IMG/VR virus record: IMGVR_UViG_3300044984_002188
Location: 1 to 57,011 of that record
Source of the DNA: a virus
DNA length: 57,011 bases
Direction: 5' to 3' (one strand)
Below are positions 1 through 57,011 of the stretch, piece after piece. Position numbers and translations under genes: made by a program. Within the stretch, counting starts at the first letter, position 1; every line of letters begins with the position of its first letter. The notes beneath the pieces are model-generated. The model was not told the origin of the DNA, did no database searches, and saw nothing but the letters and a program-made list of their open reading frames with translations.

Positions 1-27
1 ATCAGGTTCCCTCCGAGGGAACCTGAT
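1..27. repeat. Perfect hairpin at left edge
   Basis: A 13-base arm starting ATCAGGTTCCCTC is followed after one base by its exact reverse complement. No T-run follows on the plus strand, so a terminator role is unproven. It could also be an operator or part of a structured RNA cut by the window edge. Confidence 0.55.
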
Positions 28-220
28 AGTTGTTATAGGACGGGATGGACGGGACGGCACCCAGGACGGCTACCTGGTAACCTCTCAAATAACCTCAAAG
101 GGACGCGACCTACCTGGTAGCTCCTGGAGCTCTTTAAATTCTGTAATAATTTACAGCTTGCCATCTTGTGGTATAGTTGCTTGCATACCCCCAGATCTGG
201 TGTATAGTATCAGTCTGTTC
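28..220. other. Gene-free leader with several small hairpins
   Basis: I see no credible gene here. The stretch is richer in G/C than the rest of the window and holds GGACGGG-type repeats (about 38-67). CTACCTGGTA occurs twice (70-79 and 110-119). Three short inverted repeats follow: CTACCTGGTAG (110-120), AGCTCCTGGAGCT (119-131) and CTGTAATAATTTACAG (141-156). It may be a structured RNA or regulatory leader. Confidence 0.4.
181..208 (+). promoter_or_regulatory. Sigma70-like promoter
   Basis: TTGCAT (181-186), a 16-base spacer and TATAGT (203-208). The 16-base spacer is the same as in the other early promoters of the window. It lies 12 bases before the ATG at 221. Confidence 0.45.
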
Positions 221-520
221 ATGCGACCCATAATCCCCGAGTCCTCTGTGAAATATCGTAATAATTCTAGGGCTCGGGGTTATGGGGCGTTACATATTAT
301 CGGAATGTCATTTCTGGTCAGTATTATCAGCCTTGCATTGGTTATAGGCTGTGCTATACTGTTTATGTTGATGGCAGGTATTATTGACCCTTCCAGAATA
401 TTCGGACACGATTCGGCTGGACAAGATTCTCAAAAAATTTCAAATATTTCTGAAGGTTCTTCCATCTACTATCAGGGTTTCCTGGATGTCTACCGTATGC
501 GTAAGCGGGACGGGATCTAG
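221..520 (+). CDS. Small membrane protein, unknown function
   Basis: I do not recognise this protein. The predicted 99 residues have a polar N-terminus, one strong hydrophobic segment (roughly residues 29-50, containing FLVSIISLALVIGCAILF) and a polar tail, so a single-pass membrane protein is likely. I chose the ATG at 221 because it follows a TTGCAT-16-TATAGT promoter; an upstream in-frame ATG at 158 precedes that promoter. A 14-bp inverted repeat covers the first codons. Base composition differs from the neighbouring late genes, so this may be a recently acquired early gene. Coding status is only moderately supported. Confidence 0.4.
   Translation: MRPIIPESSVKYRNNSRARGYGALHIIGMSFLVSIISLALVIGCAILFMLMAGIIDPSRIFGHDSAGQDSQKISNISEGSSIYYQGFLDVYRMRKRDGI
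227..286. repeat. Inverted repeat just after the 221 start codon
   Basis: CCCATAA(T)CCCCGAG at 227-241 can pair with CTCGGGGTTATGGG at 273-286, leaving one bulged T and a 31-base loop. The stem begins six bases after the A of the ATG and could hide or expose the start region. Confidence 0.45.
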
Positions 521-862
521 ACTCGGACAGGATCTGGACGGGATTTAGAGGATTGTATGTATATTGTCGTGTATGGAGGCCTGCTGGGAGGGCCTTTGTG
601 TATTTTGACAAAAAATTGCAAATATTTAAGAAAATTTGTACTATTTACTTGACTCGTAGAATCGATTCTAAGCCCTTGGAGGGTTTGGGAGGCGATTTGA
701 TGCCTTGAAGGTGCTCAAATGGCTCTAAGGGGGGTCGTAGAGCGATTAGAGGGGGTTTGGGTGGTGTTCACTAGCTCATACTCTCTCAAATTTTCTCTAA
801 TATTCTTCACCCACTTCAAAGTTTTCCATCCCCACATTCCCCCACAATACCCCACTCTCGTA
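521..862. other. Gene-free stretch, G-rich on plus strand
   Basis: I see no convincing gene. Open frames here lack a start signal or are antisense to the gene at 863-1063. The stretch holds more GGACGGGAT-like words (508-535), a perfect 14-bp palindrome at 657-670 and runs of G (about 670-770). It may carry a regulatory site or a non-coding RNA. Confidence 0.4.
657..670. repeat. Perfect 14-bp palindrome
   Basis: TAGAATCGATTCTA is its own reverse complement. It sits just after a TTGACT (649-654) that has no matching -10 box, so an operator for a DNA-binding protein is possible but unproven. Confidence 0.4.
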
Positions 863-1063
863 TTACTCTCCTCCACCACCATCTCCTCCACCTTCACCAC
901 CACTCTCTCCCTCTGTATTATTGTTATTGTTATATCCATAAAGACTATAACCATAATAAGGGAATGTATATCTCTTTGCTTTCTTCTTGGTTTTCTTCTT
1001 TTTCTTTTTGGTCAGATCAAGATAAAAATTATAGTTTTCTAAAAATTCTTTAAATTTCTTCAT
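863..1063 (-). CDS. Small basic internal head protein with capsid-targeting N-terminus
   Basis: This 66-residue protein opens with MKKFKEFLEN, almost identical to the openings of the 1060-1608 and 2201-2605 proteins, followed by a lysine run (about residues 18-30), a Tyr/Asn-rich stretch and a Gly/Glu-rich tail. T4 internal proteins carry a similar leader (MKTYQEFI-type) that targets them to the prohead core. Here the usual L-x-E cleavage site is replaced by L-E-N, so processing may be absent or atypical. Its ATG overlaps the stop of the upstream gene as ATGA, so the two are co-transcribed. The basic centre suggests DNA or RNA binding inside the head; this is inference. Confidence 0.6.
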   Translation of the reverse strand: MKKFKEFLENYNFYLDLTKKKKKKTKKKAKRYTFPYYGYSLYGYNNNNNTEGESGGEGGGDGGGGE

Positions 1064-1608
1064 TGCTTTATTCCGTGTATGATTCCATGTTCTAATTTTG
1101 CATCAGGGAATACCTTCTTTACATCATTCAGGTATGCGTGTGTTGGTGCATTGTTTTGCCATGAATCTTTCTTTGTCTTCTTTCCTTGTCCTGTTTTATC
1201 GCCTTCGTAAATGCCAATAAAGATTCTACCACCCGGTTTGAGTGTTGAATGTGCTGTCTTCAGGGCTTCTTGTCGGTATTCCGGCTCTTTAATGACATTC
1301 AGCACATTAAAGAGTGATGCCGTATCTGCTCCCTGCTTGCCTACAGTATCCATGATGTTCTTATTGTGTTCTTCTGGGCGATTGAAGGGATCATAGACAT
1401 GAGCGTCTACTCCCAAATTTTTAAGAAATTCTACACCATTATCAAACTTACCCCCACCATGATCAATATGAATGGTTCCGTCTTGAAACCCACCTAATTT
1501 TTTATGAACAACAGAGTAGCCAGTTGGAAGTTTGGTTTTGTTGATGCTGGTTTCGGCTGATGAGAACTCCTGAGCATCTTCTAATAAAAATTCTTTAAAT
1601 TTCTTCAT
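1060..1608 (-). CDS. SAM-methyltransferase-like protein with capsid-targeting leader
   Basis: The 182-residue protein starts MKKFKEFLLEDA, a T4-like capsid-targeting leader with a predicted prohead-protease cut after LLE (residue 10). The rest resembles a class I SAM-dependent methyltransferase: a glycine-rich motif I (IDHGGGKFDNG, about residues 48-58), an acidic motif II in VYDPFN (about 72-77), and a post-motif LKPGGRIFIGIYEG (about 125-138). The substrate cannot be told from sequence. An AATAAATA late promoter lies 8 bases before the ATG. The combination predicts an enzyme packed in the head and injected with the DNA. The methyltransferase assignment is by motif only. Confidence 0.7.
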   Translation of the reverse strand: MKKFKEFLLEDAQEFSSAETSINKTKLPTGYSVVHKKLGGFQDGTIHIDHGGGKFDNGVEFLKNLGVDAHVYDPFNRPEEHNKNIMDTVGKQGADTASLFNVLNVIKEPEYRQEALKTAHSTLKPGGRIFIGIYEGDKTGQGKKTKKDSWQNNAPTHAYLNDVKKVFPDAKLEHGIIHGIKQ

Positions 1609-1616
1609 GGTACAAT

Positions 1617-1624
1617 ATTTATTG
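1617..1624 (-). promoter_or_regulatory. T4-like late promoter (AATAAATA)
   Basis: AATAAATA on the minus strand, 8 bases before the ATG of the methyltransferase-like gene. In T4 late promoters transcription starts about 6 bases after the octamer, so this mRNA would have almost no leader. Confidence 0.6.
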
Positions 1625-1629
1625 AATGC

Positions 1630-1657
1630 TTGACTTATTAGTACTATGTTCTATAAT
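1630..1657 (+). promoter_or_regulatory. Sigma70-like promoter
   Basis: TTGACT (1630-1635), 16-base spacer, TATAAT (1652-1657). The ATG at 1665 lies 7 bases downstream, at the expected transcription start. Confidence 0.7.
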
Positions 1658-1664
1658 TAATCCT

Positions 1665-2204
1665 ATGAGAAATGTTACTTTGCCTTATCACCTATATGTG
1701 AATGTTAAAAATTCATTTCTTGGAGAGAATATGCCTATTGGCTTTACTCCTGCTATCTGGCATGGTGTGTATTCTCGTCCGGGTCAGTTGATCTGCTGCC
1801 ATGTGATTCTTCAATCGGGTGCTCATTGGTCAGGTCTTCCTCTTGCTGCACTATCGACTACTGATGTATTTGATTCCGGTGAGAATATTAACATTCAACC
1901 TTGGGGTGGAATGGGAAATAATATTGAAACTTTTATGGCAACCTACTTGGAAGGGCTTTCCGTGAATGTCTTTCATGCCGGAAAAGAAGGTAGGCACACC
2001 GGAATTATCCTTGATTGGGAAGATGGGTATTCTCGTTACCCAGCCGAACATAAGCCCCTAAGTCTTATTGCTCTTGACTGTGGGTATTTTGCTCTCGTTC
2101 CCAATAATCATTTTACTTTAAAAGATAAGCATTTTGTGAATGATAAAAATTCAAATAATTTAAAATTTTATAAACGTGGTGAGACTGTGTATTGGGAGCG
2201 TTAA
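1665..2204 (+). CDS. Unknown protein, early gene
   Basis: A 179-residue soluble protein I cannot assign. It is rich in Gly, Trp and aromatic residues (for example IWHGVYSRPGQL and HWSGLPLAAL) and has no membrane segment. I chose ATG 1665 rather than the upstream ATG at 1626 because the latter lies upstream of a strong TTGACT-16-TATAAT promoter whose start point falls at 1664-1665, predicting a leaderless mRNA. It stands alone on the plus strand between late minus-strand genes and converges on 2201-2605 with a 4-base overlap of ends. Confidence 0.65.
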   Translation: MRNVTLPYHLYVNVKNSFLGENMPIGFTPAIWHGVYSRPGQLICCHVILQSGAHWSGLPLAALSTTDVFDSGENINIQPWGGMGNNIETFMATYLEGLSVNVFHAGKEGRHTGIILDWEDGYSRYPAEHKPLSLIALDCGYFALVPNNHFTLKDKHFVNDKNSNNLKFYKRGETVYWER

Positions 2205-2605
2205 GTATTTCTCTTGGTAGGAGATACTTTCTTACCTGATGCCCCATGCATACCCACTCTTGACTTCTCTGCCTTCTTGCGTTGCAGTTCCTTTGATGAC
2301 ATCTCTGATGAGGTCTTTGGGGTCTTCTTGCTGACTCTTTTACTTGGTCTGCAATACTCATTCTTACCACCTGCACCACAATCTTTACCAGTCTTGGTAT
2401 CTTTCCAATCCTCTGCCTCCCAGCGTTTCAGATTGGCTCCCTCTTTCGACTTTTTAACATTCCCCTTGCCTTTGCGGCACTTCGCAGTTGCTTGTGCGGC
2501 TCGTGCAGACCATTTACCGTAAGAAGCCATAACCTTGCGATAGCATGCATCCTTCTCTTCATAGAGATCGGATGATTCTGCTAAAAATTCTTTAAATTTC
2601 TTCAT
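2201..2605 (-). CDS. Basic DUF5872-like protein with capsid-targeting leader
   Basis: The 134-residue protein begins MKKFKEFLAESS, with a predicted gp21-type cut after LAE (residue 10). The rest is very rich in Lys/Arg, with GKWSARAAQATAKCRKGKG and LKRWEAEDWKDTKTG segments and cysteines near residues 21, 43, 76 and 85. From memory the WSARxAQ / W-x-x-EDW / RPSKR pattern resembles the DUF5872-type proteins of phages, giant viruses and algae; this was not searched. A highly basic protein packed in the head could bind DNA or act on host chromatin. An AT-rich AATAAAAC box, a degenerate late promoter, lies 7 bases before the ATG. Confidence 0.65.
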   Translation of the reverse strand: MKKFKEFLAESSDLYEEKDACYRKVMASYGKWSARAAQATAKCRKGKGNVKKSKEGANLKRWEAEDWKDTKTGKDCGAGGKNEYCRPSKRVSKKTPKTSSEMSSKELQRKKAEKSRVGMHGASGKKVSPTKRNT

Positions 2606-2612
2606 TGTATAA

Positions 2613-2620
2613 GTTTTATT
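2613..2620 (-). promoter_or_regulatory. Degenerate late promoter (AATAAAAC)
   Basis: AATAAAAC lies 7 bases before the ATG at 2605, the same position as the late octamers of sister genes, but differs from NNTAAATA in the last positions. Confidence 0.35.
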
Positions 2621-2698
2621 GAATTTTTTTAAATTTATGAGTTAATTCTCTCAAAATCATTATCATTTAGTTTAAATAAGTCTGAATATGTAGGGAAT

Positions 2699-2726
2699 CT
2701 GTGAAAAATGATCATTTTTTCCACAG
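2699..2726 (-). terminator. Near-palindrome at gene end, possible terminator
   Basis: CTGTGAAAAATGATC pairs with GATCATTTTTTCCACAG apart from one extra base per arm region. It overlaps the stop codon of the 2712-3170 gene. There is no clean U-tract after it, so termination is plausible but not certain. Confidence 0.35.
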
Positions 2727-3170
2727 ACGAGTTCTTTTTATTAATTGCATGAATTCATTATATAATCTTTGTAAAGCATCTTTTTTATCGAGACCATAAA
2801 ATCCCCTCGCCAGTTCATTTGCTATTCTTCGTAATTTTTCTCTCATTGCAGCTATTTCTTCATCCGTAGCACATGGATTTCCGGGATCACAATTAAGATT
2901 TAGCTGTTGTAACATCCACTCTATAATATCAAATAATTCTTGGTCATATGGCTTCTCCGGTTGTCTTGGTTTTTCGTAGGAAGGTATTAATCTCGGATCA
3001 AACATTCTAGGATCAATACCACTCGGAGGAACAACAGACGGAGTAACTTGAGTTGGAGTAACTTGAGTTGGTGTAGGAACAGCTGCTTCACTCAACATTT
3101 TTTTAATATTGTTAATTTGCTCTTGAAGTTGCTCACACTTGTGTTTGTAAAGATTTGTTAAATGATCCAT
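2712..3170 (-). CDS. Coiled-coil internal head protein candidate (LSE site)
   Basis: I chose the ATG at 3170 because TATAAATA lies 5 bases upstream; a longer frame to 3212 would place the promoter inside the gene. The 152-residue protein starts with a short coiled coil (EQLQEQINNIKKMLSE, residues 13-28), then a Pro/Thr repeat (TPTQV twice), a Pro-rich linker and a charged C-terminus. The KKMLSE block matches the 7538-8125 protein, and LSE followed by AA fits a prohead-protease site at residue 28. Function unknown; probably a virion or scaffold-core component. Confidence 0.6.
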   Translation of the reverse strand: MDHLTNLYKHKCEQLQEQINNIKKMLSEAAVPTPTQVTPTQVTPSVVPPSGIDPRMFDPRLIPSYEKPRQPEKPYDQELFDIIEWMLQQLNLNCDPGNPCATDEEIAAMREKLRRIANELARGFYGLDKKDALQRLYNEFMQLIKRTRLWKK

Positions 3171-3175
3171 GGAGT

Positions 3176-3183
3176 TATTTATA
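3176..3183 (-). promoter_or_regulatory. T4-like late promoter (TATAAATA)
   Basis: Exact T4 late octamer, 5 bases before the ATG at 3170, predicting transcription start at or next to the A of the start codon. Confidence 0.7.
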
Positions 3184-3204
3184 TTTTTTATGGTGAGTTT
3201 TTTA

Positions 3205-3702
3205 TTATACAATTGTAGGAGGATGAGTAAAATATCGATAGAATTTCTTTATAATTTCTTGAAACGCTTTCTTAATTGGGGTTTGACCATAATTTCCATT
3301 GCCGAGGTTTCTTTCACGGCGTAAACGAAGATATTCCCGACGCAAATATTCCAACATTTGTTGAAATTCTGAATCCATAAGTTCTTTGTGTTTTATTCCG
3401 TGTTGTTGTTCCCACAAACCCTTCCAAATTTTATAAAACTCATCTATATTAAAAGTTTCGGTCCATTCTTCTTCTGGAGTTTTTCTTTCTTCAAAAAAAT
3501 CAGGTTTATCTTTTACAGAAGTTTTTTGTTTTCCTTGTAGTTTAGTTGGTACAACAGGTTTTGGTGGTTCATTTACACCATTCATTGAAGCATCATCTAC
3601 CTTTGAAGAATCTATTCTAATATCTTGAAAGGTGTCATTTGTATTTTCAAATAATTTTGAAAATATTATTTTATTAATGCTTTTTTGATTCAATTTCTTC
3701 AT
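3205..3702 (-). CDS. Internal head protein candidate
   Basis: A 165-residue charged protein of unknown function. The basic N-terminus reaches an L-x-E motif (KLFEN, E at residue 19), consistent with prohead-protease removal of a targeting leader. The middle is Pro/Lys/Glu-rich and probably disordered; the C-terminal half is helical and basic (EYLRREYLRLRRERN). CATAAATA lies 7 bases before the ATG. Its organisation matches the other late internal-protein candidates nearby. Confidence 0.55.
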   Translation of the reverse strand: MKKLNQKSINKIIFSKLFENTNDTFQDIRIDSSKVDDASMNGVNEPPKPVVPTKLQGKQKTSVKDKPDFFEERKTPEEEWTETFNIDEFYKIWKGLWEQQHGIKHKELMDSEFQQMLEYLRREYLRLRRERNLGNGNYGQTPIKKAFQEIIKKFYRYFTHPPTIV

Positions 3703-3709
3703 AGTATAA

Positions 3710-3717
3710 TATTTATG
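3710..3717 (-). promoter_or_regulatory. T4-like late promoter (CATAAATA)
   Basis: CATAAATA 7 bases before the ATG at 3702. It lies back to back with the plus-strand early promoter at 3724-3751. Confidence 0.65.
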
Positions 3718-3723
3718 AATTAT

Positions 3724-3751
3724 TTGACAAATCGTGTCTATATATTATACT
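3724..3751 (+). promoter_or_regulatory. Sigma70-like promoter
   Basis: TTGACA (3724-3729), 16-base spacer, TATACT (3746-3751). The ATG of the HNH gene lies 10 bases downstream, leaving at most a few leader bases. Confidence 0.7.
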
Positions 3752-3761
3752 TATTTCTTCT

Positions 3762-4184
3762 ATGTCGCATGAGTGTCAATATCCCTTTGTTTGCGAAAAG
3801 ACTGCCTATAACAGAGGTTGCAGATGTCCAGTCTGCATGAAAACTAGATCAAATAAACATTTAAAATATTACCATAAAAATGGTGGCAAAGAACACGAAG
3901 CAGAATATAAGAAAAAAAATAAAAAGCGTGATAGACCTCTTGCCAATGCTAGATATGCAAAAAGACGAGCCTTGAAGAAAGATGCATCAGTAAATCTTAC
4001 ACCTGATGAAAAATTACTAATTCAAGAAATTTATATAAAATGTAAATTAATTAGTGAATCTACAGGTATAGAACATCATGTAGATCATATCATTCCAATA
4101 TCTAAAGGTGGATTACATCATCCATCAAATCTTCAAATTTTAACAGCATTTGAAAATTTGAGTAAAGGTGCTAAAATTCTTTAA
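3762..4184 (+). CDS. HNH endonuclease
   Basis: The 140-residue protein has an N-terminal cysteine cluster (C5, C11, C20, C22, C25) that probably binds zinc, a lysine-rich linker, and a C-terminal HNH core: HHVDHIIP (105-112), SKGGLHHPSNLQ and a closing AFENLSKG. HNH proteins cut DNA with a single metal ion; free-standing copies in T4-like phages are usually homing endonucleases. It has its own TTGACA-16-TATACT promoter and sits alone between late genes, as expected for a mobile nuclease gene. Confidence 0.85.
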   Translation: MSHECQYPFVCEKTAYNRGCRCPVCMKTRSNKHLKYYHKNGGKEHEAEYKKKNKKRDRPLANARYAKRRALKKDASVNLTPDEKLLIQEIYIKCKLISESTGIEHHVDHIIPISKGGLHHPSNLQILTAFENLSKGAKIL

Positions 4185-4193
4185 GACTATATC

Positions 4194-4221
4194 TTGTACT
4201 TTTATTCTTATAGTGTATACT
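4194..4221 (+). promoter_or_regulatory. Possible sigma70-like promoter (weak -35)
   Basis: TTGTAC (4194-4199), 16-base spacer, TATACT (4216-4221), then 6 bases to ATG 4228. The -35 box is poor, but -10 box, spacer and distance to ATG match the strong promoters of the window. Confidence 0.5.
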
Positions 4222-4227
4222 AACTTT

Positions 4228-4662
4228 ATGATTTCTAGACTCTATTCGGCTGGTCAAATCTTTCATGATTCTGTATATGAGGGTTCCATGTATGTGGAAG
4301 TTTCATATACAAATAGATTAACCTTTGACTCTGCATATACCATGATGGAACCTTGGGCTGAAGCCATTGAGCCTTCTACTGTTGCCATTACAAGTTTTTC
4401 ATCAAATTTGTTCATGGGAACGGCTGATGGTCTATGGATCTATAAAATATACAATGGTGGAGTATTGGTCAAGACCATTCAGATGGTTGATCAGCAGTTT
4501 GCCATTCCAATAATGTATGATCGAGTCGAGAGCATTTCAATGGGTTCGTTACAAATGACACCTTCAAGTGATGTTGCCCCTACTCCCGTTCCTTCTCCGG
4601 GCATGGGGTTGATGCTAGGAATGGCTGCATTTATTTCATTAAAACGTAAACGAGTTGTTTGA
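4228..4662 (+). CDS. Protein with PEP-CTERM-like C-terminal tail
   Basis: The body (about 115 residues) is not recognised. The last 24 residues read VPSPG, a hydrophobic stretch (MGLMLGMAAFISL) and a basic end (KRKRVV). That is the layout of PEP-CTERM sorting signals, in the VPSP variant, which exosortases process in some Gram-negative bacteria. From ATG 4228 there is no signal peptide. An in-frame GTG at 4168 would add KFFKTISCTFILIVYTNF, which does look like one but overlaps the HNH gene and lies upstream of the promoter box. I chose 4228 on the promoter pattern; the longer form remains possible. If the sorting signal is real, it points to the host and to a surface-exposed product. Confidence 0.6.
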   Translation: MISRLYSAGQIFHDSVYEGSMYVEVSYTNRLTFDSAYTMMEPWAEAIEPSTVAITSFSSNLFMGTADGLWIYKIYNGGVLVKTIQMVDQQFAIPIMYDRVESISMGSLQMTPSSDVAPTPVPSPGMGLMLGMAAFISLKRKRVV

Positions 4663-4686
4663 CAACCACTCTACATAAGGTATCAT
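4659..4686 (+). promoter_or_regulatory. Sigma70-like promoter
   Basis: TTGACA (4659-4664), 16-base spacer, TATCAT (4681-4686), 6 bases, ATG 4693. Likely drives the small-gene block from 4693 to about 7525. Confidence 0.65.
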
Positions 4687-4692
4687 ATTGAT

Positions 4693-4929
4693 ATGAACAC
4701 AACACTCAAGACATCAAAGATTGGGAGTAACCATGCCACCTTCAGCGGCAATGAATATATGTTCATTGAATGGATGTATAAAGTGAAGCCTGAGTTTGAA
4801 TACAACTACATTAGACTTGACGATGCGTTTACCATTCTTTTTGATGGTAACAAGAAGTTTGCTAATGACATTCTTAAGTTTATTCGTAATGACGGACACT
4901 ATACGCTTATAAACAAGAATTGGAAATAA
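4693..4929 (+). CDS. Small unknown early protein
   Basis: 78 residues, soluble, rich in aromatic residues (EYMFIEWMYKVKPEFEYNYIRL). No family recognised. It is the first gene of a tightly packed plus-strand block and starts 6 bases after a TATCAT -10 box, so its mRNA should be leaderless. Confidence 0.6.
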   Translation: MNTTLKTSKIGSNHATFSGNEYMFIEWMYKVKPEFEYNYIRLDDAFTILFDGNKKFANDILKFIRNDGHYTLINKNWK

Positions 4930-4936
4930 CATCAAC

Positions 4937-5167
4937 ATGAGCAAAGAAATTGATATACTAAAAGCAGAGAATGACCTTCTTCACGAAAAAATTGAAGTTA
5001 TGCGAACCGTTCTATATGAATGGAATGCAACATCACACCCCGTATGGGAATATCGAAAGTTAAAACAAATTGGTGAGACTGAAAGTGATTACGAAGATTT
5101 AGTCGAAGATGATGACGGTGGATGGTCTGCCGGACCGGATGATGACGATTTTGAAAACGAAAACTAA
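4937..5167 (+). CDS. Small acidic coiled-coil protein
   Basis: 76 residues: an N-terminal heptad-like helix (EIDILKAENDLLHEKIEVMRTVL) followed by a strongly acidic C-terminus (DLVEDDDGG, PDDDDFENEN). It starts 7 bases after the previous stop, so it is probably co-transcribed. Acidic small early proteins in phages can bind host proteins, but nothing here names a target. Confidence 0.6.
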   Translation: MSKEIDILKAENDLLHEKIEVMRTVLYEWNATSHPVWEYRKLKQIGETESDYEDLVEDDDGGWSAGPDDDDFENEN

Positions 5168-5178
5168 ACTTTAATAAA

Positions 5179-5442
5179 ATGTTTCAAAAGCCACATCCAT
5201 TTACAAATAAAAGTTTTATTTCTGAGTGTGTTGAATCTCCAACGGGTGAACGAAGTATACGAGTTTACCATAAAAAACTGAGTATCTACGTACCAAAGAA
5301 AGCACATATTCATGATCCTGTTGTAATTTTTAAATTAGCAGCATGGATGGTAAAAGCATCTGAATGGGTTTCAGAACAAAAACTATATGTTCCAACTAAA
5401 AAATGTTTAAACTCTCACAAGGGAAAAACAAAAGTAAAATGA
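5179..5442 (+). CDS. Small unknown early protein
   Basis: 87 residues, basic C-terminus (NSHKGKTKVK), no membrane segment and no family recognised. It ends ATGA-overlapped with the next gene, which supports a shared operon. Confidence 0.55.
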   Translation: MFQKPHPFTNKSFISECVESPTGERSIRVYHKKLSIYVPKKAHIHDPVVIFKLAAWMVKASEWVSEQKLYVPTKKCLNSHKGKTKVK

Positions 5443-5702
5443 TTACTAAAACACTTAAAAAAGTTAAAGCCAAGAAGTATTACTACTCATTCGTCTACAA
5501 TCGTGGAAATTATTTTCAAATTTCTCGAGGACTAGAGAATCGTTACCCGAAGCAATTTATGGGTTCGGGTATGATGATGGGTAAGAATAGTTTTGATCTT
5601 GGCTTTGAATGTACTGCTCTTGAGTACAAGAAGATTGTTGCGTGTGCTCGTCGTCGTTATGGAAGAATTCAAAAAATTACAAGGAATCAAATTGACTACT
5701 AA
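5439..5702 (+). CDS. Small basic unknown protein
   Basis: I chose ATG 5439 because it overlaps the upstream stop as ATGA; an earlier in-frame ATG (5403) would extend into that gene. The 87-residue product is rich in Lys, Tyr and Arg (KKVKAKKYYYSFVYNRG; ARRRYGRIQK), suggesting nucleic-acid binding, but no family is recognised. Confidence 0.55.
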   Translation: MITKTLKKVKAKKYYYSFVYNRGNYFQISRGLENRYPKQFMGSGMMMGKNSFDLGFECTALEYKKIVACARRRYGRIQKITRNQIDY

Positions 5703-5877
5703 AAAGAAAATTACCAAGCCTGCTCCTAGACGTTATACTCCATTCTTACCACCACAACGAGTAATGCATTTTCTTATTGATTTAAGCATTCTTGCTTTAC
5801 TTGTTTCGTGTGCTAGTTCTCTTGTTGTATTGACTGTGCAACTCTGTCAGAAGATTACCATTACTGTTGGAAAGTAA
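5659..5877 (+). CDS. Small membrane protein
   Basis: 72 residues with a basic, Pro-containing N-terminal half and one hydrophobic segment (LIDLSILALLVSCASSLVVLTV, about residues 41-62), so it should be single-pass. The ATG at 5659 overlaps the previous gene by 44 bases. A TTG at 5692 preceded by AAGGA is an attractive alternative start. Function unknown. Confidence 0.5.
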   Translation: MEEFKKLQGIKLTTKKKITKPAPRRYTPFLPPQRVMHFLIDLSILALLVSCASSLVVLTVQLCQKITITVGK

Positions 5878-5878
5878 T

Positions 5879-6421
5879 ATGACCACGTACTTCATTGGTT
5901 GCCCACACTTTGGACACGAAGCAATGTATCGCTTCGTTCGTGCCAATGGTGAAAAGGTTCGTCCATATGCATCAGCCGCAGAAGGTGATGCCGTTATAAT
6001 GGAGAATTGGAATAAGACTGTTTCCAAAGGTGACAAGGTGTATGTCATGGGAGATGTAGCATTCACACCCAAGGATCTCAAGATTCTTGAATCACTCAAT
6101 GGTTCCAAGATTCTTATCAAGGGTAACCATGACACTCTCGAACTTTCAAAATATGCCAAGTACTTTCGTGATGTTCGTGCTTATCACAAACTCGATAATG
6201 AAATTCTTTCGCATATTCCAATTCACCCCGTATCTCTGTGGAGAGCCAAGCGGAATGCATCTTGGCTAAATATTCATGCCCATCTTCATGCCGAAGAAGT
6301 GATGCTTGCAGAAGGAGTGACAGATCTGAGATATTTCTCTTGCTGTGTGGAGAGAATAGGGTATACTCCTATAAGTATTGATGAGATACGAAATCGTGTT
6401 GCTAAACTTCACTTAACCTAA
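5879..6421 (+). CDS. Calcineurin-like metallophosphoesterase
   Basis: The 180-residue protein has the metal-binding motifs of the family in order: GCPHFGH (residues 7-13), GDV (58-60), GNHD (82-85), a downstream histidine (about 112) and HAHLH (133-137). Such enzymes hydrolyse phosphomonoesters or diesters with two metal ions; the substrate is not predictable here. I chose ATG 5879 because GGAAAG lies just upstream and the previous gene stops at 5877; a longer frame to 5867 lacks this. It belongs to the plus-strand early block. Confidence 0.85.
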   Translation: MTTYFIGCPHFGHEAMYRFVRANGEKVRPYASAAEGDAVIMENWNKTVSKGDKVYVMGDVAFTPKDLKILESLNGSKILIKGNHDTLELSKYAKYFRDVRAYHKLDNEILSHIPIHPVSLWRAKRNASWLNIHAHLHAEEVMLAEGVTDLRYFSCCVERIGYTPISIDEIRNRVAKLHLT

Positions 6422-6432
6422 AAGGAAACCAT

Positions 6433-6546
6433 ATGAAAATTACACTCGAAACCGCCATTATCAAGTCCGCAATCTTTATCGCAAAGGTAGTTGTGTTCTG
6501 CGTTATCTTTAATAGCCTGTGCTTCTTCCGTAAAATCGGATTCTAA
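6433..6546 (+). CDS. 37-residue membrane peptide
   Basis: A short frame beginning MKITLETAIIKSAIFIAKVV and ending FFRKIGF. A central hydrophobic stretch (about residues 12-32) indicates a single membrane helix. AAGGAAAC lies just before the ATG. It fills the gap between the metallophosphoesterase and the next gene with no significant spacing, supporting real coding. Function unknown. Confidence 0.55.
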   Translation: MKITLETAIIKSAIFIAKVVVFCVIFNSLCFFRKIGF

Positions 6547-6556
6547 AGCAAACACT

Positions 6557-6766
6557 ATGAATGACGATATGCTTGAACTCAGTATGTGGCGTGATGGAAA
6601 CATTATGCACGAAAACTGCATAGAAGACATGAAGAAACTTAAAGAAGAACGCGATGAAGCACGGCGTGAGGTGTGTGAATTGGCTTCACGACCATACATT
6701 AAACACGCATACGAATATGCACACGAACGCGGCTGGGATTGTTTCCAGGAGAATAATAATGGCTAA
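6557..6766 (+). CDS. Small charged unknown protein
   Basis: 69 residues, helical and charged (EDMKKLKEERDEARREV), probably a short coiled coil. I chose ATG 6557, just after the previous stop; the longer frame to 6491 runs back over the small peptide gene. No family recognised. Confidence 0.5.
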   Translation: MNDDMLELSMWRDGNIMHENCIEDMKKLKEERDEARREVCELASRPYIKHAYEYAHERGWDCFQENNNG

Positions 6767-6995
6767 CACATTTGTAGGCGACAATGATCACGGTGATAAA
6801 GTTTTACCTTTATCAGATCTGCTGTGGGAAGAGGTTACAAAACTTCGCCAAGAGGTTGTTAGACTTAATAATGTAATCAACGAATTAAAATCGCTAGATG
6901 AACGCAACGAATCTGTAAAAAATAGTTATCAAAAGATTCTTGACAAACACCACGATATTTTTCAGAAATTAGCACAGGATAACACCAATGTCTGA
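6759..6995 (+). CDS. Small coiled-coil unknown protein
   Basis: 78 residues with a long heptad-like helix (LLWEEVTKLRQEVVRL and following). The ATG at 6759 has GGAG 6 bases upstream and overlaps the previous gene by 8 bases. No family recognised; co-transcribed with its neighbours. Confidence 0.55.
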   Translation: MANTFVGDNDHGDKVLPLSDLLWEEVTKLRQEVVRLNNVINELKSLDERNESVKNSYQKILDKHHDIFQKLAQDNTNV

Positions 6996-7221
6996 TGAAA
7001 CCACTGTAAGACACGGAATGACTGACGAACGTTGGGAGTATCTCATGCAGCCATTTGAAGGCGATGAAAATGTCATGCTTACTGCAAAAGAAGTTGACAA
7101 TGGGTGGCATTGGTGTTATAGTTGGGATAGTCTTCTCATTCATGTAGAAGATGTTGAGTTTGAACATTGTAAGTGTGATTTTATGAAAAGGTTTCGTAAG
7201 GAAAAGACAAATGAGAATTAA
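6988..7221 (+). CDS. Small unknown protein
   Basis: 77 residues, Trp-rich centre (NGWHWCYSWDSLL), basic C-terminus with HCKCDFMKRFRKE. It overlaps both neighbouring genes by a few bases, typical of a compact phage early operon. No family recognised. Confidence 0.55.
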   Translation: MSDETTVRHGMTDERWEYLMQPFEGDENVMLTAKEVDNGWHWCYSWDSLLIHVEDVEFEHCKCDFMKRFRKEKTNEN

Positions 7222-7525
7222 ACCACCTACACTCGGAGAAAAGATTGCAATGACAATGACAAACGATAATGCGCCTATTGCTGATGCATCCACTCTTGTG
7301 GCTCGGTTGGAGGAACACTCTGACTTTGCTCACAAGGTAGTTCGTGATCTTCTACGAGAAGCATCAGAACGAATTCAGTTTCTCACAAAGGAACGGGATT
7401 ACTTTGAGATGAAGATGATTTTCTATGCCAAGGATGTAGAGAAAGAAGAAAGAAATCAGTTGTACATAGCCAAAGAGGCTAAACACATGGAACTACATGG
7501 AACAGAATGTCTACCAAAAGAATAA
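7211..7525 (+). CDS. Small helical unknown protein
   Basis: 104 residues, charged and helical (RLEEHSDFAHKVVRDLLREA; EKEERNQLYIAKEAKH). AGGAAAAG precedes the ATG. It is the last gene of the block and converges on 7538-8125. The layout DLLREASERI resembles that of the 8431-8619 protein (DLCRDAAEEIR), so the two may be distant relatives. Confidence 0.55.
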   Translation: MRIKPPTLGEKIAMTMTNDNAPIADASTLVARLEEHSDFAHKVVRDLLREASERIQFLTKERDYFEMKMIFYAKDVEKEERNQLYIAKEAKHMELHGTECLPKE

Positions 7526-7540
7526 GTTTTATTAAACTTA
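7523..7540. terminator. Weak hairpin between convergent genes
   Basis: TAAGTTT and AAACTTA arms with a TATT loop. It lies exactly over the two convergent stops. The stem is only A/T-rich, so it is at best a weak bidirectional terminator. Confidence 0.3.
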
Positions 7541-8125
7541 CATAGTTGGAAAAAATGGACTATTTGGACTTGGTGGTCCATAATTGAATGTACCTGGAGT
7601 ACCTTCAGGAGTGTTTTTTCTCATAGGTGGATTTTCTTGTTCATCTATTTCCCATTCAAACCATTCTGGTGATGCATATGGGTATGGATTATCGGCATGC
7701 CAATTTTTAAGAATCCACTCGCGTCTATCACGAAGATAATTAGGACTACCAACTGGATGTTTAGACTTAAAGGTTGGAAATGGACCTGGACCACTAAATG
7801 GTCGAGGTACATTTGGATCTAAATTTTGATTTGGGTGGGGCTCATTAAAATTACGCATACGACCATCTTGAGTTAGTTCATATCGCTCCTGGTCCGTCAT
7901 TTGTTCTGGAACACCTTGCGTAGGCAGTGGTCTATCAGATTCACTCAACATTTTTTTTAAATATTGAACTTGCTCTTGTAAATTTTGAGCTAAAGTTTGA
8001 TAATATTTGGTAGTAGGATTACGATCAATAATTTCTTGCTGCTTATTAATTTCAGCAGCTTTTAAAATTTTTGCGTTATCGTAAATATTATTTGATAGAT
8101 TTAAATGGTCTTTAAAGAAATTCAT
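7538..8125 (-). CDS. Coiled-coil internal head protein candidate (LSE site)
   Basis: 195 residues. A helical N-terminal third ends in LQEQVQYLKKMLSES (about 49-63), matching the block in the 2712-3170 protein; the E at residue 62 fits an L-x-E prohead-protease site. The remainder is Pro/Asn/Gly-rich and probably extended. TATAAATA lies 5 bases before the ATG. Probably a late virion protein; precise role unknown. Confidence 0.55.
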   Translation of the reverse strand: MNFFKDHLNLSNNIYDNAKILKAAEINKQQEIIDRNPTTKYYQTLAQNLQEQVQYLKKMLSESDRPLPTQGVPEQMTDQERYELTQDGRMRNFNEPHPNQNLDPNVPRPFSGPGPFPTFKSKHPVGSPNYLRDRREWILKNWHADNPYPYASPEWFEWEIDEQENPPMRKNTPEGTPGTFNYGPPSPNSPFFPTM

Positions 8126-8130
8126 ATAAC

Positions 8131-8138
8131 TATTTATA
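8131..8138 (-). promoter_or_regulatory. T4-like late promoter (TATAAATA)
   Basis: Exact octamer 5 bases before the ATG at 8125; predicts a leaderless late mRNA. Confidence 0.7.
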
Positions 8139-8149
8139 TTAGATTATAT

Positions 8150-8177
8150 TTGACATTAGAGTATTTTGAGATATACT
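8150..8177 (+). promoter_or_regulatory. Sigma70-like promoter
   Basis: TTGACA (8150-8155), 16-base spacer, TATACT (8172-8177), 6 bases, ATG 8184. Likely drives the membrane peptide, tRNA-Glu, tRNA-Gln and GroES-like genes. Confidence 0.75.
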
Positions 8178-8183
8178 AAACAT

Positions 8184-8348
8184 ATGAAAAATCTCTTCAA
8201 TAAATTGACTATACCACTCATTGTTCTTGGTATTGTCAATATAATTGGTTTTATTTACCATACTAACTATACAGGTGCGGTAGTTGGTAGTTTTGTTGGA
8301 TTAATTGTTGCATTTCTTTCAATTGAAATTCGTGCAAAGTTTGAATAA
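8184..8348 (+). CDS. Small two-helix membrane protein
   Basis: 54 residues with two hydrophobic segments (LTIPLIVLGIVNIIGFIY and YTGAVVGSFVGLIVAFLSI). ATG 8184 was chosen because it sits 6 bases after TATACT; the longer frame (8166) would start inside the promoter. It is directly followed by tRNA-Glu. No family recognised. Confidence 0.6.
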   Translation: MKNLFNKLTIPLIVLGIVNIIGFIYHTNYTGAVVGSFVGLIVAFLSIEIRAKFE

Positions 8349-8353
8349 AAATT

Positions 8354-8428
8354 GGTCCTATCGTCTAGCCTGGTTTAGGACCTGAGACTTTCAATCTCAG
8401 TACATGGGTTCAAATCCCATTAGGATCA
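8354..8428 (+). tRNA. tRNA-Glu (TTC)
   Basis: A 75-base cloverleaf. Acceptor GGTCCTA pairs with TAGGATC, anticodon stem TGAGA/TCTCA with loop CTTTCAA (anticodon TTC), and T-arm ATGGG-TTCAAAT-CCCAT. Discriminator A at 8428. CCA is not encoded. The next ATG follows after only two bases. Confidence 0.92.
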
Positions 8429-8430
8429 CT

Positions 8431-8619
8431 ATGAATGATATAGAATTAAGATTAAGAAACATGTCGGAAAAATGGCACACAGTAAACCGAGAGGTTTCTG
8501 ATCTGTGTCGTGATGCTGCGGAAGAAATTAGAGTAATGAAATTAAAAGGAACATATGCCGATGATCTTATCCATGCGTATAAGCGTGGAACAGGTTGGGG
8601 CATAGGTAGTGATGAATAA
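8431..8619 (+). CDS. Small helical protein between two tRNAs
   Basis: 62 residues, mostly helical and charged, resembling the C-terminal gene of the previous block in its DLCRDAAEEIR stretch. ATG 8431 is 2 bases after the tRNA-Glu discriminator, so the frame starting at 8404 (inside the tRNA) is not credible. tRNA 3' processing would leave an mRNA with essentially no leader. Function unknown. Confidence 0.55.
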   Translation: MNDIELRLRNMSEKWHTVNREVSDLCRDAAEEIRVMKLKGTYADDLIHAYKRGTGWGIGSDE

Positions 8620-8624
8620 TATTT

Positions 8625-8697
8625 TGAGGGTTAGTTCAGTTGGTAGAACGTGGGACTTTGGTTCCCAATGTCGGGAGTTCGAATCTCTCACCCTCAG
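8625..8697 (+). tRNA. tRNA-Gln (TTG)
   Basis: A 73-base cloverleaf. Acceptor TGAGGGT pairs with ACCCTCA, anticodon loop CTTTGGT gives TTG, T-arm around GGGAG-TTCGAAT-CTCTC, discriminator G. CCA is not encoded. Confidence 0.92.
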
Positions 8698-8710
8698 TTA
8701 AGGAAATAAT

Positions 8711-8968
8711 ATGGCAAATTTTAAACCTATCGGCAAATACATTTGGGTCAAGACTACTTTTGGTGGCGAAAAGACCAACGAGTTTGGTATCATCTACCAA
8801 GAGCGTTCTAAGTCCAAGTTCATTTGGAGTACTGTTCTCGCTATCGGTGATAAGTTGACCGAAGATATCAAGGTTGGTGATGAGATTCTTTGGGATGTCA
8901 CCCAATTAAAAGATGGCTACAGTGGAAACCATTTAGTGCATCAAGATTGGGTTCAGGCTACTAATTAA
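8711..8968 (+). CDS. GroES-like co-chaperonin candidate
   Basis: 85 residues whose order of segments matches GroES/cpn10: KPIGKYIWVK at the start, a mobile-loop-like GGEKTNEFGIIYQ (about 18-30), VLAIG (about 43-47), IKVGDEILWD (about 55-64) and a closing HLVHQDWVQA. T4 encodes such a protein (gp31) to fold its capsid protein with host GroEL; the same role is plausible here. AAGGAAAT precedes the ATG. Homology is remote, so the call is from pattern, not identity. Confidence 0.6.
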   Translation: MANFKPIGKYIWVKTTFGGEKTNEFGIIYQERSKSKFIWSTVLAIGDKLTEDIKVGDEILWDVTQLKDGYSGNHLVHQDWVQATN

Positions 8969-8970
8969 TA

Positions 8971-9453
8971 TTATATTTTTATATCAAGCAAGGTTCCCAT
9001 ATTGGGTTTCTTTGCTTTTTTAAGATTAATATCAGCTTGTGTATCAATATGTTTACGAATGGTTTCATTTGCATCAGCGATAGAATCATAATCCTTTTCA
9101 CTAATGCTTGATCCTCTTTCTTTTATAAGAGACTCACGAGTAGATTTTGTTATATGTTGAAGCGCATCATATAAATCTGGCTCACCATATTGAGTGGTAA
9201 GGTTTTTATGCAATTCTCCAAAGTGTTGCGAATCATCACCCAAAATCTTAGATATTGATCCACCTAAATGTTTTTTAAATTCACCATGAATACCTGTATC
9301 ATCACCTTGTACATTTGGAAGTTCAGTATTGATAAAATGTAAAAACTGACCTAATACATGATCTCTATGATCATTTATTTTTGGTTTTTTATCTCCATAA
9401 TTAAATGGTACGATGTCATTTTCTTCAAGTAAATATTGTTTAAAAGTTTTCAT
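8971..9453 (-). CDS. Internal head protein with capsid-targeting leader
   Basis: 160 residues starting MKTFKQYLLEEND, close to the T4 internal-protein leader, with predicted cleavage after LLE (residue 10) or LEE (11). The mature part is soluble, His/Asp/Lys-rich and helical with no recognised fold. AATAAATA lies 7 bases before the ATG. Likely packed in the head and injected. Confidence 0.65.
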   Translation of the reverse strand: MKTFKQYLLEENDIVPFNYGDKKPKINDHRDHVLGQFLHFINTELPNVQGDDTGIHGEFKKHLGGSISKILGDDSQHFGELHKNLTTQYGEPDLYDALQHITKSTRESLIKERGSSISEKDYDSIADANETIRKHIDTQADINLKKAKKPNMGTLLDIKI

Positions 9454-9460
9454 ACTACAT

Positions 9461-9468
9461 TATTTATT
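9461..9468 (-). promoter_or_regulatory. T4-like late promoter (AATAAATA)
   Basis: AATAAATA 7 bases before the ATG at 9453. Confidence 0.6.
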
Positions 9469-9477
9469 AAAAGAAAC

Positions 9478-9500
9478 AACCCCCGAACATCTCGGGGGTT
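9478..9500 (-). terminator. Rho-independent terminator
   Basis: AACCCCCGA pairs perfectly with TCGGGGGTT around a 5-base loop. On the minus strand it is followed by GTTTCTTTT. It ends transcription of the internal-protein gene at 9532-10146, just upstream of the next late promoter. Confidence 0.8.
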
Positions 9501-9531
9501 GACATACTAAAGGTTCAAATTTTAGTACGAT

Positions 9532-10146
9532 TTATCTGTTTCCTCTAAAATACATTTTATTCTGATCATCGCGCACATCACGTGCATGACTTTGATCACC
9601 GATACGTTCTAAAGTATCTTCAATATGTGCAGCAAATGCTCCTTGACCACCTAACAGTTTGTATGATGCTTTAAGCCCTTCTGCGTGTGAAGAATCAGCT
9701 TGATCTAAACTTCCTTTTTTAATTAATTGACTAAGATGTTGAGAAATTTCAGCATGAGTTTTTGGATCAATTGAACCACCTGCAGATCCACCTTCATCAT
9801 TGTCTAAAAAATCTTGAAGCATATCGGAAGAGGATGGACCTTTTTTTGCTTCATTTAAAATTCTTGGAAAGCCACCATAACTTATTTGACCATAAGAAAT
9901 AACTGTACCTTCTTTAAGGGTAGTCTTCTTCTTTTTATCAATGGCTTTCTTGATTGCCTTATCCTTAGATCCAAAGTACTCATCCTTTGATGATTCTACT
10001 TCACCATCACCATCATAGTCTTTGGTAGATTTCTTGTCCTTCTTTTTCGATTTGTTAAACTTACTGATATCAAATCGTTTCTCAATGAGATTGAGTTGAG
10101 CTTGAAGTTGTTCGTACAATGCTTTGTAGTATTCTAGGTCATTCAT
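9532..10146 (-). CDS. Internal head protein with EF-hand-like loop and paired cleavage sites
   Basis: 204 residues. An N-terminal coiled coil (YYKALYEQLQAQLNLIEKRF), a lysine-rich stretch, an Asp-rich loop DYDGDGEVESS (about 43-53) resembling a calcium-binding EF-hand/dockerin loop, and another Lys-rich helix. Then comes TLKE (E79), a 20-residue block containing YGGFP, and LNE (E99). The same block flanked by the same two L/I-x-E sites recurs in the 10918-11319 protein. TATAAATA lies 5 bases before the ATG. Likely a processed head protein. Confidence 0.6.
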   Translation of the reverse strand: MNDLEYYKALYEQLQAQLNLIEKRFDISKFNKSKKKDKKSTKDYDGDGEVESSKDEYFGSKDKAIKKAIDKKKKTTLKEGTVISYGQISYGGFPRILNEAKKGPSSSDMLQDFLDNDEGGSAGGSIDPKTHAEISQHLSQLIKKGSLDQADSSHAEGLKASYKLLGGQGAFAAHIEDTLERIGDQSHARDVRDDQNKMYFRGNR

Positions 10147-10151
10147 ATTAT

Positions 10152-10159
10152 TATTTATA
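10152..10159 (-). promoter_or_regulatory. T4-like late promoter (TATAAATA)
   Basis: Exact octamer 5 bases before the ATG at 10146; it overlaps the stop codon region of the upstream gene. Confidence 0.7.
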
Positions 10160-10892
10160 AACTTAATCGTTTATCCTGTGTTGATTTAATATACTCATTC
10201 ATTTTATCCAAATAACCCCTATTTCGTAGTTCTTTGAATACCATATTCTCAATACTCACTTCTCCAGACTTTTTAAGTCCAGAACTTCTCATATTTCGAA
10301 TCTTTTCTTTCAATTTATCAAAAGATTCATCTTCAGCATTTGATGAAATTAAATCATCAATTTTTTCAATATATTCGTTAACCTTCTTTTCAATACTTGG
10401 ATCATTTAAATCTACATCTTGGTGTTTTGGTTCCGTGATCCATTGGTCATTAAGCACGCTATAAGCCCCCTGGTCAGGTGGTACGGCTTCTTTGATGTCT
10501 TGAGCGTATATTTCTACATCATGCCCTAGAATGGAAATGTCATGAGTTAAAGACCAAAGTTGCTTCTTATCTTTAAGATAGTCATCTATTAAATTTGGGC
10601 AATTATCAATTTTTCTTTTATCAACAAGAATGTGAAGATCGATATCTGAATAAGAAGTATATGCATAACTTGCATTACCACCAACTAGAATATAATCTTC
10701 TACTGCACTTTCTGGTAAACCAACCCATTCAACCCAGGTACTCCCAATTTCTAGAAGTTTAGCTTTAATATTCTTTTTTAATTGCATACCATCCCAAATC
10801 TTTGGATTTAGTTCATTATGATATTCAAGAGTTAAAGAAGTATTTTCTTCTAAGAATTGTTTAAAAGAAAGTATTTTATATTCTTTAATCAT
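10155..10892 (-). CDS. Nucleotidyltransferase-like protein with capsid-targeting leader
   Basis: 245 residues. The leader LSFKQFLEEN (about 8-17) resembles the other capsid-targeting leaders, with a predicted cut after LEE (residue 16). The body has a polymerase-beta/MNT-type nucleotidyltransferase core: GGNASYAYTSYSDIDLHILV (about 69-88), with D-x-D at DID, and a third acidic position in HDVEIYAQD. Such enzymes add nucleotides to proteins, RNA or small molecules. Together with the leader this suggests an injected enzyme comparable in logic to T4 Alt, although the chemistry differs. The acceptor is unknown. Confidence 0.75.
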   Translation of the reverse strand: MIKEYKILSFKQFLEENTSLTLEYHNELNPKIWDGMQLKKNIKAKLLEIGSTWVEWVGLPESAVEDYILVGGNASYAYTSYSDIDLHILVDKRKIDNCPNLIDDYLKDKKQLWSLTHDISILGHDVEIYAQDIKEAVPPDQGAYSVLNDQWITEPKHQDVDLNDPSIEKKVNEYIEKIDDLISSNAEDESFDKLKEKIRNMRSSGLKKSGEVSIENMVFKELRNRGYLDKMNEYIKSTQDKRLSL

Positions 10893-10917
10893 TTTTTTAT
10901 ATACAATTATAGTAAAC

Positions 10918-11319
10918 TTAATTTACTCTTTGGCCATTTCCGTAATCAACAAACCACTGTTGCATGCGTTCCCATAAATCTAACCATTGTTGCCAACGTA
11001 TTAGAAAATCTGGTCTACTTTCACCAGGAATTTGCTTTGGTTGATTGTCTTTTTGCCAATTCCACCACCAATCTATCCATTCTTGTGAATTTCCAGGTGG
11101 TGGTACAGGTTTATCTGTTGGATACACTCCAGGAGGTGGTCCAGCTGGAATTCCTGGAGCTGGTCCCCCCGCACCATTACTATTCGTAGAAGTTTGAGCA
11201 GTTATTACAGTAGGCTCATTAACTTCATTAATATTTTTAGGAAATCCACCATAATTAATAATATTGTTTCCTATTACTCTACCTTCATTTAAATTATATT
11301 TTTTATTATAGTAATTCAT
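10918..11319 (-). CDS. Internal head protein with paired cleavage sites
   Basis: 133 residues. The N-terminus has NLNE (E12) and NINE (E32) flanking a 20-residue block with INYGGFP, almost the same block as in the 9532-10146 protein. The rest is Pro/Gly-rich then Trp-rich (WIDWWWNWQKD; WQQWLDLWERMQQW). Processing would release the block and a mature C-terminal part. Function unknown. Confidence 0.55.
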   Translation of the reverse strand: MNYYNKKYNLNEGRVIGNNIINYGGFPKNINEVNEPTVITAQTSTNSNGAGGPAPGIPAGPPPGVYPTDKPVPPPGNSQEWIDWWWNWQKDNQPKQIPGESRPDFLIRWQQWLDLWERMQQWFVDYGNGQRVN

Positions 11320-11322
11320 TTA

Positions 11323-11709
11323 TTATCTCATTCCGTGTAAACCTTTTAATCTCATGACTTCTCGTGTATATGCATTTCCTTGAGAAGTATTTAAAGTCTG
11401 CCAACTTGCATTTTCTGGTTGTTCAGTTTCTAAAGTATTTGGATTATCATAATCTAATGTTATTAGCTCTCTAATCTCTGCTTCTGTTTCTGGTGTATGT
11501 GTAAAACCCTGATATGGTAGAGGCTTTAAAGGATCCTCTGGAGGTGGCATACCCTTCTTACCCCCCTTACCTTTTTTAGAAGGCATACCAGGAGGTGGCA
11601 TAACACCCGGAGGCATTGCCATTTGAGGCATTCCGGGTCCACCTGGAGGACCAACTAATGCTAATTCTTCATTTATAAAAGCTTTAAACGATAAAATTGA
11701 TTTTTTCAT
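11323..11709 (-). CDS. Pro/Gly/Met-rich internal head protein candidate
   Basis: 128 residues starting MKKSILSFKAFINEELAL; the SFKAFINE stretch matches the capsid-targeting leaders, with a predicted cut after INE (residue 14). A Pro/Gly/Met-rich disordered stretch and a KKGKGGKKG basic patch follow, then an acidic C-terminal half. The ATG overlaps the stop of the upstream gene. Function unknown. Confidence 0.6.
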   Translation of the reverse strand: MKKSILSFKAFINEELALVGPPGGPGMPQMAMPPGVMPPPGMPSKKGKGGKKGMPPPEDPLKPLPYQGFTHTPETEAEIRELITLDYDNPNTLETEQPENASWQTLNTSQGNAYTREVMRLKGLHGMR

Positions 11710-12389
11710 GTGTTATTTCCATTATAACTGTTATCATTATAATTTTTAATTTTATAAACTTGGCGAGAATATTGATCGTAATGATATGTTTCTGTAGGAA
11801 CAGTAGGTGCTGCACGACCTGATACTTCATCGGGTACATAAAGATTATATTTTTGTAACATTGCTTTTAAATTTTGTTGTAAATGATTGGCAACAGCGTT
11901 ATTCATTGTTTGCCATGTTACAACTTTTGATTCTGGTGCTAAATTAAATTTTTCTTTTACTTTATCAGTATAGGCGCGGCTAACAGAACTGTTATCAGTT
12001 TTATCAGCATATTGATTAACAAATTGTTGTACTGAAGCAGTTAAAGTTGGAGCTAGTTCAAATCCCATACCAAAACTTGCTGTATTTACAGAAGTTCCGG
12101 GAGTATTGGCTACAATTACTGCCCCTGCACCAGTTTGGTTTTCTGCAGTATCAAATGCTGGGAATACACTAGCAATTGATTCTATACCTTTAACTGGAAC
12201 TAATACAGGTTCTTTAGGTGGTGCAGCAGCTTCAAAAATACCTTTAGATGTTTTATTTCGTTTAAAAGAATCAAATAATTGAGATTTAATTCCTTTGTTG
12301 ACTTTTTTAATGCCTAAAGCAGAAGAATTTAGTTTTGAACTAAAAACATCCTGCACGTTATAAACATTTCCTTCATTCGTTTCTTGCAT
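11706..12389 (-). CDS. Internal head protein candidate (IFE site)
   Basis: 227 residues. After a basic N-terminal region of about 50 residues comes GIFEAAAPP, an excellent gp21-type site (cut after E53, followed by Ala). The mature part has no recognised fold. TATAAATA lies 5 bases before the ATG, so this is the first gene of the late group running down to 9532. Confidence 0.6.
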   Translation of the reverse strand: MQETNEGNVYNVQDVFSSKLNSSALGIKKVNKGIKSQLFDSFKRNKTSKGIFEAAAPPKEPVLVPVKGIESIASVFPAFDTAENQTGAGAVIVANTPGTSVNTASFGMGFELAPTLTASVQQFVNQYADKTDNSSVSRAYTDKVKEKFNLAPESKVVTWQTMNNAVANHLQQNLKAMLQKYNLYVPDEVSGRAAPTVPTETYHYDQYSRQVYKIKNYNDNSYNGNNT

Positions 12390-12394
12390 AATAC

Positions 12395-12402
12395 TATTTA
12401 TA
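12395..12402 (-). promoter_or_regulatory. T4-like late promoter (TATAAATA)
   Basis: Exact octamer 5 bases before the ATG at 12389. Confidence 0.7.
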
Positions 12403-12425
12403 CATTATATTTCATCTATACAATC

Positions 12426-12716
12426 ATGGCAAAAATACGCAAAACAGCTCCAGCTAAAAAAAGAAAATCTCCAATTTTTCCCCCAGTACCTGTAAAAGTA
12501 TATCCAGCTTTTATTCAATCTTTTATAGATGAAGTTGAAAGTAAACACAATTTTAAAGTTGTTGTAAATCAATATACTGAGGATAGCACATACCATGTTG
12601 GAGTATGTAAGCCAGTAAAGCACAATAAATATCACTGTATCTGGATGTCAAATTTTGTAGATAATCCAGAAATATTGAAAACATTCTGGTTAAGCGAATC
12701 ATTTAAAAATTCCTAA
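12426..12716 (+). CDS. Small basic unknown protein
   Basis: 96 residues with a Lys/Ala/Pro-rich basic N-terminus (KIRKTAPAKKRKSPIF) and a folded-looking remainder. I chose ATG 12426; the longer frame (12384) would run antisense through the late promoter of the neighbour. No clear promoter or Shine-Dalgarno site was found. Function unknown. Confidence 0.5.
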   Translation: MAKIRKTAPAKKRKSPIFPPVPVKVYPAFIQSFIDEVESKHNFKVVVNQYTEDSTYHVGVCKPVKHNKYHCIWMSNFVDNPEILKTFWLSESFKNS

Positions 12717-12719
12717 ATA
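12712..12719 (+). promoter_or_regulatory. Late-type promoter (CCTAAATA)
   Basis: CCTAAATA 7 bases before ATG 12727; it overlaps the end of the previous gene. Confidence 0.5.
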
Positions 12720-12726
12720 TGGTAGA

Positions 12727-13146
12727 ATGATTGTAGATTATAATTATAAACCTTATGTACATATTGTTACATCTGCACCCGCAGCAACATTAGAGTACAC
12801 TCCTCCATTTAAAAATAATAAGGGGTTTATATTTTTTGTTGGAGTAGATGATAATAGTTCAGCATATTATCCAACAATAACATTATCTACACCAGATAAT
12901 ACTGGTATAACTTTTTCTTCTTTATTCGAAACTGGTAGTTTTGGAGATATGTTTATGCAATTTAAAAGAGATACTAATTCCACGACTACATCACGATCTT
13001 TTGATATGGCAATGGTACGGGGTGGTTCATCAAACCAACATAATTCTTCATTTTTTCCATTTACATATCAAAAAATTACAATTAACGCTGATGACACACC
13101 AGGATCAAACTGGGTAACGGCTCCAGTAATAATAACACTCTATTAA
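12727..13146 (+). CDS. Probable virion protein, beta-rich
   Basis: 139 residues with a high Thr/Ser/Asn content and beta-like pattern (FKNNKGFIFFVGVDDNSS; PTITLSTPDNTGITFSS). It resembles capsid decoration or fibre proteins in composition only. The late-type box upstream supports late expression. It is the first of three consecutive beta-rich genes. Confidence 0.5.
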   Translation: MIVDYNYKPYVHIVTSAPAATLEYTPPFKNNKGFIFFVGVDDNSSAYYPTITLSTPDNTGITFSSLFETGSFGDMFMQFKRDTNSTTTSRSFDMAMVRGGSSNQHNSSFFPFTYQKITINADDTPGSNWVTAPVIITLY

Positions 13147-13148
13147 AA

Positions 13149-13424
13149 ATGAGATTATATAAAAAAATAAAACCTTTGTTATCCGGTGCTACTCCTTCTA
13201 TAACTAATAAAGGGGTTTTATTAATTAATACTTCAGCAAGTGTTGTTGATTGTAGTGTAAATATATTAAATGTTGATAATACTATTTCAACATTAGAATT
13301 AACCCTTAATTCAATTTCTGCAACTACTCTATCTATTTCATCATTCCCAAATTTTACATTAATTCCATTTCACATTACTAGTTGGACAAGCGCATCCGCT
13401 ATTAACGGATACGAACTTTTTTAA
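13149..13424 (+). CDS. Small beta-rich virion protein, paralogue A
   Basis: 91 residues. It begins MRLYKKIKPL and ends SAINGYELF, matching the next gene (MRTFKKLKEF ... QAMKAYELF). Both share GVLxxN in the first third and W-T-x-A/S near the end, so they are tandem duplicates. Composition suggests a decoration or small fibre protein. No Shine-Dalgarno site is visible. Confidence 0.55.
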   Translation: MRLYKKIKPLLSGATPSITNKGVLLINTSASVVDCSVNILNVDNTISTLELTLNSISATTLSISSFPNFTLIPFHITSWTSASAINGYELF

Positions 13425-13425
13425 G

Positions 13426-13433
13426 AATAAATA
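13426..13433 (+). promoter_or_regulatory. T4-like late promoter (AATAAATA)
   Basis: AATAAATA 5 bases before ATG 13439. Confidence 0.6.
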
Positions 13434-13438
13434 ATATT

Positions 13439-13690
13439 ATGAGAACATTTAAAAAATTAAAAGAATTTGGAACTACCGTTGCTGGAGCCACTGGTGGCAG
13501 AAGTAATGAAGGAGTATTATTTGTCAACGGTGGTGTCGCTGGAACACTCACAGTACAGAGTTTAGCTCCAACAGGAGCAATTACATCCGTGGGTCCAATT
13601 TCTCTTGGAGCAAATCAAACTTTGATTTATCCAATTTTTACATATGGCTGGACTGCAAGTCAAGCTATGAAAGCTTACGAATTATTTTAA
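13439..13690 (+). CDS. Small beta-rich virion protein, paralogue B
   Basis: 83 residues, Gly/Thr-rich and beta-like, tandem paralogue of 13149-13424 (shared basic start, GVLFVNGG versus GVLLINTS, and YELF end). Its own late octamer 5 bases before the ATG implies abundant late expression, as expected for a virion surface protein. Function inferred from composition only. Confidence 0.55.
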   Translation: MRTFKKLKEFGTTVAGATGGRSNEGVLFVNGGVAGTLTVQSLAPTGAITSVGPISLGANQTLIYPIFTYGWTASQAMKAYELF

Positions 13691-13693
13691 ATT

Positions 13694-13900
13694 GTGTCTA
13701 AAGAGATTAGATGTCTCATTACCAATAATCTTCTTAAAAAAGGTGAGTGGTTTTGGCTATCGTGGGAAATGGATGCGGCAATCTCAGCACCGGGTCTAGC
13801 AGAGTTAGAAATGCGCCGTCATGATCCTGACGATGACTTTGCTAGAATGTTGTGGCAAGAATGGGAATGGACTCGAGAAATCGGAAACCCAGATCTTTAA
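13694..13900 (+). CDS. Small acidic unknown protein (GTG start)
   Basis: 68 residues, acidic and Trp-rich (KKGEWFWLSWEMD; DPDDDFARMLWQEWEW). The only upstream start is GTG 13694, 4 bases after the previous stop. It converges with 13897-14541, overlapping by 4 bases. No family recognised. Confidence 0.5.
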   Translation: MSKEIRCLITNNLLKKGEWFWLSWEMDAAISAPGLAELEMRRHDPDDDFARMLWQEWEWTREIGNPDL

Positions 13901-14541
13901 TTTCCCAACATTCTAGAAATCTTTTGTGATACCGATTCCTTGACTGTTTTCCAGTTTTTGCTAGGAAGTTCGTATTTTCCTTCATCTTCTGGTTCTTCTT
14001 CATCGCCCATTACATTATCAGATGCATCAAGTCTTACGTCCTGAGCATCAGCATCACCATCTCTATCAACGTCAGTAGGTTTAGAGTCATGTGCCCATGG
14101 GAAAGACGGTAGTCTACCAATTTCTTCTGTACCTGAATCTGGATCTGTTGGATTAAATGAGTCGTCAGCATCTCCATGATAGCCAGTTTCTACACGTTGT
14201 ACACCAGTACCAGTAGCTTGTTTTTCAGCCCTGACTTCTGCAACTCTATCTTGAAATCCATCAAAATCAAAATCACTTAGTTCTCCACCACCAGAACTTT
14301 TAGCAGCGGCAGCTGCTTTAGCAGCAGCTTCTCTATTCTCACGCCGCTTTACAGTATCTGCAGCTTCACGAGCTCTTTTTGCAGCTATTCCTGCTTCACT
14401 GCGATTTGGCTTATTAGCCTCGGTAATCATCTGGTTTCTTAACTCACGTTGTTCTGCAAGAATTTCAAATCCTTTTATTTGAGATTGTACACCAGCTTGA
14501 TTTAAGGAATGAATCCAACCGTAATAACCTTTGTTCTTCAT
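13897..14541 (-). CDS. Internal head protein with EF-hand-like loop
   Basis: 214 residues from ATG 14541, chosen because ACTAAATA lies 5 bases upstream (a longer frame to 14562 would cross it). The N-terminal 41 residues end at MITEA, a good prohead-protease site. An Ala/Arg/Lys-rich helix follows, then an acidic half with DVDRDGDADAQD (12 residues, D at 1, 3, 5, 9 and 12), which fits a calcium-binding EF-hand or dockerin loop. Role in the head is inferred. Confidence 0.6.
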   Translation of the reverse strand: MKNKGYYGWIHSLNQAGVQSQIKGFEILAEQRELRNQMITEANKPNRSEAGIAAKRAREAADTVKRRENREAAAKAAAAAKSSGGGELSDFDFDGFQDRVAEVRAEKQATGTGVQRVETGYHGDADDSFNPTDPDSGTEEIGRLPSFPWAHDSKPTDVDRDGDADAQDVRLDASDNVMGDEEEPEDEGKYELPSKNWKTVKESVSQKISRMLGN

Positions 14542-14546
14542 ATTAT

Positions 14547-14554
14547 TATTTAGT
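14547..14554 (-). promoter_or_regulatory. Late-type promoter (ACTAAATA)
   Basis: ACTAAATA 5 bases before the ATG at 14541. It shares one base with the -35 box of the plus-strand early promoter at 14554. Confidence 0.6.
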
Positions 14555-14581
14555 TGACACAAAAGTTCTATGTGCTATACT
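14554..14581 (+). promoter_or_regulatory. Sigma70-like promoter
   Basis: TTGACA (14554-14559), 16-base spacer, TATACT (14576-14581), 6 bases, ATG 14588. Confidence 0.75.
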
Positions 14582-14587
14582 CCCTCT

Positions 14588-14722
14588 ATGACTTATGGTT
14601 CACACGGTGCAGGTAAGGGAAGTTCACCCAGACACGTAAATTTGGAACAATATGGTAAAAATTATGAAGCAATTTTTAAAAAGAAGCCAGTAAAGAAAAA
14701 GTCTAAAAAATCACCTAAATAA
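14588..14722 (+). CDS. 44-residue basic peptide
   Basis: A short frame starting MTYGSHGAGKGSSPRHVN and ending in a Lys-rich tail (FKKKPVKKKSKKSPK). Its ATG sits 6 bases after a TATACT -10 box, the pattern shared by other early genes, which supports real coding. tRNA-Tyr follows 5 bases after the stop. The basic tail suggests nucleic-acid binding; no family recognised. Confidence 0.6.
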   Translation: MTYGSHGAGKGSSPRHVNLEQYGKNYEAIFKKKPVKKKSKKSPK

Positions 14723-14727
14723 ACTAC

Positions 14728-14810
14728 GCAAGAGTACTCAAGCGGTCAACGAGAGCAGATTGTAAATCTGCTGATTAATTTCTACGAAGGTTCGAATCCC
14801 TCCTCTTGCA
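14728..14810 (+). tRNA. tRNA-Tyr (GTA)
   Basis: An 83-base tRNA with a long variable arm (class II). Acceptor GCAAGAG pairs with CTCTTGC, anticodon stem GCAGA/TCTGC with GTA anticodon, T-loop TTCGAAT, discriminator A. CCA is not encoded. Confidence 0.92.
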
Positions 14811-14818
14811 TTTATTAT

Positions 14819-14846
14819 TTGACTTCTCCTTGGATATGTGTATAAT
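14819..14846 (+). promoter_or_regulatory. Sigma70-like promoter
   Basis: TTGACT (14819-14824), 16-base spacer, TATAAT (14841-14846), 6 bases, ATG 14853. Confidence 0.75.
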
Positions 14847-14852
14847 ATGACC

Positions 14853-15209
14853 ATGAAAACACCTCCAGATCCAATTAAAAAAAATTCATATCATATTTCA
14901 GAGTCTGTATTAAAACAAATGGATGAAGCCAAGCGAGTTAAAAAAATGTATAAAACTCCTAAACATTACGAATATGATCCATCTCTAAATGGTTTGACCG
15001 AACCTGGGTCAAACCAAGTTGCTATCAATCAAGCACTCAATGATAGAATGAAAGAATTGCAGACTAGAAATATGGCTTTAGAAAGCAGACTTGAAAGGCT
15101 TGAAGCAGTTTTAAGTTCTAAACACTTTCTTGACTTTACTAGTAAGTTAGAAGAAATGACTGATAAACTAGATGATCTTCAATCTAAAATAGATTTACTT
15201 GACGAATAA
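14853..15209 (+). CDS. Coiled-coil unknown protein
   Basis: 118 residues with a C-terminal coiled coil (MALESRLERLEAVLSSKH and EEMTDKLDDLQSKIDLLDE). I chose ATG 14853 because it lies 6 bases after TATAAT; in-frame GTG 14838 and ATG 14847 lie in or against the promoter. Leaderless mRNA predicted. No family recognised. Confidence 0.6.
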   Translation: MKTPPDPIKKNSYHISESVLKQMDEAKRVKKMYKTPKHYEYDPSLNGLTEPGSNQVAINQALNDRMKELQTRNMALESRLERLEAVLSSKHFLDFTSKLEEMTDKLDDLQSKIDLLDE

Positions 15210-15212
15210 ATA
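15205..15212 (+). promoter_or_regulatory. Possible late promoter (AATAAATA)
   Basis: AATAAATA overlaps the stop codon of the previous gene, 20 bases before ATG 15233, with CGGAG between. Could serve the 15233-16366 gene block. Confidence 0.4.
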
Positions 15213-15232
15213 AACCGGAGTATATTATTATT

Positions 15233-15406
15233 ATGCCTAACTCAAAACAACGTATTACCAAGCGTGCTCATAGAAAGCGTGAAGAACGCATGAAGCGTAA
15301 TCGTATTCAGAGCCTTATGAAGGCTCGTGTTGGTACACTTCGCAGTCTTGACGCGAGTGGACAACTTCCTGTATGTGTCAAGGAAAAGAGACTGCCCAAT
15401 GGCTAA
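15233..15406 (+). CDS. 57-residue highly basic protein
   Basis: A short frame with an Arg/Lys-rich first half (KQRITKRAHRKREERMKRNR). CGGAG lies about 12 bases before the ATG. It overlaps the next start by 8 bases (ATGGCTAA), supporting translation coupling. The basic helix suggests RNA or DNA binding; no family recognised. Confidence 0.55.
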   Translation: MPNSKQRITKRAHRKREERMKRNRIQSLMKARVGTLRSLDASGQLPVCVKEKRLPNG

Positions 15407-15695
15407 AACTGCCACAATGATGTCGTTTGATGAACTTCGAAAGAAGTATGATCATATTGATTGTTTTTTCACATATTATAATGGAGAGAAATCTTCTTTT
15501 GATTTTTATGGCACTGATGCAAATGGAACCGAGGTTCGTATTTCCATTGGTGGATGTCCTGCATGGATCAAGACCATTGAGTTTGGTCCTAAAGACCCTC
15601 TAAATATTAGTGATTCAATCGAACGTCATGTTCGTTTTGTTTCTGTAACAGATAACCGTGGTAAGCAAGTTTACGAACAATTTTTTGATGTCTAA
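15399..15695 (+). CDS. Unknown protein
   Basis: 98 residues, mixed alpha/beta composition (FFTYYNGEKSSFDFYG; VRISIGGCPAWIKTIEFG). I chose ATG 15399, preceded by AAGGAAAAG and coupled to the upstream gene's stop; the longer frame (15327) lies inside that gene. No family recognised. Confidence 0.6.
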   Translation: MAKTATMMSFDELRKKYDHIDCFFTYYNGEKSSFDFYGTDANGTEVRISIGGCPAWIKTIEFGPKDPLNISDSIERHVRFVSVTDNRGKQVYEQFFDV

Positions 15696-15704
15696 AGGAA
15701 ACTA

Positions 15705-16157
15705 ATGGGAAATTCAGATCATAACGATTTTAGAAATTGGCAAAATGGTGACGATAGCGAAGAGAACAATCCGAATAACGGATTCTTCTTCTTTGGTAAT
15801 TCTAGCCCAGAGTTTAAGAAGATGTGGGATCAAATGCGTAACGGTGAAAACCCTGCAGATAGCCTTCGTGACTATCTTAACATGGATGACATTTTAAATG
15901 AGTGGACTAAGGAAGATAAGAAGAAACACTTTAATCCAAATAATAAGTTTAATCCAAACAATCCACCAAAGCCTTCACGTAAACCTATTCGAAATAAACC
16001 TAAAACTACACCGTTTACTCAAGAAGAATATTTTAAACTTATTGAGATTCGTGGATACCTTGCTATCCAGGAACAGTTTGCACATGTCAAGGCACTAGAT
16101 AAATTGCTTAATCAAATTATTATTAAGCCAATTGATAATTTAGGAGAATTCCAATGA
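15705..16157 (+). CDS. Asn/Pro/Lys-rich unknown protein
   Basis: 150 residues: a low-complexity Asn/Asp/Gly start, a Pro/Lys/Asn-rich linker and a helical C-terminal 50 residues (TQEEYFKLIEIRGYLAIQEQ). AAAGGAAACT precedes the ATG. Function unknown; overlaps the next gene as ATGA. Confidence 0.6.
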   Translation: MGNSDHNDFRNWQNGDDSEENNPNNGFFFFGNSSPEFKKMWDQMRNGENPADSLRDYLNMDDILNEWTKEDKKKHFNPNNKFNPNNPPKPSRKPIRNKPKTTPFTQEEYFKLIEIRGYLAIQEQFAHVKALDKLLNQIIIKPIDNLGEFQ

Positions 16158-16366
16158 CATATATTGCAGGTGAAGCATACGATAAGGGCTATAAAGCCCG
16201 TATGGGTGGTGCAGAGAAAGCATCTAATGTCTATGAGTCTACAAGTGTATATTGGCAAGAATGGGCTACTGGTTGGGACGATGCTCACACCAAGATAATT
16301 AATGAAGCCAGACAAAATGCTGGCTGTTCAAAACCTAAGTGTTGTAAGACATTTATTCAAGAATAA
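16154..16366 (+). CDS. RMF/CrpP-like small protein candidate
   Basis: 70 residues. The pattern AYDKGYKARMGG ... NVY ... YWQEWATGWDDAH matches the order of conserved positions in ribosome modulation factor and CrpP-like proteins (G-x-x-A-x-x-G, an N-P/V-Y, then W-x-x-GW-x-x-A). RMF dimerises and silences ribosomes in bacteria; a phage relative could act on host translation. The match is by motif spacing only. A Cys-rich end (GCSKPKCCK) is unusual for RMF. Last gene before the terminator. Confidence 0.45.
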   Translation: MTYIAGEAYDKGYKARMGGAEKASNVYESTSVYWQEWATGWDDAHTKIINEARQNAGCSKPKCCKTFIQE

Positions 16367-16391
16367 AAAAAATCCCCGAAAGGGGATTTTT
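16366..16391. terminator. Bidirectional Rho-independent terminator
   Basis: AAATCCCC-GAAA-GGGGATTT with A-run before and T-run after, placed between the convergent genes ending at 16366 and 16390. Works in both directions. Confidence 0.85.
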
Positions 16392-17106
16392 AAATATAAT
16401 CTTCTTCATTTAAAATATCTAAAAATCCTAAATCGTATTCTTCAACAAAACTTTTAGAAGGATATGAAATCCAATGAATATCTTTCTTAGATCTTATAGC
16501 CATCTTACCTGAAGGATTTCTTTGTTGAAATCTTTTAAGATATCTTTTAGTTTCGCTATCTGGAATATGTTTCCATGCCTTGGCGTTTTTAAAATTCTTA
16601 AATTCAACATCATCAACATCAAACATTTCTACTGGCATACGACTAAACATAGGTATATCTAATGGTTTTTCATATCCCATTACTGCACCAGAATTCTGTA
16701 CAGTTTGAGGTGTGCCAAGAGTACCGGGAGCACCACCACCAGAAACCATACCAGTACCCATATCTTCGTTAATTAATAAACCAGATTCTAGATAACCTTC
16801 AATAAAGAATAAAAATTCACTAGAATTCAATCCCAATAATTCTGCTTCTTCATTAAACATTTGAAAAGTAGAAACATAACTAGCTAAACGTGCTTTTGTA
16901 TAACTCATGGGAAGTTGATCAAAAATCTTCTTCAATTTAATTATAAAATATTCGTAAGGATCTATGCTACTTTCAGGTTTAAGTAGATTACCATTTGCAT
17001 CGATTACTCCAGATGAAAAAGCTGCTAGACTCGTATAAGGAGCCGTAATAGTTTCAGAAAATTTGGATAATGAGAATGAAGGTATGTAAGCTGATGAAGA
17101 CTGCAT
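16390..17106 (-). CDS. Probable virion/internal protein
   Basis: 238 residues, last gene of the minus-strand late operon. No family is recognised. L/I-x-E candidates include LINED (E114). A Gly-rich linker (about 119-128) separates two folded-looking halves; the C-terminal half is basic (KRYLKRFQQRNPSGKMAIRSKKD). ACTAAATA lies 7 bases before the ATG, so it has its own late promoter. Confidence 0.55.
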   Translation of the reverse strand: MQSSSAYIPSFSLSKFSETITAPYTSLAAFSSGVIDANGNLLKPESSIDPYEYFIIKLKKIFDQLPMSYTKARLASYVSTFQMFNEEAELLGLNSSEFLFFIEGYLESGLLINEDMGTGMVSGGGAPGTLGTPQTVQNSGAVMGYEKPLDIPMFSRMPVEMFDVDDVEFKNFKNAKAWKHIPDSETKRYLKRFQQRNPSGKMAIRSKKDIHWISYPSKSFVEEYDLGFLDILNEEDYI

Positions 17107-17113
17107 ATACTAA

Positions 17114-17121
17114 TATTTAGT
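17114..17121 (-). promoter_or_regulatory. Late-type promoter (ACTAAATA)
   Basis: ACTAAATA 7 bases before the ATG at 17106; it overlaps the stop of the upstream gene. Confidence 0.55.
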
Positions 17122-17515
17122 TTTCAGCCTGTAACAACTTTCGATCAACTCTAGGGTCTGTATTAATTTTATTATAATTAACTTCTGGAATAGATACAGC
17201 ACCAAATTCCAAAAATACTAGAAATGATTTCAAATATGAATGTAATCTTGGTTCTAGTTTAAAAAAGAGAATTCTAATGCAATTCTCTTCACCAAACACA
17301 TTTCTTAAAATTATAATATGGTTCATTATAAGACGTTCTCTTATAGATTTTAACGTCTTATGCTTATGAATTTTTTGTAATAGTCTCTTAACGTACTTAA
17401 TACGCTTTAAATCATCAATAAATTCATTTTTTCCAGAACATTCTGGATTAAAATAAGTCTTTTGACAGAAGTCTAAAAAGTCTTCCTCATTCAAAAAGCT
17501 ACTTTTTGGATTCAT
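17117..17515 (-). CDS. Conserved T4-like phage protein of unknown function
   Basis: 132 residues from ATG 17515, which follows the previous gene by 7 bases; a longer frame to 17551 would overlap it. The run FNPECSGKNEFIDDLKRIKY, then KSIRERLIMNHIIILRNVFG and RILFFKLEP, matches from memory a protein common in T4-like marine phages, always without a known function. Mostly helical, soluble. Confidence 0.65.
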   Translation of the reverse strand: MNPKSSFLNEEDFLDFCQKTYFNPECSGKNEFIDDLKRIKYVKRLLQKIHKHKTLKSIRERLIMNHIIILRNVFGEENCIRILFFKLEPRLHSYLKSFLVFLEFGAVSIPEVNYNKINTDPRVDRKLLQAEN

Positions 17516-17522
17516 TGTTATA

Positions 17523-18068
17523 TTAATGCATGCAGCCACAATCGGTCCCACTATTTAATGAAGAATCACCACCGGGTACAATTGCTATATTAAGTTTCTT
17601 TAAGAAATTTGGTTGTTTGGTAACAGTAACAGATAAAGTTAATGAATGTCCTAATTTTTCTTTAATTCCATCACCTTGACTGAAACCATTTACACTTACA
17701 TCATCATATGGATTCTGACCGTATACACCTAGTTGTGGACTACCATATTGAACTAGTTCAAACGAATTTGGTCCATCTTGGAGTGCTGATTTATATCCAA
17801 AATCAAAACCAAAATGGTTTAATTTTTGTTTAATAACTGCCATTACTCCATCTGGATCAATGTATTCTCTTGATGAGAATCCATAAAGCATAGCATTAAT
17901 AGCATCAATTGAATGTGGAAGCTTTATATTAAAAGTACCTTTGTCAGTTAAAGCTGATTGACCTAATCGACCTTGAGGATCACCAATGTAAAGTCCACCA
18001 CCAAAGGTTTGTTCTGGTGCGTTTTCTTGTAATACGTTAATTTTGTTTAATAATTGTTTAAATTTCAT
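17523..18068 (-). CDS. Internal/virion protein with targeting leader
   Basis: 181 residues starting MKFKQLLNKINVLQENAPEQ; the LQE (E15) fits a prohead-protease cut. The mature part is Gly/Pro-containing and beta-like, with repeated YG and QDGPNSF segments. It ends in DCGCMH. No family recognised. ACTAAATA lies 12 bases upstream. Confidence 0.6.
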   Translation of the reverse strand: MKFKQLLNKINVLQENAPEQTFGGGLYIGDPQGRLGQSALTDKGTFNIKLPHSIDAINAMLYGFSSREYIDPDGVMAVIKQKLNHFGFDFGYKSALQDGPNSFELVQYGSPQLGVYGQNPYDDVSVNGFSQGDGIKEKLGHSLTLSVTVTKQPNFLKKLNIAIVPGGDSSLNSGTDCGCMH

Positions 18069-18080
18069 TGGTGTTCTTTA

Positions 18081-18088
18081 TATTTAGT
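18081..18088 (-). promoter_or_regulatory. Late-type promoter (ACTAAATA)
   Basis: ACTAAATA 12 bases before the ATG at 18068; it overlaps the stop of the upstream gene. Confidence 0.5.
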
Positions 18089-18980
18089 TCTGAATTATTT
18101 TCTTATTCATTAACCCATACAAATTAGGATCATATGGTTTTGTGAGTAAAGAATTCAATGTATTAGCAGAAATAACCTTAGTTACATTCTCTAACTTATT
18201 ATTTGGTAAAACCTCTGTACTCTCTTTTAACATATCGGTTACGGATTTGGTACTCCAGGTCCTACAAGCCCAGTAGCGTGCCTTCCAGCGAGGTCCAGGG
18301 GTATCACATCTGTGTCTTGCACGAAAATTACGACGACGAGCTGGATTATCTCGCTTAATTTCCATATTAGGGTCACCAAAATTAACTTTAACCACATTAC
18401 CTTTATCATTCTTTACAAAAACTTTATACTTTTTAACATCACCAGACATAATTTTATTCAATTTTACTTTTTTGTTTCCTTCTTCATATATTTCAATTTT
18501 TTCATTGTATTCATTATATGAAGTCTCTTCAATATTATCTACAAACCCCATGACTGTATTAGCTTCAAAAATTTCAGTACTTTCACAATTATTATTTAAA
18601 AAAGTTACATGATAAAGCCCATTAGACTCTTCAATATAATCTACTTCTAACATCTGACCAGATTCATTGATAATTACATCACAAGGAAGCAATTCATGTG
18701 CTTCGATGGTATCAAAATTCATTGTAAATACTTTAGAAGCACCTTTTACTGCAAACAAATTATAAGATTCTTTAATTTCAGAAACACCAGTTTTTACAAA
18801 TACTGGATTATTGCCTTTACTCTCTGTAATTTCTTTTTTGCTTTTAACAGTTTTCTTATCAGCATTACGCTTTTTAATAGAACTAGAATTACTGTTGGCA
18901 GCTTTTTTAGCTAGCCATTTACCAAGTCCTGTTTCTGCAAAAATCTTTTCAAGGAGAATGTTAACATTTTTAGAATTCAT
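18084..18980 (-). CDS. Internal/virion protein with basic RARH-C module
   Basis: 298 residues. The leader NILLEKIFAETG offers L-x-E at E11. A Lys-rich region (about 24-52) and a beta-rich middle follow. A strongly conserved-looking basic module (about 200-245) contains VNFGDPNMEIKR, RRRNFRARHRCD and KARYWACRTW. I recall this module in structural proteins of T4-like marine phages; its function is unknown, but the Cys/His/Arg pattern suggests metal or nucleic-acid binding. AGGAAC precedes the ATG, so it is read from the upstream gene's transcript. Confidence 0.65.
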   Translation of the reverse strand: MNSKNVNILLEKIFAETGLGKWLAKKAANSNSSSIKKRNADKKTVKSKKEITESKGNNPVFVKTGVSEIKESYNLFAVKGASKVFTMNFDTIEAHELLPCDVIINESGQMLEVDYIEESNGLYHVTFLNNNCESTEIFEANTVMGFVDNIEETSYNEYNEKIEIYEEGNKKVKLNKIMSGDVKKYKVFVKNDKGNVVKVNFGDPNMEIKRDNPARRRNFRARHRCDTPGPRWKARYWACRTWSTKSVTDMLKESTEVLPNNKLENVTKVISANTLNSLLTKPYDPNLYGLMNKKIIQN

Positions 18981-18982
18981 GA

Positions 18983-21355
18983 TTAGTTCCTATTTTGTGT
19001 TTCACCTTTATGGTGACCGTTATCGGCTCTATTTTCAGAACGATCCCGAACACGTAAATTTTTTACATTGTTTGAACCACCATTACGAAGAGCATTTTTA
19101 TGATCAATATCTTTTTTAGATCCTTTTTTAACAACTCCTTTTTTGATCATCAGTTCACGTGCAGCAGTTCTTGATGCACGTTCTCTTTTCTGTTTGGGTT
19201 TACCGTGGTAATTTTTATATTCTTTTTTATAATTTCTTATATACTTCTCTTCTAGATTATCAGAAATAATATCTTCAAACAAAGGAATAAGATATTCTGT
19301 GTCTTCGACTGTATATGAGTAAATTTTATTTAAAATTGGAATTAGACATCCAGCACGTAGATCATCTTCTTCTAAAAGAAGAGGACCATAATGTTCAATC
19401 ATATTTCTTTCCGTATCAGAAATTATATTAACTTTATTCAATTTAGACAATAAAAAATTATTTGTTAAAGATTCAATAAGCATTTCATTAATAACAAAGT
19501 AATTTTCACCCAATAATTTATCAGTAACAGTTTCAGTTTTGTTTACTGGAATCTTAATTGTCTTTTTTCCAATAGTAACATAATTATACTCTACTGAATT
19601 AATATCTTCAGGTTTAAATCCAGGGAGTAAACTAGCATTAATATCAAAAGATAGATTATCAATTGAATTTTTAACAATTAATGAAAGAGGTTCAATAGAT
19701 TTTCTATCTACAAAAAGTTTATTTGTATTTTCTGTATCTTCTTTACTTTCAACTACGGTTTTCCATTTTTGTAAATTCTGAACAGCAGACTTTTTATATG
19801 TGGATATATTTGAAGTATCCATTGCAAATTCATTTTGTTTGATATCAATTGAGGCAGTTTTAGCAATCTCACTCATATAATCATCAGACATCGGAAATAC
19901 ACCATTGGTTGTTATAATATGGTTTGGTGCATTCTTTGGGTCAACCATGCCATCACCACGTAAAGATGTTTGTAATATATTCTTAGTTAAAGAAACCAAG
20001 AATGAATTCTTTTTTCCACCTTTAAATAAATCGTTACCAGCTTTTTTAATTGAACTTTCGTATGCTGAAACAGATGCAGCAGGATTAATCTGACCATTTT
20101 GATCAATTACAAATCCTAAACTTTGTCCTGATGGAGAAAATATTTCTTGTGATTGAAATTTCTTTACTAATTCAGGATTACTAAGAATTAGTTGAATAGA
20201 TTGATCGGGTAATAATTGTGGTGAAAATTTATCACCAAATGAAGTTACATCTGCTAGAAGTTTCTTTACATATGGATCAGATTTTGCAAGCTCTGGATCC
20301 ATTATTGTTTTAGTCAAAGCATTACCAATAATACCTCTAACAATTTTTCCACTTTGGTTTAAAGAGTTTGTGCTCATAGTAAATTCACCACCAGCAGAAA
20401 TCTTAAATTTGTATTCACCACATTGTAATTCTGGAACACCATCGGAATACATACTGGAATTACCAGATTCTACTGTACTTAATAGATTTTGAATACACTC
20501 ATCACCAATTTGTGATAGAATCTTATTTGCTTGTAAAAAAGCTGTCTTGGTAAAATCTAAAGAATTGGCTGATCCAGAAAATAATGCATTTAATTCTTGT
20601 TCACTTGCTCCAGCTTTTAATTTGGCAGCAAAAATTAAAGCATTAATTACTTGTTGATTGTATGGTAAATTTGAAGTAGTATTAATACCAAATTGGTTAG
20701 TTAAAGCTTCAAAAGTAATATTATCAAATTCTGCAGATTTTTTAGGAGCCCTAATGCTCTTAAAATATTCTTGTTGCAAATCTAATGGCATAGATGCCAT
20801 TTGATTGGTATCCATACCCTGCATTGCTTGCAAAATTTCTTCTTTAGATAATCGTTTAGCCTTTTGTGGCTGTTCTTCTTTAGTTTCTGGCTCGCCTTGT
20901 TTTGTCTTTTTAGGTTTATCATCTTCTGCAGGAGTTTTAGCTTTTTTATCTTCTTTTTCTCCTGAAGCTTTTAATTCACCAAATAGTAATTTGGACGCAC
21001 GAGTCTGTTCAAATTTTGGATCATTTGTAAAGCTCTTTGCTTCGTCTTCCGTTAATGTATCTCCTTTATTTAATTTTACATGGGTTTCTTTATTAAAAGA
21101 GTCTTTAAAAATTAATTGGATTCTACCAGAAGCAGTTTTTACAGCAATAACTTCTTTGACCAATTCTCCTTTTGATTTTCTATCTCTTGGGATTTGCTTT
21201 GATCTTTCAACTCTTTTACGAGCTGCATCCTTTGATTTATTGTTAGATGCGTTACCGGTAGCCTTTTCTTTAGCGATAGCTTCCCCAGTAGTCCTAAAGG
21301 AGTCGGAGGCAGTGCGGGAGGCTTCGGTTAACTTTAAAAGATCTTTGAAGTTCAT
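18983..21355 (-). CDS. Large internal head protein with C-terminal HNH-like domain
   Basis: 790 residues. MNFKDLLKLTEASR is a capsid-targeting leader with an ideal cut after LTE (E11, then Ala). Lys/Glu-rich regions (about 30-185) precede a long mixed domain of unknown fold. The last 70 residues contain a basic helix (RASRTAARELMIKKG) and an HNH-like core: KDIDHKNALRNGGSNNVKNL, then RVRDRSENR. HNH enzymes cut DNA; here the enzyme may be carried in the virion and act on entry or during packaging. GATAAATA lies 7 bases before the ATG. Confidence 0.7.
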   Translation of the reverse strand: MNFKDLLKLTEASRTASDSFRTTGEAIAKEKATGNASNNKSKDAARKRVERSKQIPRDRKSKGELVKEVIAVKTASGRIQLIFKDSFNKETHVKLNKGDTLTEDEAKSFTNDPKFEQTRASKLLFGELKASGEKEDKKAKTPAEDDKPKKTKQGEPETKEEQPQKAKRLSKEEILQAMQGMDTNQMASMPLDLQQEYFKSIRAPKKSAEFDNITFEALTNQFGINTTSNLPYNQQVINALIFAAKLKAGASEQELNALFSGSANSLDFTKTAFLQANKILSQIGDECIQNLLSTVESGNSSMYSDGVPELQCGEYKFKISAGGEFTMSTNSLNQSGKIVRGIIGNALTKTIMDPELAKSDPYVKKLLADVTSFGDKFSPQLLPDQSIQLILSNPELVKKFQSQEIFSPSGQSLGFVIDQNGQINPAASVSAYESSIKKAGNDLFKGGKKNSFLVSLTKNILQTSLRGDGMVDPKNAPNHIITTNGVFPMSDDYMSEIAKTASIDIKQNEFAMDTSNISTYKKSAVQNLQKWKTVVESKEDTENTNKLFVDRKSIEPLSLIVKNSIDNLSFDINASLLPGFKPEDINSVEYNYVTIGKKTIKIPVNKTETVTDKLLGENYFVINEMLIESLTNNFLLSKLNKVNIISDTERNMIEHYGPLLLEEDDLRAGCLIPILNKIYSYTVEDTEYLIPLFEDIISDNLEEKYIRNYKKEYKNYHGKPKQKRERASRTAARELMIKKGVVKKGSKKDIDHKNALRNGGSNNVKNLRVRDRSENRADNGHHKGETQNRN

Positions 21356-21361
21356 CTATCT

Positions 21362-21964
21362 TTATTTATCACTATTAAAATCCCCTTTATTACTGAAAGG
21401 ATTGTAAAGTATTAAATTTTTATGGCTTTTAGCTCTACCATTACTGACACGGTAGAGAGCCTTTGAACTTAAATTGTTGTTTTTAGCAAATTCTCTAACA
21501 TTATCTACAACAATTAGCTGTTTTGTGGTTATATCTTGAAAAACAACTCGTTTAGTTATTGCTATCTTTTGTGGTTTAGCTTTTTTAACTTTAAAGTGGG
21601 CACCCTCAGTAGATTTGGTAGCACGTATTTCTACAGCTGTCCATCCTTTATATGTTTTACGAGTTCCATTTAAAAGATCACATATTTTTCCGGATGTCAT
21701 TCCTTGTTCTTTAGCAAATTCTGCCATGTTGGTAAAGAATGTTTTTTCACCAGTATCGGCTCGTTTTAACCAATATCCATTCTTTTCATCTTCTGGTGGA
21801 ATCCATTGCCATGATCTACCATTTTGTTTAAAAAAACCACCATGTTGTGTAATAAATGCGTTTCTCTGGGTTGCTGCTTTGGAATTATCATTCATTTTAA
21901 TCCAAAGTTTACTTCCACGAGTATTAACAATTTGTTCTAACGATTTTATTTCATGATATTCCAT
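21362..21964 (-). CDS. NUMOD/IENR-repeat DNA-binding protein without nuclease domain
   Basis: 200 residues. The middle (NMAEFAKEQGMTSGKICDLL, then NGTRKTYKGWTAVEIR) and the C-terminal part (NVREFAKNNNLSSKALYRVS, then NGRAKSHKNLILY) are two copies of the helix-turn-helix repeat found at the DNA-binding end of phage homing endonucleases. No GIY-YIG or HNH motif is visible, so this may be a nuclease remnant or a DNA-binding regulator. It overlaps the exonuclease gene end by 14 bases. Confidence 0.6.
   Translation of the reverse strand: MEYHEIKSLEQIVNTRGSKLWIKMNDNSKAATQRNAFITQHGGFFKQNGRSWQWIPPEDEKNGYWLKRADTGEKTFFTNMAEFAKEQGMTSGKICDLLNGTRKTYKGWTAVEIRATKSTEGAHFKVKKAKPQKIAITKRVVFQDITTKQLIVVDNVREFAKNNNLSSKALYRVSNGRAKSHKNLILYNPFSNKGDFNSDK
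21363..21370 (-). promoter_or_regulatory. T4-like late promoter (GATAAATA)
   Basis: GATAAATA 7 bases before the ATG at 21355; it lies at the end of the NUMOD gene. Confidence 0.6.
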
Positions 21965-22604
21965 GATTATTATTATAACTCACTATTACATTTTTTAACT
22001 TTTTAACATATTTTATAGGTTTATTTTGAAAAATTTGTGTTAAACCATCTTCACATGAAATAAGAATAGCAAAATTTTCTACTATTATTCCAGTTCTTTC
22101 TTGAAACATTAAAGCATAAGCAGTAGCTTGTGTAAAGTAACTTTCAACATCTTGTTTTCTTTTTTCTTTACTGCTTGCTTTAAAATCTATAATTGAAAGT
22201 TTACCATCGTATTCAGCAATACAATCAGTTCTTCCAGCAAGACCCAATGTCTTAGACCATAAAGGTGTTTCGATAGCAACTATATTTTGAATTTTATCAA
22301 GTTCTGGCTTTATTTGATTAAAAAGAACTTTAAAATTTGGAAGCATATTATCAAAGTCAATTTCTTCGTTATTTAAATAACTTTCAATTATACTATGTAA
22401 TTTGGTGCCTCTAGCCAAAACTCTTCTACTTTCTTCTGGATTTTTTCTTCTCCATTCAGCAAAAAAGTTTTGTTTATCCCAGCCTACAACCGAAGTAACA
22501 CTTGGAAAAATGCCACCAGGAGTTTCATAAAAGCGTTTACCATCAATGGTAACTTCTTTTAATTTATTGTCAATTTCTATTGGTTTATGTAAAAAGTTAT
22601 TCAT
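21951..22604 (-). CDS. PD-(D/E)XK exonuclease (RecB/MGME1-like)
   Basis: 217 residues. The core reads GTKLHSIIESYL (about 65-76, helix with catalytic-site Glu/His), GLAGRTDCIAEYDGKLSIID (about 122-141) and FKASSK, giving the D and D-x-K positions, then QATAYALMF. This is the PD-(D/E)XK nuclease fold of RecB-like and mitochondrial MGME1-like single-strand exonucleases. T4-like marine phages carry such a protein, probably for recombination or host DNA breakdown. No clear promoter found. Confidence 0.8.
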   Translation of the reverse strand: MNNFLHKPIEIDNKLKEVTIDGKRFYETPGGIFPSVTSVVGWDKQNFFAEWRRKNPEESRRVLARGTKLHSIIESYLNNEEIDFDNMLPNFKVLFNQIKPELDKIQNIVAIETPLWSKTLGLAGRTDCIAEYDGKLSIIDFKASSKEKRKQDVESYFTQATAYALMFQERTGIIVENFAILISCEDGLTQIFQNKPIKYVKKLKNVIVSYNNNHGIS

Positions 22605-22655
22605 GAATACACATTCTTATAAGTATAACACACATTATGTAAATTACAAATTTTA

Positions 22656-24266
22656 TTATCTAAGTCTAATAGTACGGGCTGTTTGATATAAATTTTGAAG
22701 CATGGCACTAATATCACCACCCTTCATTCTTTTTTGCTCATCATCATCATAACTTCCGCGACCTACATTATCATTTGACCCCAATGGTAAACCCGGTAAA
22801 GCTGGTGGTACTGGTCGACTTGGTTCACTTGGAAGAGTAACTTTTCCTGGTGGGGGAAGTAAACCTCCTCCTGGTGGGGGGGTAGTTGTTCCAAAACCTG
22901 TTGTTTGAACTTGTTGTTGCTGCTGTACTTGTTTTTGTTGTTGTTGTACTTGTTGTTGCTGTACTTGTTGTTGCTGTTGCTGTACTTGTTGTTGCTGTAC
23001 TACTGGAGCTTGAGCCGGAGCTTGATACGGAGCTTGAGCTTGAGCTGGAGCTTGATTAGGAATAGACGGAATAACTGTATTTAAATTAATATTAGGGGAA
23101 CTTTTATTTAAATTTACTTTATTTTGAACTATTTTTGGAGCATTTACTGGAACTGACGCTGAAACTTGCTTTCCTCCACCAATATTTGAACCAACACTTG
23201 GTTGAGCCGTGTTTGGAGCACTCGATCTTATTGAAGTACCCTGTGTTGGTGCTACTTGAGTTGTTCTAGTAGCTCTTGCCACCATATCAGCCTCAACGGC
23301 ACTCATTCCAGTTGCAGCTGGTGAATCTAATAAACCTGTAGCCATAATTGCTGCAGTACGAACTGGACCAGATGCTGCTGCTTTACCAGCAACTTTTGTT
23401 GCTGCAGAAATAGCTGACTGTGTAGCCTTTATACCCAACTTAGGAGCAGCAATAGCTAATGGTGTAGTAGCTGAACCAAGTATATTACCAGCAAGTTCAG
23501 CAACCGGAGCTGCTTCTGTTCCTTTAATTACATTTTCAGCACCTTGCATTAATCTATTACGTGCAAGTAAAGTCGTACCACCAGCAATACCTGCTTGTGT
23601 TCCTAGACCAACCAATCCAATAGATTTTTTACCAACACCCATTGAACGTAATGCAGCTGTACCAAGACTTTTTGCAAGTCCAGCACCAGCAAATAAAGCT
23701 AAATCAGCTTTAACATTTTGGGGATTATCCATATGCTTTTCATAATATTCACCAACGTTATCAATAAAATCACCTTGACGAATTCCTTCCCATGCAGGAG
23801 CAACAAATTTTTCATTTTTATTATCTTTTTTGCCACCAAATAAATCAGTTGCTGTTCTAGCTATCCACCCGGATTGATATCCTTGAACTCCACGTCCTGG
23901 AGCTTTTTGTGCTTCAAGTCTTCCGCTTGATTTATCTAAGATTAAAGGATTAGTAACATCACCTGTAATATTTGAATATTCATCTCTTGTTAATAAAGAA
24001 ACAGAGTTTGGATCTTGATCTAAAACTGTAAGATATGCTTTATCTACATCTGATTTAGATATATTAGCTTGCTTACCCGTTATTGATGAAGATAATTTAG
24101 CATTTGCTTCAGCTTCTTTTTGTACTTTAGCATCAAATTCTTTTCTTAATTTTGCATAAGATCCGGAAGCCAATTTAGATACTGGAGACTTTTCATCTTC
24201 ATTCAAAATATTTTGTTGATATCTTTGTTCTAAAAGGTATTTTACAATAGGATGTATTTTACGCAT
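22656..24266 (-). CDS. Large low-complexity internal head protein with targeting leader
   Basis: 536 residues. MRKIHPIVKYLLEQRYQQ has an L-x-E at E13, with LNE shortly after. A charged helical region (to about 130) is followed by an Ala/Gly-rich part with hydrophobic helices (about 190-320), then a Gln-repeat tract (QVQQQQ-type, about 425-452) and a Pro/Gly-rich tail. Membrane-interacting potential of the Ala/Gly part is possible. Probably a packed or ejected protein; no enzyme motif is seen. It overlaps the upstream gene's stop. Confidence 0.6.
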   Translation of the reverse strand: MRKIHPIVKYLLEQRYQQNILNEDEKSPVSKLASGSYAKLRKEFDAKVQKEAEANAKLSSSITGKQANISKSDVDKAYLTVLDQDPNSVSLLTRDEYSNITGDVTNPLILDKSSGRLEAQKAPGRGVQGYQSGWIARTATDLFGGKKDNKNEKFVAPAWEGIRQGDFIDNVGEYYEKHMDNPQNVKADLALFAGAGLAKSLGTAALRSMGVGKKSIGLVGLGTQAGIAGGTTLLARNRLMQGAENVIKGTEAAPVAELAGNILGSATTPLAIAAPKLGIKATQSAISAATKVAGKAAASGPVRTAAIMATGLLDSPAATGMSAVEADMVARATRTTQVAPTQGTSIRSSAPNTAQPSVGSNIGGGKQVSASVPVNAPKIVQNKVNLNKSSPNINLNTVIPSIPNQAPAQAQAPYQAPAQAPVVQQQQVQQQQQQVQQQQVQQQQKQVQQQQQVQTTGFGTTTPPPGGGLLPPPGKVTLPSEPSRPVPPALPGLPLGSNDNVGRGSYDDDEQKRMKGGDISAMLQNLYQTARTIRLR

Positions 24267-26128
24267 TATTGGCCTCTAAGACGTTTAAGTTGATCATCAA
24301 TATCTGTTTTACTGCCAGGAGCAATTGAAGGTCTAGAAGTATTTGTTGTGCCCGATTTCATAATATCTGACAATAATGACGTTCCATATTCAGCTGGCTG
24401 TACTGGACCAGCTACATCTGCATCACCAGCTTTTCCTGGTACTGCTCTTTGTTGTCGTCTTTCTTGTTCTCTTTTTCTACCCTGTATAGCTTGGTCATCT
24501 AAGCTTCTTTGATTTTGTTCTCTTGCTCTTACATCAGCTCTACCAGCAGCAAGATTAGCATTATCACCACCTGTTGGGGTTGGTAAGAATGGTTCTGGGG
24601 CTGCTCTTTGCTCAGTACCACCTAACATAAATGGTACTTTTGGTTTTGGTGGACCCATCATACCAGGTTCAAATAGAGATGGTATTCTAGTACTATTTTT
24701 TTGTAGAGATGCTTTTAGTGCCGCAGCTTTATCTGCAGTTGCCTGTAATCTTCCTTGATTCTCTAAAGAACCTTGTTGTACTTTTTCTTTATTAATTTGA
24801 GACATTACTTGTGGCATTACAGAAGCTTTATCTTTAGCAATCTCTTGTGCTCGAATTTCTGGATTATTTTGGAAATCACTTAGTTCTTGAGCAGATATGT
24901 CAGCCTGACGTGTAAGTCTACCAGCTTCAGCTGCTCGTGCCTCACTAGCATTTCTTTGCAGGTTTATCATACTATCGGTTGACCCAGCAAGATCTCTAGC
25001 TTCTGCTGAACTATATCTACCAGCTCCAGCTTGTCTACTTACAAGAGAACTGTCTTCTCTATTAGTAGCATCATAATCTCTACCAGTATTTGACTTAAAT
25101 TCACCATAAGTCATATTGGTACCTTGAATCTTAACATTCTGCATTTTTTCTTTACGAGCAGCAGCTTGTTGTGCAGCATCTGCACGATTTTGTTGCTCTC
25201 TTTGTGTTACATCTCTTTGAGTAGCGTCTCTGGATGAAGCAAATGATGATTCAGTATCAGAATCAAAATAGGCTTTACTTCGAGTACGGGCAGCTGCTTC
25301 TTTTGCAGCTTCTTCTGGAGTTTTCTTTGCAGCAGCAAGAGCAGCAATGTCATCTTCCTGTTGGAAACTACTAATATTACTAGAAAGCTCCGAAGAAAGA
25401 GCTGGTTTACCTTGCATACCTGCAACTTTACTTCTAACAGTTGTTTCTAACTCAGCATTGGGTTTTGATAAATCTCCACCTCTCATCATTATTTTGGCTA
25501 ATGCTAATTCACCAGCATCTTTAGCACTTAATGTAGAAGGATCTTGAGCAGATGTTCTGGAAATAACATCTGCTATACGAGTTGCTTGCATTCTACCACG
25601 CTCAGAAGGATCAGTTGGACCCTGTTGTTTATAAGAATCAAGCTCTTTTACCTTATCTTCACGTTTTGTTTTTAATTCAGTTTGTTTTTTTAGATTTTCT
25701 TGATATTTTTCTTCATTTCTTGGATCACGATCTCTCCAAGCTGGACGCTCATCTTCTGGTCTACGTCTTGTAGAACCACTTGATGACGCACCGCCACCCA
25801 ATGAGCCAAATGATTGTGCTGGTGCTTCTGTTAAGTTAAATAAATTAGATGTAATGTTAGGAGACGATCCAACATTTCTTGGAGTTGCTTTTTGAATAGA
25901 ACTTTCATTCAAAGCAATGAGTGGTAATACACTATTTCTTATATCATCTGAGATACGTGGTTGTACCAAGTCTTTCTCAACATAAAAAGGAGAATTTAAT
26001 GACATAACTTTTGTAATGTCTTCCTTTAAGGTTGATGCACGTTTAACAGAATTGATGTCCGGATTCTTTGTTTTGGTTAAAAAATCCTTGACTTCCCAGT
26101 AAAATAGTCTATCTTGTTTATTATCCAT
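24266..26128 (-). CDS. Large charged disordered virion/internal protein
   Basis: 620 residues, very rich in Ala, Arg, Gln, Glu, Asp and Ser, mostly predicted disordered or helical. Several L-x-E sites occur in the first 101 residues (LKE 36, LNE 75, LTE 101 followed by Ala). No enzyme motif is found. TCTAAATA lies 10 bases before the ATG. It starts the late operon that runs to 22656 and possibly beyond. Confidence 0.55.
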   Translation of the reverse strand: MDNKQDRLFYWEVKDFLTKTKNPDINSVKRASTLKEDITKVMSLNSPFYVEKDLVQPRISDDIRNSVLPLIALNESSIQKATPRNVGSSPNITSNLFNLTEAPAQSFGSLGGGASSSGSTRRRPEDERPAWRDRDPRNEEKYQENLKKQTELKTKREDKVKELDSYKQQGPTDPSERGRMQATRIADVISRTSAQDPSTLSAKDAGELALAKIMMRGGDLSKPNAELETTVRSKVAGMQGKPALSSELSSNISSFQQEDDIAALAAAKKTPEEAAKEAAARTRSKAYFDSDTESSFASSRDATQRDVTQREQQNRADAAQQAAARKEKMQNVKIQGTNMTYGEFKSNTGRDYDATNREDSSLVSRQAGAGRYSSAEARDLAGSTDSMINLQRNASEARAAEAGRLTRQADISAQELSDFQNNPEIRAQEIAKDKASVMPQVMSQINKEKVQQGSLENQGRLQATADKAAALKASLQKNSTRIPSLFEPGMMGPPKPKVPFMLGGTEQRAAPEPFLPTPTGGDNANLAAGRADVRAREQNQRSLDDQAIQGRKREQERRQQRAVPGKAGDADVAGPVQPAEYGTSLLSDIMKSGTTNTSRPSIAPGSKTDIDDQLKRLRGQ

Positions 26129-26138
26129 GGCTATGAAA

Positions 26139-26146
26139 TATTTAGA
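26139..26146 (-). promoter_or_regulatory. Late-type promoter (TCTAAATA)
   Basis: TCTAAATA 10 bases before the ATG at 26128. It lies back to back with the plus-strand octamer at 26151-26158. Confidence 0.45.
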
Positions 26147-26150
26147 TTTT

Positions 26151-26158
26151 TATAAATA
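26151..26158 (+). promoter_or_regulatory. T4-like late promoter (TATAAATA)
   Basis: Exact octamer on the plus strand, 10 bases before ATG 26169 of the HNH gene. Confidence 0.6.
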
Positions 26159-26168
26159 CTTAAAAGGT

Positions 26169-26657
26169 ATGAATAAACAGGTTCTCTTGTTAAACCAAGA
26201 TAGTACACCCCTTAATATCATTACCATTAGTAAAGCCTTTAAATTAATCAGCCGAGACAAAGTTTGGGGCGATGCCTCAGATGAATTTATTGAAGTAGTC
26301 TCCGTATCTAAGACTATCAAAATTCCCAAAATTTTAATTTTAAAGTATTATGTAAAATTGCCTTTTAAAAAGGCTACTGCATCTAGGCAGAATATTTTAA
26401 GACGAGATCTGTATTGCTGCCAATATTGTGGAAAAGAGATGAATAATAAAGATGCTACTATTGACCATATTATACCTACCTGTAAAGGTGGAGCATCTTC
26501 TTGGGTGAATATGGTAGCATCCTGTAGAGCATGTAATTTATTTAAAGGAAGTAAAACTCCCAAAGAAGCCCAAATGGTTTTAAAAAATAAACCAAAAGAA
26601 CCTTCCTATGGATTCTTGTTTGAATCTATGCTAATTACCTTTAGAAAGAAAAAATAA
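26169..26657 (+). CDS. HNH endonuclease (McrA-like)
   Basis: 162 residues from ATG 26169; MNKQVLLLNQDSTPLNI is the typical start of this family, so the longer frame to 26127 is unlikely. The HNH core has CQYCG (C84/C87), IDHIIPTCKGG (D99-H100) and SCRACN with a closing N-x-x-K. Members cut DNA and bind one zinc with the two Cys pairs. It is commonly seen in T4-like phages next to FmdB-type genes. It has a late octamer upstream, so it is likely late-expressed. Confidence 0.85.
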   Translation: MNKQVLLLNQDSTPLNIITISKAFKLISRDKVWGDASDEFIEVVSVSKTIKIPKILILKYYVKLPFKKATASRQNILRRDLYCCQYCGKEMNNKDATIDHIIPTCKGGASSWVNMVASCRACNLFKGSKTPKEAQMVLKNKPKEPSYGFLFESMLITFRKKK

Positions 26658-26962
26658 TGCCCAATTATGCTTTTAAGTGTGAAAATTGTGATCATGGCTT
26701 TGATGAAATGTTAAATCTTTCAGATAGAGATATTCCATTGACTAAACCTTGTCCAGAATGCAAACAGAAAAAGATTTTTAGAAATTGGGGTGCAAGCAAG
26801 CCAATTTTAATGGCAGATGCTACACTTACTCCAACAAAAGCCATGGGTAGTCAATTCAAAGAAGTTATTGATAAGATTAAATCCAATGGTCATGTGCCAA
26901 AGCGGTTTCATGAAAAATTGGATAATAGTCTAAATTCTAATGCTGGTAGAAGGCTACGTTAA
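26657..26962 (+). CDS. FmdB-type zinc-ribbon protein
   Basis: 101 residues. MPNYAFKCENCDHGFDEM, then PCPECKQKK, gives the C-x2-C ... C-x2-C zinc ribbon of the FmdB family, followed by a basic tail. FmdB-like small proteins are frequent in phages; the role is unknown, but regulation of transcription is often suggested. It overlaps the HNH stop by one base and converges on the resolvase gene. Confidence 0.8.
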   Translation: MPNYAFKCENCDHGFDEMLNLSDRDIPLTKPCPECKQKKIFRNWGASKPILMADATLTPTKAMGSQFKEVIDKIKSNGHVPKRFHEKLDNSLNSNAGRRLR

Positions 26963-27507
26963 GTTTTAGATTCTATCAAAGCCTTTAAAACATAATAACT
27001 ATCAATAACATCTGTAACAGGATTACTTAAAGTTTTTTGAGCGAACACTGATTTCAAATCAGTGTTTGTTTCTTTACTGAAGGTCTCATACATTACCTGT
27101 TTATCAGCGTTACCTTTGCCTGTGGCGCATTTCTTGACCTTAGACGGCTCTACGATGGTTACGGGAATGGCGTGCTTGTAGAGCTTGTATTTAAGAAGAC
27201 CCATGTTCTCAGCTAAATTGAATACTTTACCTTTAGCTCCATATGCATAACCTTCCATACCAACATCAGCTGCACCAATACAAAGATTGGTTGCCCATTC
27301 TGATATGGTGTCGAATCGATCTACGTCTTGTACATATTCCTGAAATGATTCACCAGTAATATTTGGTGCAATCTTATCAGCATATTTTTTAGTATTAGTA
27401 AGATAATAGAAAAAACAATTCTCAAACTTAAATGTCTTGCGTTCATCAAATAAACACAAGCAAGGGCAAGTTATAGAATAATCAATTCCTATTAACATAT
27501 GATACAT
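26959..27507 (-). CDS. RuvC-like Holliday-junction resolvase
   Basis: 182 residues. LIGIDYS (catalytic Asp, about residue 9), GMEGYAYGAKG (Glu), and C-terminal NPVTDVIDSYYVLK (two Asp) give the four-acid RuvC/RNase H-like site. Such enzymes resolve branched DNA before packaging, the job of gp49 in T4. The start may be the ATG at 27507 or 27498; both lack a clear Shine-Dalgarno site. Position after virion genes suggests it is read from the upstream transcript. Confidence 0.8.
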   Translation of the reverse strand: MYHMLIGIDYSITCPCLCLFDERKTFKFENCFFYYLTNTKKYADKIAPNITGESFQEYVQDVDRFDTISEWATNLCIGAADVGMEGYAYGAKGKVFNLAENMGLLKYKLYKHAIPVTIVEPSKVKKCATGKGNADKQVMYETFSKETNTDLKSVFAQKTLSNPVTDVIDSYYVLKALIESKT

Positions 27508-27513
27508 TGGTAT

Positions 27514-28041
27514 TCAAGAAACTTTACCCACTTTTCTATAGTAGATATGTTCTGCCGTTATTGTTTGATTACCTGGTACAATATCATGTGTAACATTTAG
27601 AGCAGTTATGGCATTTGCTGTAGTTCCAGATAAGTCTGTTAAAAATGACTGTTTAACATAAGCAATGGTTATGATTTCCCAACGACCTTTTTCTGAACCT
27701 GGACCAGTATAAGGCAATATCACAGAACCAGTAACTCCAGTAAATGTTGGTTCGATATTTTTAAATACATCAATATAATAATTTGGAATAAAACCAGAAA
27801 TAAGATTTACACCAAAAGAGAAAAAATCATTATTTAAATATATGTGAGAGGCATAATCTGCAGTTATACCAGAATTATTAATATCGGATGGTGTACGTGT
27901 ATATAATTCTTTTGATAAACCAGATGCTGTTACGACTGCATCGCCAAGAAAGCTAGATTGGGTCACACCCGGTAAAGTATTTGTAATAGAATTTGAATTT
28001 GGAATAATTGCTCCAAAAATTCTAGTAGGAGCATATGTCAT
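27514..28041 (-). CDS. Probable virion protein
   Basis: 175 residues, Thr/Ser/Gly/Asn-rich with beta-strand pattern (TRTPSDINNSGITADYASHI; NPTFTGVTGSVILP-like stretch). No family recognised. It belongs to a three-gene set (27514-29978) of structural-looking proteins preceded by a late octamer. Confidence 0.5.
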   Translation of the reverse strand: MTYAPTRIFGAIIPNSNSITNTLPGVTQSSFLGDAVVTASGLSKELYTRTPSDINNSGITADYASHIYLNNDFFSFGVNLISGFIPNYYIDVFKNIEPTFTGVTGSVILPYTGPGSEKGRWEIITIAYVKQSFLTDLSGTTANAITALNVTHDIVPGNQTITAEHIYYRKVGKVS

Positions 28042-28044
28042 ATT

Positions 28045-29241
28045 TTAATTAATCCATTTTTGATATAAAGAGTTTGCTGATGCATTTAAATTATTTAGAG
28101 CGTTTTGTAAATAAGTAAAATCAATTTGAGTAGCTAAAGTCAATCCCTGATTAAGTGGATAATAATAATGATTTTTATCAATCAATCTATTTTCTAAATT
28201 ACCATATAAAGGTAAAGCATCTGTAACATAACATGGTCCACTCACAAATGCTACATTCCCACCAAAGACATCAACAATTCCCGCACCACCACTCGCTATA
28301 CTTGCTACAAAATATAAAGAATTATTTTTCATATAAAGGATCTGTGAAGAAGAATCTCCTGTCCAAACCGCTGCTGCTGTAACACCATCAATATAACGTG
28401 AAAAAATTCCACTAATTGTATTTGGAGAAATTATATAAGGATTATTTAAAAAACTGTAACCGGCTATTAGTTTTTGTAAAGGTATAATTTTATCATTTCC
28501 ATCCCAAAGATAGACATTAGTACAAGCAACAGATATTTGATTTTGATTTAGACCAATTCTATTATATTCAAAGGTCATTCCTTGATCTTTCATGTCTTGT
28601 ATTAATACAGACGGACTAATCTTTTTTGCTATTGGTTGGCTCATAGTAGGGCCAACTCCCATTAAATCCATAATACCATAATCATCAGTTAAAATTTGAT
28701 ATTGTGTTGATCCAGCTGCAAATCCAGGAATTTCTGGTGATCCTAAAAAATACTTTGGCTTATTGTATGCAGTAGATCCAGTTATTTGATTTAATGGAAC
28801 ACAATTATACATACCAGTATATGGTCCATATGAACAAAATCCAGATAAAGTATTATTCCAAAGAGTTAGTGATAATGCTGGATATGCTGTTGTAGTTCCA
28901 GTATATTTTGCAGTTGGATCAATACCAAATGCTCCAAAGGAATCAGAAGATTTATTTGGACTATAATGAATATTTCCGGATATTGTTTTATCCCCTATAA
29001 CAATATATAATGGGTTATCTTTTATATTATAATAATTTGGTAATGAGGTAATTCCAGCTTCAGGAGGAATTGGAATTGGTCCAGTACCCGTAAATGCTCT
29101 GTATCGTGGTATTACAGAAGCAAAATCTGCAGAAGCACCATATATTAAACTATTTGGATTTAATCCTATTGGGTATCCTATATTACCAGCCCCATAAAGA
29201 TAAATGTCATGAATTGTTGGGTCATAGTCTTTATAATACAT
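28045..29241 (-). CDS. Probable virion/fibre protein
   Basis: 398 residues, Gly/Asn/Tyr-rich, with no low-complexity repeats. The beta-rich composition and location suggest a fibre tip, adhesin or decoration protein. The C-terminal 50 residues are helical (TYLQNALNNLNASANSLYQK). Function unassigned. The start overlaps the end of the 29241-29978 gene by a base. Confidence 0.5.
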   Translation of the reverse strand: MYYKDYDPTIHDIYLYGAGNIGYPIGLNPNSLIYGASADFASVIPRYRAFTGTGPIPIPPEAGITSLPNYYNIKDNPLYIVIGDKTISGNIHYSPNKSSDSFGAFGIDPTAKYTGTTTAYPALSLTLWNNTLSGFCSYGPYTGMYNCVPLNQITGSTAYNKPKYFLGSPEIPGFAAGSTQYQILTDDYGIMDLMGVGPTMSQPIAKKISPSVLIQDMKDQGMTFEYNRIGLNQNQISVACTNVYLWDGNDKIIPLQKLIAGYSFLNNPYIISPNTISGIFSRYIDGVTAAAVWTGDSSSQILYMKNNSLYFVASIASGGAGIVDVFGGNVAFVSGPCYVTDALPLYGNLENRLIDKNHYYYPLNQGLTLATQIDFTYLQNALNNLNASANSLYQKWIN

Positions 29242-29978
29242 TACATTTTAATCCAATTACCAGTTGTTCCACCAATTCCACCAGAATAAGAAAGAGGAAC
29301 TACTACACCTGGCAAAGTATTTATTGTCTCGTTAATCATATTAATATATTGTAACAAACTTAACATAGTAGATTCTCTTGCAAAATCTATAGTTGGATCA
29401 CTTGCAAGAACTGATGCACCAGGAATATTAATTTCAACATTTTTGCCTCTTTGTGTTACTGTAACACCATCACCTTTAATAATTAAATCGTTTACAGATC
29501 TTAGAATAGATTTTTTATTTCCATTAGAATCTACAGTTTTAATTCCTACAGCACCACCACCACCAACAGAGTTGTGGGACATAAGATTGGAACTTGTTAC
29601 TTTTTCAACAGTATTTTGTACTAACGTTGCAGCTTGACTAGTTATTAAATTTATTAATTTATTATTATCAATTGTTATTTTACCATTAACTAGTACTAAT
29701 GGATCAGAAACTTCTAATTGTTCTAATAAAGATTTTTTTTCTATAGGTTGTTCTAATTTGATAATCTGTTTTAATGTATTTTCAGAATTAACATTAAAAA
29801 ATCTATCTGTGGTTTTTTTTAAATCTTCACTTAAAAATGTAAGTGGTTTTAAGCTTTCCAAATAAGATAACTGATTCTCTCTTTGTTGCTTTTTCTCTTC
29901 CAATTTAATCTGTTCGGTTACTTGTTGGGGAGTTTTATGAATAAAAGTATTTGAAAATGTTTGTTTATCTTTTGACAT
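29241..29978 (-). CDS. Probable structural protein, helical then beta
   Basis: 245 residues from ATG 29978 (a TTG at 29987 is also in frame). The first half is helical and charged (EQIKLEEKKQQRENQLSYLE). The second half is Gly-rich and beta-like (NDLIIKGDGVTVTQRGKNVE, then INIPG), as in phage fibre or baseplate attachment proteins. TATAAATA lies 12 bases upstream. Function inferred from composition only. Confidence 0.5.
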   Translation of the reverse strand: MSKDKQTFSNTFIHKTPQQVTEQIKLEEKKQQRENQLSYLESLKPLTFLSEDLKKTTDRFFNVNSENTLKQIIKLEQPIEKKSLLEQLEVSDPLVLVNGKITIDNNKLINLITSQAATLVQNTVEKVTSSNLMSHNSVGGGGAVGIKTVDSNGNKKSILRSVNDLIIKGDGVTVTQRGKNVEINIPGASVLASDPTIDFARESTMLSLLQYINMINETINTLPGVVVPLSYSGGIGGTTGNWIKM

Positions 29979-29990
29979 GGTATACAAACA

Positions 29991-29998
29991 TATTTATA
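29991..29998 (-). promoter_or_regulatory. T4-like late promoter (TATAAATA)
   Basis: Exact octamer 12 bases before the ATG at 29978, serving the 27514-29978 set and possibly the resolvase. Confidence 0.65.
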
Positions 29999-30005
29999 CC
30001 GTGGT

Positions 30006-30088
30006 CAGAGATGATGGTTCCTTAGTAATACGATGGAGTATACTTCGAATGTCACCAAAAGAATTACGAGGATTAACCATCACCTCTG
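30006..30088. repeat. Long imperfect hairpin (83 bases)
   Basis: CAGAGATGATGGTT (30006-30019) pairs with AACCATCACCTCTG (30075-30088), 13 of 14. After a small bulge, CCTTAGTAAT continues to pair with ATTACGAGG. It lies between the tRNA-Asn terminator and a late promoter, with no gene in it. Confidence 0.55.
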
Positions 30089-30103
30089 CCTAAAATATTT
30101 AGA

Positions 30104-30127
30104 ATAAAAAATACCCTTGCGGGGATT
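30104..30127 (-). terminator. Rho-independent terminator after tRNA-Asn
   Basis: On the minus strand AATCCCC-GCAA-GGGTATT is followed by a T-run (TTTTTTATT). It lies 20 bases after the 3' end of tRNA-Asn. Confidence 0.65.
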
Positions 30128-30146
30128 AATTATTACAGATTTGAAA

Positions 30147-30218
30147 CTCCTCGGGCTGGACTCGAACCAGTAACCGTTCGCTTAACAGGCGAATGCTCTA
30201 CCATTGAGCTACCGAAGA
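30147..30218 (-). tRNA. tRNA-Asn (GTT)
   Basis: A 72-base cloverleaf on the minus strand. Acceptor TCTTCGG pairs with CCGAGGA (one T-G pair), anticodon stem TCGCC/AGCGA region with GTT anticodon, and T-arm ACTGG-TTCGAGT-CCAGC as in bacterial tRNA-Asn. Discriminator G. CCA is not encoded. Confidence 0.92.
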
Positions 30219-30225
30219 ACGTGAT

Positions 30226-32115
30226 TTACACTATCTGACATCCACCTGCACTACAGGCAAACTCCTTACCAACTTCTGTATTATCTTCTGACTCATACTT
30301 CATGAGATCATTAAAGTTAACCTTGACCTTTGGATGTGCTGCATATGTTGCAGAATCAATTTGTTCAAACGGTGCCTGAGCATATGTATGATTATCACTT
30401 CCAGGAAGGAATGCAATACCTGTTGCCACATCAAAGTTCTCCCACAACCAATTGCCTACTTCAAGGAATTCACTATCCTTATAGTTGACGGTAATGGAAG
30501 GCTTGTGATGACAGTAATGCTCTTGATATGTTTTCCACAGATCAAGATGGTCAAGTGCACGAAGATCTTCTGTAGTAACAGTACCACGAGGAGCCTTCAT
30601 TGCAAAAGTAAATACGGCAGTAGAAGTTGGGTTTATCACATCATCCTCACACGGGACTCCTTGATCCTTCATCAAGTTATATAAAGGATCTTTCTTGTCC
30701 AGACGAATTCTGCGGAAATAATAATCCGCATAGCGTGGATGTAAACCCGAAGCGGAATCCACCAAGCAAGAAGTAGTGCCTTCTGGCTTGACGCAAGTGA
30801 TTGACTTGCTAGGATTAATACCCAACTTCTCTGCCCATTTGAGATTTGTAGCCGTTGCATGGTCACGAAGATTCTCAAGAAGTCGAACTAATTTTGGCTT
30901 ACCGTCAAGACCACTGGTAAGTTTATTATCAAAAATTCCTGTCATAGAAACACCAAGCAATCTTTCCTCTTCACAGTTCTTCTTCCACTCAGGACGAAGA
31001 TAAGGAAATTTTACAAAAGTAGATTGCACAGTCCCAATAATAGTGGCAATTTCAATCTTCTTCTTTAGGCTGGCTGCGGTATCATCGATACGAACTACAA
31101 CAGTTGAAAGATTACAAAATTCAAAGGGTCTTAGAATAATTTCTGCACATGGATTGGTACCATATTCACAGTTTTCCTCTCGTCCCCACTTCGCTGCTTG
31201 CTCCTGTAGAGCCCTACGATTGATCATGCCGCGTTCTCCGCTGTGAGAGTTGTACAGAGAGGTCCACTCCTCAAGAAACTGTCCCATGGGGGGTCTACCA
31301 CGATAAACCGCTGAATTATTAGCGTAAGACCGGAATCCGGCTTGTTCCCACCACGCACCTGACTTACACATGGCAATTTCACGGTCTCCCAGGTCACTGA
31401 GAGAAATCATGGCTGATCTACGCACTCCACCAACGATTACGGCATTCGCAATGGCACAGCAGGTGTCATGGCATTCAAGAGCCGAAAGTTTACGTCCTTG
31501 TGCGTTATAGAAGACCTTGACCAAAAATTTGAATAAATTGTCTAGGGGAGCAGGACCAGAAGCACGACCACCAAAAGTCTTGAGTCGTGCACCAGATGGT
31601 CGAACCTTTGACAAGTCCCACTTAGGATGTTTACCGGAATAGAGGTCATCGAATAAGGTTTTGAGAGCATTCCCCCAACCTTCCTTTGAATCTTCAACAA
31701 CGATTACCTTATCAAAATTTTTTACAATCTTGTTAGCAACAGTTGGAAGTTTATCGGTGTATTGACGTTCTACAGAATATCCTGTACCTGTTCCATTCAT
31801 GAGAATGACGAACAGTTCTGCAAATGATTCAATAGAATCAATTGGAAGATATGAGCAGTTGTATAAACATGTATTATCGTGATCAAGAGCAACACCTGCA
31901 GTCATTAAACTTCTCATGGAAGGAAGAACTTCAAGATTTAAAATTGCTTCTTTGACATCAGGTCTTTCGGCTAAAGTAGGAACCTTATCGGTGAAATAAT
32001 TCCACCAACGGTCTACACATTCATCCCAACTCTCGCGGCGATTCTGTGAAGGAAGCCAACGAGAATAACGAGAAATAAAAATAAAAGATTGAAACGGTGA
32101 TAAAGCATCTGCCAT
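30226..32115 (-). CDS. nrdJ: Adenosylcobalamin-dependent ribonucleotide reductase (class II, RTPR type)
   Basis: 629 residues. It makes deoxyribonucleotides for phage DNA synthesis using B12 instead of a diiron subunit. Visible marks are CLYNCSYLP near residue 83, the finger-loop radical cysteine in TNPCAEI, FEFCNLS, and the C-terminal electron-shuttle pair CSAGGC at the end. The full-length single-chain layout matches the monomeric triphosphate reductase family. AGGAG lies 10 bases before the ATG. Followed by tRNA-Asn and preceded by thyX, so it sits in a nucleotide-supply group. Confidence 0.9.
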   Translation of the reverse strand: MADALSPFQSFIFISRYSRWLPSQNRRESWDECVDRWWNYFTDKVPTLAERPDVKEAILNLEVLPSMRSLMTAGVALDHDNTCLYNCSYLPIDSIESFAELFVILMNGTGTGYSVERQYTDKLPTVANKIVKNFDKVIVVEDSKEGWGNALKTLFDDLYSGKHPKWDLSKVRPSGARLKTFGGRASGPAPLDNLFKFLVKVFYNAQGRKLSALECHDTCCAIANAVIVGGVRRSAMISLSDLGDREIAMCKSGAWWEQAGFRSYANNSAVYRGRPPMGQFLEEWTSLYNSHSGERGMINRRALQEQAAKWGREENCEYGTNPCAEIILRPFEFCNLSTVVVRIDDTAASLKKKIEIATIIGTVQSTFVKFPYLRPEWKKNCEEERLLGVSMTGIFDNKLTSGLDGKPKLVRLLENLRDHATATNLKWAEKLGINPSKSITCVKPEGTTSCLVDSASGLHPRYADYYFRRIRLDKKDPLYNLMKDQGVPCEDDVINPTSTAVFTFAMKAPRGTVTTEDLRALDHLDLWKTYQEHYCHHKPSITVNYKDSEFLEVGNWLWENFDVATGIAFLPGSDNHTYAQAPFEQIDSATYAAHPKVKVNFNDLMKYESEDNTEVGKEFACSAGGCQIV

Positions 32116-32139
32116 AAAAATGAACTCCTAGTGGGTGTC

Positions 32140-32892
32140 TTATTTAGTTGTTAGAGTATGCCATGAAACTGGGAAACGAGGAGCAATTAATTTGTCAATT
32201 GCTTTAGCAAATTCTTGCACTTCCCATTGGGCATGTGTGTCAATACGAAGATTATAAACTCTTGCAAATGCATAGAGTGAACCAGTCCATACGAATTCTG
32301 TGTATGTACCTTGTGGTAAAATTGATCGTGCTTGTTCTGGTGCAACACCATCTGCTAATAGACGGTTATACATATCTAAACATTCTTTTGCAACACCAGA
32401 ATATTCTTGACGTAATTTAATACATGTATCAAGATCTTCAATAGCACCACTGCTGCCTTGCTTGGCTCCATTAGTTGGAGCATTTCTCCAAAGAGGTACA
32501 TAGATCTCTGGCTCAAAGGTAACATAACGGCGACTTACTTCATTCATGACAAGACCAACTTGATGTTTGCCAAGTTGTGCACGAACAAAGATAGGACACT
32601 TGATACGAAGACTAATCTGTGGATGGCAGAATGGCGTAAAGTGATTATGCTTGGCAAGATATGTAATTAACTTTACATCTCTATCCAGTAGATAAGATTC
32701 ATATGGTTCTTCTTTACCTGGACGAGGAGTGTGATCTTCCATTGTTCCATAGACACTCTGCTTATTAAATGAAACACGGGCAGCATCCACTACAGATAAA
32801 TCGTTACCCATGTAATCCATAAGCTGTACATGTCCATGATCAAGTACTGAAAGGTTAGTCTGCTCCGGAAACGTTGGTATTGTCTGTGTCAT
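32140..32892 (-). CDS. thyX: Flavin-dependent thymidylate synthase
   Basis: 250 residues. ThyX methylates dUMP to dTMP with FAD and NADPH. The signature region is FVRAQLGKHQ followed by NEVSRRYV (about residues 101-122), the phage-type variant of RHRxxSxNExSxRY, with a C-terminal substrate-site Arg region (FARVYNLRID). I chose ATG 32892 because GAGG lies 9 bases before it; ATGs at 32907 and 32901 are alternatives. It overlaps the small acidic gene upstream and feeds the same pathway as the reductase and dUTPase. Confidence 0.9.
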   Translation of the reverse strand: MTQTIPTFPEQTNLSVLDHGHVQLMDYMGNDLSVVDAARVSFNKQSVYGTMEDHTPRPGKEEPYESYLLDRDVKLITYLAKHNHFTPFCHPQISLRIKCPIFVRAQLGKHQVGLVMNEVSRRYVTFEPEIYVPLWRNAPTNGAKQGSSGAIEDLDTCIKLRQEYSGVAKECLDMYNRLLADGVAPEQARSILPQGTYTEFVWTGSLYAFARVYNLRIDTHAQWEVQEFAKAIDKLIAPRFPVSWHTLTTK

Positions 32893-33094
32893 CTTCTTCA
32901 TCCTCATCTATATCTACAAGTTCAACTCTTACGCCATCAATCTTTGTAAAGTCTGCTGCATATTCTCGAGCACGACCCCATAGTTCAGGGTCCATTTCTT
33001 TTACATACTCACCAAATCTTTGGACAAAGGTGATGTACGCTTCACTAGCCTTTAAAATATCTTCTTCAGATAGTTTCTCGTTTTCATCTTCCAT
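32855..33094 (-). CDS. Small acidic unknown protein
   Basis: 79 residues, very acidic, ending in DIDEDEEDDTDNTN. It sits between primase (start overlaps its stop) and thyX (38-base overlap). No family recognised. The acid tail could mimic DNA or mediate replisome contacts, but this is only a guess. Confidence 0.6.
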   Translation of the reverse strand: MEDENEKLSEEDILKASEAYITFVQRFGEYVKEMDPELWGRAREYAADFTKIDGVRVELVDIDEDEEDDTDNTNVSGAD

Positions 33095-34087
33095 TTAAAC
33101 CTTCTTCCAGTAAGTATACTTTACTTTTGCTTTAAGTCCAGAATAAACATTGTTGATTATCAGTTTCATGGTCATTAATTCACCGAATGCTAGAACCATG
33201 TCGTTAATATCTTTTTTATCAATTTCATTTGGCCAGATTACTACATTTCTTCCAGCCTCAATGTACTTTCCAATCAAGTGAACAATTTCTACATTTCTTG
33301 GTTCATTATCAAATATAAACACAACCTTTGATTTTGAGATCTTCTTAGGAAGATCTTCTAACCAACCTGCACCCTGCATTGAAATTCCATTTGGAATAAA
33401 CATGGAATCAATCGGACCTTCAGTCACATACACAGTATCTCTTGCGTCTACTTTATCTATGTTGTACCATAGACGCTCTTCACCTTCACGCTTTAAGGTG
33501 ATGTACCTTATCGCTTTCTCTTGCGCTTTTTCTTCGATAATCCTACCTTGGACACCAATAAGGCTCCCGCTCTCGTCATAGAACGGTATGACGAGCCTAC
33601 CTTCCTTAGATCCTTCTCTATCGAAAGAAGACATGATTCTACTGAAATCACTGCAGTAATAAAAATTGCAATACTTTTCTTTTGGAATTTCTCTAGATTG
33701 AACATATTTTACCGCCGGATGATCTGCATTGAGTAAATCAAGCCTTGTTCCGAGATCACTGAACACTGGCTGTTTCTTTTCTGTCTTCGTTGTAACCAAC
33801 GGTTCTGGATTTTTGTCTTTGAAATTTTCAAATGCATATTCTTTGCAGAGTGATGGGCTGACGCTTTCAAGTACAGAATATAAACTACAAGCAATACCGC
33901 AGTTGTGACATTTATAAACATAATTTCCTTTGTTTTCAAAAAAGAAGCCTCTCGTCTTCGTCTTGTTCTTTAGTGAGTCTCCACACTTAAAACAACGACA
34001 CGTAGCAAGGTTCTCTTTCTTCCACTTAAACTTCTCAAGTGAGCCAGACAACATATTCACATATTTCTTATCAATATATATACTCAT
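33095..34087 (-). CDS. DNA primase (T4 gp61-like)
   Basis: 330 residues. An N-terminal zinc-binding pair (CFKC at 32-35, CHNC at 60-63) is followed by a Toprim core with VYVTEGPIDSMF (acidic Glu) and VFIFDNEPRN (D-x-E). It makes RNA primers for lagging-strand synthesis with the helicase encoded next to it. The ATG overlaps the helicase stop as ATGA, so the pair is translated together as in T4-like replisomes. Confidence 0.88.
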   Translation of the reverse strand: MSIYIDKKYVNMLSGSLEKFKWKKENLATCRCFKCGDSLKNKTKTRGFFFENKGNYVYKCHNCGIACSLYSVLESVSPSLCKEYAFENFKDKNPEPLVTTKTEKKQPVFSDLGTRLDLLNADHPAVKYVQSREIPKEKYCNFYYCSDFSRIMSSFDREGSKEGRLVIPFYDESGSLIGVQGRIIEEKAQEKAIRYITLKREGEERLWYNIDKVDARDTVYVTEGPIDSMFIPNGISMQGAGWLEDLPKKISKSKVVFIFDNEPRNVEIVHLIGKYIEAGRNVVIWPNEIDKKDINDMVLAFGELMTMKLIINNVYSGLKAKVKYTYWKKV

Positions 34088-35502
34088 TTTGCAGCGTCTT
34101 CAAATGTCCAGTTTACTGCCTTATTCTTTTTCTTACCAAAATTAGAATCAAATGCTAATGGATCAGAACCTGATCCGAATCCTTCTTCATTTGTATTATT
34201 TGCATTGACAAGATTATTATTTGAATTTTCTACATCATAGAACTTCATTTTGGATTTATTCACACCAATAAGAAATTTACGATTCTTAGTTGTATCATTA
34301 CCACGGTTCTTTAACTGCTTCACCATGAGTTGACCATTCTGTGCTAACTCTTCAGTCTCAATGAGTGCAATGAAGAAGTCTGTAGTTTGTGGTAGACCAA
34401 AACTTTCAGATGTATCTGTCATCTCCATATCACTACTCTTTGCACCTTCACGATTTACCTGAGTAGCAGACCATAGTGGTACATTGAACTGCTTGGCAAG
34501 ACCACGAAGTTCTTCTGCAATACCCTTGACATAGGTGTAACTATTCATACCGTTTCCCATCTTGAATCTTGCACATGAGCAGATGTTTAGATAATCAACA
34601 ATGATAATGTCCGGCTTAAACTTCTTCTTAATCTTCAGTTCTTCCATAAGATTACGGAAGTGAGTTACATTGGCTGCAGCAGTAGGATATTCTTTAATAA
34701 TAAGTTTACCACGGCAAGTCTTCTTGAGATTGTTTACCTTGTTCTCGTACATAGCAAGAGGCATCTTCTCAAGAACATGAATGTCTGTATCTAAAAGATT
34801 AGCATCAATGCGTTTAGCAATTTCTTCTTCAGACATTTCAAGTGTGATATACAACACATTCAAATTCTGTGTAAGACACGCAGCAGCATGATGGCACAAG
34901 AATGCACTCTTACCAACACCGGATGCTGCCATCACTACGTTGAGAGTCTTCTTGCGAACTCCACCACCTGTGATGAGATTAAACATCTCAAGATCAAATG
35001 GTACACGTTCTTCTACGCGATGATAATATTCATAGCGTTCATCAACATCTTCAAAGAAGTCGTGTCCTACACGAGTATCAAAGGACACAGATAGAGCCTT
35101 AGACATGATCTCAGGAATTGCATTCTGAGTCTGCTCCTTATCCTTACCTTCAATGATCCCGATGGATGCCATGATACCATTATAAATGGCTTTCTCTTTG
35201 CAGAACTTTTCAGTATGTTCTACGAGCCACTCAGTATCAGACTTCTCACCTTCCTTATACATCTCATCAGAGATGGCAACACACTTCTTGAATTCACTGT
35301 CTCCAAGAGTCTTGTCATCTCCAAGTGAAATTAGTACAGCATCCTTAGTAGGAATGTTATTGTACTTAAGAAGAAACTTACTTACAATATTAAAGACTGT
35401 TCGTTCAGCCTTGTCTTGAAAGTATTCTTCTTGAAGGAACGGGACAACCTTGCGAGCAAAGTCCTCATTGAGAACTAAGTTCTTTAGAATAACTGTTTCC
35501 AT
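34084..35502 (-). CDS. Replicative DNA helicase (DnaB/gp41-like)
   Basis: 472 residues. RecA-type motor domain with Walker A AASGVGKS (192-199) and Walker B DIIIVDYLNIC; an N-terminal helical domain of about 150 residues precedes it. It unwinds DNA ahead of the polymerase and binds the primase. The ATG sits 6 bases after a TATAAT box with TTGACA 16 bases further upstream, so the helicase-primase-thyX-reductase run has its own host-type promoter and a leaderless 5' end. Confidence 0.9.
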   Translation of the reverse strand: METVILKNLVLNEDFARKVVPFLQEEYFQDKAERTVFNIVSKFLLKYNNIPTKDAVLISLGDDKTLGDSEFKKCVAISDEMYKEGEKSDTEWLVEHTEKFCKEKAIYNGIMASIGIIEGKDKEQTQNAIPEIMSKALSVSFDTRVGHDFFEDVDERYEYYHRVEERVPFDLEMFNLITGGGVRKKTLNVVMAASGVGKSAFLCHHAAACLTQNLNVLYITLEMSEEEIAKRIDANLLDTDIHVLEKMPLAMYENKVNNLKKTCRGKLIIKEYPTAAANVTHFRNLMEELKIKKKFKPDIIIVDYLNICSCARFKMGNGMNSYTYVKGIAEELRGLAKQFNVPLWSATQVNREGAKSSDMEMTDTSESFGLPQTTDFFIALIETEELAQNGQLMVKQLKNRGNDTTKNRKFLIGVNKSKMKFYDVENSNNNLVNANNTNEEGFGSGSDPLAFDSNFGKKKNKAVNWTFEDAAK

Positions 35503-35508
35503 GGTTTT

Positions 35509-35536
35509 ATTATATCACTGGGTTAGGCGTTGTCAA
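35509..35536 (-). promoter_or_regulatory. Sigma70-like promoter for the helicase operon
   Basis: On the minus strand TTGACA (35531-35536), 16-base spacer, TATAAT (35509-35514), then 6 bases to the ATG at 35502. Confidence 0.8.
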
Positions 35537-35849
35537 GATGATCTTCATGAACATCTGCTTCAAGATCTTTACCGTCATCACTTTCAACTTGTGACTCTAT
35601 GATCTTTACAAATATTTCACCAGCAGTTTGCGTGAAATCTTTATCGGCTTGATCAAACCCTTCAGGGAATTTAATCATTTCAATTTCCATAGTAACATTT
35701 AAACCATCATTACCGTCTTCTTTAAAATCAATTTTACCATACCGATAAACAATACCAGCAAATTGCCCTGATATAATTTGAATCGGACATGTCTGTGTAC
35801 TGTCTACCGATGCTTCTGGAAGAAATTTATATTCAACTGCCTTGTCCAT
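35523..35849 (-). CDS. Small unknown protein downstream of uvsX
   Basis: 108 residues from ATG 35849, chosen because AAGGA lies 8 bases upstream and the longer frame (35924) runs deep into uvsX. Beta-rich centre (PIQIISGQFAGIVYRYGKID) and acidic tail (DDGKDLEADVHEDHLDN). It overlaps the uvsX stop by 17 bases. Its position suggests a recombination or replication partner, but no family is recognised. Confidence 0.6.
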   Translation of the reverse strand: MDKAVEYKFLPEASVDSTQTCPIQIISGQFAGIVYRYGKIDFKEDGNDGLNVTMEIEMIKFPEGFDQADKDFTQTAGEIFVKIIESQVESDDGKDLEADVHEDHLDNA

Positions 35850-36855
35850 ACTTAAATCCTTTTTGAATTTCCACATCCAACTTGTCAAGAATATCTTTTG
35901 TAAAATACTTTTCAGGATCTTCATCTATATTTTTCTCAAATGCTTTTGTACCATCTGGGAGTTCTACTCGTGTTGAAACCTTCTTGAATATATTATATTC
36001 AATTGCAAGGTCTGTCAAGCCATAATATCTGCTTAATCCAGAAGTATAATTCAATCTTGTCTGAACGTGCATGTTTTCCTTGACAAAACGATTCTTATAG
36101 TTGGTGCATTTAATAAAGTTACCAACGATACCTTCGTCAGTCTTATCCTTGCTCTTTGACAGCATGATGATATTGCTAGCCGCATACTTGATACCTGTAC
36201 CACCACCAAGATCCTTAGTAGGAACATATGAACCAATAACTTGGTATGTATGGTTCGTAAGAAGAAGTGGTATCTTTGCCTTACCAAGTTTGAGGGTAAG
36301 AACACGGAACGTAGCCTTGGTAAGTTGTGCCTTGGTCATATCACGCACATCCTTACCTTCTGCCGAATCATTCATTTCTTTGTTTGTCGATAACATTCCC
36401 AAAGAATCAAGAACCATAAAGATTGGCTTGCGGTCTTCTTCAGGTGTTTCAAGTACATCATTGACGATCTTGAGAGCCTGGTTCTTGAACTCTTCGATTG
36501 TTGCAACAGGAACAACTGCAATTCTTTTGGAATCGATTCCCCGTTGTGCAAACATGTCTGAAGTGATTGCTTGCTCCGTGTCAAAGTAGATGACAACACC
36601 GTCTTTGTGGTCTTTAAGGAATTGAGTAGCGATTCCAATTGCATAGAAAGTCTTTCCAGTAGCAGGATCTCCTGCAAGACAAGAGATCTTGTTTGCAGGT
36701 AGTCCACCATATATAGAGCCTGAAAGCAAAGCATTCAGTACATATGATCCAGTATCAATAAAACCTGTAACATCAGCACCATCAATACCATCGGCTACGA
36801 TGGCTGCATCAGGATTATTTAGTTTGCTTAGTAGATTTGTTAGGTACTTTGACAT
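35833..36855 (-). CDS. uvsX: UvsX/RecA-like recombinase
   Basis: 340 residues. Walker A AGDPATGKT (61-69) and a Walker B ending IFMVLDSLG, followed by a DNA-binding loop region and LGGGTGIKYAASNIIML. It forms filaments on single-stranded DNA and promotes strand exchange for recombination-dependent replication, as UvsX does in T4. An AAGAAGAG-type Shine-Dalgarno stretch precedes the ATG. Confidence 0.88.
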   Translation of the reverse strand: MSKYLTNLLSKLNNPDAAIVADGIDGADVTGFIDTGSYVLNALLSGSIYGGLPANKISCLAGDPATGKTFYAIGIATQFLKDHKDGVVIYFDTEQAITSDMFAQRGIDSKRIAVVPVATIEEFKNQALKIVNDVLETPEEDRKPIFMVLDSLGMLSTNKEMNDSAEGKDVRDMTKAQLTKATFRVLTLKLGKAKIPLLLTNHTYQVIGSYVPTKDLGGGTGIKYAASNIIMLSKSKDKTDEGIVGNFIKCTNYKNRFVKENMHVQTRLNYTSGLSRYYGLTDLAIEYNIFKKVSTRVELPDGTKAFEKNIDEDPEKYFTKDILDKLDVEIQKGFKYGQGS

Positions 36856-37192
36856 TCTCTTCTTTCTTCTTTTGTGAGACTTTCCAATTTTCGTTTTCCC
36901 AATATTGACATGCTTCTAAAGAATCATTGAGCCTATGATAATGTTCTTTGAGTAAAGTTTCAATTGTATGAATTCTATTATATAGATCACTATTATTTTC
37001 AGCACCAAAGTTTGGGTGATTTTTTAATTTGTGACCTCTGTATTCACAATGTGAACGATATTCGTGCAACAACATTGTGAATGGCATTTCTTGAATAGAA
37101 TCTACAAATTCATGATATGGAACTTTTAAAATATCATATTCGTATTGCCACGGGATAGTTTTTGTAACAGTAACTTTAATATTCTTTTTCAT
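36815..37192 (-). CDS. Unknown protein upstream of uvsX
   Basis: 125 residues, helical, His/Tyr/Glu-rich (LLKEHYHRLNDSLEACQYWE) with a basic C-terminus (SQKKKEENVK). The 41-base overlap with uvsX and the continuous run from polymerase suggest one operon. No family recognised. Confidence 0.55.
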   Translation of the reverse strand: MKKNIKVTVTKTIPWQYEYDILKVPYHEFVDSIQEMPFTMLLHEYRSHCEYRGHKLKNHPNFGAENNSDLYNRIHTIETLLKEHYHRLNDSLEACQYWENENWKVSQKKKEENVKVPNKSTKQTK

Positions 37193-37194
37193 AA

Positions 37195-37380
37195 TTATTC
37201 ATCAAACCAATAAGGGTTAATTGAAGCGACTACAAGCAGTGGTAGTCCAAACCAAAATCCACATGTCATAAAACAAAAGGCTGCAGCCATGCCCATAAAA
37301 ATAATAATCATACGATCCATTTGATGATCTATACGAAAATTCTTCTTAACCATATTCCAAATCTTTTTAAAGTAAGTCAC
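37195..37380 (-). CDS. Small two-helix membrane protein (GTG start)
   Basis: 61 residues from GTG 37380, preceded by AGGAAAG; an ATG at 37443 would overlap the previous gene by 77 bases and add a basic stretch. Hydrophobic segments are IIIFMGMAAAFCFMTCGFWF and GLPLLVVASI. A membrane protein inside the replication cluster is unusual. Function unknown. Confidence 0.5.
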   Translation of the reverse strand: MTYFKKIWNMVKKNFRIDHQMDRMIIIFMGMAAAFCFMTCGFWFGLPLLVVASINPYWFDE

Positions 37381-37666
37381 TTTTCTTCTTTCCTTTCTTA
37401 TAGTTTTTTGTTGTAATAATAATACGCGCATAGTTTTCTTCAACTATGGTATCGTCAACAGTAATTGATTCTACTATTACGTCATCTACGTCATTGATAA
37501 TGTCAAGTAGTCTAGTACCAACCATAATACATGGACCACCTTCAAAATCAAATAAACCATCGCCACCCCTAGAAAATAAGGTGTGACCTTCGAGGCTATA
37601 GTTTCCGTCTTTACGTTTGGTGAGGATTCGTTCATCCCCATATCTAGATTTAAATTTCTTTACCAT
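37367..37666 (-). CDS. Small unknown protein
   Basis: 99 residues, mixed alpha/beta (GGDGLFDFEGGPCIMVGTRL; DDVIVESITVDDTIV) with a basic end. It lies 50 bases downstream of the polymerase stop. No family recognised. Confidence 0.55.
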   Translation of the reverse strand: MVKKFKSRYGDERILTKRKDGNYSLEGHTLFSRGGDGLFDFEGGPCIMVGTRLLDIINDVDDVIVESITVDDTIVEENYARIIITTKNYKKGKKKSDLL

Positions 37667-37715
37667 TTCTTAATATTCTTTCCAATTTTTATTTATTTAC
37701 TTCAACTAATATACA

Positions 37716-40223
37716 TCACGCAAAGAATGAGTCAAGTGTTACCTTGTCACTAATTGACCATTTGATTGCTTGTAAAATATTGTCAAGAGGTTCATTAAAA
37801 GTTTTTTCAAATTGTTTCTTACGATCCACAAATTTATCTAGTTGAAACTGTGCTGGGGCTTTGTTTATAAACCCAAGAACTGCATCACGACCACCCATAC
37901 CATACGGATTTGGAACTTTTACAAACACAAATCGAATCTTATCATTTTCTTTTATCGGTGCAACTTCTTTATCAAGTTTCAGTTTCTTCAAATATGCATT
38001 GTGTAACAGTGCTGCCTTAGTAGCAATAGGTGTTCCACTCTTGTATATATCAGAGACATCTGTGTACTTAGAGATACCCTTAACACCCCGAGGAGATGCA
38101 ATAACATCTATAGGCAATTGCATAAATTCATCATAAAATGTATTCACATACTTACGCAACTCCTCGGGGGTCTTGGTCATGATGATCATGATGCAGTCTT
38201 TGAGTTTATTACGAACAATACCGGGAGTACTGCTTCGTGCTGTTTCAAGACCCATGATCTTTAACTTTGGTTCGCTGAATCGAACACCTTCAAGATCTGT
38301 CATCAGCAACGCATATCGCTTCTTGGCAATAAACATTCCACTTGATGCAATTGCTTCACGCTTAAATGAAATCTTATTACTGAGACAATTGAGTTTAGTT
38401 GTCAACTCTTTCATCGTTCCTGTCAATTCCTTTTGAATATTCTTTTCACAGATATTATCAATAAAGGTTGTGATGTCCCCAATATCACTCTTGCTAGAAA
38501 CCTTTGTAATAATATCTTCAAGATTCAGATAAACAGAATCTGTGTCAACGGCAATGACATAATCCTTTGGATCAGCATTCTTCATCACTCTATTGATATA
38601 TGCATTCATCTGATCTTCTGCAGATCGAATGATCACCTGACCCGTAACCGTAACAGCCGTTGCTAATTCTGGAGAAGAATATGTAAATGCAGGATTACCA
38701 AGACAGCCATACAAACTGTTTGCTAGAATCTTTTTTACTGACTGACGAATCTTAAGAGCCGCAATCAATGGAATTAGTTTCTTGTCCTTAGAGACTTCGT
38801 ATTCCTTCTCCAACTTGATCATTTTCTTCTTGGCTTCCTGACGCTGGTTGAAAGTGATTTCAATCAGAGTAGGAATAAATCCCTTGACAGTATTTGAGAA
38901 GACTGAACCATTACACGCCAAACATGCAGTTTGACTAATAGCATCCTCAATCATACCTGGAATTTCTTTACGACTACTACGCAAAAAGTCATCTGCATTC
39001 AAGGATGAATTCTTTACAATACAAGTCTCGGGTGAAATGTTCCAACCAATGATAATAGATGGGTATAGAGATGTTGCATCAAAACTCACAACATTTTTAT
39101 ATAGACCGGGAATGACATCCTTGACATATGCACCAATGAACTGTTCGTCCTTAGAATACTTTGTCTTTAGTGGAGGAACAATATTTTGTTTGGCGAGATA
39201 GTCACAACAAATGGTTTCCCAAATACGAGTAGCGAAGAAGACTGTATCAAAGGTGATCTTGGCTTCATAGGCAATCGAAACCGCAAGATCAATTAACTTT
39301 AATTTACCGTCAAGTCGCTCAACCAAGACCACATCTTGGACATTGTATTCAGCAAACTTTTGAAAGTTTTGCGTATAAAACTCACGCAACGACCCATATT
39401 CGGTATAGTCCAGTTTTTGTTCATCTAGTTCTACCTTTGCTATATTATTTAGGGCGTAACTTTCTTGGTTGGTTCCAGAAAATTTCTTATATAGATCCAT
39501 GTAATCTAGAATGGTATATCCCGGAAACTCATATAGAGTATAGTCTTTACCACCAATATTGGTAATCCGCATCTTCATAAAGCCAAAGGGCATCCATGCT
39601 TGAATTTCCTTTTCTTCAAAGAACAGTTTGGCACGACCAATGATATAGGGCATATCAAAGAGTTTGATGTTCCAGCCAGTCAAAATGTCTGCATCACATT
39701 GACGAAGAATGTCAAAGATCTTCTTGATCAGTTCCTTTTCCGATGCAACAAGAACAACTCTACAATCCGGAAGGTTGAGGGGTTTCATGGTGATAACATA
39801 ATTGACACCAGAGATACGAATCGTCACCAAGTTGATGCGTTCATTAGGCGCATCAAGATTGGGAAACCCCCCTTCCGTCTCACATTCAAGGTCCAAGTAG
39901 GCTACTTTGATCTTGGAAAGATCGTATTCCACCTCAGACGGATAAGTCTCCATGATATATTGAGTAATGAAATCAGTGTTTCCATAAATTGGGCAATCTT
40001 CTAGTTCCCTGTATTGATCAAGGAATTCACGAGACTCATATAAATTCTCAAACTTAATACGACCAACATTGACACCGGTCAAGGTTTTATACTTAGTTGG
40101 AGTATCAGTACGCATATACAACGATGGCTTATATGTGACAGTATCCGTAAAACGGACACCGTTGTTATAGCCACGAACAAGAACCTTGTTCCCTTTAAGC
40201 GCACATGCTGTATAAAATTTCAT
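37716..40223 (-). CDS. DNA polymerase family B (T4 gp43-like)
   Basis: 835 residues. Proofreading exonuclease motifs are DLECET (Exo I, D111/E113), NIKLFDMPYI (Exo II) and YNVQDVVLV (Exo III). Polymerase motifs are FDATSLYPSII (A), KILANSLYGCLG (B) and AVDTDSVY (C, the D-T-D catalytic pair). All catalytic residues appear intact and the length is near that of T4 gp43, so it is a functional replicative polymerase. Its ATG overlaps the stop of the MazG-like gene, so both share a promoter. Confidence 0.95.
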   Translation of the reverse strand: MKFYTACALKGNKVLVRGYNNGVRFTDTVTYKPSLYMRTDTPTKYKTLTGVNVGRIKFENLYESREFLDQYRELEDCPIYGNTDFITQYIMETYPSEVEYDLSKIKVAYLDLECETEGGFPNLDAPNERINLVTIRISGVNYVITMKPLNLPDCRVVLVASEKELIKKIFDILRQCDADILTGWNIKLFDMPYIIGRAKLFFEEKEIQAWMPFGFMKMRITNIGGKDYTLYEFPGYTILDYMDLYKKFSGTNQESYALNNIAKVELDEQKLDYTEYGSLREFYTQNFQKFAEYNVQDVVLVERLDGKLKLIDLAVSIAYEAKITFDTVFFATRIWETICCDYLAKQNIVPPLKTKYSKDEQFIGAYVKDVIPGLYKNVVSFDATSLYPSIIIGWNISPETCIVKNSSLNADDFLRSSRKEIPGMIEDAISQTACLACNGSVFSNTVKGFIPTLIEITFNQRQEAKKKMIKLEKEYEVSKDKKLIPLIAALKIRQSVKKILANSLYGCLGNPAFTYSSPELATAVTVTGQVIIRSAEDQMNAYINRVMKNADPKDYVIAVDTDSVYLNLEDIITKVSSKSDIGDITTFIDNICEKNIQKELTGTMKELTTKLNCLSNKISFKREAIASSGMFIAKKRYALLMTDLEGVRFSEPKLKIMGLETARSSTPGIVRNKLKDCIMIIMTKTPEELRKYVNTFYDEFMQLPIDVIASPRGVKGISKYTDVSDIYKSGTPIATKAALLHNAYLKKLKLDKEVAPIKENDKIRFVFVKVPNPYGMGGRDAVLGFINKAPAQFQLDKFVDRKKQFEKTFNEPLDNILQAIKWSISDKVTLDSFFA

Positions 40224-40537
40224 TATTTTGTTTCTTTGTCTTCTAACAATCCCTGAAGTAGAATCATATAATTAATTACATCAAGAATACTGTCTTGAAC
40301 AGTCTCATTTCCCACTTTTAATTCACCCTTCTTGAGAAAAGTGGAAATACGTGAGATTTTATCAACTACTCGCAACATTAACCCCTCTTCGGCACTTGCA
40401 AAGCCAAGAATCTCTCCTCTCTTAAAATTGGCAAACGGATCTGTTCCGGATGCATAATCTGCGGACTTGTGACGCATTATTACTAATGCTCTACGGCAAA
40501 TGTCTTCGTGTAGTTGAAATAGTTCATCTCTAGTCAT
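40223..40537 (-). CDS. MazG/DUF1599-like small protein
   Basis: 104 residues, all-alpha: HEDICRRALVIMRHKSADYA, then EEGLMLRVVDKISRISTFLKKG and DSILDVINYMILLQGLL. The layout fits the DUF1599 group of the MazG-like NTP pyrophosphatase superfamily, which holds modified-nucleotide-associated proteins. A role in nucleotide pool cleaning is likely by family, unproven here. TTGACA-16-TATACT ends 6 bases before the ATG, so it heads the polymerase operon. Confidence 0.65.
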   Translation of the reverse strand: MTRDELFQLHEDICRRALVIMRHKSADYASGTDPFANFKRGEILGFASAEEGLMLRVVDKISRISTFLKKGELKVGNETVQDSILDVINYMILLQGLLEDKETK

Positions 40538-40543
40538 GGCAGT

Positions 40544-40571
40544 AGTATATACCCTATTATGGGGATGTCAA
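40544..40571 (-). promoter_or_regulatory. Sigma70-like promoter for the polymerase operon
   Basis: Minus strand TTGACA (40566-40571), 16-base spacer, TATACT (40544-40549), then 6 bases to the ATG at 40537. Confidence 0.8.
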
Positions 40572-40574
40572 GAA

Positions 40575-40582
40575 TATAAATA
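40575..40582 (+). promoter_or_regulatory. T4-like late promoter (TATAAATA)
   Basis: Exact octamer on the plus strand, 26 bases before ATG 40609, with GGAG in between. Back to back with the early promoter of the polymerase operon. Confidence 0.65.
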
Positions 40583-40608
40583 TTAATGCACCCCAATGGA
40601 GTTTCCTT

Positions 40609-41214
40609 ATGTTAATATCCCTAATTGATTATACCAAATTTATAGACATCATTTCTCTTATTATGGTAGGTGTTATCGGGGGTGTATATGGAATTATGAA
40701 ATTTGTAAAGTCTAGAATAAAAACAGACAATTTTATTGAAATTCATACAGAAATACATGAATTATTAACAGAACTTAGAGTTACCACTAAGTGCATGAGA
40801 GCAAGTATTTTACAGTTTCATAATGGAGATTATTTTATGGATGGAATTTCCATGCGTAAATTTTCTGTAACACACGAATCCTCTCATAAAGGATACAACT
40901 CACAGGTAATAAAATTAAAAGCAAGTTTATGTTCAATGTTTATTCCCTTATTGGTTCATGTTTTAGATAATAAAAATTTAATTTATCCTCTTCGGTCATT
41001 ACCTGAAAGTTACACCAAAGGGTTCTTTGAAGATGAAAACGTTTCAGATTATGCCTGTCTTCCATTAAAAAATAAAGGTATTAATATTGGATTTATTTTA
41101 CTTCAATGGCATGAAGACTTTGAGCCACAAATAGAAGAAGAAGAAATTTTAATGAAACATTTCAAGGCTATCAAAGAATCGATTGAGATTCAACTTTCAC
41201 ATCAAAAGAACTGA
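40609..41214 (+). CDS. Membrane-anchored GAF-like protein
   Basis: 201 residues. A membrane helix (about 10-31, DIISLIMVGVIGGVYGIMKF) is followed by a helical linker and a soluble domain with ASILQFHNGDYFMDG and YACLPLKNKGINIGFILLQW, reminiscent of GAF small-ligand sensor domains. It is first in a plus-strand, late-promoter module with two more membrane genes. A role in lysis control or sensing at the membrane is plausible but unproven. Confidence 0.55.
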   Translation: MLISLIDYTKFIDIISLIMVGVIGGVYGIMKFVKSRIKTDNFIEIHTEIHELLTELRVTTKCMRASILQFHNGDYFMDGISMRKFSVTHESSHKGYNSQVIKLKASLCSMFIPLLVHVLDNKNLIYPLRSLPESYTKGFFEDENVSDYACLPLKNKGINIGFILLQWHEDFEPQIEEEEILMKHFKAIKESIEIQLSHQKN

Positions 41215-41222
41215 GGTATATT

Positions 41223-41654
41223 ATGTCTGAACAACTCATATCATTAATTGGTGGAACTGCTACTGGGTTTCTTTTCAAATATTGGGCTCAACGGGCTCAA
41301 GATCAAAAAGAAATGTTTGAGCAAATGCTTAAGGCAAATACTCAAACTACTGAAAATCAAGATAAGGCTGTACAAAGAGTACCCTTAGATCTTGGTAAGA
41401 ATGTTCGTCGTTTTATTGTACTTTCGTGTCTCTTTGCAGTTGTGGCTGCTCCGTTTGTCTTACCGTTCTTTGGTATTCCTACCTTTGTAGAAATTTCACA
41501 GAAACAACCAGATTCTCTCTTTGGATTCATTCCAGCGACAACTCGTAAATACTTTATTGAAATTCCAGGATATTTCTTGGCTGAAGAAAATCGTCAAGTT
41601 CTACTTGCCGTGGTTGGATTTTACTTCGGATCTGCAGCAGGGAGCAACAAATGA
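41223..41654 (+). CDS. Holin-like membrane protein candidate
   Basis: 143 residues with three hydrophobic segments (about 4-20, 64-84 and 126-140), a charged loop between the first and second, and a C-terminal VVGFYFGSAAGSNK. This order is like three-helix phage or gene-transfer-agent holins, which open the inner membrane at lysis. Late expression and the lipoprotein gene downstream agree. No endolysin is in the window, so the assignment is tentative. Confidence 0.45.
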   Translation: MSEQLISLIGGTATGFLFKYWAQRAQDQKEMFEQMLKANTQTTENQDKAVQRVPLDLGKNVRRFIVLSCLFAVVAAPFVLPFFGIPTFVEISQKQPDSLFGFIPATTRKYFIEIPGYFLAEENRQVLLAVVGFYFGSAAGSNK

Positions 41655-41920
41655 AATATTTACTTCCAATCATTCTCTTTCTCGCCTCATGTACCAGTCC
41701 TGAATTTGTTACATTAAAGACAAAGGATGGTGAACATATTCACACAGTCTCTGAAAATTCTTTTTTCAATACTCCAGACAAAGCATCTGAATGGGCATTC
41801 TGGTATTTTCCAGTTGTCGTATTTGTACTCTGGATGGTATGGAAAGAATTTAAATCAATTAAATTTACTAAAAAGAAATCAACTGATTCCAGTACTACCG
41901 AACCCACCGATACGGTCTGA
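41651..41920 (+). CDS. Lipoprotein with C-terminal membrane helix (spanin-like candidate)
   Basis: 89 residues. N-terminal signal with lipobox LASC (Cys15), a periplasmic part of only about 33 residues, then a membrane helix (AFWYFPVVVFVLWMVW, about 49-64) and a basic cytoplasmic-type tail. That is the layout of unimolecular spanins, which fuse inner and outer membranes, but the periplasmic part is much shorter than in known ones. Its start overlaps the holin-like gene. Its end overlaps the convergent dUTPase gene by 42 bases. Confidence 0.5.
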   Translation: MKYLLPIILFLASCTSPEFVTLKTKDGEHIHTVSENSFFNTPDKASEWAFWYFPVVVFVLWMVWKEFKSIKFTKKKSTDSSTTEPTDTV

Positions 41921-42394
41921 CTTGAGACTTGGTTCTGTGTAAATTTCAATTAACATTGGTTGTTCGTACTTTACTAGTTCACCCTGTGCAATTCTATCTC
42001 TATCATAGATTCTAACAGGATCTGTGCTAGTGTTGATCATGATAAGTTTGGTCTCATAGGTATAATCTTCGTCTACTACACCTTCGCAGTTTGCAAGCGT
42101 AAGACCGTATTTAAGAGCCATTCCTGATCTAGGGTGTATTCGGACAGAATATCCTTGGGGCACGTTAAAAGTCAAGCCTGTGCGAACTAGAGCCCTTTCA
42201 GAAGGCATTAGAGTAATGTATGAACCCTTTTCTCCGTCATGGTCTGGAAGAAACAAATTTTCCTTTTTTCCATCATAAATTTTTACTTTTTCATTTGGTG
42301 GAATGTATGCGGCAAGATCAAAACACGCAGCCATTCTGGTCTGAAAGTTCGGATCTGGAATATTTGGAGAAACTTTGAAGTAGTCTAGGAACAT
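41879..42394 (-). CDS. dut: dUTP diphosphatase
   Basis: 171 residues. The five trimeric dUTPase motifs can be seen: AACFDLAA (I), HPRSGMALKYGLTLAN (II, with the RSG turn), GVVDEDYTYETK (III, catalytic Asp), DRIAQGELVKY (IV) and RIGGFGSTG (V). It removes dUTP and supplies dUMP to ThyX. The motif I-II region holds an insert (about 36-55). TTGACA-16-TATAAT lies 6 bases before the ATG. Confidence 0.9.
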   Translation of the reverse strand: MFLDYFKVSPNIPDPNFQTRMAACFDLAAYIPPNEKVKIYDGKKENLFLPDHDGEKGSYITLMPSERALVRTGLTFNVPQGYSVRIHPRSGMALKYGLTLANCEGVVDEDYTYETKLIMINTSTDPVRIYDRDRIAQGELVKYEQPMLIEIYTEPSLKSDRIGGFGSTGIS

Positions 42395-42400
42395 GTGATT

Positions 42401-42428
42401 ATTATATCATAATATAGATACTTGTCAA
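42401..42428 (-). promoter_or_regulatory. Sigma70-like promoter for dut
   Basis: Minus strand TTGACA (42423-42428), 16-base spacer, TATAAT (42401-42406), 6 bases, ATG at 42394. Confidence 0.8.
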
Positions 42429-43090
42429 GAATCAGACAATATTTCATCATCTACTGGTTCTGGTGGTAGAGAATATTGAGACCAAACTTGTCCAGTAACA
42501 ATTCCCGGCAATACTATTGAATTATAAAGCATAATATCTTCTGCATATATTTCGTTCAATGTATTTATTTGATTTTGTGTTAAAGGTGGTTTTGGTCTTT
42601 TTGCTGAATTTATCTGTACCAAATCGCCAACAAATCCTATTTCTACACATCCTTCTGTTAGGTGATCGGGAAACTTGTAAAGTTTTGCATTTGGTGTAAC
42701 TTGTTTAATCTGAAGACTAAAATGAGGATTTTTGGAAAGCACTCTTTCTTTTCTTTTTCCATTTAAATTTTGTGGTGGCAATATGGTGCTATTTATTATT
42801 GAATCTATGGTTAAATCAACATCAATAAGATTTTCTTGTGACATTGCTGACAAGAATCGTTCAATTGGTTCTCTTATAAAAGATATAACAGGTTTTGATG
42901 GATATCTTTCTTTTGGAGTAAACCCTTGCCATAATGTGTTGTCCGGTCCTTTTCCTTCTGGGTATGCTCCGGTTTGTATTAAATTTTCTTTGTCTGGATA
43001 AAAAGACTTTAACACAAGTCTTGCTATAGTAGAACACCCTGATTTTGGTATAAGAGATACGCTGTAGTTTGGAGTGATGTAATATGCCAT
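42425..43090 (-). CDS. Sulfotransferase-like enzyme in the tail-fibre operon
   Basis: 221 residues. SLIPKSGCSTIARLVL (about 12-27) looks like the 5'-phosphosulfate-binding loop and FIREPIERFLSAM (about 71-83) like the 3'-phosphate loop (R-x-P-x-x-R-x-x-S) of PAPS-dependent carbohydrate sulfotransferases. Substrates could be host or virion glycans. It is the last gene of the fibre operon, with AGGTTC just before the ATG. The call rests on two motifs. Confidence 0.65.
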   Translation of the reverse strand: MAYYITPNYSVSLIPKSGCSTIARLVLKSFYPDKENLIQTGAYPEGKGPDNTLWQGFTPKERYPSKPVISFIREPIERFLSAMSQENLIDVDLTIDSIINSTILPPQNLNGKRKERVLSKNPHFSLQIKQVTPNAKLYKFPDHLTEGCVEIGFVGDLVQINSAKRPKPPLTQNQINTLNEIYAEDIMLYNSIVLPGIVTGQVWSQYSLPPEPVDDEILSDS

Positions 43091-43091
43091 T

Positions 43092-43988
43092 TTATGAACC
43101 TAATACGGTATATCCTTTTGCGGTTGCTATAGAGGGATTATCTGTCGAGGTTCCAGTATTGTTACTTACAAGTAGATAACCATCGCCTGCTGCCAAATCC
43201 GTATATATTTGATCTAGAGCAGCACCATTAAATGCACAGTATGATATATCTGCTCCACCAGAATACAAGTAGTTGTATCCACCATAAGTATAAGTAGATG
43301 GAGTATTAAAAGTGCAATTTTGAATTCTAAGAGAAGATAAGCTCGTATTAGAAGCTAACACTAAAATTATCAAAGAATTTGCGGCAGAGTTCAATCCGGT
43401 AACACTTGTTAACGCACTGCTTTTGGATACATAACAATATTGTAAAGAAGAACAACCAGAGACATCTACAGAAGTTAATGTACTGTTAGAAGCACCATTT
43501 GAACCTGAATATGCACCGGAGTCAGTAGCACCAATTCTTAAATCTGTGAGTTCCTTTAATCCAGACAGATCTAATGTTGATGGTCTTATTTCTTGTCCTA
43601 CTCCCAAAGTGGAAAACATATACAATTTTTGTAATCTTGGGCAGTTACGAAAATTTGAAGTGCTTGTTTGACTTCTTGAGGTTCCACTCCGGTGATGCCA
43701 TATTTCAGTTATATAACCTATTTTTCTTTGATTTGTAGTATTATCTATAGAATAAACCTTGAATGGTTTTGGTGTAAGATTAGTATATGGGGCTACTACT
43801 GCTTTGGAAACAAAAGATCCATTTGCGGCAGTAGAAGTAGTTCCATCCCACCATTCAATTTTATAAAACCCAGTAGAAGTGGAAAGTCTTATTCTCCATG
43901 TCACCGAACTTTGTACTATTGTTCCTTCATAATAGTCTGCTGATGGAGATTTGGTGAGTACTGGTTTTATTGATGGGATTGATATCAT
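43092..43988 (-). CDS. Leucine-rich-repeat tail protein
   Basis: 298 residues. A beta-rich N-terminal part is followed by a BspA-like leucine-rich repeat array (LDLSGLKELTDLRIG, LTSVDVSGCSSLQYCYVS, LIILVLASNTSLSSLRIQNC). It ends NPSIATAKGYTVLG, a tail often seen on phage LRR proteins. LRR domains bind proteins or glycans, so receptor binding is likely. It overlaps the upstream fibre gene as ATGA. Confidence 0.65.
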   Translation of the reverse strand: MISIPSIKPVLTKSPSADYYEGTIVQSSVTWRIRLSTSTGFYKIEWWDGTTSTAANGSFVSKAVVAPYTNLTPKPFKVYSIDNTTNQRKIGYITEIWHHRSGTSRSQTSTSNFRNCPRLQKLYMFSTLGVGQEIRPSTLDLSGLKELTDLRIGATDSGAYSGSNGASNSTLTSVDVSGCSSLQYCYVSKSSALTSVTGLNSAANSLIILVLASNTSLSSLRIQNCTFNTPSTYTYGGYNYLYSGGADISYCAFNGAALDQIYTDLAAGDGYLLVSNNTGTSTDNPSIATAKGYTVLGS

Positions 43989-45178
43989 ATAGTCAAGGTT
44001 CCCGATAAATTATATACATTTGATGCATATGATATTAATGCCGCAGAACCATGCTGACCAGCAATTTTTAATCCGCTTGCGTAAGCATTTAAAGTCACAC
44101 CAGATGCTGCTGTAAATCCAACTAATCCTGTGCCAAGTTGAATTGCGGTACAATTAAATCCAACCGGGAGTCCTGTGGGTACTGTAACTGTTATAGTGGA
44201 ACCATTGTTAAATGTAACTATTTCTCCATTATCTGCTGCAATAAAAGTATATGTAGTTCCTGTTTGCGTGTTAAAGGCACTTGATGATATTCTATAACCT
44301 GTGTCTGAACTTACAGTTCCTGAGAATGTAGCACCACCAGAAGCACTAATACCCGCACTTGCAGTCAGTAGTCTAGAGAATGATCCTGTTGCACCACTAA
44401 AGTTTCCTGAGAAGGTCACACCACCTGCTGCACTAATACCTTTTGATGCACTCAATAATCCAGTAAAGGAAGATGTGACACCAGTAAACAGTCCTTGAAA
44501 AATAGCAGGTCCTAGAAAAATAGCATTTGATGCCGCTGATGTTTGCATATTACCATCAATATACAACGCGCAACCATTATTTATTGTGAAAAGTGGGTCT
44601 CCCGTTGGATTTCTATCTAACTGTGCATATGTTACCCAATTTCCAGATGGATGTTTAAATCCAAATTTAATTGAAGAATTTAGATCATAATCTGAACCAT
44701 CTACTGCACCAATGTATAGATTTGCAATACCCGAATTTGCTGGATCATATCCTGTTGAATTGATTCCTGCACCACCACCATCATCCAAACCCAAACCATT
44801 TGAAACTCTAGAAAATTCTAACCCTTGTTGGGCATTACCTGCAATTCCATCTTCACCAGTGGGTCCAATAAATTTTAAAATTGTATTATTATATGCAGAA
44901 TATGGAGCATATCCAAGAATCAAATAAGGACTACCACACAAACCTTCTGCAGATTTATATTGAATGCTGCCATAAGTTCCACCAACTGCCGTAAGACCAG
45001 TAACAGCACCTGTGAGTCCATTGAAAGTTGCAACACCACCGTCAGTATTTGCTAATAAAGCATTACCGCCAGTTATTCCGATAAAAAGTCTTTTGTTTGT
45101 AAAATCGTATGCTAGTTCTCCGAAAGTTAATCCCGATGGAGTACCTGCACCTTTTTTTATCTTAATTCTAGTAGTCAT
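43985..45178 (-). CDS. Tail fibre protein
   Basis: 397 residues. N-terminal IKIKKGAGTPSGLTFGELAY is the attachment-type module seen in phage fibre proteins and also in 45438-47318. An NGLTGAV motif is near residue 54. The C-terminal half has repeated GVTFSGNFSGATGSFSRLL-like beta segments and a typical fibre end (GQHGSAALISYASNVYNLSG). AAGGTGAG precedes the ATG. Likely a trimeric fibre. Confidence 0.7.
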   Translation of the reverse strand: MTTRIKIKKGAGTPSGLTFGELAYDFTNKRLFIGITGGNALLANTDGGVATFNGLTGAVTGLTAVGGTYGSIQYKSAEGLCGSPYLILGYAPYSAYNNTILKFIGPTGEDGIAGNAQQGLEFSRVSNGLGLDDGGGAGINSTGYDPANSGIANLYIGAVDGSDYDLNSSIKFGFKHPSGNWVTYAQLDRNPTGDPLFTINNGCALYIDGNMQTSAASNAIFLGPAIFQGLFTGVTSSFTGLLSASKGISAAGGVTFSGNFSGATGSFSRLLTASAGISASGGATFSGTVSSDTGYRISSSAFNTQTGTTYTFIAADNGEIVTFNNGSTITVTVPTGLPVGFNCTAIQLGTGLVGFTAASGVTLNAYASGLKIAGQHGSAALISYASNVYNLSGTLTI

Positions 45179-45220
45179 TTAACTCACCTTATATACATAA
45201 TATCAATTAATGTATTTTAA

Positions 45221-45427
45221 TTAAAATGTATCGCCATCCAACTTTTCATGCTTTTTCTTCTTATCTAGTTTATTTAGGGCTGTATTATACTTCTCGGTAA
45301 GATCCGCATTCTTTGCTCTTTCAATTAACAAATTTGCCTCTAATACTAGATTTATATTTGTTAATTCTCTAAATTTATTCTGTAACAATGGAATAACTAT
45401 AGTCTCATTATAATTAGGTTCACTCAT
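45221..45427 (-). CDS. Small coiled-coil protein
   Basis: 68 residues, nearly all helical (LVLEANLLIERAKNADLTEK), ending KLDGDTF. AAGGAT precedes the ATG. Located between two fibre genes; may be a fibre chaperone or trimerising subunit. No family recognised. Confidence 0.6.
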   Translation of the reverse strand: MSEPNYNETIVIPLLQNKFRELTNINLVLEANLLIERAKNADLTEKYNTALNKLDKKKKHEKLDGDTF

Positions 45428-45437
45428 ATATTAATCC

Positions 45438-47318
45438 TTAGAAGCTTCCACCGTCGATTAAGGTTGCAGAAAGTTCTCCAGTTGCAACATTGTATTCAAG
45501 AGCACCGGCAGGAGAGGCATTGACCAATAGACCTGTACTCGATGATGCTGCTGCAACACCAACAAGGAATATTGTTCCTGTTGTTTGTTCGGTAGCAACT
45601 ATATTGGTGGATGTTGTTGCAGTTGTTGCAGTTAAGGCATTTCCACTAAAAGTATTACCGGTTATAATTCTTGCTGAAAAATCACCAGAACCATCTCTTG
45701 CAACTATGGCACTGACAGTATTTGCAGATGTTGCGGTGGTTGCTGAATTGGAAACTTTACCCGCAGTTGATATTGTAGCAAGGTATGTGTCAGTTATAGC
45801 AGTACCGTTCCAAGTACCACTAGTAATCGTACCAACTTGTGTGAGAGAAGATCCTGTAATACCACTACCAAGAGCAGATGAACTTAATACAGAAGCATTA
45901 TTGATCTTGAATACTTTACCTGTTGGAAGATTCCAATCTTGATTGGATGTCAAATTACTATTGGTACTATCCCATAAAATTGATTTATCTGTTGTACCTT
46001 TAATAATAATACCGCCACCATTTGCAGTAGCATCATCTGGTGTGCCAATCGCAGCCATTTCAATATTTCTATCATCTACTGTGAGTGTGGTACTGTTTAT
46101 TGTTGTAGTAGTACCATTTACTGTAAGATTTCCAGCAACAGTAAGTGCACCAGCAAACGTTGCAGTCCCACCTAAAACACCCATATTCAATGCGGTTGCT
46201 GCACTCGCAAAGTTAACAGTAGTTGCAGTTGTATTAACAAGATCAAAACTTGCACTTGGGGTGGTAAGGCTTGTTGTGATAGCTGGACTTGTTGCAAGAA
46301 CATTTACATTACCAGTACCAGTAACTGCTGTTAGAGTTACTCCAGCGATTCTGAATACGTTTCCTGTATTACCAGTATCATAAGTCTTGTTGGTGAATGT
46401 ATCAGTGGTTGCTTTACCAACAAGAGTATCTGATGCATCCGGTAGAGTTACTGTACGAGCACCTGTTGCAGGTGCAGGTGTTAATGTTATACTATTTGAA
46501 CCACCTATAGGTTGAAATATTACATTGGCGGGACCAACAGCACCAGTGTCTTTTGAACCAAGATAAAGATCACCACCAGTAATTGTAACTAGTTGAGAAC
46601 CTGAGGTTTTAGAATTGCTTACTGTTAAAGATGCTATTGAATTAGATCCAACAGCCGTTGTAGTAGGCGACAAAGACAAATAGCCAGATGGTTGAATAAT
46701 AAGATAGTTTGCTGTTCCACCTGATGTTGTGATAGTGGCTGCAGTCGTTCCCAATATAAGTGTAGGATTTCGTAATGCAATACTACCAGTAGTACCACCC
46801 ATAGTAATACCGGAAGCTGCTAAACCTATGTTTAGTTTGGCGGTACCTGTAGCAAATATATCTCCAACTGCTTTTCCAACTCCAGATACAATATCTCCAT
46901 TAATCGTTAGATTACCCCCTAATTTCAATTCAGCAGTTGTTGGATTATAAGATAAAGGATTAGGAAAATAATCAATACCAAGAGTAACACCTGCACCTGC
47001 GGTACTACCGAATACCAAATATCTGATTGCATCTGAATTATCATTTGCAATGGTAATTACATTACTACCAGAAATCTGACTAGTAATTCTTTGATCAATT
47101 GCAAATTGTGTTGCAAGAGATGTTTTTGCTGCATTATCTGTCCACGATCCAGTAGTTCCAATTTGTGCACCAACCCAGACTGGACTACCACCAGAAATAC
47201 CAACATAGAGTTGATTTGCTGTGAGACCAGTACCTTGAACAAACGCCATTTCACCGAATGAAAGTCCAGCAGGTGGAACTGCAGTTGTTGAACGTTTAAT
47301 TGTAATCTTTGATGCCAT
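45438..47318 (-). CDS. Long tail fibre protein
   Basis: 626 residues. N-terminal KITIKRSTTAVPPAGLSFGE is the shared attachment module. A long Thr/Ser/Gly/Ala-rich beta-repetitive shaft follows, with segments such as NLTVNGTTTTINSTTLTVDD typical of phage fibres. It ends LIDGGSF. AAGGAA precedes the ATG, with CATAAATA 20 bases upstream. Probably a receptor-binding fibre. Confidence 0.75.
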   Translation of the reverse strand: MASKITIKRSTTAVPPAGLSFGEMAFVQGTGLTANQLYVGISGGSPVWVGAQIGTTGSWTDNAAKTSLATQFAIDQRITSQISGSNVITIANDNSDAIRYLVFGSTAGAGVTLGIDYFPNPLSYNPTTAELKLGGNLTINGDIVSGVGKAVGDIFATGTAKLNIGLAASGITMGGTTGSIALRNPTLILGTTAATITTSGGTANYLIIQPSGYLSLSPTTTAVGSNSIASLTVSNSKTSGSQLVTITGGDLYLGSKDTGAVGPANVIFQPIGGSNSITLTPAPATGARTVTLPDASDTLVGKATTDTFTNKTYDTGNTGNVFRIAGVTLTAVTGTGNVNVLATSPAITTSLTTPSASFDLVNTTATTVNFASAATALNMGVLGGTATFAGALTVAGNLTVNGTTTTINSTTLTVDDRNIEMAAIGTPDDATANGGGIIIKGTTDKSILWDSTNSNLTSNQDWNLPTGKVFKINNASVLSSSALGSGITGSSLTQVGTITSGTWNGTAITDTYLATISTAGKVSNSATTATSANTVSAIVARDGSGDFSARIITGNTFSGNALTATTATTSTNIVATEQTTGTIFLVGVAAASSSTGLLVNASPAGALEYNVATGELSATLIDGGSF

Positions 47319-47338
47319 TGTGTATTATTCCTTAAGAA

Positions 47339-47346
47339 TATTTATG
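47339..47346 (-). promoter_or_regulatory. T4-like late promoter (CATAAATA)
   Basis: CATAAATA 20 bases before the ATG at 47318, with a Shine-Dalgarno AAGGAA between. Confidence 0.5.
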
Positions 47347-47349
47347 ATA

Positions 47350-47865
47350 TTAGAACTCTCCACCATCCATGCTCATATCATCAATACTCTCTATTGTATT
47401 ATTGTAAGTAACACCAAATATTCCAGTTTCGGTGACTATTCTACCAGTTACAATTAAATCTCCAATAATTTGAACATTACTAGAAAAAGTTGCACCAGAT
47501 ACACTAATACCACTTGAAAAATTTTGAAGAGGGCCAAATGTATTTGAAGTTCCGGTAGTTACACCGCTAACTGCACCCGTTAATCCATTGAAAGATGTGA
47601 CATATTCTGTTGGTATGCTGCTACTGAAAGCAACAAGATCAATATCAGCAATACCATTGGCATACCAATATTTGTATGATACTCCACCAACAATCAATCT
47701 TACTTCCATTGACTGAAAACGAACAGCACTTGGGATTGCTGCATTTGCTGCAGCAACACCAGCAACAAGAGATACTGCTGTATATGGACCAGACCAAGCA
47801 TCTACCGGTACCGGATTTGTTGGTTGTATACCAAAGGGAAGTTGTAATCCTGGATTAATTGGCAT
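47350..47865 (-). CDS. Small tail fibre-associated protein
   Basis: 171 residues, beta-rich. It has an SFNGLTGAVSGVTTG motif (about 92-106) shared with other fibre proteins of the operon, and ends SMDGGEF. Starts one base after the previous stop. Probably a fibre component or connector. Confidence 0.6.
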   Translation of the reverse strand: MPINPGLQLPFGIQPTNPVPVDAWSGPYTAVSLVAGVAAANAAIPSAVRFQSMEVRLIVGGVSYKYWYANGIADIDLVAFSSSIPTEYVTSFNGLTGAVSGVTTGTSNTFGPLQNFSSGISVSGATFSSNVQIIGDLIVTGRIVTETGIFGVTYNNTIESIDDMSMDGGEF

Positions 47866-47866
47866 G

Positions 47867-49252
47867 TTATGCTCTAGTCACTGAATGTCTATGATTTGTG
47901 CTATAAGTTATTCCCTGCGTCATCGTATAGACATTATATGAAGATGTAATTCCAGCATAGTCTAAAATTCCAGTTAACCCAGAATTCAAAATATATTGAT
48001 CCGTAATATTTGCATTAAGTCCATCAAGATCAATAGCAGAAGTAATACCCAATGTCGATGGAAGTGCAACTGTAAAGTTTTTATATATTGATCCAGTATC
48101 AAGATTAAATGGATTGCTAGGATTGGTTATACTTATATTCAATGCCTTGGAAGGAAGAGAACGAATATTGGCAGAAGTAGTTGGTGCAGATGCAGTTGCA
48201 CCGTAGAAAATATAATTATAATAATTTATGGTACTGGAATTAGTAGTAAGAGAACCAGCAATCGAATCCTGATATGCGTCTGTAACCTTTATACGATACA
48301 CAGCAGAAGAAACTGTATTTGCAGTTGAATGGTTTACTGATCCGGTAGATATTGATGATGGATCTGCTGTAATACCAGTTGCACTTTCAATGCCAGTAAA
48401 TCCCCCTCCATTTTCTTGAACTTGTCGTTGCCAACTTGTAATAGCAACATTTGGACTATTTTTCTCTATTAGAGCACTAATAGTAGATTCAACATTTCCT
48501 TTTTCTCTACTCGTTGATGTTTCTGGACTACTAGTATTTGTTCCGATGACTGTAATTGTTCGTGTTGGTGCAACATATGCAGTTGGAGTTATATTCAGAA
48601 TTGCTTCACCAGTAGCACCAACACTATCTGTTACACGATAACGATAATTGAATGCTTGAGAATTAAACGCACTGTCTGTTAAAGTATGTGTATAACCAGT
48701 GATTCCTATATTTGTAGAAAGAGCAGTATATCCATCAGTATAATTTCTTCTCCAATCTAAAGTCACACCACTTGCTGTTGCACCGAGACTGTTTATAACA
48801 TAAGAAAAATTTAATACATTGCTTATTGCAGTTTGATTAAATGGTATGGTAGTTGAACTTGTCAAAGATACTGTTGGAGACAAAGCAGCAACAAGAGCAT
48901 CTTGAATAACTTCTACGGCAGTTTTTCCAATTGCAGGAATTATATCACCTTGAACATATTTACCAAAAAACTTTCCAGATCCAAAGGCAGCAATAAGGTC
49001 AGCATCAAAAACATCTACGGATCCACTAGCACCCCCAGAAGACGCAATAGTAATAGTATTGCCAAATGGAGTTAAAGTAATATTTGAACCAGCAGCAAGA
49101 GTTACGCCACCAGAAAGTCCGTTTAATGATCGTACAACAGTGCCAGTATTAGTGTTATAAACATTCCAAGCACTACCATTCCATTGCCATGAATAAATAC
49201 CAGAAGTATATAATTCATTTATTTCTGGTAATGGAGGAAAATCTAATGCCAC
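47867..49252 (-). CDS. Tail fibre protein with WQWNG docking module (GTG start)
   Basis: 461 residues starting with GTG at 49252, 7 bases after CATAAATA. N-terminal FPPLPEINELYTSG and WQWNGSAWNVY form a module repeated in 49916-50860 and 51729-52862. A NGLSGGV segment and a SNITLTPFGNTITIASSGG block follow, then beta-rich repeats (QVxY/RYRV-type fibronectin-like strands). Likely a fibre attached to the same site as its module-sharing relatives. Confidence 0.7.
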   Translation of the reverse strand: MALDFPPLPEINELYTSGIYSWQWNGSAWNVYNTNTGTVVRSLNGLSGGVTLAAGSNITLTPFGNTITIASSGGASGSVDVFDADLIAAFGSGKFFGKYVQGDIIPAIGKTAVEVIQDALVAALSPTVSLTSSTTIPFNQTAISNVLNFSYVINSLGATASGVTLDWRRNYTDGYTALSTNIGITGYTHTLTDSAFNSQAFNYRYRVTDSVGATGEAILNITPTAYVAPTRTITVIGTNTSSPETSTSREKGNVESTISALIEKNSPNVAITSWQRQVQENGGGFTGIESATGITADPSSISTGSVNHSTANTVSSAVYRIKVTDAYQDSIAGSLTTNSSTINYYNYIFYGATASAPTTSANIRSLPSKALNISITNPSNPFNLDTGSIYKNFTVALPSTLGITSAIDLDGLNANITDQYILNSGLTGILDYAGITSSYNVYTMTQGITYSTNHRHSVTRA

Positions 49253-49259
49253 GTTTTAA

Positions 49260-49267
49260 TATTTATG
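49260..49267 (-). promoter_or_regulatory. T4-like late promoter (CATAAATA)
   Basis: CATAAATA 7 bases before the GTG at 49252. Confidence 0.55.
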
Positions 49268-49274
49268 TCAGATT

Positions 49275-49577
49275 TTAAACGTCTGTTGATCCAACAAACT
49301 CACTATTGGGAATTGACTTTGTAAAGTCATATGCAGATTTTACCTCATTCATTCCCGCAGCATCAATGACAGCAGGTGCAAACCACACATCAAAATCAAA
49401 CACAGTGATGGTTCTTTCATCAAGAGGAACCTTATTGTCTATTCTTGCTTGTTCAGAAACATAGCCATCTAAAATAACTGTACCTGTCTTGGCGGTATGA
49501 TTCAAACTCAGAGTACGAATCTTCCAATATTGCGAATAGGTTCCTGTAGGATGTTGAATAATTTGTTGTAGTGCCAT
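49275..49577 (-). CDS. Small tail protein
   Basis: 100 residues, beta-rich (GTVILDGYVSEQARID; ITVFDFDVWFAP) then helical. No enzyme motif. Position between fibre genes, directly adjoining 49577-49897, suggests a tail or fibre accessory protein. Confidence 0.6.
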   Translation of the reverse strand: MALQQIIQHPTGTYSQYWKIRTLSLNHTAKTGTVILDGYVSEQARIDNKVPLDERTITVFDFDVWFAPAVIDAAGMNEVKSAYDFTKSIPNSEFVGSTDV

Positions 49578-49897
49578 TATGTTGACTCCAATACTGATAC
49601 GATGATATCAAGTCCCGCAGTTAATCCTGCTGTAACTTTGAGTGTGTCTCCTGTTACGAGTGGAATTGGTGCATCAAGTGCTTGGTATGTTGCTTGAATT
49701 GGAACTGCTGCTGCACGAACAATGTAGTATGCTGTTGCTCCCTTGAACAACTGAACAGATACACTATTGGCTAGTGTGGTGTTGCTATTGGCAACATGAA
49801 TAGCATTCACTATTGCAGTTCCTGTGATTCCTGCATAGATTGTTGTGGCTGCTGTGACACCGACTGAAGTTGCGTAATTTGTGTATATGTCTGGCAT
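49577..49897 (-). CDS. Small beta-rich virion protein
   Basis: 106 residues, Thr/Ala/Val-rich beta pattern (ANSVSVQLFKGATAYYIVRA; TGDTLKVTAGLTAGLDIIVS) resembling head decoration or tail-tip proteins. AAGGAAA precedes the ATG and TATAAATA lies 15 bases upstream. Confidence 0.6.
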   Translation of the reverse strand: MPDIYTNYATSVGVTAATTIYAGITGTAIVNAIHVANSNTTLANSVSVQLFKGATAYYIVRAAAVPIQATYQALDAPIPLVTGDTLKVTAGLTAGLDIIVSVLEST

Positions 49898-49912
49898 TAG
49901 TATTTCCTTTAG

Positions 49913-49920
49913 TATTTATA
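49913..49920 (-). promoter_or_regulatory. T4-like late promoter (TATAAATA)
   Basis: Exact octamer 15 bases before the ATG at 49897; it overlaps the stop of the LamG-like gene upstream. Confidence 0.6.
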
Positions 49921-50860
49921 GTCCGAAACGATCCTTAATGGCGTTGTAATTTTGTGCAACTTGTGTTGCAGAGAATGCAACACCACTATAGATTCTAACC
50001 AATCCAATACTGGCATCAATGTATTGAGTAGAACTATCTGCTCTTCTTCCAATTTCTACTGTTTTTGGATTTGTTATGCTTAAAGTTCCAGACCCAGTAA
50101 CAGCCGAAGAAACATTGTTGATATAAACTGCTTGTGGAATTCCGCTACTAACTGAAACAATTAGATGTCCCCATGCTCCAGTTGTAGTAAATGCTGTTGT
50201 TGTGTCATAAAAATTAGTACCATTAAATGCAAATCTAATTGGATTTATTCCTTCACCTGGTCTTTGGAAAAGCCACCCACCAGAAATAAATCCACCATAA
50301 GAAAATATTGTATAATATGATGCTGTGGAAAGAACATCAAACTTAATAACTGTTTCAAAAGTAAAGGTATTGCTAGTCATAAAAGATTTACTACCTAAAC
50401 TAACATAATCATTAGTACCATCAAAACCAATAGACCCACCATTTGCACTACTATAAGTTGGTCCATTTGTAAGTGTTCCATTATTACCATTACCACTCAA
50501 GTCTGTCCAAGCAGTTCCAGTTCCTGGATAACTAGCAGCATCTCCTGCATCAAGGTTGAGAACTAAACCCGCTGTAATAATACCAAACCCAAACTCTCCT
50601 AAATCTCTCTCAATGAAATGCTTCAACATAGGAATAGTTCCTGCCTTTGTACGGCGTTGATCTGTTGTTCCATTGTAACCAGAGTTTAATCCAAATCCAC
50701 GTTTAGGAATTAGAAGATTCTGCTTTGCCCAGATATTACTTTTTTGTATTCCTGTTTCTTGACGCACACCAACCCATGAAGAACCATCCCATGCCCACAC
50801 CTTTCCTTCGTAGGTGTATTCTTGGTTTACTGATGGAGATGGTGGAAATTGTATTGGCAT
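49916..50860 (-). CDS. LamG/concanavalin-like tail protein
   Basis: 314 residues from ATG 50860, which overlaps the upstream stop as TAATG. The N-terminus has the FPPSPSVNQEYTYEG docking module and WAWDGSSW. A conserved LNSGYNGTTDQRRTKAGTIP stretch follows. The C-terminal 200 residues are a LamG-like domain (LNLDAGDAASYPG; WTDLSGNGNNGTL; IGFDGTNDYVSL; GLVRIYSGVAFS), a glycan- or protein-binding jelly roll. Likely receptor binding. Confidence 0.75.
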   Translation of the reverse strand: MPIQFPPSPSVNQEYTYEGKVWAWDGSSWVGVRQETGIQKSNIWAKQNLLIPKRGFGLNSGYNGTTDQRRTKAGTIPMLKHFIERDLGEFGFGIITAGLVLNLDAGDAASYPGTGTAWTDLSGNGNNGTLTNGPTYSSANGGSIGFDGTNDYVSLGSKSFMTSNTFTFETVIKFDVLSTASYYTIFSYGGFISGGWLFQRPGEGINPIRFAFNGTNFYDTTTAFTTTGAWGHLIVSVSSGIPQAVYINNVSSAVTGSGTLSITNPKTVEIGRRADSSTQYIDASIGLVRIYSGVAFSATQVAQNYNAIKDRFGL

Positions 50861-51732
50861 TATATTTGTGGTGCTGAGTATTTGTATGGGTGATCTATAG
50901 GAAGACTTGCTTGCAGTCCCCATTTCCATGCAAGATAGCCTTCTATTTTTTGTCTTGTGGTGGTATCTGTGGTTTCCACCATAATTATTTCTCCTATTAC
51001 TCCATGCGCTCTTCTTGATACAAAATACTGCCCTCCAATAGAATAACCAATATTAGTAGTGTCTGGTGTCGAAATAGTGTTAGTAGTGCTTTCTATTGTT
51101 CCATTTCTCCACACACCCCATCCTGTAGTATTACTTTGAAATGCCATTACATTTCCTGTACTACTTGAATATACTGTTCCTGCTGACAGATCATAATTTC
51201 CTAATCCAGGGCCTTGGTAGTAAGGATAAGATGCACCAAAATTATTACTATTTTTTATATAGTGCAATGCACCTCGGTCTGTTCCTGTTCCTGCAGACGC
51301 TCTTATACCAATAGCGGGTCTATAAACATCTGCACCAGTTCCTGCACCACTTCTTGAAAAAACCCAATACACTCCATGTGTTTGGTTTCTCATGGCTATA
51401 GTAGAAATATTCATTATGTCATCTACACCATCAAATAAAACTCCTGGCAACGAACCAGGAAAAGCAGTGGCAGAGTACGATGGTTGTAGTGTTGTGGTGG
51501 CTTGAGTTGCGTTTACTGCATTTCCAGTTTTATCTGCCCATGTTGCAACACCTGTTGCAATAGTGATTGTACTAGAGTCTGCTGCATCTAACCAAAAGAC
51601 AGTAGAAATGTTTGCAGGTGTCCAACCCAAATCTCTTTCCATGTAATGCTTCAGACTAGGAATGGTTCCTGCCTTTGTACGGCGTTGATCTGTGTTGCCG
51701 CAGTATCCTGAATTAAGTCGCCATCTTCTCAT
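50860..51732 (-). CDS. LamG-like tail protein
   Basis: 290 residues from ATG 51732, overlapping the collagen-like gene's stop as ATGA. It opens with LNSGYCGNTDQRRTKAGTIP, nearly the same linker as its neighbour, then a concanavalin-like domain (FWLDAADSSTITIATGVATW; GVLFDGVDDIMNIS; EIIMVETTDTTTRQKIEGYL). The tail ends in LAWKWGL...PYKYSAP, common in phage adhesins of this type. No N-terminal docking module, so it may be a subunit continuing the collagen-like fibre upstream. Confidence 0.7.
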   Translation of the reverse strand: MRRWRLNSGYCGNTDQRRTKAGTIPSLKHYMERDLGWTPANISTVFWLDAADSSTITIATGVATWADKTGNAVNATQATTTLQPSYSATAFPGSLPGVLFDGVDDIMNISTIAMRNQTHGVYWVFSRSGAGTGADVYRPAIGIRASAGTGTDRGALHYIKNSNNFGASYPYYQGPGLGNYDLSAGTVYSSSTGNVMAFQSNTTGWGVWRNGTIESTTNTISTPDTTNIGYSIGGQYFVSRRAHGVIGEIIMVETTDTTTRQKIEGYLAWKWGLQASLPIDHPYKYSAPQI

Positions 51733-52862
51733 GATAAGAACCACCCTCTCTTGAAGTCTACGATGTATTGAACTGTACCTGTGAGTCCATTGACGGAATT
51801 TACAATATTTGTTGGAGTTGCTCCTGTAGCACCTGTTGCTCCCCGTTCGGATGTCAAGGGAACTGCTATAAACTTCATAAACTCAACAGTGATATTCTTT
51901 GCGGCAGTTTTGTTCTGCACAATAAAGAAGATACGATCATCCGTCTCAAGATCAACTATTGTCTGAATAGCACCCGCAACTGGTTTAGATGCTGATGAAC
52001 AGTCAACATAGATTTCTGATTCCGAGATTCTGTCAGCATCCGCACTCAGACCACTAGCAGGATCTGTGTTCTTTCCGATGTAGAATCCGCAAGTGTTGTT
52101 ACTAACTTCGCTAAAAAAGTCGAAGGTTGCTATAGCATGGAATCTTCCACTAGTACCTGTATATTTTAAAGAGTTGGTCGAGGGATCTTTGATAAAATTG
52201 TATAAGGCTCCTGTCTGTATAGTTCCCGAAACAACCTGACGCTGGTTGATTACGGAAATTACTGTCTCGACAGCATTATTTTTCAAATACATCACACCTA
52301 CATCGTTGTTACCAGCAACACCTGAACCTGCGGTACCTGTTGCACCTTGAGAACCTGTTGCACCAGTATTACCTTGAGAACCTGTTGCACCAGTATTACC
52401 TTGAGAACCTGTTGCACCAGTATTACCTTGAGAACCTGTTGCACCAGTATTACCTTGAGAACCTGTTGCTCCTGTAGCACCTGTAGCACCTGTTGCACCT
52501 GTTGCACCATTTGTTCCATTAGCACCTGTCGCTCCTTGAGGACCAAAAGGTTCAACCCAATAGGAAGATGTTCCGTCTGTAATATAAACAAATATATTTC
52601 CGCTTGTGGTGTTGAACCACATATCACCGTATGTGGCTCCTGCAGGTGCTGTGGTTGATGAGGTGAAACTTATTGCACCTGTGATACCTTGAGGACCTGT
52701 TGGACCAGTAGGACCTGCTGGTCCTGTCGCACCAGTTGCACCAATAGTACCACTGCCACCTGAAGAATAAATATCCCAAGCAATACCATTCCATTGCCAA
52801 GAACGACCACCGAATGTGTATATTTCGTTTAGTGCTGGTGTTGAAGGAAAATCTATTGCCAT
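51729..52862 (-). CDS. Collagen-like tail fibre protein
   Basis: 377 residues. N-terminal FPSTPALNEIYTFGG and WQWNGIAWDIY docking module, then two Gly-X-Y blocks: a short one (GATGPAGPTGPTGPQG) and a longer one with GATGSQGNT repeated in 27-base units (about 52320-52520). A globular domain of about 150 residues and a second short GATGATGAT run precede an NGLTGTV motif. Collagen-like repeats form triple helices in trimeric fibres. Confidence 0.8.
   Translation of the reverse strand: MAIDFPSTPALNEIYTFGGRSWQWNGIAWDIYSSGGSGTIGATGATGPAGPTGPTGPQGITGAISFTSSTTAPAGATYGDMWFNTTSGNIFVYITDGTSSYWVEPFGPQGATGANGTNGATGATGATGATGATGSQGNTGATGSQGNTGATGSQGNTGATGSQGNTGATGSQGATGTAGSGVAGNNDVGVMYLKNNAVETVISVINQRQVVSGTIQTGALYNFIKDPSTNSLKYTGTSGRFHAIATFDFFSEVSNNTCGFYIGKNTDPASGLSADADRISESEIYVDCSSASKPVAGAIQTIVDLETDDRIFFIVQNKTAAKNITVEFMKFIAVPLTSERGATGATGATPTNIVNSVNGLTGTVQYIVDFKRGWFLS
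52320..52520 (-). repeat. 27-base collagen-coding repeats
   Basis: At least four near-identical 27-base units encode GNTGATGSQ-type triplets. Part of the gene at 51729-52862. Confidence 0.8.
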
Positions 52863-52877
52863 GTGTTTATTTTATAC

Positions 52878-55754
52878 TTACCAGAACCTGAGAGTTCGCC
52901 ACATTTCCTGTCCGTTATGACGCATGATATAAAGATATTTTAAACCATCAGCAGTAGTTACAATTTCCATACGACTACCAATAATTGCAGAACCTTGTAC
53001 ATAAGGCGTTGTAGTTTCACCATTCATTTGGAATGTCTGCAAGTCTATTGAATACACTCTTCCTGTTGCGTCTTTAGTAAAGAAGTATGTGTCTTCGCCA
53101 TCATAAACAAACATTGATCCAGTTGTGAGTGTAACTGTTTGTGGTGTGAATACAGGAGAGACATCCCATGTATTTGAAGGAATATCATAGATATCAAATC
53201 CGTTACTTATACCACCACGATTTGAGATCAACCATCTTCCTGCCTTAGCAGTATCAGCAATACCATACAACCATGTTACATTTGTTCCTGTTGAACGAGC
53301 AGCAATCTCATAAATTACATAGACCGAGGTTGTATCGGTAGTTACAGCAGATGCAAGAGTCATTACTGTAGCACTATTAGAGTTAATAGTAATTTCGTTT
53401 CCTATACCTGTACCTGCAACAATTCTTACACGCTTACCTGCAAGAATATTTGTTGTCCAGTTTTTATTAGCATCGGTAATAGTTGTAGATGCACCACCCG
53501 TAGTCACAACACCAAACGCATCTAAAATCTCATACTTTGTAGTTGCATCAGGTGTTGCAACACCCCATGATGCTACAGTAAGAGTAGTGGCTGTATTTGA
53601 TGTAATTGTAGATTCGTTGCCGATTCCCGTTCCAGAAACAACTCGTACTTTACAGTTTAGCCACTGATTATTATTCCAATTTTTAGTGGAGTCAACAAGA
53701 GTTGTAGCAGTTCCAGATGTTGCCCAACCGTTTCTTTGTTTGTTCAATACCTTATTTGTTTGCATAGAACCAAAACAATTAATTTCTTGAACTACATAAC
53801 GGCTTGTTCCGTTTACTGCTGCTGTAATAGTAGGAACTGTAATTGTTGTAGCAGTATTTGAAGTAATTCTTCTACTCTGTATTGTTGGAGTAATACCAAA
53901 AGTCTGAATATGAACAATCTTTCCTGTATGTTCATTGGTATCCCATGTAGCACTAGCATCTACAAGTACAGTCGTAGATTGTGAACTTGCAGCAGTTGGT
54001 GATGCCGCAGCCGCAGCATTTGCAGCAATTGAGAAAGTAGTTGATGAACCTATTCCAATAGTTGCAAACACTGCATTAAAGGTAGTTTCTGTGGCACATC
54101 CCGCGATAGTTACGGATTCACCATGACGGAAATCATGATTTGTGGCAGTTGTAACAACTGCACTTTTTCCAGTAGTTACAGTTAAAGTTAATGATGTACC
54201 ACTACCACCTGTAGTAGCACTACTGGTAATAGCAGCATAATTGATACCACTATTTGCAAGTTGAACAGAAGTAACAGCACCACCTGTTGTTACCCCTGTC
54301 ACATAAGCAGTAGCAAGAGTTCCTGTTGTAGAAAGAGTAACAAGATCACCGACAACATAATTTGTTCCTGCTGCATTCACTGCAACCGTTAAGATACCAG
54401 TGGCGTTATATACAATACCAGATATCGCATACCCTTCATGTGGTGCTCCATATGTTGTACCAGCATATGGGGTTGCAGAAATATTTCTAGCAATTCCCGT
54501 ATCACTCACATGACCATTAGACCAAATATCTGCTTCTACTCCATATTGAAACAGTGCAGAACTTGCATTTCCCGACAACCATACTTTATCAGTATCTCCA
54601 TATATTGCATATTGTGAAGTTGCATCAGGTGTGATATCCCATTTTCTAGCAATCCACATGGTTGTATCATTGTGTCCAACGATTCTTCTTCGTTGTCCAA
54701 TACCAGTGCCACTTGTAATACGAACCTGATAATTTGCATAACGATCATAATCCATCGTTGCACCACTATTTACTAGTGTTCGTGAGGTTGCAGACGATGC
54801 AGTGAGTCCACTGACATATGCACCTGCGGCTTCACCTGTTCGATCTATAGAAAAATCAGTTCCCAGTGCAGCAGTTAGGTGACCACCAATAGGTGTCTTA
54901 GTCATCCATGTATCGGTTAAAATATCATAAAATTGCATGGAAGAAAACGGAGTTGCTGATGCAGATGAAGTTAACCACAAACCACCAGCAAGAATCATAT
55001 AAACAGAACTTTCGTCTGGTGTTACAGTCCATGCAGTATCTACAGTTAATACCGATGATTCAATGACATAGTGTGCCTGTGATCCTGTTGTTGTTACAGG
55101 AACAGCATATGGAGTAACAGCAGAAAATCCCGTATTGTTGAAGGAATCGATTGCTTGAAAATTGGTATCCATGAAAGTCAATGAAGTCGTATCATTATAA
55201 GAAATTCTACGAATTTGAGTCTGTCCTGTATTATAAACTAAACGACATTGATATCCATCCCATTGGTTGACTCTCCACTTCTTTGTAGAGTCTGCAATAG
55301 ATACGAGTGCTGTAGTATTTGTAAATGCAGTAATAACACCAAAGTCTGCTATTTCTGCATCTGCCAGTTCAGTAATGGTTCGTTCTTGTCCTGCCCCTTT
55401 ACCTGCAATAATACGAATTTTAATATTATCAGGAAGATGCGAATGGCGACTGAATCCTGCTACAGTAATAGTAGTAGACGATGCTGCAACAGCATGACCA
55501 CGATATCCAGAGTATGCTGAATATTTCAGACTCACTGCTGTAAGTGGTGGGATATTGGGACCAGCACACTCTTGCCATGTATCAGCATAGGTGTCATATC
55601 TCCACATTGCTGGACCAACAAGATAGTACATATATCGTGCAGAAAGATCACTTGAAGCAAGGTTAGAAATTGAAGAAGTTAGTGCTGGAGCAAACCGCAT
55701 CCATTCAAATACTGGTAGATCTACTTGTGTTTTTAATAAATTTGTTACTGCCAT
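52878..55754 (-). CDS. Large repeat-containing tail/baseplate protein
   Basis: 958 residues. At least five copies of a roughly 60-residue beta module occur, each with a D-S/A-T/N-K-x-W start, a VRIxxGTGxGxxxxIxxNTxT core and a YxIY-type end. They are interspersed with Kelch-like WRYDTYADTW and FYDILTDTWM segments. The C-terminus ends NGQEMWRTLRFW. It is likely a structural protein of the baseplate or tail sheath periphery. AAGGAAAT precedes the ATG. Confidence 0.7.
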   Translation of the reverse strand: MAVTNLLKTQVDLPVFEWMRFAPALTSSISNLASSDLSARYMYYLVGPAMWRYDTYADTWQECAGPNIPPLTAVSLKYSAYSGYRGHAVAASSTTITVAGFSRHSHLPDNIKIRIIAGKGAGQERTITELADAEIADFGVITAFTNTTALVSIADSTKKWRVNQWDGYQCRLVYNTGQTQIRRISYNDTTSLTFMDTNFQAIDSFNNTGFSAVTPYAVPVTTTGSQAHYVIESSVLTVDTAWTVTPDESSVYMILAGGLWLTSSASATPFSSMQFYDILTDTWMTKTPIGGHLTAALGTDFSIDRTGEAAGAYVSGLTASSATSRTLVNSGATMDYDRYANYQVRITSGTGIGQRRRIVGHNDTTMWIARKWDITPDATSQYAIYGDTDKVWLSGNASSALFQYGVEADIWSNGHVSDTGIARNISATPYAGTTYGAPHEGYAISGIVYNATGILTVAVNAAGTNYVVGDLVTLSTTGTLATAYVTGVTTGGAVTSVQLANSGINYAAITSSATTGGSGTSLTLTVTTGKSAVVTTATNHDFRHGESVTIAGCATETTFNAVFATIGIGSSTTFSIAANAAAAASPTAASSQSTTVLVDASATWDTNEHTGKIVHIQTFGITPTIQSRRITSNTATTITVPTITAAVNGTSRYVVQEINCFGSMQTNKVLNKQRNGWATSGTATTLVDSTKNWNNNQWLNCKVRVVSGTGIGNESTITSNTATTLTVASWGVATPDATTKYEILDAFGVVTTGGASTTITDANKNWTTNILAGKRVRIVAGTGIGNEITINSNSATVMTLASAVTTDTTSVYVIYEIAARSTGTNVTWLYGIADTAKAGRWLISNRGGISNGFDIYDIPSNTWDVSPVFTPQTVTLTTGSMFVYDGEDTYFFTKDATGRVYSIDLQTFQMNGETTTPYVQGSAIIGSRMEIVTTADGLKYLYIMRHNGQEMWRTLRFW

Positions 55755-55766
55755 ATATTTCCTTAA

Positions 55767-56381
55767 TTATGTAAATGAAAGTTTGGATCGAATTGCGGAT
55801 GCATAACATGCTTGAGCGTCATTGGCTACACGCCATAATTGATGAACAGGTCCTTCCAAGATTGATGCCGTAGTTACAGTACTCAAAACATATGGATTTG
55901 CTGATTGTGCTGCCATATTTTGACTTCCTATTTGATTACTTACATTAACTGTTCCCGAAACAGGAATAGTTGCATTAAGTTCAGTTGGGTTGGATGAATT
56001 GTTTGCGCCAATTGCTTCAATCGTAACTCTTTGTCGAAGTTTGCTATCTACAACAGCATTGCTTTCAAGCAATTTATTCATACGGCGAAGAAGAGTAGCA
56101 AGACTCTCTTCATAACTCTCAACATCAATGTAAATTTGCAGAACATCAGATGCATTCATGGATGCTGTATTATAATCTAAAGTCAGCACATTGCTAGCAA
56201 AACTTACCGCACCATTTGTAGAATCTGCAAAATTATAAATTATTGTGTTTGCAGTGGTATTGGTAATAAGAAGAATATTGGCTAATGTAATGGTATATTG
56301 AAGACCTGTAAAAGTTACGGTCTTGGCTGCTGGATCAAAGATGTATCCACCTACTATATCTGTTCCGACTAATCTTTTCAT
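55767..56381 (-). CDS. Tail/virion structural protein
   Basis: 204 residues. Beta-rich first half (KTVTFTGLQYTITLANILLI; NGAVSFASNVLTLDYNTA), a coiled-coil segment (ESLATLLRRMNKLLESN, about 94-110), then a Thr/Asn-rich end. GAGGAA precedes the ATG and TATAAATA lies 13 bases upstream. Function inferred from context. Confidence 0.6.
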   Translation of the reverse strand: MKRLVGTDIVGGYIFDPAAKTVTFTGLQYTITLANILLITNTTANTIIYNFADSTNGAVSFASNVLTLDYNTASMNASDVLQIYIDVESYEESLATLLRRMNKLLESNAVVDSKLRQRVTIEAIGANNSSNPTELNATIPVSGTVNVSNQIGSQNMAAQSANPYVLSTVTTASILEGPVHQLWRVANDAQACYASAIRSKLSFT

Positions 56382-56394
56382 TTGTGTTCCTCTC

Positions 56395-56402
56395 TATTTA
56401 TA
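56395..56402 (-). promoter_or_regulatory. T4-like late promoter (TATAAATA)
   Basis: Exact octamer that overlaps the stop codon of the collagen-like gene; serves the 55767-56381 gene and probably the 958-residue gene. Confidence 0.65.
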
Positions 56403-57011
56403 GCACAGTTGCCATAGCAATTACAAACGCAGCATTTACACCACCGCCACCAGAAGATGCAATTGTAAGCGTATTACCTGCTGGAGTTATAGTAATATTT
56501 GTACCGGCTACAAAATTTACATTACCTGTGAGTCCATTGAATGTGATTACATAATCAGTTGGTATTGCACCAGTTGCACCAGTGTTTCCTTGTGGACCAG
56601 TACCACCAGTGTTACCAGTAGTTCCCTGAATACCTTGTGGACCAGTACCACCAGTGTTCCCAGTTACACCTTGAATACCTTGAGATCCAGTACCACCAGT
56701 ATTACCAGTTACACCTTGAATACCTTGTGGACCAGTACCACCAGTATTACCAGTTACACCTTGAATACCTTGTGGACCAGTACCACCAGTGTTCCCAGTT
56801 ACACCTTGAATACCTTGTGGACCAGTACCACCAGTATTACCAGTTACACCTTGAATACCTTGTGGACCAGTACCACCAGTGTTCCCAGTTACACCTTGAA
56901 TACCTTGTGGACCAGTACCACCAGTATTACCAGTTACACCTTGAATACCTTGTGGACCAGTACCACCAGTGTTCCCAGTTACACCTTGAATACCTTGTGG
57001 ACCAGTACCAC
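56398..57011 (-). CDS. Collagen-like tail fibre protein, C-terminal part
   Basis: Open to the right edge, so the start is missing. The visible 203 or so residues contain Gly-X-Y triplets ([15 protein letters not shown]) in 45-base units. A C-terminal [13 protein letters not shown] segment and SNITLTP-like [20 protein letters not shown] follow, as in 47867-49252, and the gene ends ...IAMATVL. It is a trimeric fibre with a collagen-like shaft. Confidence 0.75.
56590..57011 (-). repeat. 45-base tandem repeats with 90-base higher-order period
   Basis: Nine or more 45-base units. Two variants (GTGTTCCCAG and GTATTACCAG cores) alternate strictly, so the true repeat is 90 bases. They encode the collagen-like shaft and continue past the window edge. 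Confidence 0.85.

Follow-up and report, generated by a model that had tools for sequence, protein, structure and literature searches.

A minus-strand gene of an environmental T4-like virus of bacteria probably encodes an effector enzyme that is targeted to the capsid, injected into the new host and there methylates a target early in infection, as judged from the sequence and its genomic context. The open reading frame occupies positions 1060–1608 of the window (the whole 57,011-nucleotide stretch that was analysed), stop codon included, and encodes 182 amino acids. It had been placed at this position in the original prediction, and the translation contains everything quoted there, the MKKFKEFLLE leader as well as IDHGGGKFDNG, VYDPFN and LKPGGRIFIG; the strand, which had not been given, follows from the translation as minus. 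Because 12 full-length relatives with 55–83% identity were present in IMG/VR and dN/dS between relatives was ~0.1, the reading frame was taken to be a real gene; it is under purifying selection.

The window encodes UvsX, a gp43-type polymerase, a DnaB-like helicase, primase and ribonucleotide reductase, and was for this reason assigned to a T4-like phage; the nearest isolate by UvsX was Pelagibacter phage HTVC008M (54%). Genes for gp21 and gp23 were absent from the window, which is a 57-kb fragment. Both were encoded by G001, a 135 kb contig with a UvsX that shares 99% identity with the one in the window (35836–36855), as gp21 prohead protease (PF03420, E 3e-39) and gp23 (PF07068, E 2e-135), and both were also present in G004; head and core proteins of G001 carry [LI]xE sites near the N-terminus. 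Between the window phage and G001 the methyltransferase (1063–1608) was only 82% identical, and from this difference to UvsX we conclude that effector genes diverged, or were exchanged, faster than the core. The T4-type late promoter (TATAAATA) has ATAAATA as its core; this motif was found at 25 sites in the window, 16 of them within 45 nt upstream of the start of an open reading frame (binomial P 1.5e-18). The motifs often end just 5–7 nt before the start codon (e.g. 1616–1622), implying that many late genes would have very short or no 5' untranslated leaders.

Analysis of the domain bore out the methyltransferase-like reading of the original prediction beyond chance: Pfam Methyltransf_23 was matched above its curated cut-off (E 6e-7), and the same family was matched by 13 of the 14 members of a first alignment. 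Assignment to a known named family was rejected, as only the generic Methyltransf_23 exceeded its cut-off in Pfam, PHROG 14016, which covers the N-terminal two thirds of the protein, carries no function, and NCBIfam matches lay far below cut-off. No significant match was obtained in a sequence search against solved structures (best E 0.11), and alignment-based searches yielded additional viral and bacterial homologues. Across 39 sequences Q13, S17, T20, D49, G53, D73 and N101-V-L-N-V-I106 were invariant. Motif I has the form D49-x-G-x-G53-K, the last G of GxGxG being replaced family-wide by F, Y or others; the window copy carries H50 in this motif (DHGGG), a position filled by I, Y, L or W in relatives, and H50 could affect activity.

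Structure prediction and fold search had been proposed as a check in the original prediction. AlphaFold with the 39-sequence alignment gave a model with pLDDT 85.9 and pTM 0.82 (an earlier model with 12 sequences was weaker, pLDDT 75.8), and in Foldseek the top PDB match was Trm9, a tRNA methyltransferase (E 6e-7), with METTL6 and further SAM methyltransferases ranking next; with VIA-align, Z reached 14.7 over 151 residues at 2.9 Å. Nearly all PDB fold matches were SAM methyltransferases, with tRNA, rRNA, small molecules and peptides as substrates. The modelled protein thus has a predicted Rossmann-like class I SAM-methyltransferase fold, as anticipated.

The first ten residues of T4 IPIII are by themselves enough to direct incorporation into the head, and mutations showed that residues 4 and 7 matter for targeting and residues 8 and 10 for processing (PMC9026906). 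The window leader carries F4, F7, L8 and E10, thus matching the T4 targeting and processing positions, and K2, F4, F7 and E10 were invariant in 12 aligned sequences (the window protein and 11 IMG/VR relatives). For searches, the pattern M-K-x-[FY]-x-x-[FY]-[L/I/M/V/F]-x-E was used (DNA form ATGAARNNNTWYNNNNNNTWYNTNNNNGAR). The window gave three matches, where shuffles led to an expectation of 0.01, and each of ten relative contigs gave one to six, with 0 for the reversed-pattern control; in T4 the matches were ipII, ipIII and the small ORF 61.1 and no others. T7, phiKZ and the huge phage LR745208 gave no match, and the reversed-pattern control matched once in phiKZ. A chance origin of the leader was rejected on the shuffles, the reversed-pattern control and the recovery of T4 ipII and ipIII. 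Among 25 leader-bearing sequences (window and relatives, 24 with other cargo), positions 1, 2, 4 and 10 were constant, the constancy of 1, 2 and 10 being partly imposed by the search pattern; position 7 was F or Y, position 8 was L or I, and the sequence beyond position 10 was variable. T4 gene 61.1 (L082 467–631; record 18966–19130), which encodes 54 aa beginning MKTFKEFIKE..., fits the strict capsid-targeting pattern, and its product may be an unrecognised internal head protein.

Alignments with leaderless homologues from bacteria and other viruses mostly began at residue 11–13, and many standalone leaderless homologues have their initial Met at position 11 or 12, such as those of Thiomargarita-type bacteria (MQQLSSAATSLNQ...). 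Because these proteins begin with their own Met at about residue 12, the leader is read from the alignment as a precise addition, with the natural start of the domain where the leader ends. In the AlphaFold model residues 1–11 had pLDDT below 50; from this and the start of leaderless homologues at 11–12, the possibility that the leader is an integral part of the methyltransferase fold was rejected. The capsid-targeting leader of the original prediction therefore held up, both in its agreement with the experimentally defined T4 positions and as a clean extension of a domain that elsewhere lacks it. As a head-loading tag of the T4 kind, it makes it probable that the enzyme is packed into virions and enters the cell together with the DNA. 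The leader is short, and its function is read from its pattern and its context.

Features of the methyltransferase gene and of leader-bearing neighbours in the window
Feature	Position	Strand	Remark
ATAAATA T4-type late-promoter motif	1616..1622	-	7 nt upstream of methyltransferase start codon
Capsid-targeting leader MKKFKEFLLE, residues 1–10	1579..1608	-	predicted prohead-protease cleavage after E10 (L-L-E)
Class I SAM-methyltransferase domain (predicted), residues 13–182	1063..1572	-	leaderless homologues align from residue 11–13
Motif I DHGGGKFD, residues 49–56	1441..1464	-	predicted SAM-binding loop after beta-1; model strand 46–50
Motif II YDPFNR, residues 72–77	1378..1395	-	acidic D73 after beta-2
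Motif IV position NVLNVI, residues 101–106	1291..1308	-	not DPPY/NPPY of DNA amino-methylases
LKPGGR, residues 123–128	1225..1242	-	typical of Methyltransf_11/23-type enzymes
Downstream 66-aa ORF MKKFKEFLENY...	863..1063	-	same leader DNA; without E at position 10; low-complexity body
Second leader gene MKKFKEFLAE with DUF5872 domain, 134 aa	2201..2605	-	leader pattern match
Third leader gene MKTFKQYLLE plus 150 aa	8971..9453	-	function unassigned; ATAAATA 7 nt upstream

Three open reading frames in the first 2.6 kb of the window (863–1063, 1060–1608 and 2201–2605) share identical 24-base leader DNA. The first of these is coupled to the methyltransferase gene via a 4-nt ATGA overlap and is less certain to be a gene. 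The DUF5872 protein is likely, from its leader, to be co-packaged cargo; in relatives its gene neighbours that of the methyltransferase and bears a leader of the same kind. Leader-bearing DUF5872 proteins were also seen in L002, L004, L013 and L067, and DUF5872-related stretches without leader occur inside larger cyanophage proteins (S-CAM8 gp114 and the S-B68 'structural protein' T4-GC0119). Between the two leader genes lies a leaderless plus-strand gene (1626–2204) with a match to PHROG 3704 (E 7e-14), which is labelled ferredoxin.

Other relatives carry different leader-tagged cargo at the methyltransferase gene. In L006 an ADP-ribosyltransferase (4543–5148; PF03496, E 3e-14) is joined to it by an ATGA overlap and is a possible functional counterpart of T4 Alt; in L008 a candidate GNAT acetyltransferase stands beside it (a weak match, E 0.008), and several further leader-tagged proteins of unassigned function adjoin it in relatives. 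Two other leader-tagged proteins resemble by eye an HNH-type nuclease (L074 682–948) and a muralytic enzyme (L070 1789–2505), with no match in Pfam. About 47 bp of promoter and leader of the window methyltransferase match the same stretch of the unrelated L067 DUF5872 gene at 94%, and because of this match we suggest that leader and promoter may move as a unit. For this aquatic T4-like clade, a wider proposal can be made which we regard as evenly balanced: late promoter and ten-residue leader would form an exchangeable delivery cassette that precedes enzymes unrelated to each other (methyltransferase, ADP-ribosyltransferase, a possible acetyltransferase and more), so that each phage would have a variable set of injected effectors, and the methyltransferase would be a hitherto unnamed effector family that also occurs inside polyvalent proteins.

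A 1493-residue stretch of L041 combines the methyltransferase domain with PBECR5 (E 1e-56) and ART-PolyVal (E 4e-37); L039 likewise has the domain, there accompanied by a weaker match to ART-PolyVal. Polyvalent proteins combine several disparate effector domains, and the window protein has a single one. The available text of PMC5512222 regards polyvalent proteins as injected along with the parasite DNA, and the methylases that it describes are of N6-adenine type.

The window protein would be synthesized late, from the T4-type late-promoter motif just upstream. Given its match to the T4 capsid-targeting sequence, the leader would bind the prohead core, which would lead to the protein being enclosed, and a gp21-type prohead protease would cut after L-L-E10. 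The predicted product of 19 kDa (residues 11–182, pI about 8.1) would be mildly basic and lie amid the packaged DNA; at infection it would be ejected with the DNA and, in the first minutes, would methylate a target of the new host as a host-takeover or counter-defence effector. Host or phage DNA, RNA or protein had been considered as substrates in the original prediction. Among these, host RNA or protein (or a small molecule) is tentatively favoured over phage DNA on motif and fold grounds, because the classical DNA-methylase motifs are absent, and modification of phage DNA is the part of the earlier suggestion that fared poorly.

A packaged DNA methylase that is injected to methylate and protect the incoming phage DNA against restriction, as modelled for P1 DarB, would have DarB as its precedent (available text of PMC5512222), and the window protein weakly resembles TIGR04096 (E 5.6e-5), a putative methyltransferase associated with DNA phosphorothioation. 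This match is partial and reaches 22 bits against a family cut-off of 150, however; no (D/N/S)PP(Y/F) motif is present, its place being taken by NVLNVI in all 39 sequences, the best fold matches among those listed are RNA, peptide and small-molecule methyltransferases, and 170 residues leave no room for a target-recognition domain, so that we consider protection of phage DNA unlikely. We hold it to be quite unlikely that the protein is an ordinary late cytoplasmic methyltransferase whose leader-like N-terminus is incidental, or that it binds the head core for assembly and is not ejected. T4 IPIII does also influence head assembly (PMC9026906), but unrelated cargo of the same phages has a leader with the same functional positions, promoter and leader DNA are in places common to unrelated cargo, and the leader is cleanly added to an otherwise leaderless domain.

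An inactive methyltransferase fold serving as a structural or decoy internal protein is highly improbable. H50 in motif I of the window copy would fit such a role, as would T4 IPI, which works by binding and not by catalysis (PMC3012670), yet the family-wide invariance of D49, G53, D73, N101-I106, Q13, S17 and T20 and the dN/dS of about 0.1 fit an active site. An injected enzyme acting on a host target is the preferred reading.

Among known systems, T4 IPII/IPIII (MKTYQEFIAE) resemble the window protein in the ten-residue leader with M1, K2, an aromatic residue at 4, F7, L/I8 and E10, in being small and basic, and in the T4-type prohead protease, which is present in near relatives of the window phage; unlike them, the window protein carries an enzyme domain as cargo, and beyond the leader the sequences show no similarity. 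T4 IPI blocks a restriction enzyme by binding to it, whereas the window protein is an enzyme domain. T4 Alt is an ADP-ribosyltransferase that is packaged, injected and active on the host at entry, a role like that proposed for the window enzyme, from which it differs in chemistry and fold. P1 DarB is a virion-borne methylase delivered with the DNA, which for the window enzyme is only predicted; it is a large N6-adenine methylase-helicase with NPP(Y/F), whereas the window enzyme is short, lacks NPPY and stands singly behind a T4-type leader. With polyvalent-protein methylases there is a likeness in that the domain family of the window protein is also fused to PBECR5 and ART-PolyVal.

KVP40.0066 and its orthologues in Vibrio schizotequatroviruses have the same leader positions (K2, F4, F7 and E10 are retained in KVP40.0066) and the same catalytic motifs, and by these features KVP40.0066 likely belongs to the same family; it differs in having 27% identity in the alignment and an insertion before the K-D-S-x-Q motif, and is annotated as hypothetical. 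Standalone homologues of Thiomargarita, Parabeggiatoa and Marithrix share the domain from residue 13, with QxxSSAxTS, DIGGGK, YDxFNR, NVLNVI and Q151, but have no leader and start with Met at position 12.

The statement in the original prediction that injected methyltransferases are not among the known T4 internal proteins stands for IPI, IPII, IPIII and Alt as covered in the available text of PMC9026906; beyond T4, P1 DarB is a precedent (available text of PMC5512222). With injected modifying enzymes (T4 Alt) and a virion-borne methylase (P1 DarB) already known, the principle is not new. What is new, as predicted from sequence comparison, is a putative class I methyltransferase family of T4-like phages that is targeted to the capsid, its apparent kinship with a polyvalent-type domain and the cassette-like spread of the leader. 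Among the papers that a literature search listed, mostly judged by title and abstract, none reported a capsid-targeted methyltransferase of this kind or virion proteomics for the source phage or for KVP40.0066.

If this reading is true, injected effectors of T4-like phages could be listed from sequence, with a methyltransferase named among them, and KVP40.0066, being encoded by a culturable phage, would offer a direct test case. T4-type internal proteins and polyvalent proteins would then be two delivery routes linked by one common effector domain, and infection by these phages would include an early methylation step on a host target.

What the first reader, a model, noticed from the sequence alone, without database searches (positions are those of the whole stretch)
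10155..10892. Nucleotidyltransferase-like enzyme with a capsid-targeting leader
Seen: SFKQFLEE leader and a GGNASYAYTSYSDIDLH core with D-x-D. T4 injects the ADP-ribosyltransferase Alt; here the analogous cargo would be a nucleotide-adding enzyme, perhaps AMPylating host proteins or tRNAs, or acting like a toxin.
Basis: partly seen in the sequence, partly recalled or inferred. Interest (0 to 1): 0.7.

Follow-up and report, generated by a model that had tools for sequence, protein, structure and literature searches.

The report
Phage-packaged nucleotide-transferring enzyme with capsid leader
This gene from an uncultured T4-like phage makes a probable nucleotide-transferring enzyme with a T4-style "put me in the capsid" tag; a relative's protein was already found in purified virus particles, so the phage probably delivers the enzyme into the bacterium together with its DNA.

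Summary
The 245-aa ORF on the minus strand has the leader and the D-x-D core. The core fits the Pol-beta nucleotidyltransferase fold: GG71-72, D83-x-D85 and E127 are conserved in 76-78 of 78 relatives, the AlphaFold model has mean pLDDT 88, and the nearest solved folds are nucleotidyltransferases. The leader fits the T4 internal-protein capsid-targeting pattern (hydrophobic at 4 and 7, L/I at 8, E at 10). In this window the motif occurs five times, always at an N-terminus. I found three further supports for packaging. (1) The homolog in cyanophage S-CREM2 (gp156, unannotated) was detected by mass spectrometry in CsCl-purified virions. (2) The same leader marks other S-CREM2 virion enzymes (6 of 50 virion proteins against 2 of 167 others). 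(3) 55 of 108 family genes carry a T4 late-promoter box just upstream (1.2 expected). Some relatives are fused to lysozyme-like domains. Most likely this is late-made, capsid-packaged, ejected cargo. The acceptor is unknown, so AMPylation and toxicity remain guesses. It is a new cargo class for a known delivery principle. Main weakness: the S-CREM2 homolog has only a shortened leader, and cleavage was never observed.

The parts
10155..10892 (-). Nucleotidyltransferase-like cargo gene, 245 aa (P0001)
   Evidence: phrog_36119 E 2.8e-80
10845..10865 (-). Leader core FKQFLEE (residues 10-16), T4 capsid-targeting-like pattern; predicted prohead-protease cut after LEE (residue 16)
   Evidence: helix 10-18 of low confidence, separate from the domain; cut site inferred
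10413..10832 (-). Palm (nucleotidyltransferase) domain, residues 21-160
   Evidence: AlphaFold2 model, Foldseek, family alignment A1
10677..10682 (-). G71-G72 after strand 1, nucleotide-binding loop
   Evidence: 78/78 and 76/78 conserved
10638..10646 (-). D83-I-D85, metal-binding D-x-D
   Evidence: both aspartates invariant in 78 sequences
10512..10514 (-). E127, third acid, in strand 124-132
   Evidence: invariant in 78 sequences; strand
10158..10412 (-). C-terminal helical domain with invariant R202, E211, N216, K220, R223
12395..12402 (-). T4 late-promoter box TATAAATA at the head of the gene run that ends with the nucleotidyltransferase gene
11706..12389 (-). First gene of that run, unknown function
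11323..11709 (-). Same run; second cargo candidate with leader SFKAFINEE
10918..11319 (-). Same run; unknown, shares a YGGFPxxxNE motif with 9532-10146
   Evidence: translations; both match the same relatives
9532..10146 (-). Neighbour with its own TATAAATA box
8971..9453 (-). Cargo candidate with leader MKTFKQYLLEE and late-promoter box
1060..1608 (-). Cargo candidate with leader MKKFKEFLLED and late-promoter box
2201..2605 (-). Cargo candidate with leader MKKFKEFLAES
16390..17106 (-). Separate protein whose domain (phrog_18642/2086) is fused to the nucleotidyltransferase in L125 and L142

Best explanation
The gene encodes a late-made internal head protein of a T4-like phage. Its N-terminal leader binds it to the prohead core, and the prohead protease (gp21 type) then removes the leader after LEE, leaving a two-domain Pol-beta-superfamily nucleotidyltransferase inside the head. 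It enters the cell with the DNA and transfers a nucleotide to an acceptor that is conserved across bacteria. Shown here: leader pattern, fold and conserved acids, late-promoter boxes, and virion presence of a homolog (published mass spectrometry). Inferred: cleavage, ejection, catalysis and a host acceptor.
For: Leader: matches the spacing of the four T4 IPIII positions reported as needed for targeting (4, 7) and processing (8, 10); five window ORFs carry it at the N-terminus, none internally; in 1297 non-family genes of related contigs it is 4.8-fold enriched at N-termini with a peak at residue 4 (p 3e-9). Virion presence: S-CREM2 gp156, 126012-126725, 6 unique peptides, 15.2% coverage. Other S-CREM2 virion proteins with the leader: SAM hydrolase, kinase, cytidylyltransferase, Cas9-like nuclease, gp13, gp136; 6/50 against 2/167, p 0.002. 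Late expression: ATAAATA within 40 nt upstream of 55 of 108 family genes, 1.2 expected. Protease present in relatives: Peptidase_S77 over cut-off in 9 of 21 records. Fold. Modularity: leaderless relatives align from residue ~21; L087 has a second leader between two domains; L099 and L102 carry lysozyme/endolysin domains.
Against: The S-CREM2 homolog has only a short leader (MKKLISE), not the full motif. The S-CREM2 authors warn that regulatory proteins in the preparation might be carry-over. 49 of 109 unique family members lack even a relaxed leader motif, and in 20 relatives it lies at residues 46-54 behind another module. No cleavage, catalysis or acceptor is shown. Foldseek TM-scores to solved structures are low.
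Confidence: 0.7

Rival explanations
1. The enzyme is packaged, but acts inside the head or during assembly, or is merely carried along; it has no target in the next host.
For: Virion presence of a homolog does not show ejection. Fusions to lysozyme-like domains would also suit a particle-bound part.
Against: Invariant catalytic acids and invariant basic residues in both domains argue for a reaction that needs NTPs, which the head is not known to supply (inference).
Confidence: 0.12
2. An intracellular late enzyme (nucleotide or RNA metabolism); the leader is only a helical cap and the mass-spectrometry signal is carry-over.
For: Lak and Maribacter phage members have no recognisable leader; S-CREM2 authors mention possible carry-over.
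Against: The same leader sits on unrelated proteins in one genome and between domains in L087; carry-over does not explain leader enrichment among virion proteins.
Confidence: 0.12
3. Within the packaged-cargo reading: an RNA-repair nucleotidyltransferase of the RlaP or CCA-adding type, delivered early to mend tRNAs cut by host defence.
For: Such Pol-beta enzymes are common in large phages (PMC7824862); the hosts are diverse, which suits a universal substrate such as tRNA.
Against: No Pfam match to a Pol-beta family other than NTP_transf_2 for the window protein at E <= 1. Mature proteins of the window clade are acidic, pI about 4.9, though marine members are basic.
Confidence: 0.15
4. Within the packaged-cargo reading: an injected toxin or host-protein AMPylator in the manner of Alt.
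For: Foldseek neighbours include the MNT antitoxin that AMPylates its HEPN partner; Pol-beta domains in mobile-element effectors are proposed to modify proteins (PMC5512222).
Against: No acceptor evidence; the match to MNT covers only the palm core.
Confidence: 0.3

Closest known systems
T4 internal proteins IPI-IPIII (capsid-targeting-sequence cargo)
   Same: Short N-terminal leader with the same key positions; late genes; T4-type protease in relatives
   Different: IPs are small proteins of other fold; no nucleotidyltransferase is known to me among them; the leader is internal in some relatives here
T4 Alt (injected ADP-ribosyltransferase)
   Same: Enzyme packaged in the head; Alt's leader is cut after ITE-6 (PMC5694885), similar to MKKLISE of S-CREM2 gp156
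   Different: Unrelated enzyme superfamily
Pol-beta superfamily nucleotidyltransferases (NTP_transf_2; MNT, AAD(9), ANT(4'), CdnE)
   Same: G-G, D-x-D and third acid on the expected strands; closest solved folds
   Different: Own family (phrog_36119) with own helical domain and invariant H87, K109/K110, R202, E211, N216; low overall TM-score
Polyvalent proteins of phages and conjugative elements (PMC5512222)
   Same: Multi-domain effectors delivered with the DNA; Pol-beta domains and lysozymes occur among them
   Different: [quoted passage not shown] here the enzyme is in phages and prohead-protease sites would do the cutting

Membership tests
T4-type capsid-targeting-sequence cargo | N-terminal leader with residues at positions 4, 7 (targeting), 8, 10 (processing) | tested here: met
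   Pattern F..FL.E in the window protein, shifted by 6 residues; exact numbering in 1060, 2201 and 8971. The IPIII letters themselves are from memory, the positions from PMC9026906
T4-type capsid-targeting-sequence cargo | Present in the virion | tested here: inconclusive
   Met for the S-CREM2 homolog gp156 by published mass spectrometry; no data for this phage
T4-type capsid-targeting-sequence cargo | Leader cut by the prohead protease | not testable with these tools
   Protease present in relatives; cut N-terminus not observed
T4-type capsid-targeting-sequence cargo | Late transcription | tested here: met
   Late-promoter box at the operon head and before 55/108 family genes; promoter activity itself not shown
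Pol-beta nucleotidyltransferase superfamily | hG[GS], D-x-D and third acid on consecutive strands | tested here: met
Pol-beta nucleotidyltransferase superfamily | Curated Pfam cut-off for NTP_transf_2 | tested here: not met
   15.6 bits against 21 for the window protein; relative L142 reaches 21.1, 68/78 members at E <= 0.1. A cut-off for the model, not a structural feature of the superfamily
MNT antitoxin of HEPN-MNT pairs | Minimal domain beside a HEPN gene | tested here: not met
   Two-domain protein; no HEPN match in nine nearby ORFs
RlaP / CCA-adding RNA-repair enzymes | Match to the family models | tested here: not met
   No such Pfam match at E <= 1 for the window protein; none among the 25 families listed for the 78 members
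CD-NTases | Overall CD-NTase fold | tested here: inconclusive
   Best Foldseek E 2.6e-4 is CdnE but TM 0.2 and rmsd 15.6
Alt ADP-ribosyltransferases | ART domain | tested here: not met
   No ART match

The most novel reading that the evidence does not exclude
Aquatic T4-like phages use the T4 capsid-targeting leader as a general cargo code for a battery of enzymes. This nucleotidyltransferase is a first-strike effector that modifies a universal bacterial component, and fused cargo is split inside the prohead by the prohead protease at leader-like sites.
Probability: 0.35. Interest if true: 0.82.

Novelty: new variant of a known kind. Interest (0 to 1): 0.6.

Why it matters
Head-packaged enzymes act before any phage gene is expressed. 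A readable leader would let packaged effectors be picked out of uncultured phage genomes, most of which have no proteomics. It also gives a testable role to a phage protein family, common in IMG/VR contigs, that is now 'unknown function'.

Tried and rejected
phmmer and a profile search against PDB sequences: only weak hits. NCBIfam: none. Charge of the mature protein as a clue to an RNA substrate: varies from pI 4.8 to 9.5 within the family, not informative. The loose test 'any [LIMF].E in the first 15 residues' does not separate virion from other S-CREM2 proteins (p 0.11), so cleavage-site matches alone are not evidence. The extra N-terminal module of relatives found only two short Aeromonas phage hits. 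Window neighbours had no homolog in S-CREM2. Sigma-70-like promoter matches barely exceeded the shuffles (50 against 41.5, sd 7.6). The exact box TATAAATA is not more frequent in the window than by chance (9 against 7.1); only its position before starts is informative. Literature searches for injected nucleotidyltransferases or capsid targeting in cyanophages found no report.

Full report
What is there. The ORF at 10155-10892 (minus strand, 245 aa) is real. It belongs to phrog_36119, a phage family of unknown function (E 2.8e-80). The window is a 57-kb virus record, probably a fragment, with T4-type DNA polymerase, UvsX, helicase, primase and tail-fibre genes; its polymerase is about 41% identical to those of cyanophages, and the host is unknown. 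Relatives occur in 45 phage records (T4-like cyanophages of the S-CRM01 / S-CREM2 group, Caulobacter phage Cr30, Maribacter phages, Lak megaphages), in at least 589 matching stretches of IMG/VR, and in only 18 bacterial or archaeal genome loci, mostly metagenome bins.

The enzyme core. GG71-72, S82, D83, D85, H87, K109, K110, E127, R202, E211, N216, K220 and R223 are invariant or nearly so in 78 sequences. 68 of these match Pfam NTP_transf_2 at E <= 0.1, best 7.9e-5. AlphaFold2 gives mean pLDDT 88: strand 64-70 followed by G-G, strand 84-90 starting at D-x-D, helix 102-116, strand 124-132 with E127, then a helical domain. That is the order expected for the Pol-beta nucleotidyltransferase fold (established knowledge). 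Foldseek against PDB returns mainly such enzymes (CdnE, AAD(9), MNT, ANT(4'), poly(A) polymerase), with low TM-scores. The superfamily is therefore well supported; the subfamily is its own.

The leader. In T4 IPIII the targeting positions are 4 and 7 and the processing positions 8 and 10 (PMC9026906). The window leaders follow that spacing: MKTFKQYLLEE, MKKFKEFLLED, MKKFKEFLAES, and, shifted by a few residues, SFKQFLEE and SFKAFINEE. The motif appears five times at N-termini and never internally in 86 window genes (p 8e-6). In 1297 other genes of related contigs it is enriched 4.8-fold at N-termini, with 17 of 28 hits at residue 4 (p 3e-9; some of these genes are homologs of one another, so the p-value is optimistic). 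The leader is modular: homologs without it start at about residue 21, the model shows it as a low-confidence helix apart from the domain, and L087 has one leader at its start and another (FIRFLSEE) just before its nucleotidyltransferase domain.

Virion evidence. In S-CREM2 the homolog is gp156 (126012-126725). It is listed as a hypothetical protein in the virion proteome, with 6 unique peptides and 15.2% coverage (PMC10665884 Table 3). It has only a short leader, MKKLISE, comparable to T4 Alt, cut after ITE-6 (PMC5694885), and to the start MKLITE of the Peptidase_S77 proteins in relatives. The full leader is on six other S-CREM2 virion proteins, including a SAM hydrolase, a kinase, a cytidylyltransferase and a Cas9-like nuclease (6/50 against 2/167 non-virion, p 0.002). 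The authors caution that some such proteins could be carry-over. I used their table as printed.

Late expression. The T4 late-promoter box ATAAATA occurs 25 times in the window; 12 lie within 25 nt upstream of an ORF start (0.34 expected). One heads the gene run 12389 to 10155 that ends with this gene. Across the family, 55 of 108 unique genes have the box within 40 nt upstream (1.2 expected; related contigs are not independent). Late expression fits head cargo and fits early metabolic enzymes poorly (inference). The box 5 nt before the first ATG of the long forms also suggests that their extra N-terminal module is translated, which makes the leader internal in those relatives.

Fusions. L102 joins the enzyme to a phage lysozyme domain (E 4e-7) and L099 to an endolysin profile (E 8.5e-49), each after an SLNE sequence that would fit an L-x-E cut (inference). 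L125 and L142 join it to a domain (phrog_18642) that in this window is the separate protein 16390-17106.

How it most likely works. Made late, held in the prohead core by the leader, trimmed by the prohead protease, packaged, ejected with the DNA; then it transfers a nucleotide to something in the new host. The hosts range from cyanobacteria to Caulobacter and Bacteroidota, so the acceptor is probably universal (inference). Charge does not tell whether it is nucleic acid. I rate packaging about 0.85, an active nucleotidyltransferase about 0.85 and action on a host component after injection about 0.6.

Novelty. T4-type internal proteins and Alt are known, and virion-delivered effectors are known. 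[quoted passage not shown] A packaged phage nucleotidyltransferase with a T4-type leader was not found in the papers searched, though that library is open-access only. I call it a new variant of a known kind.

Noticed in passing
window: 1060, 3205, 7538, 8971, 9532, 11706, 13439, 18983 and others: T4 late-promoter box ATAAATA only 5-7 nt before the ATG, without a clear Shine-Dalgarno sequence, which suggests leaderless late messages; tail genes 49577 and 55767 have it 13-15 nt away with a Shine-Dalgarno.
   Followed up: partly
L007:5860-6729, L018:5872-6729 and about 18 other loci: Extra ~45-aa N-terminal module (KxYVLDSTGKKVLGKHSSKKKAVAQLQAIEISK) before the leader in many relatives; matches phrog_3684 of unknown function.
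   Followed up: partly
L087:2600-4951: 783-aa polyprotein-like ORF: leader, 'ALASPHADAHT' repeat domain, second leader, nucleotidyltransferase.
   Followed up: partly
L099:3594-5207 and L102:3995-5530: Nucleotidyltransferase fused to lysozyme/endolysin-like domains, with further leader-bearing ORFs upstream in both loci.
   Followed up: partly
S-CREM2 (OR473000.1) gp6, gp12, gp13, gp14, gp136, gp154: Unrelated virion-detected proteins share the T4-like leader; not mentioned in the S-CREM2 passages I read.
   Followed up: yes
window 10918-11319 and 9532-10146 (-): Two neighbouring proteins share a YGGFP[KR]x[IL]NE motif, possibly another protease site.
   Followed up: no
window 17117-17551 (-): DUF7207 / phrog_407 protein (E 1.7e-31) of unknown function.
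   Followed up: no
window 8354-8429, 8624-8698, 14728-14810, 30146-30219: tRNA genes Glu, Gln, Tyr and Asn; two lie beside the cargo genes.
   Followed up: no
L061 (Lak-A1): The Lak homolog contains 4 in-frame stops under table 11 and reads through with code 15 (TAG as an amino acid).
   Followed up: no
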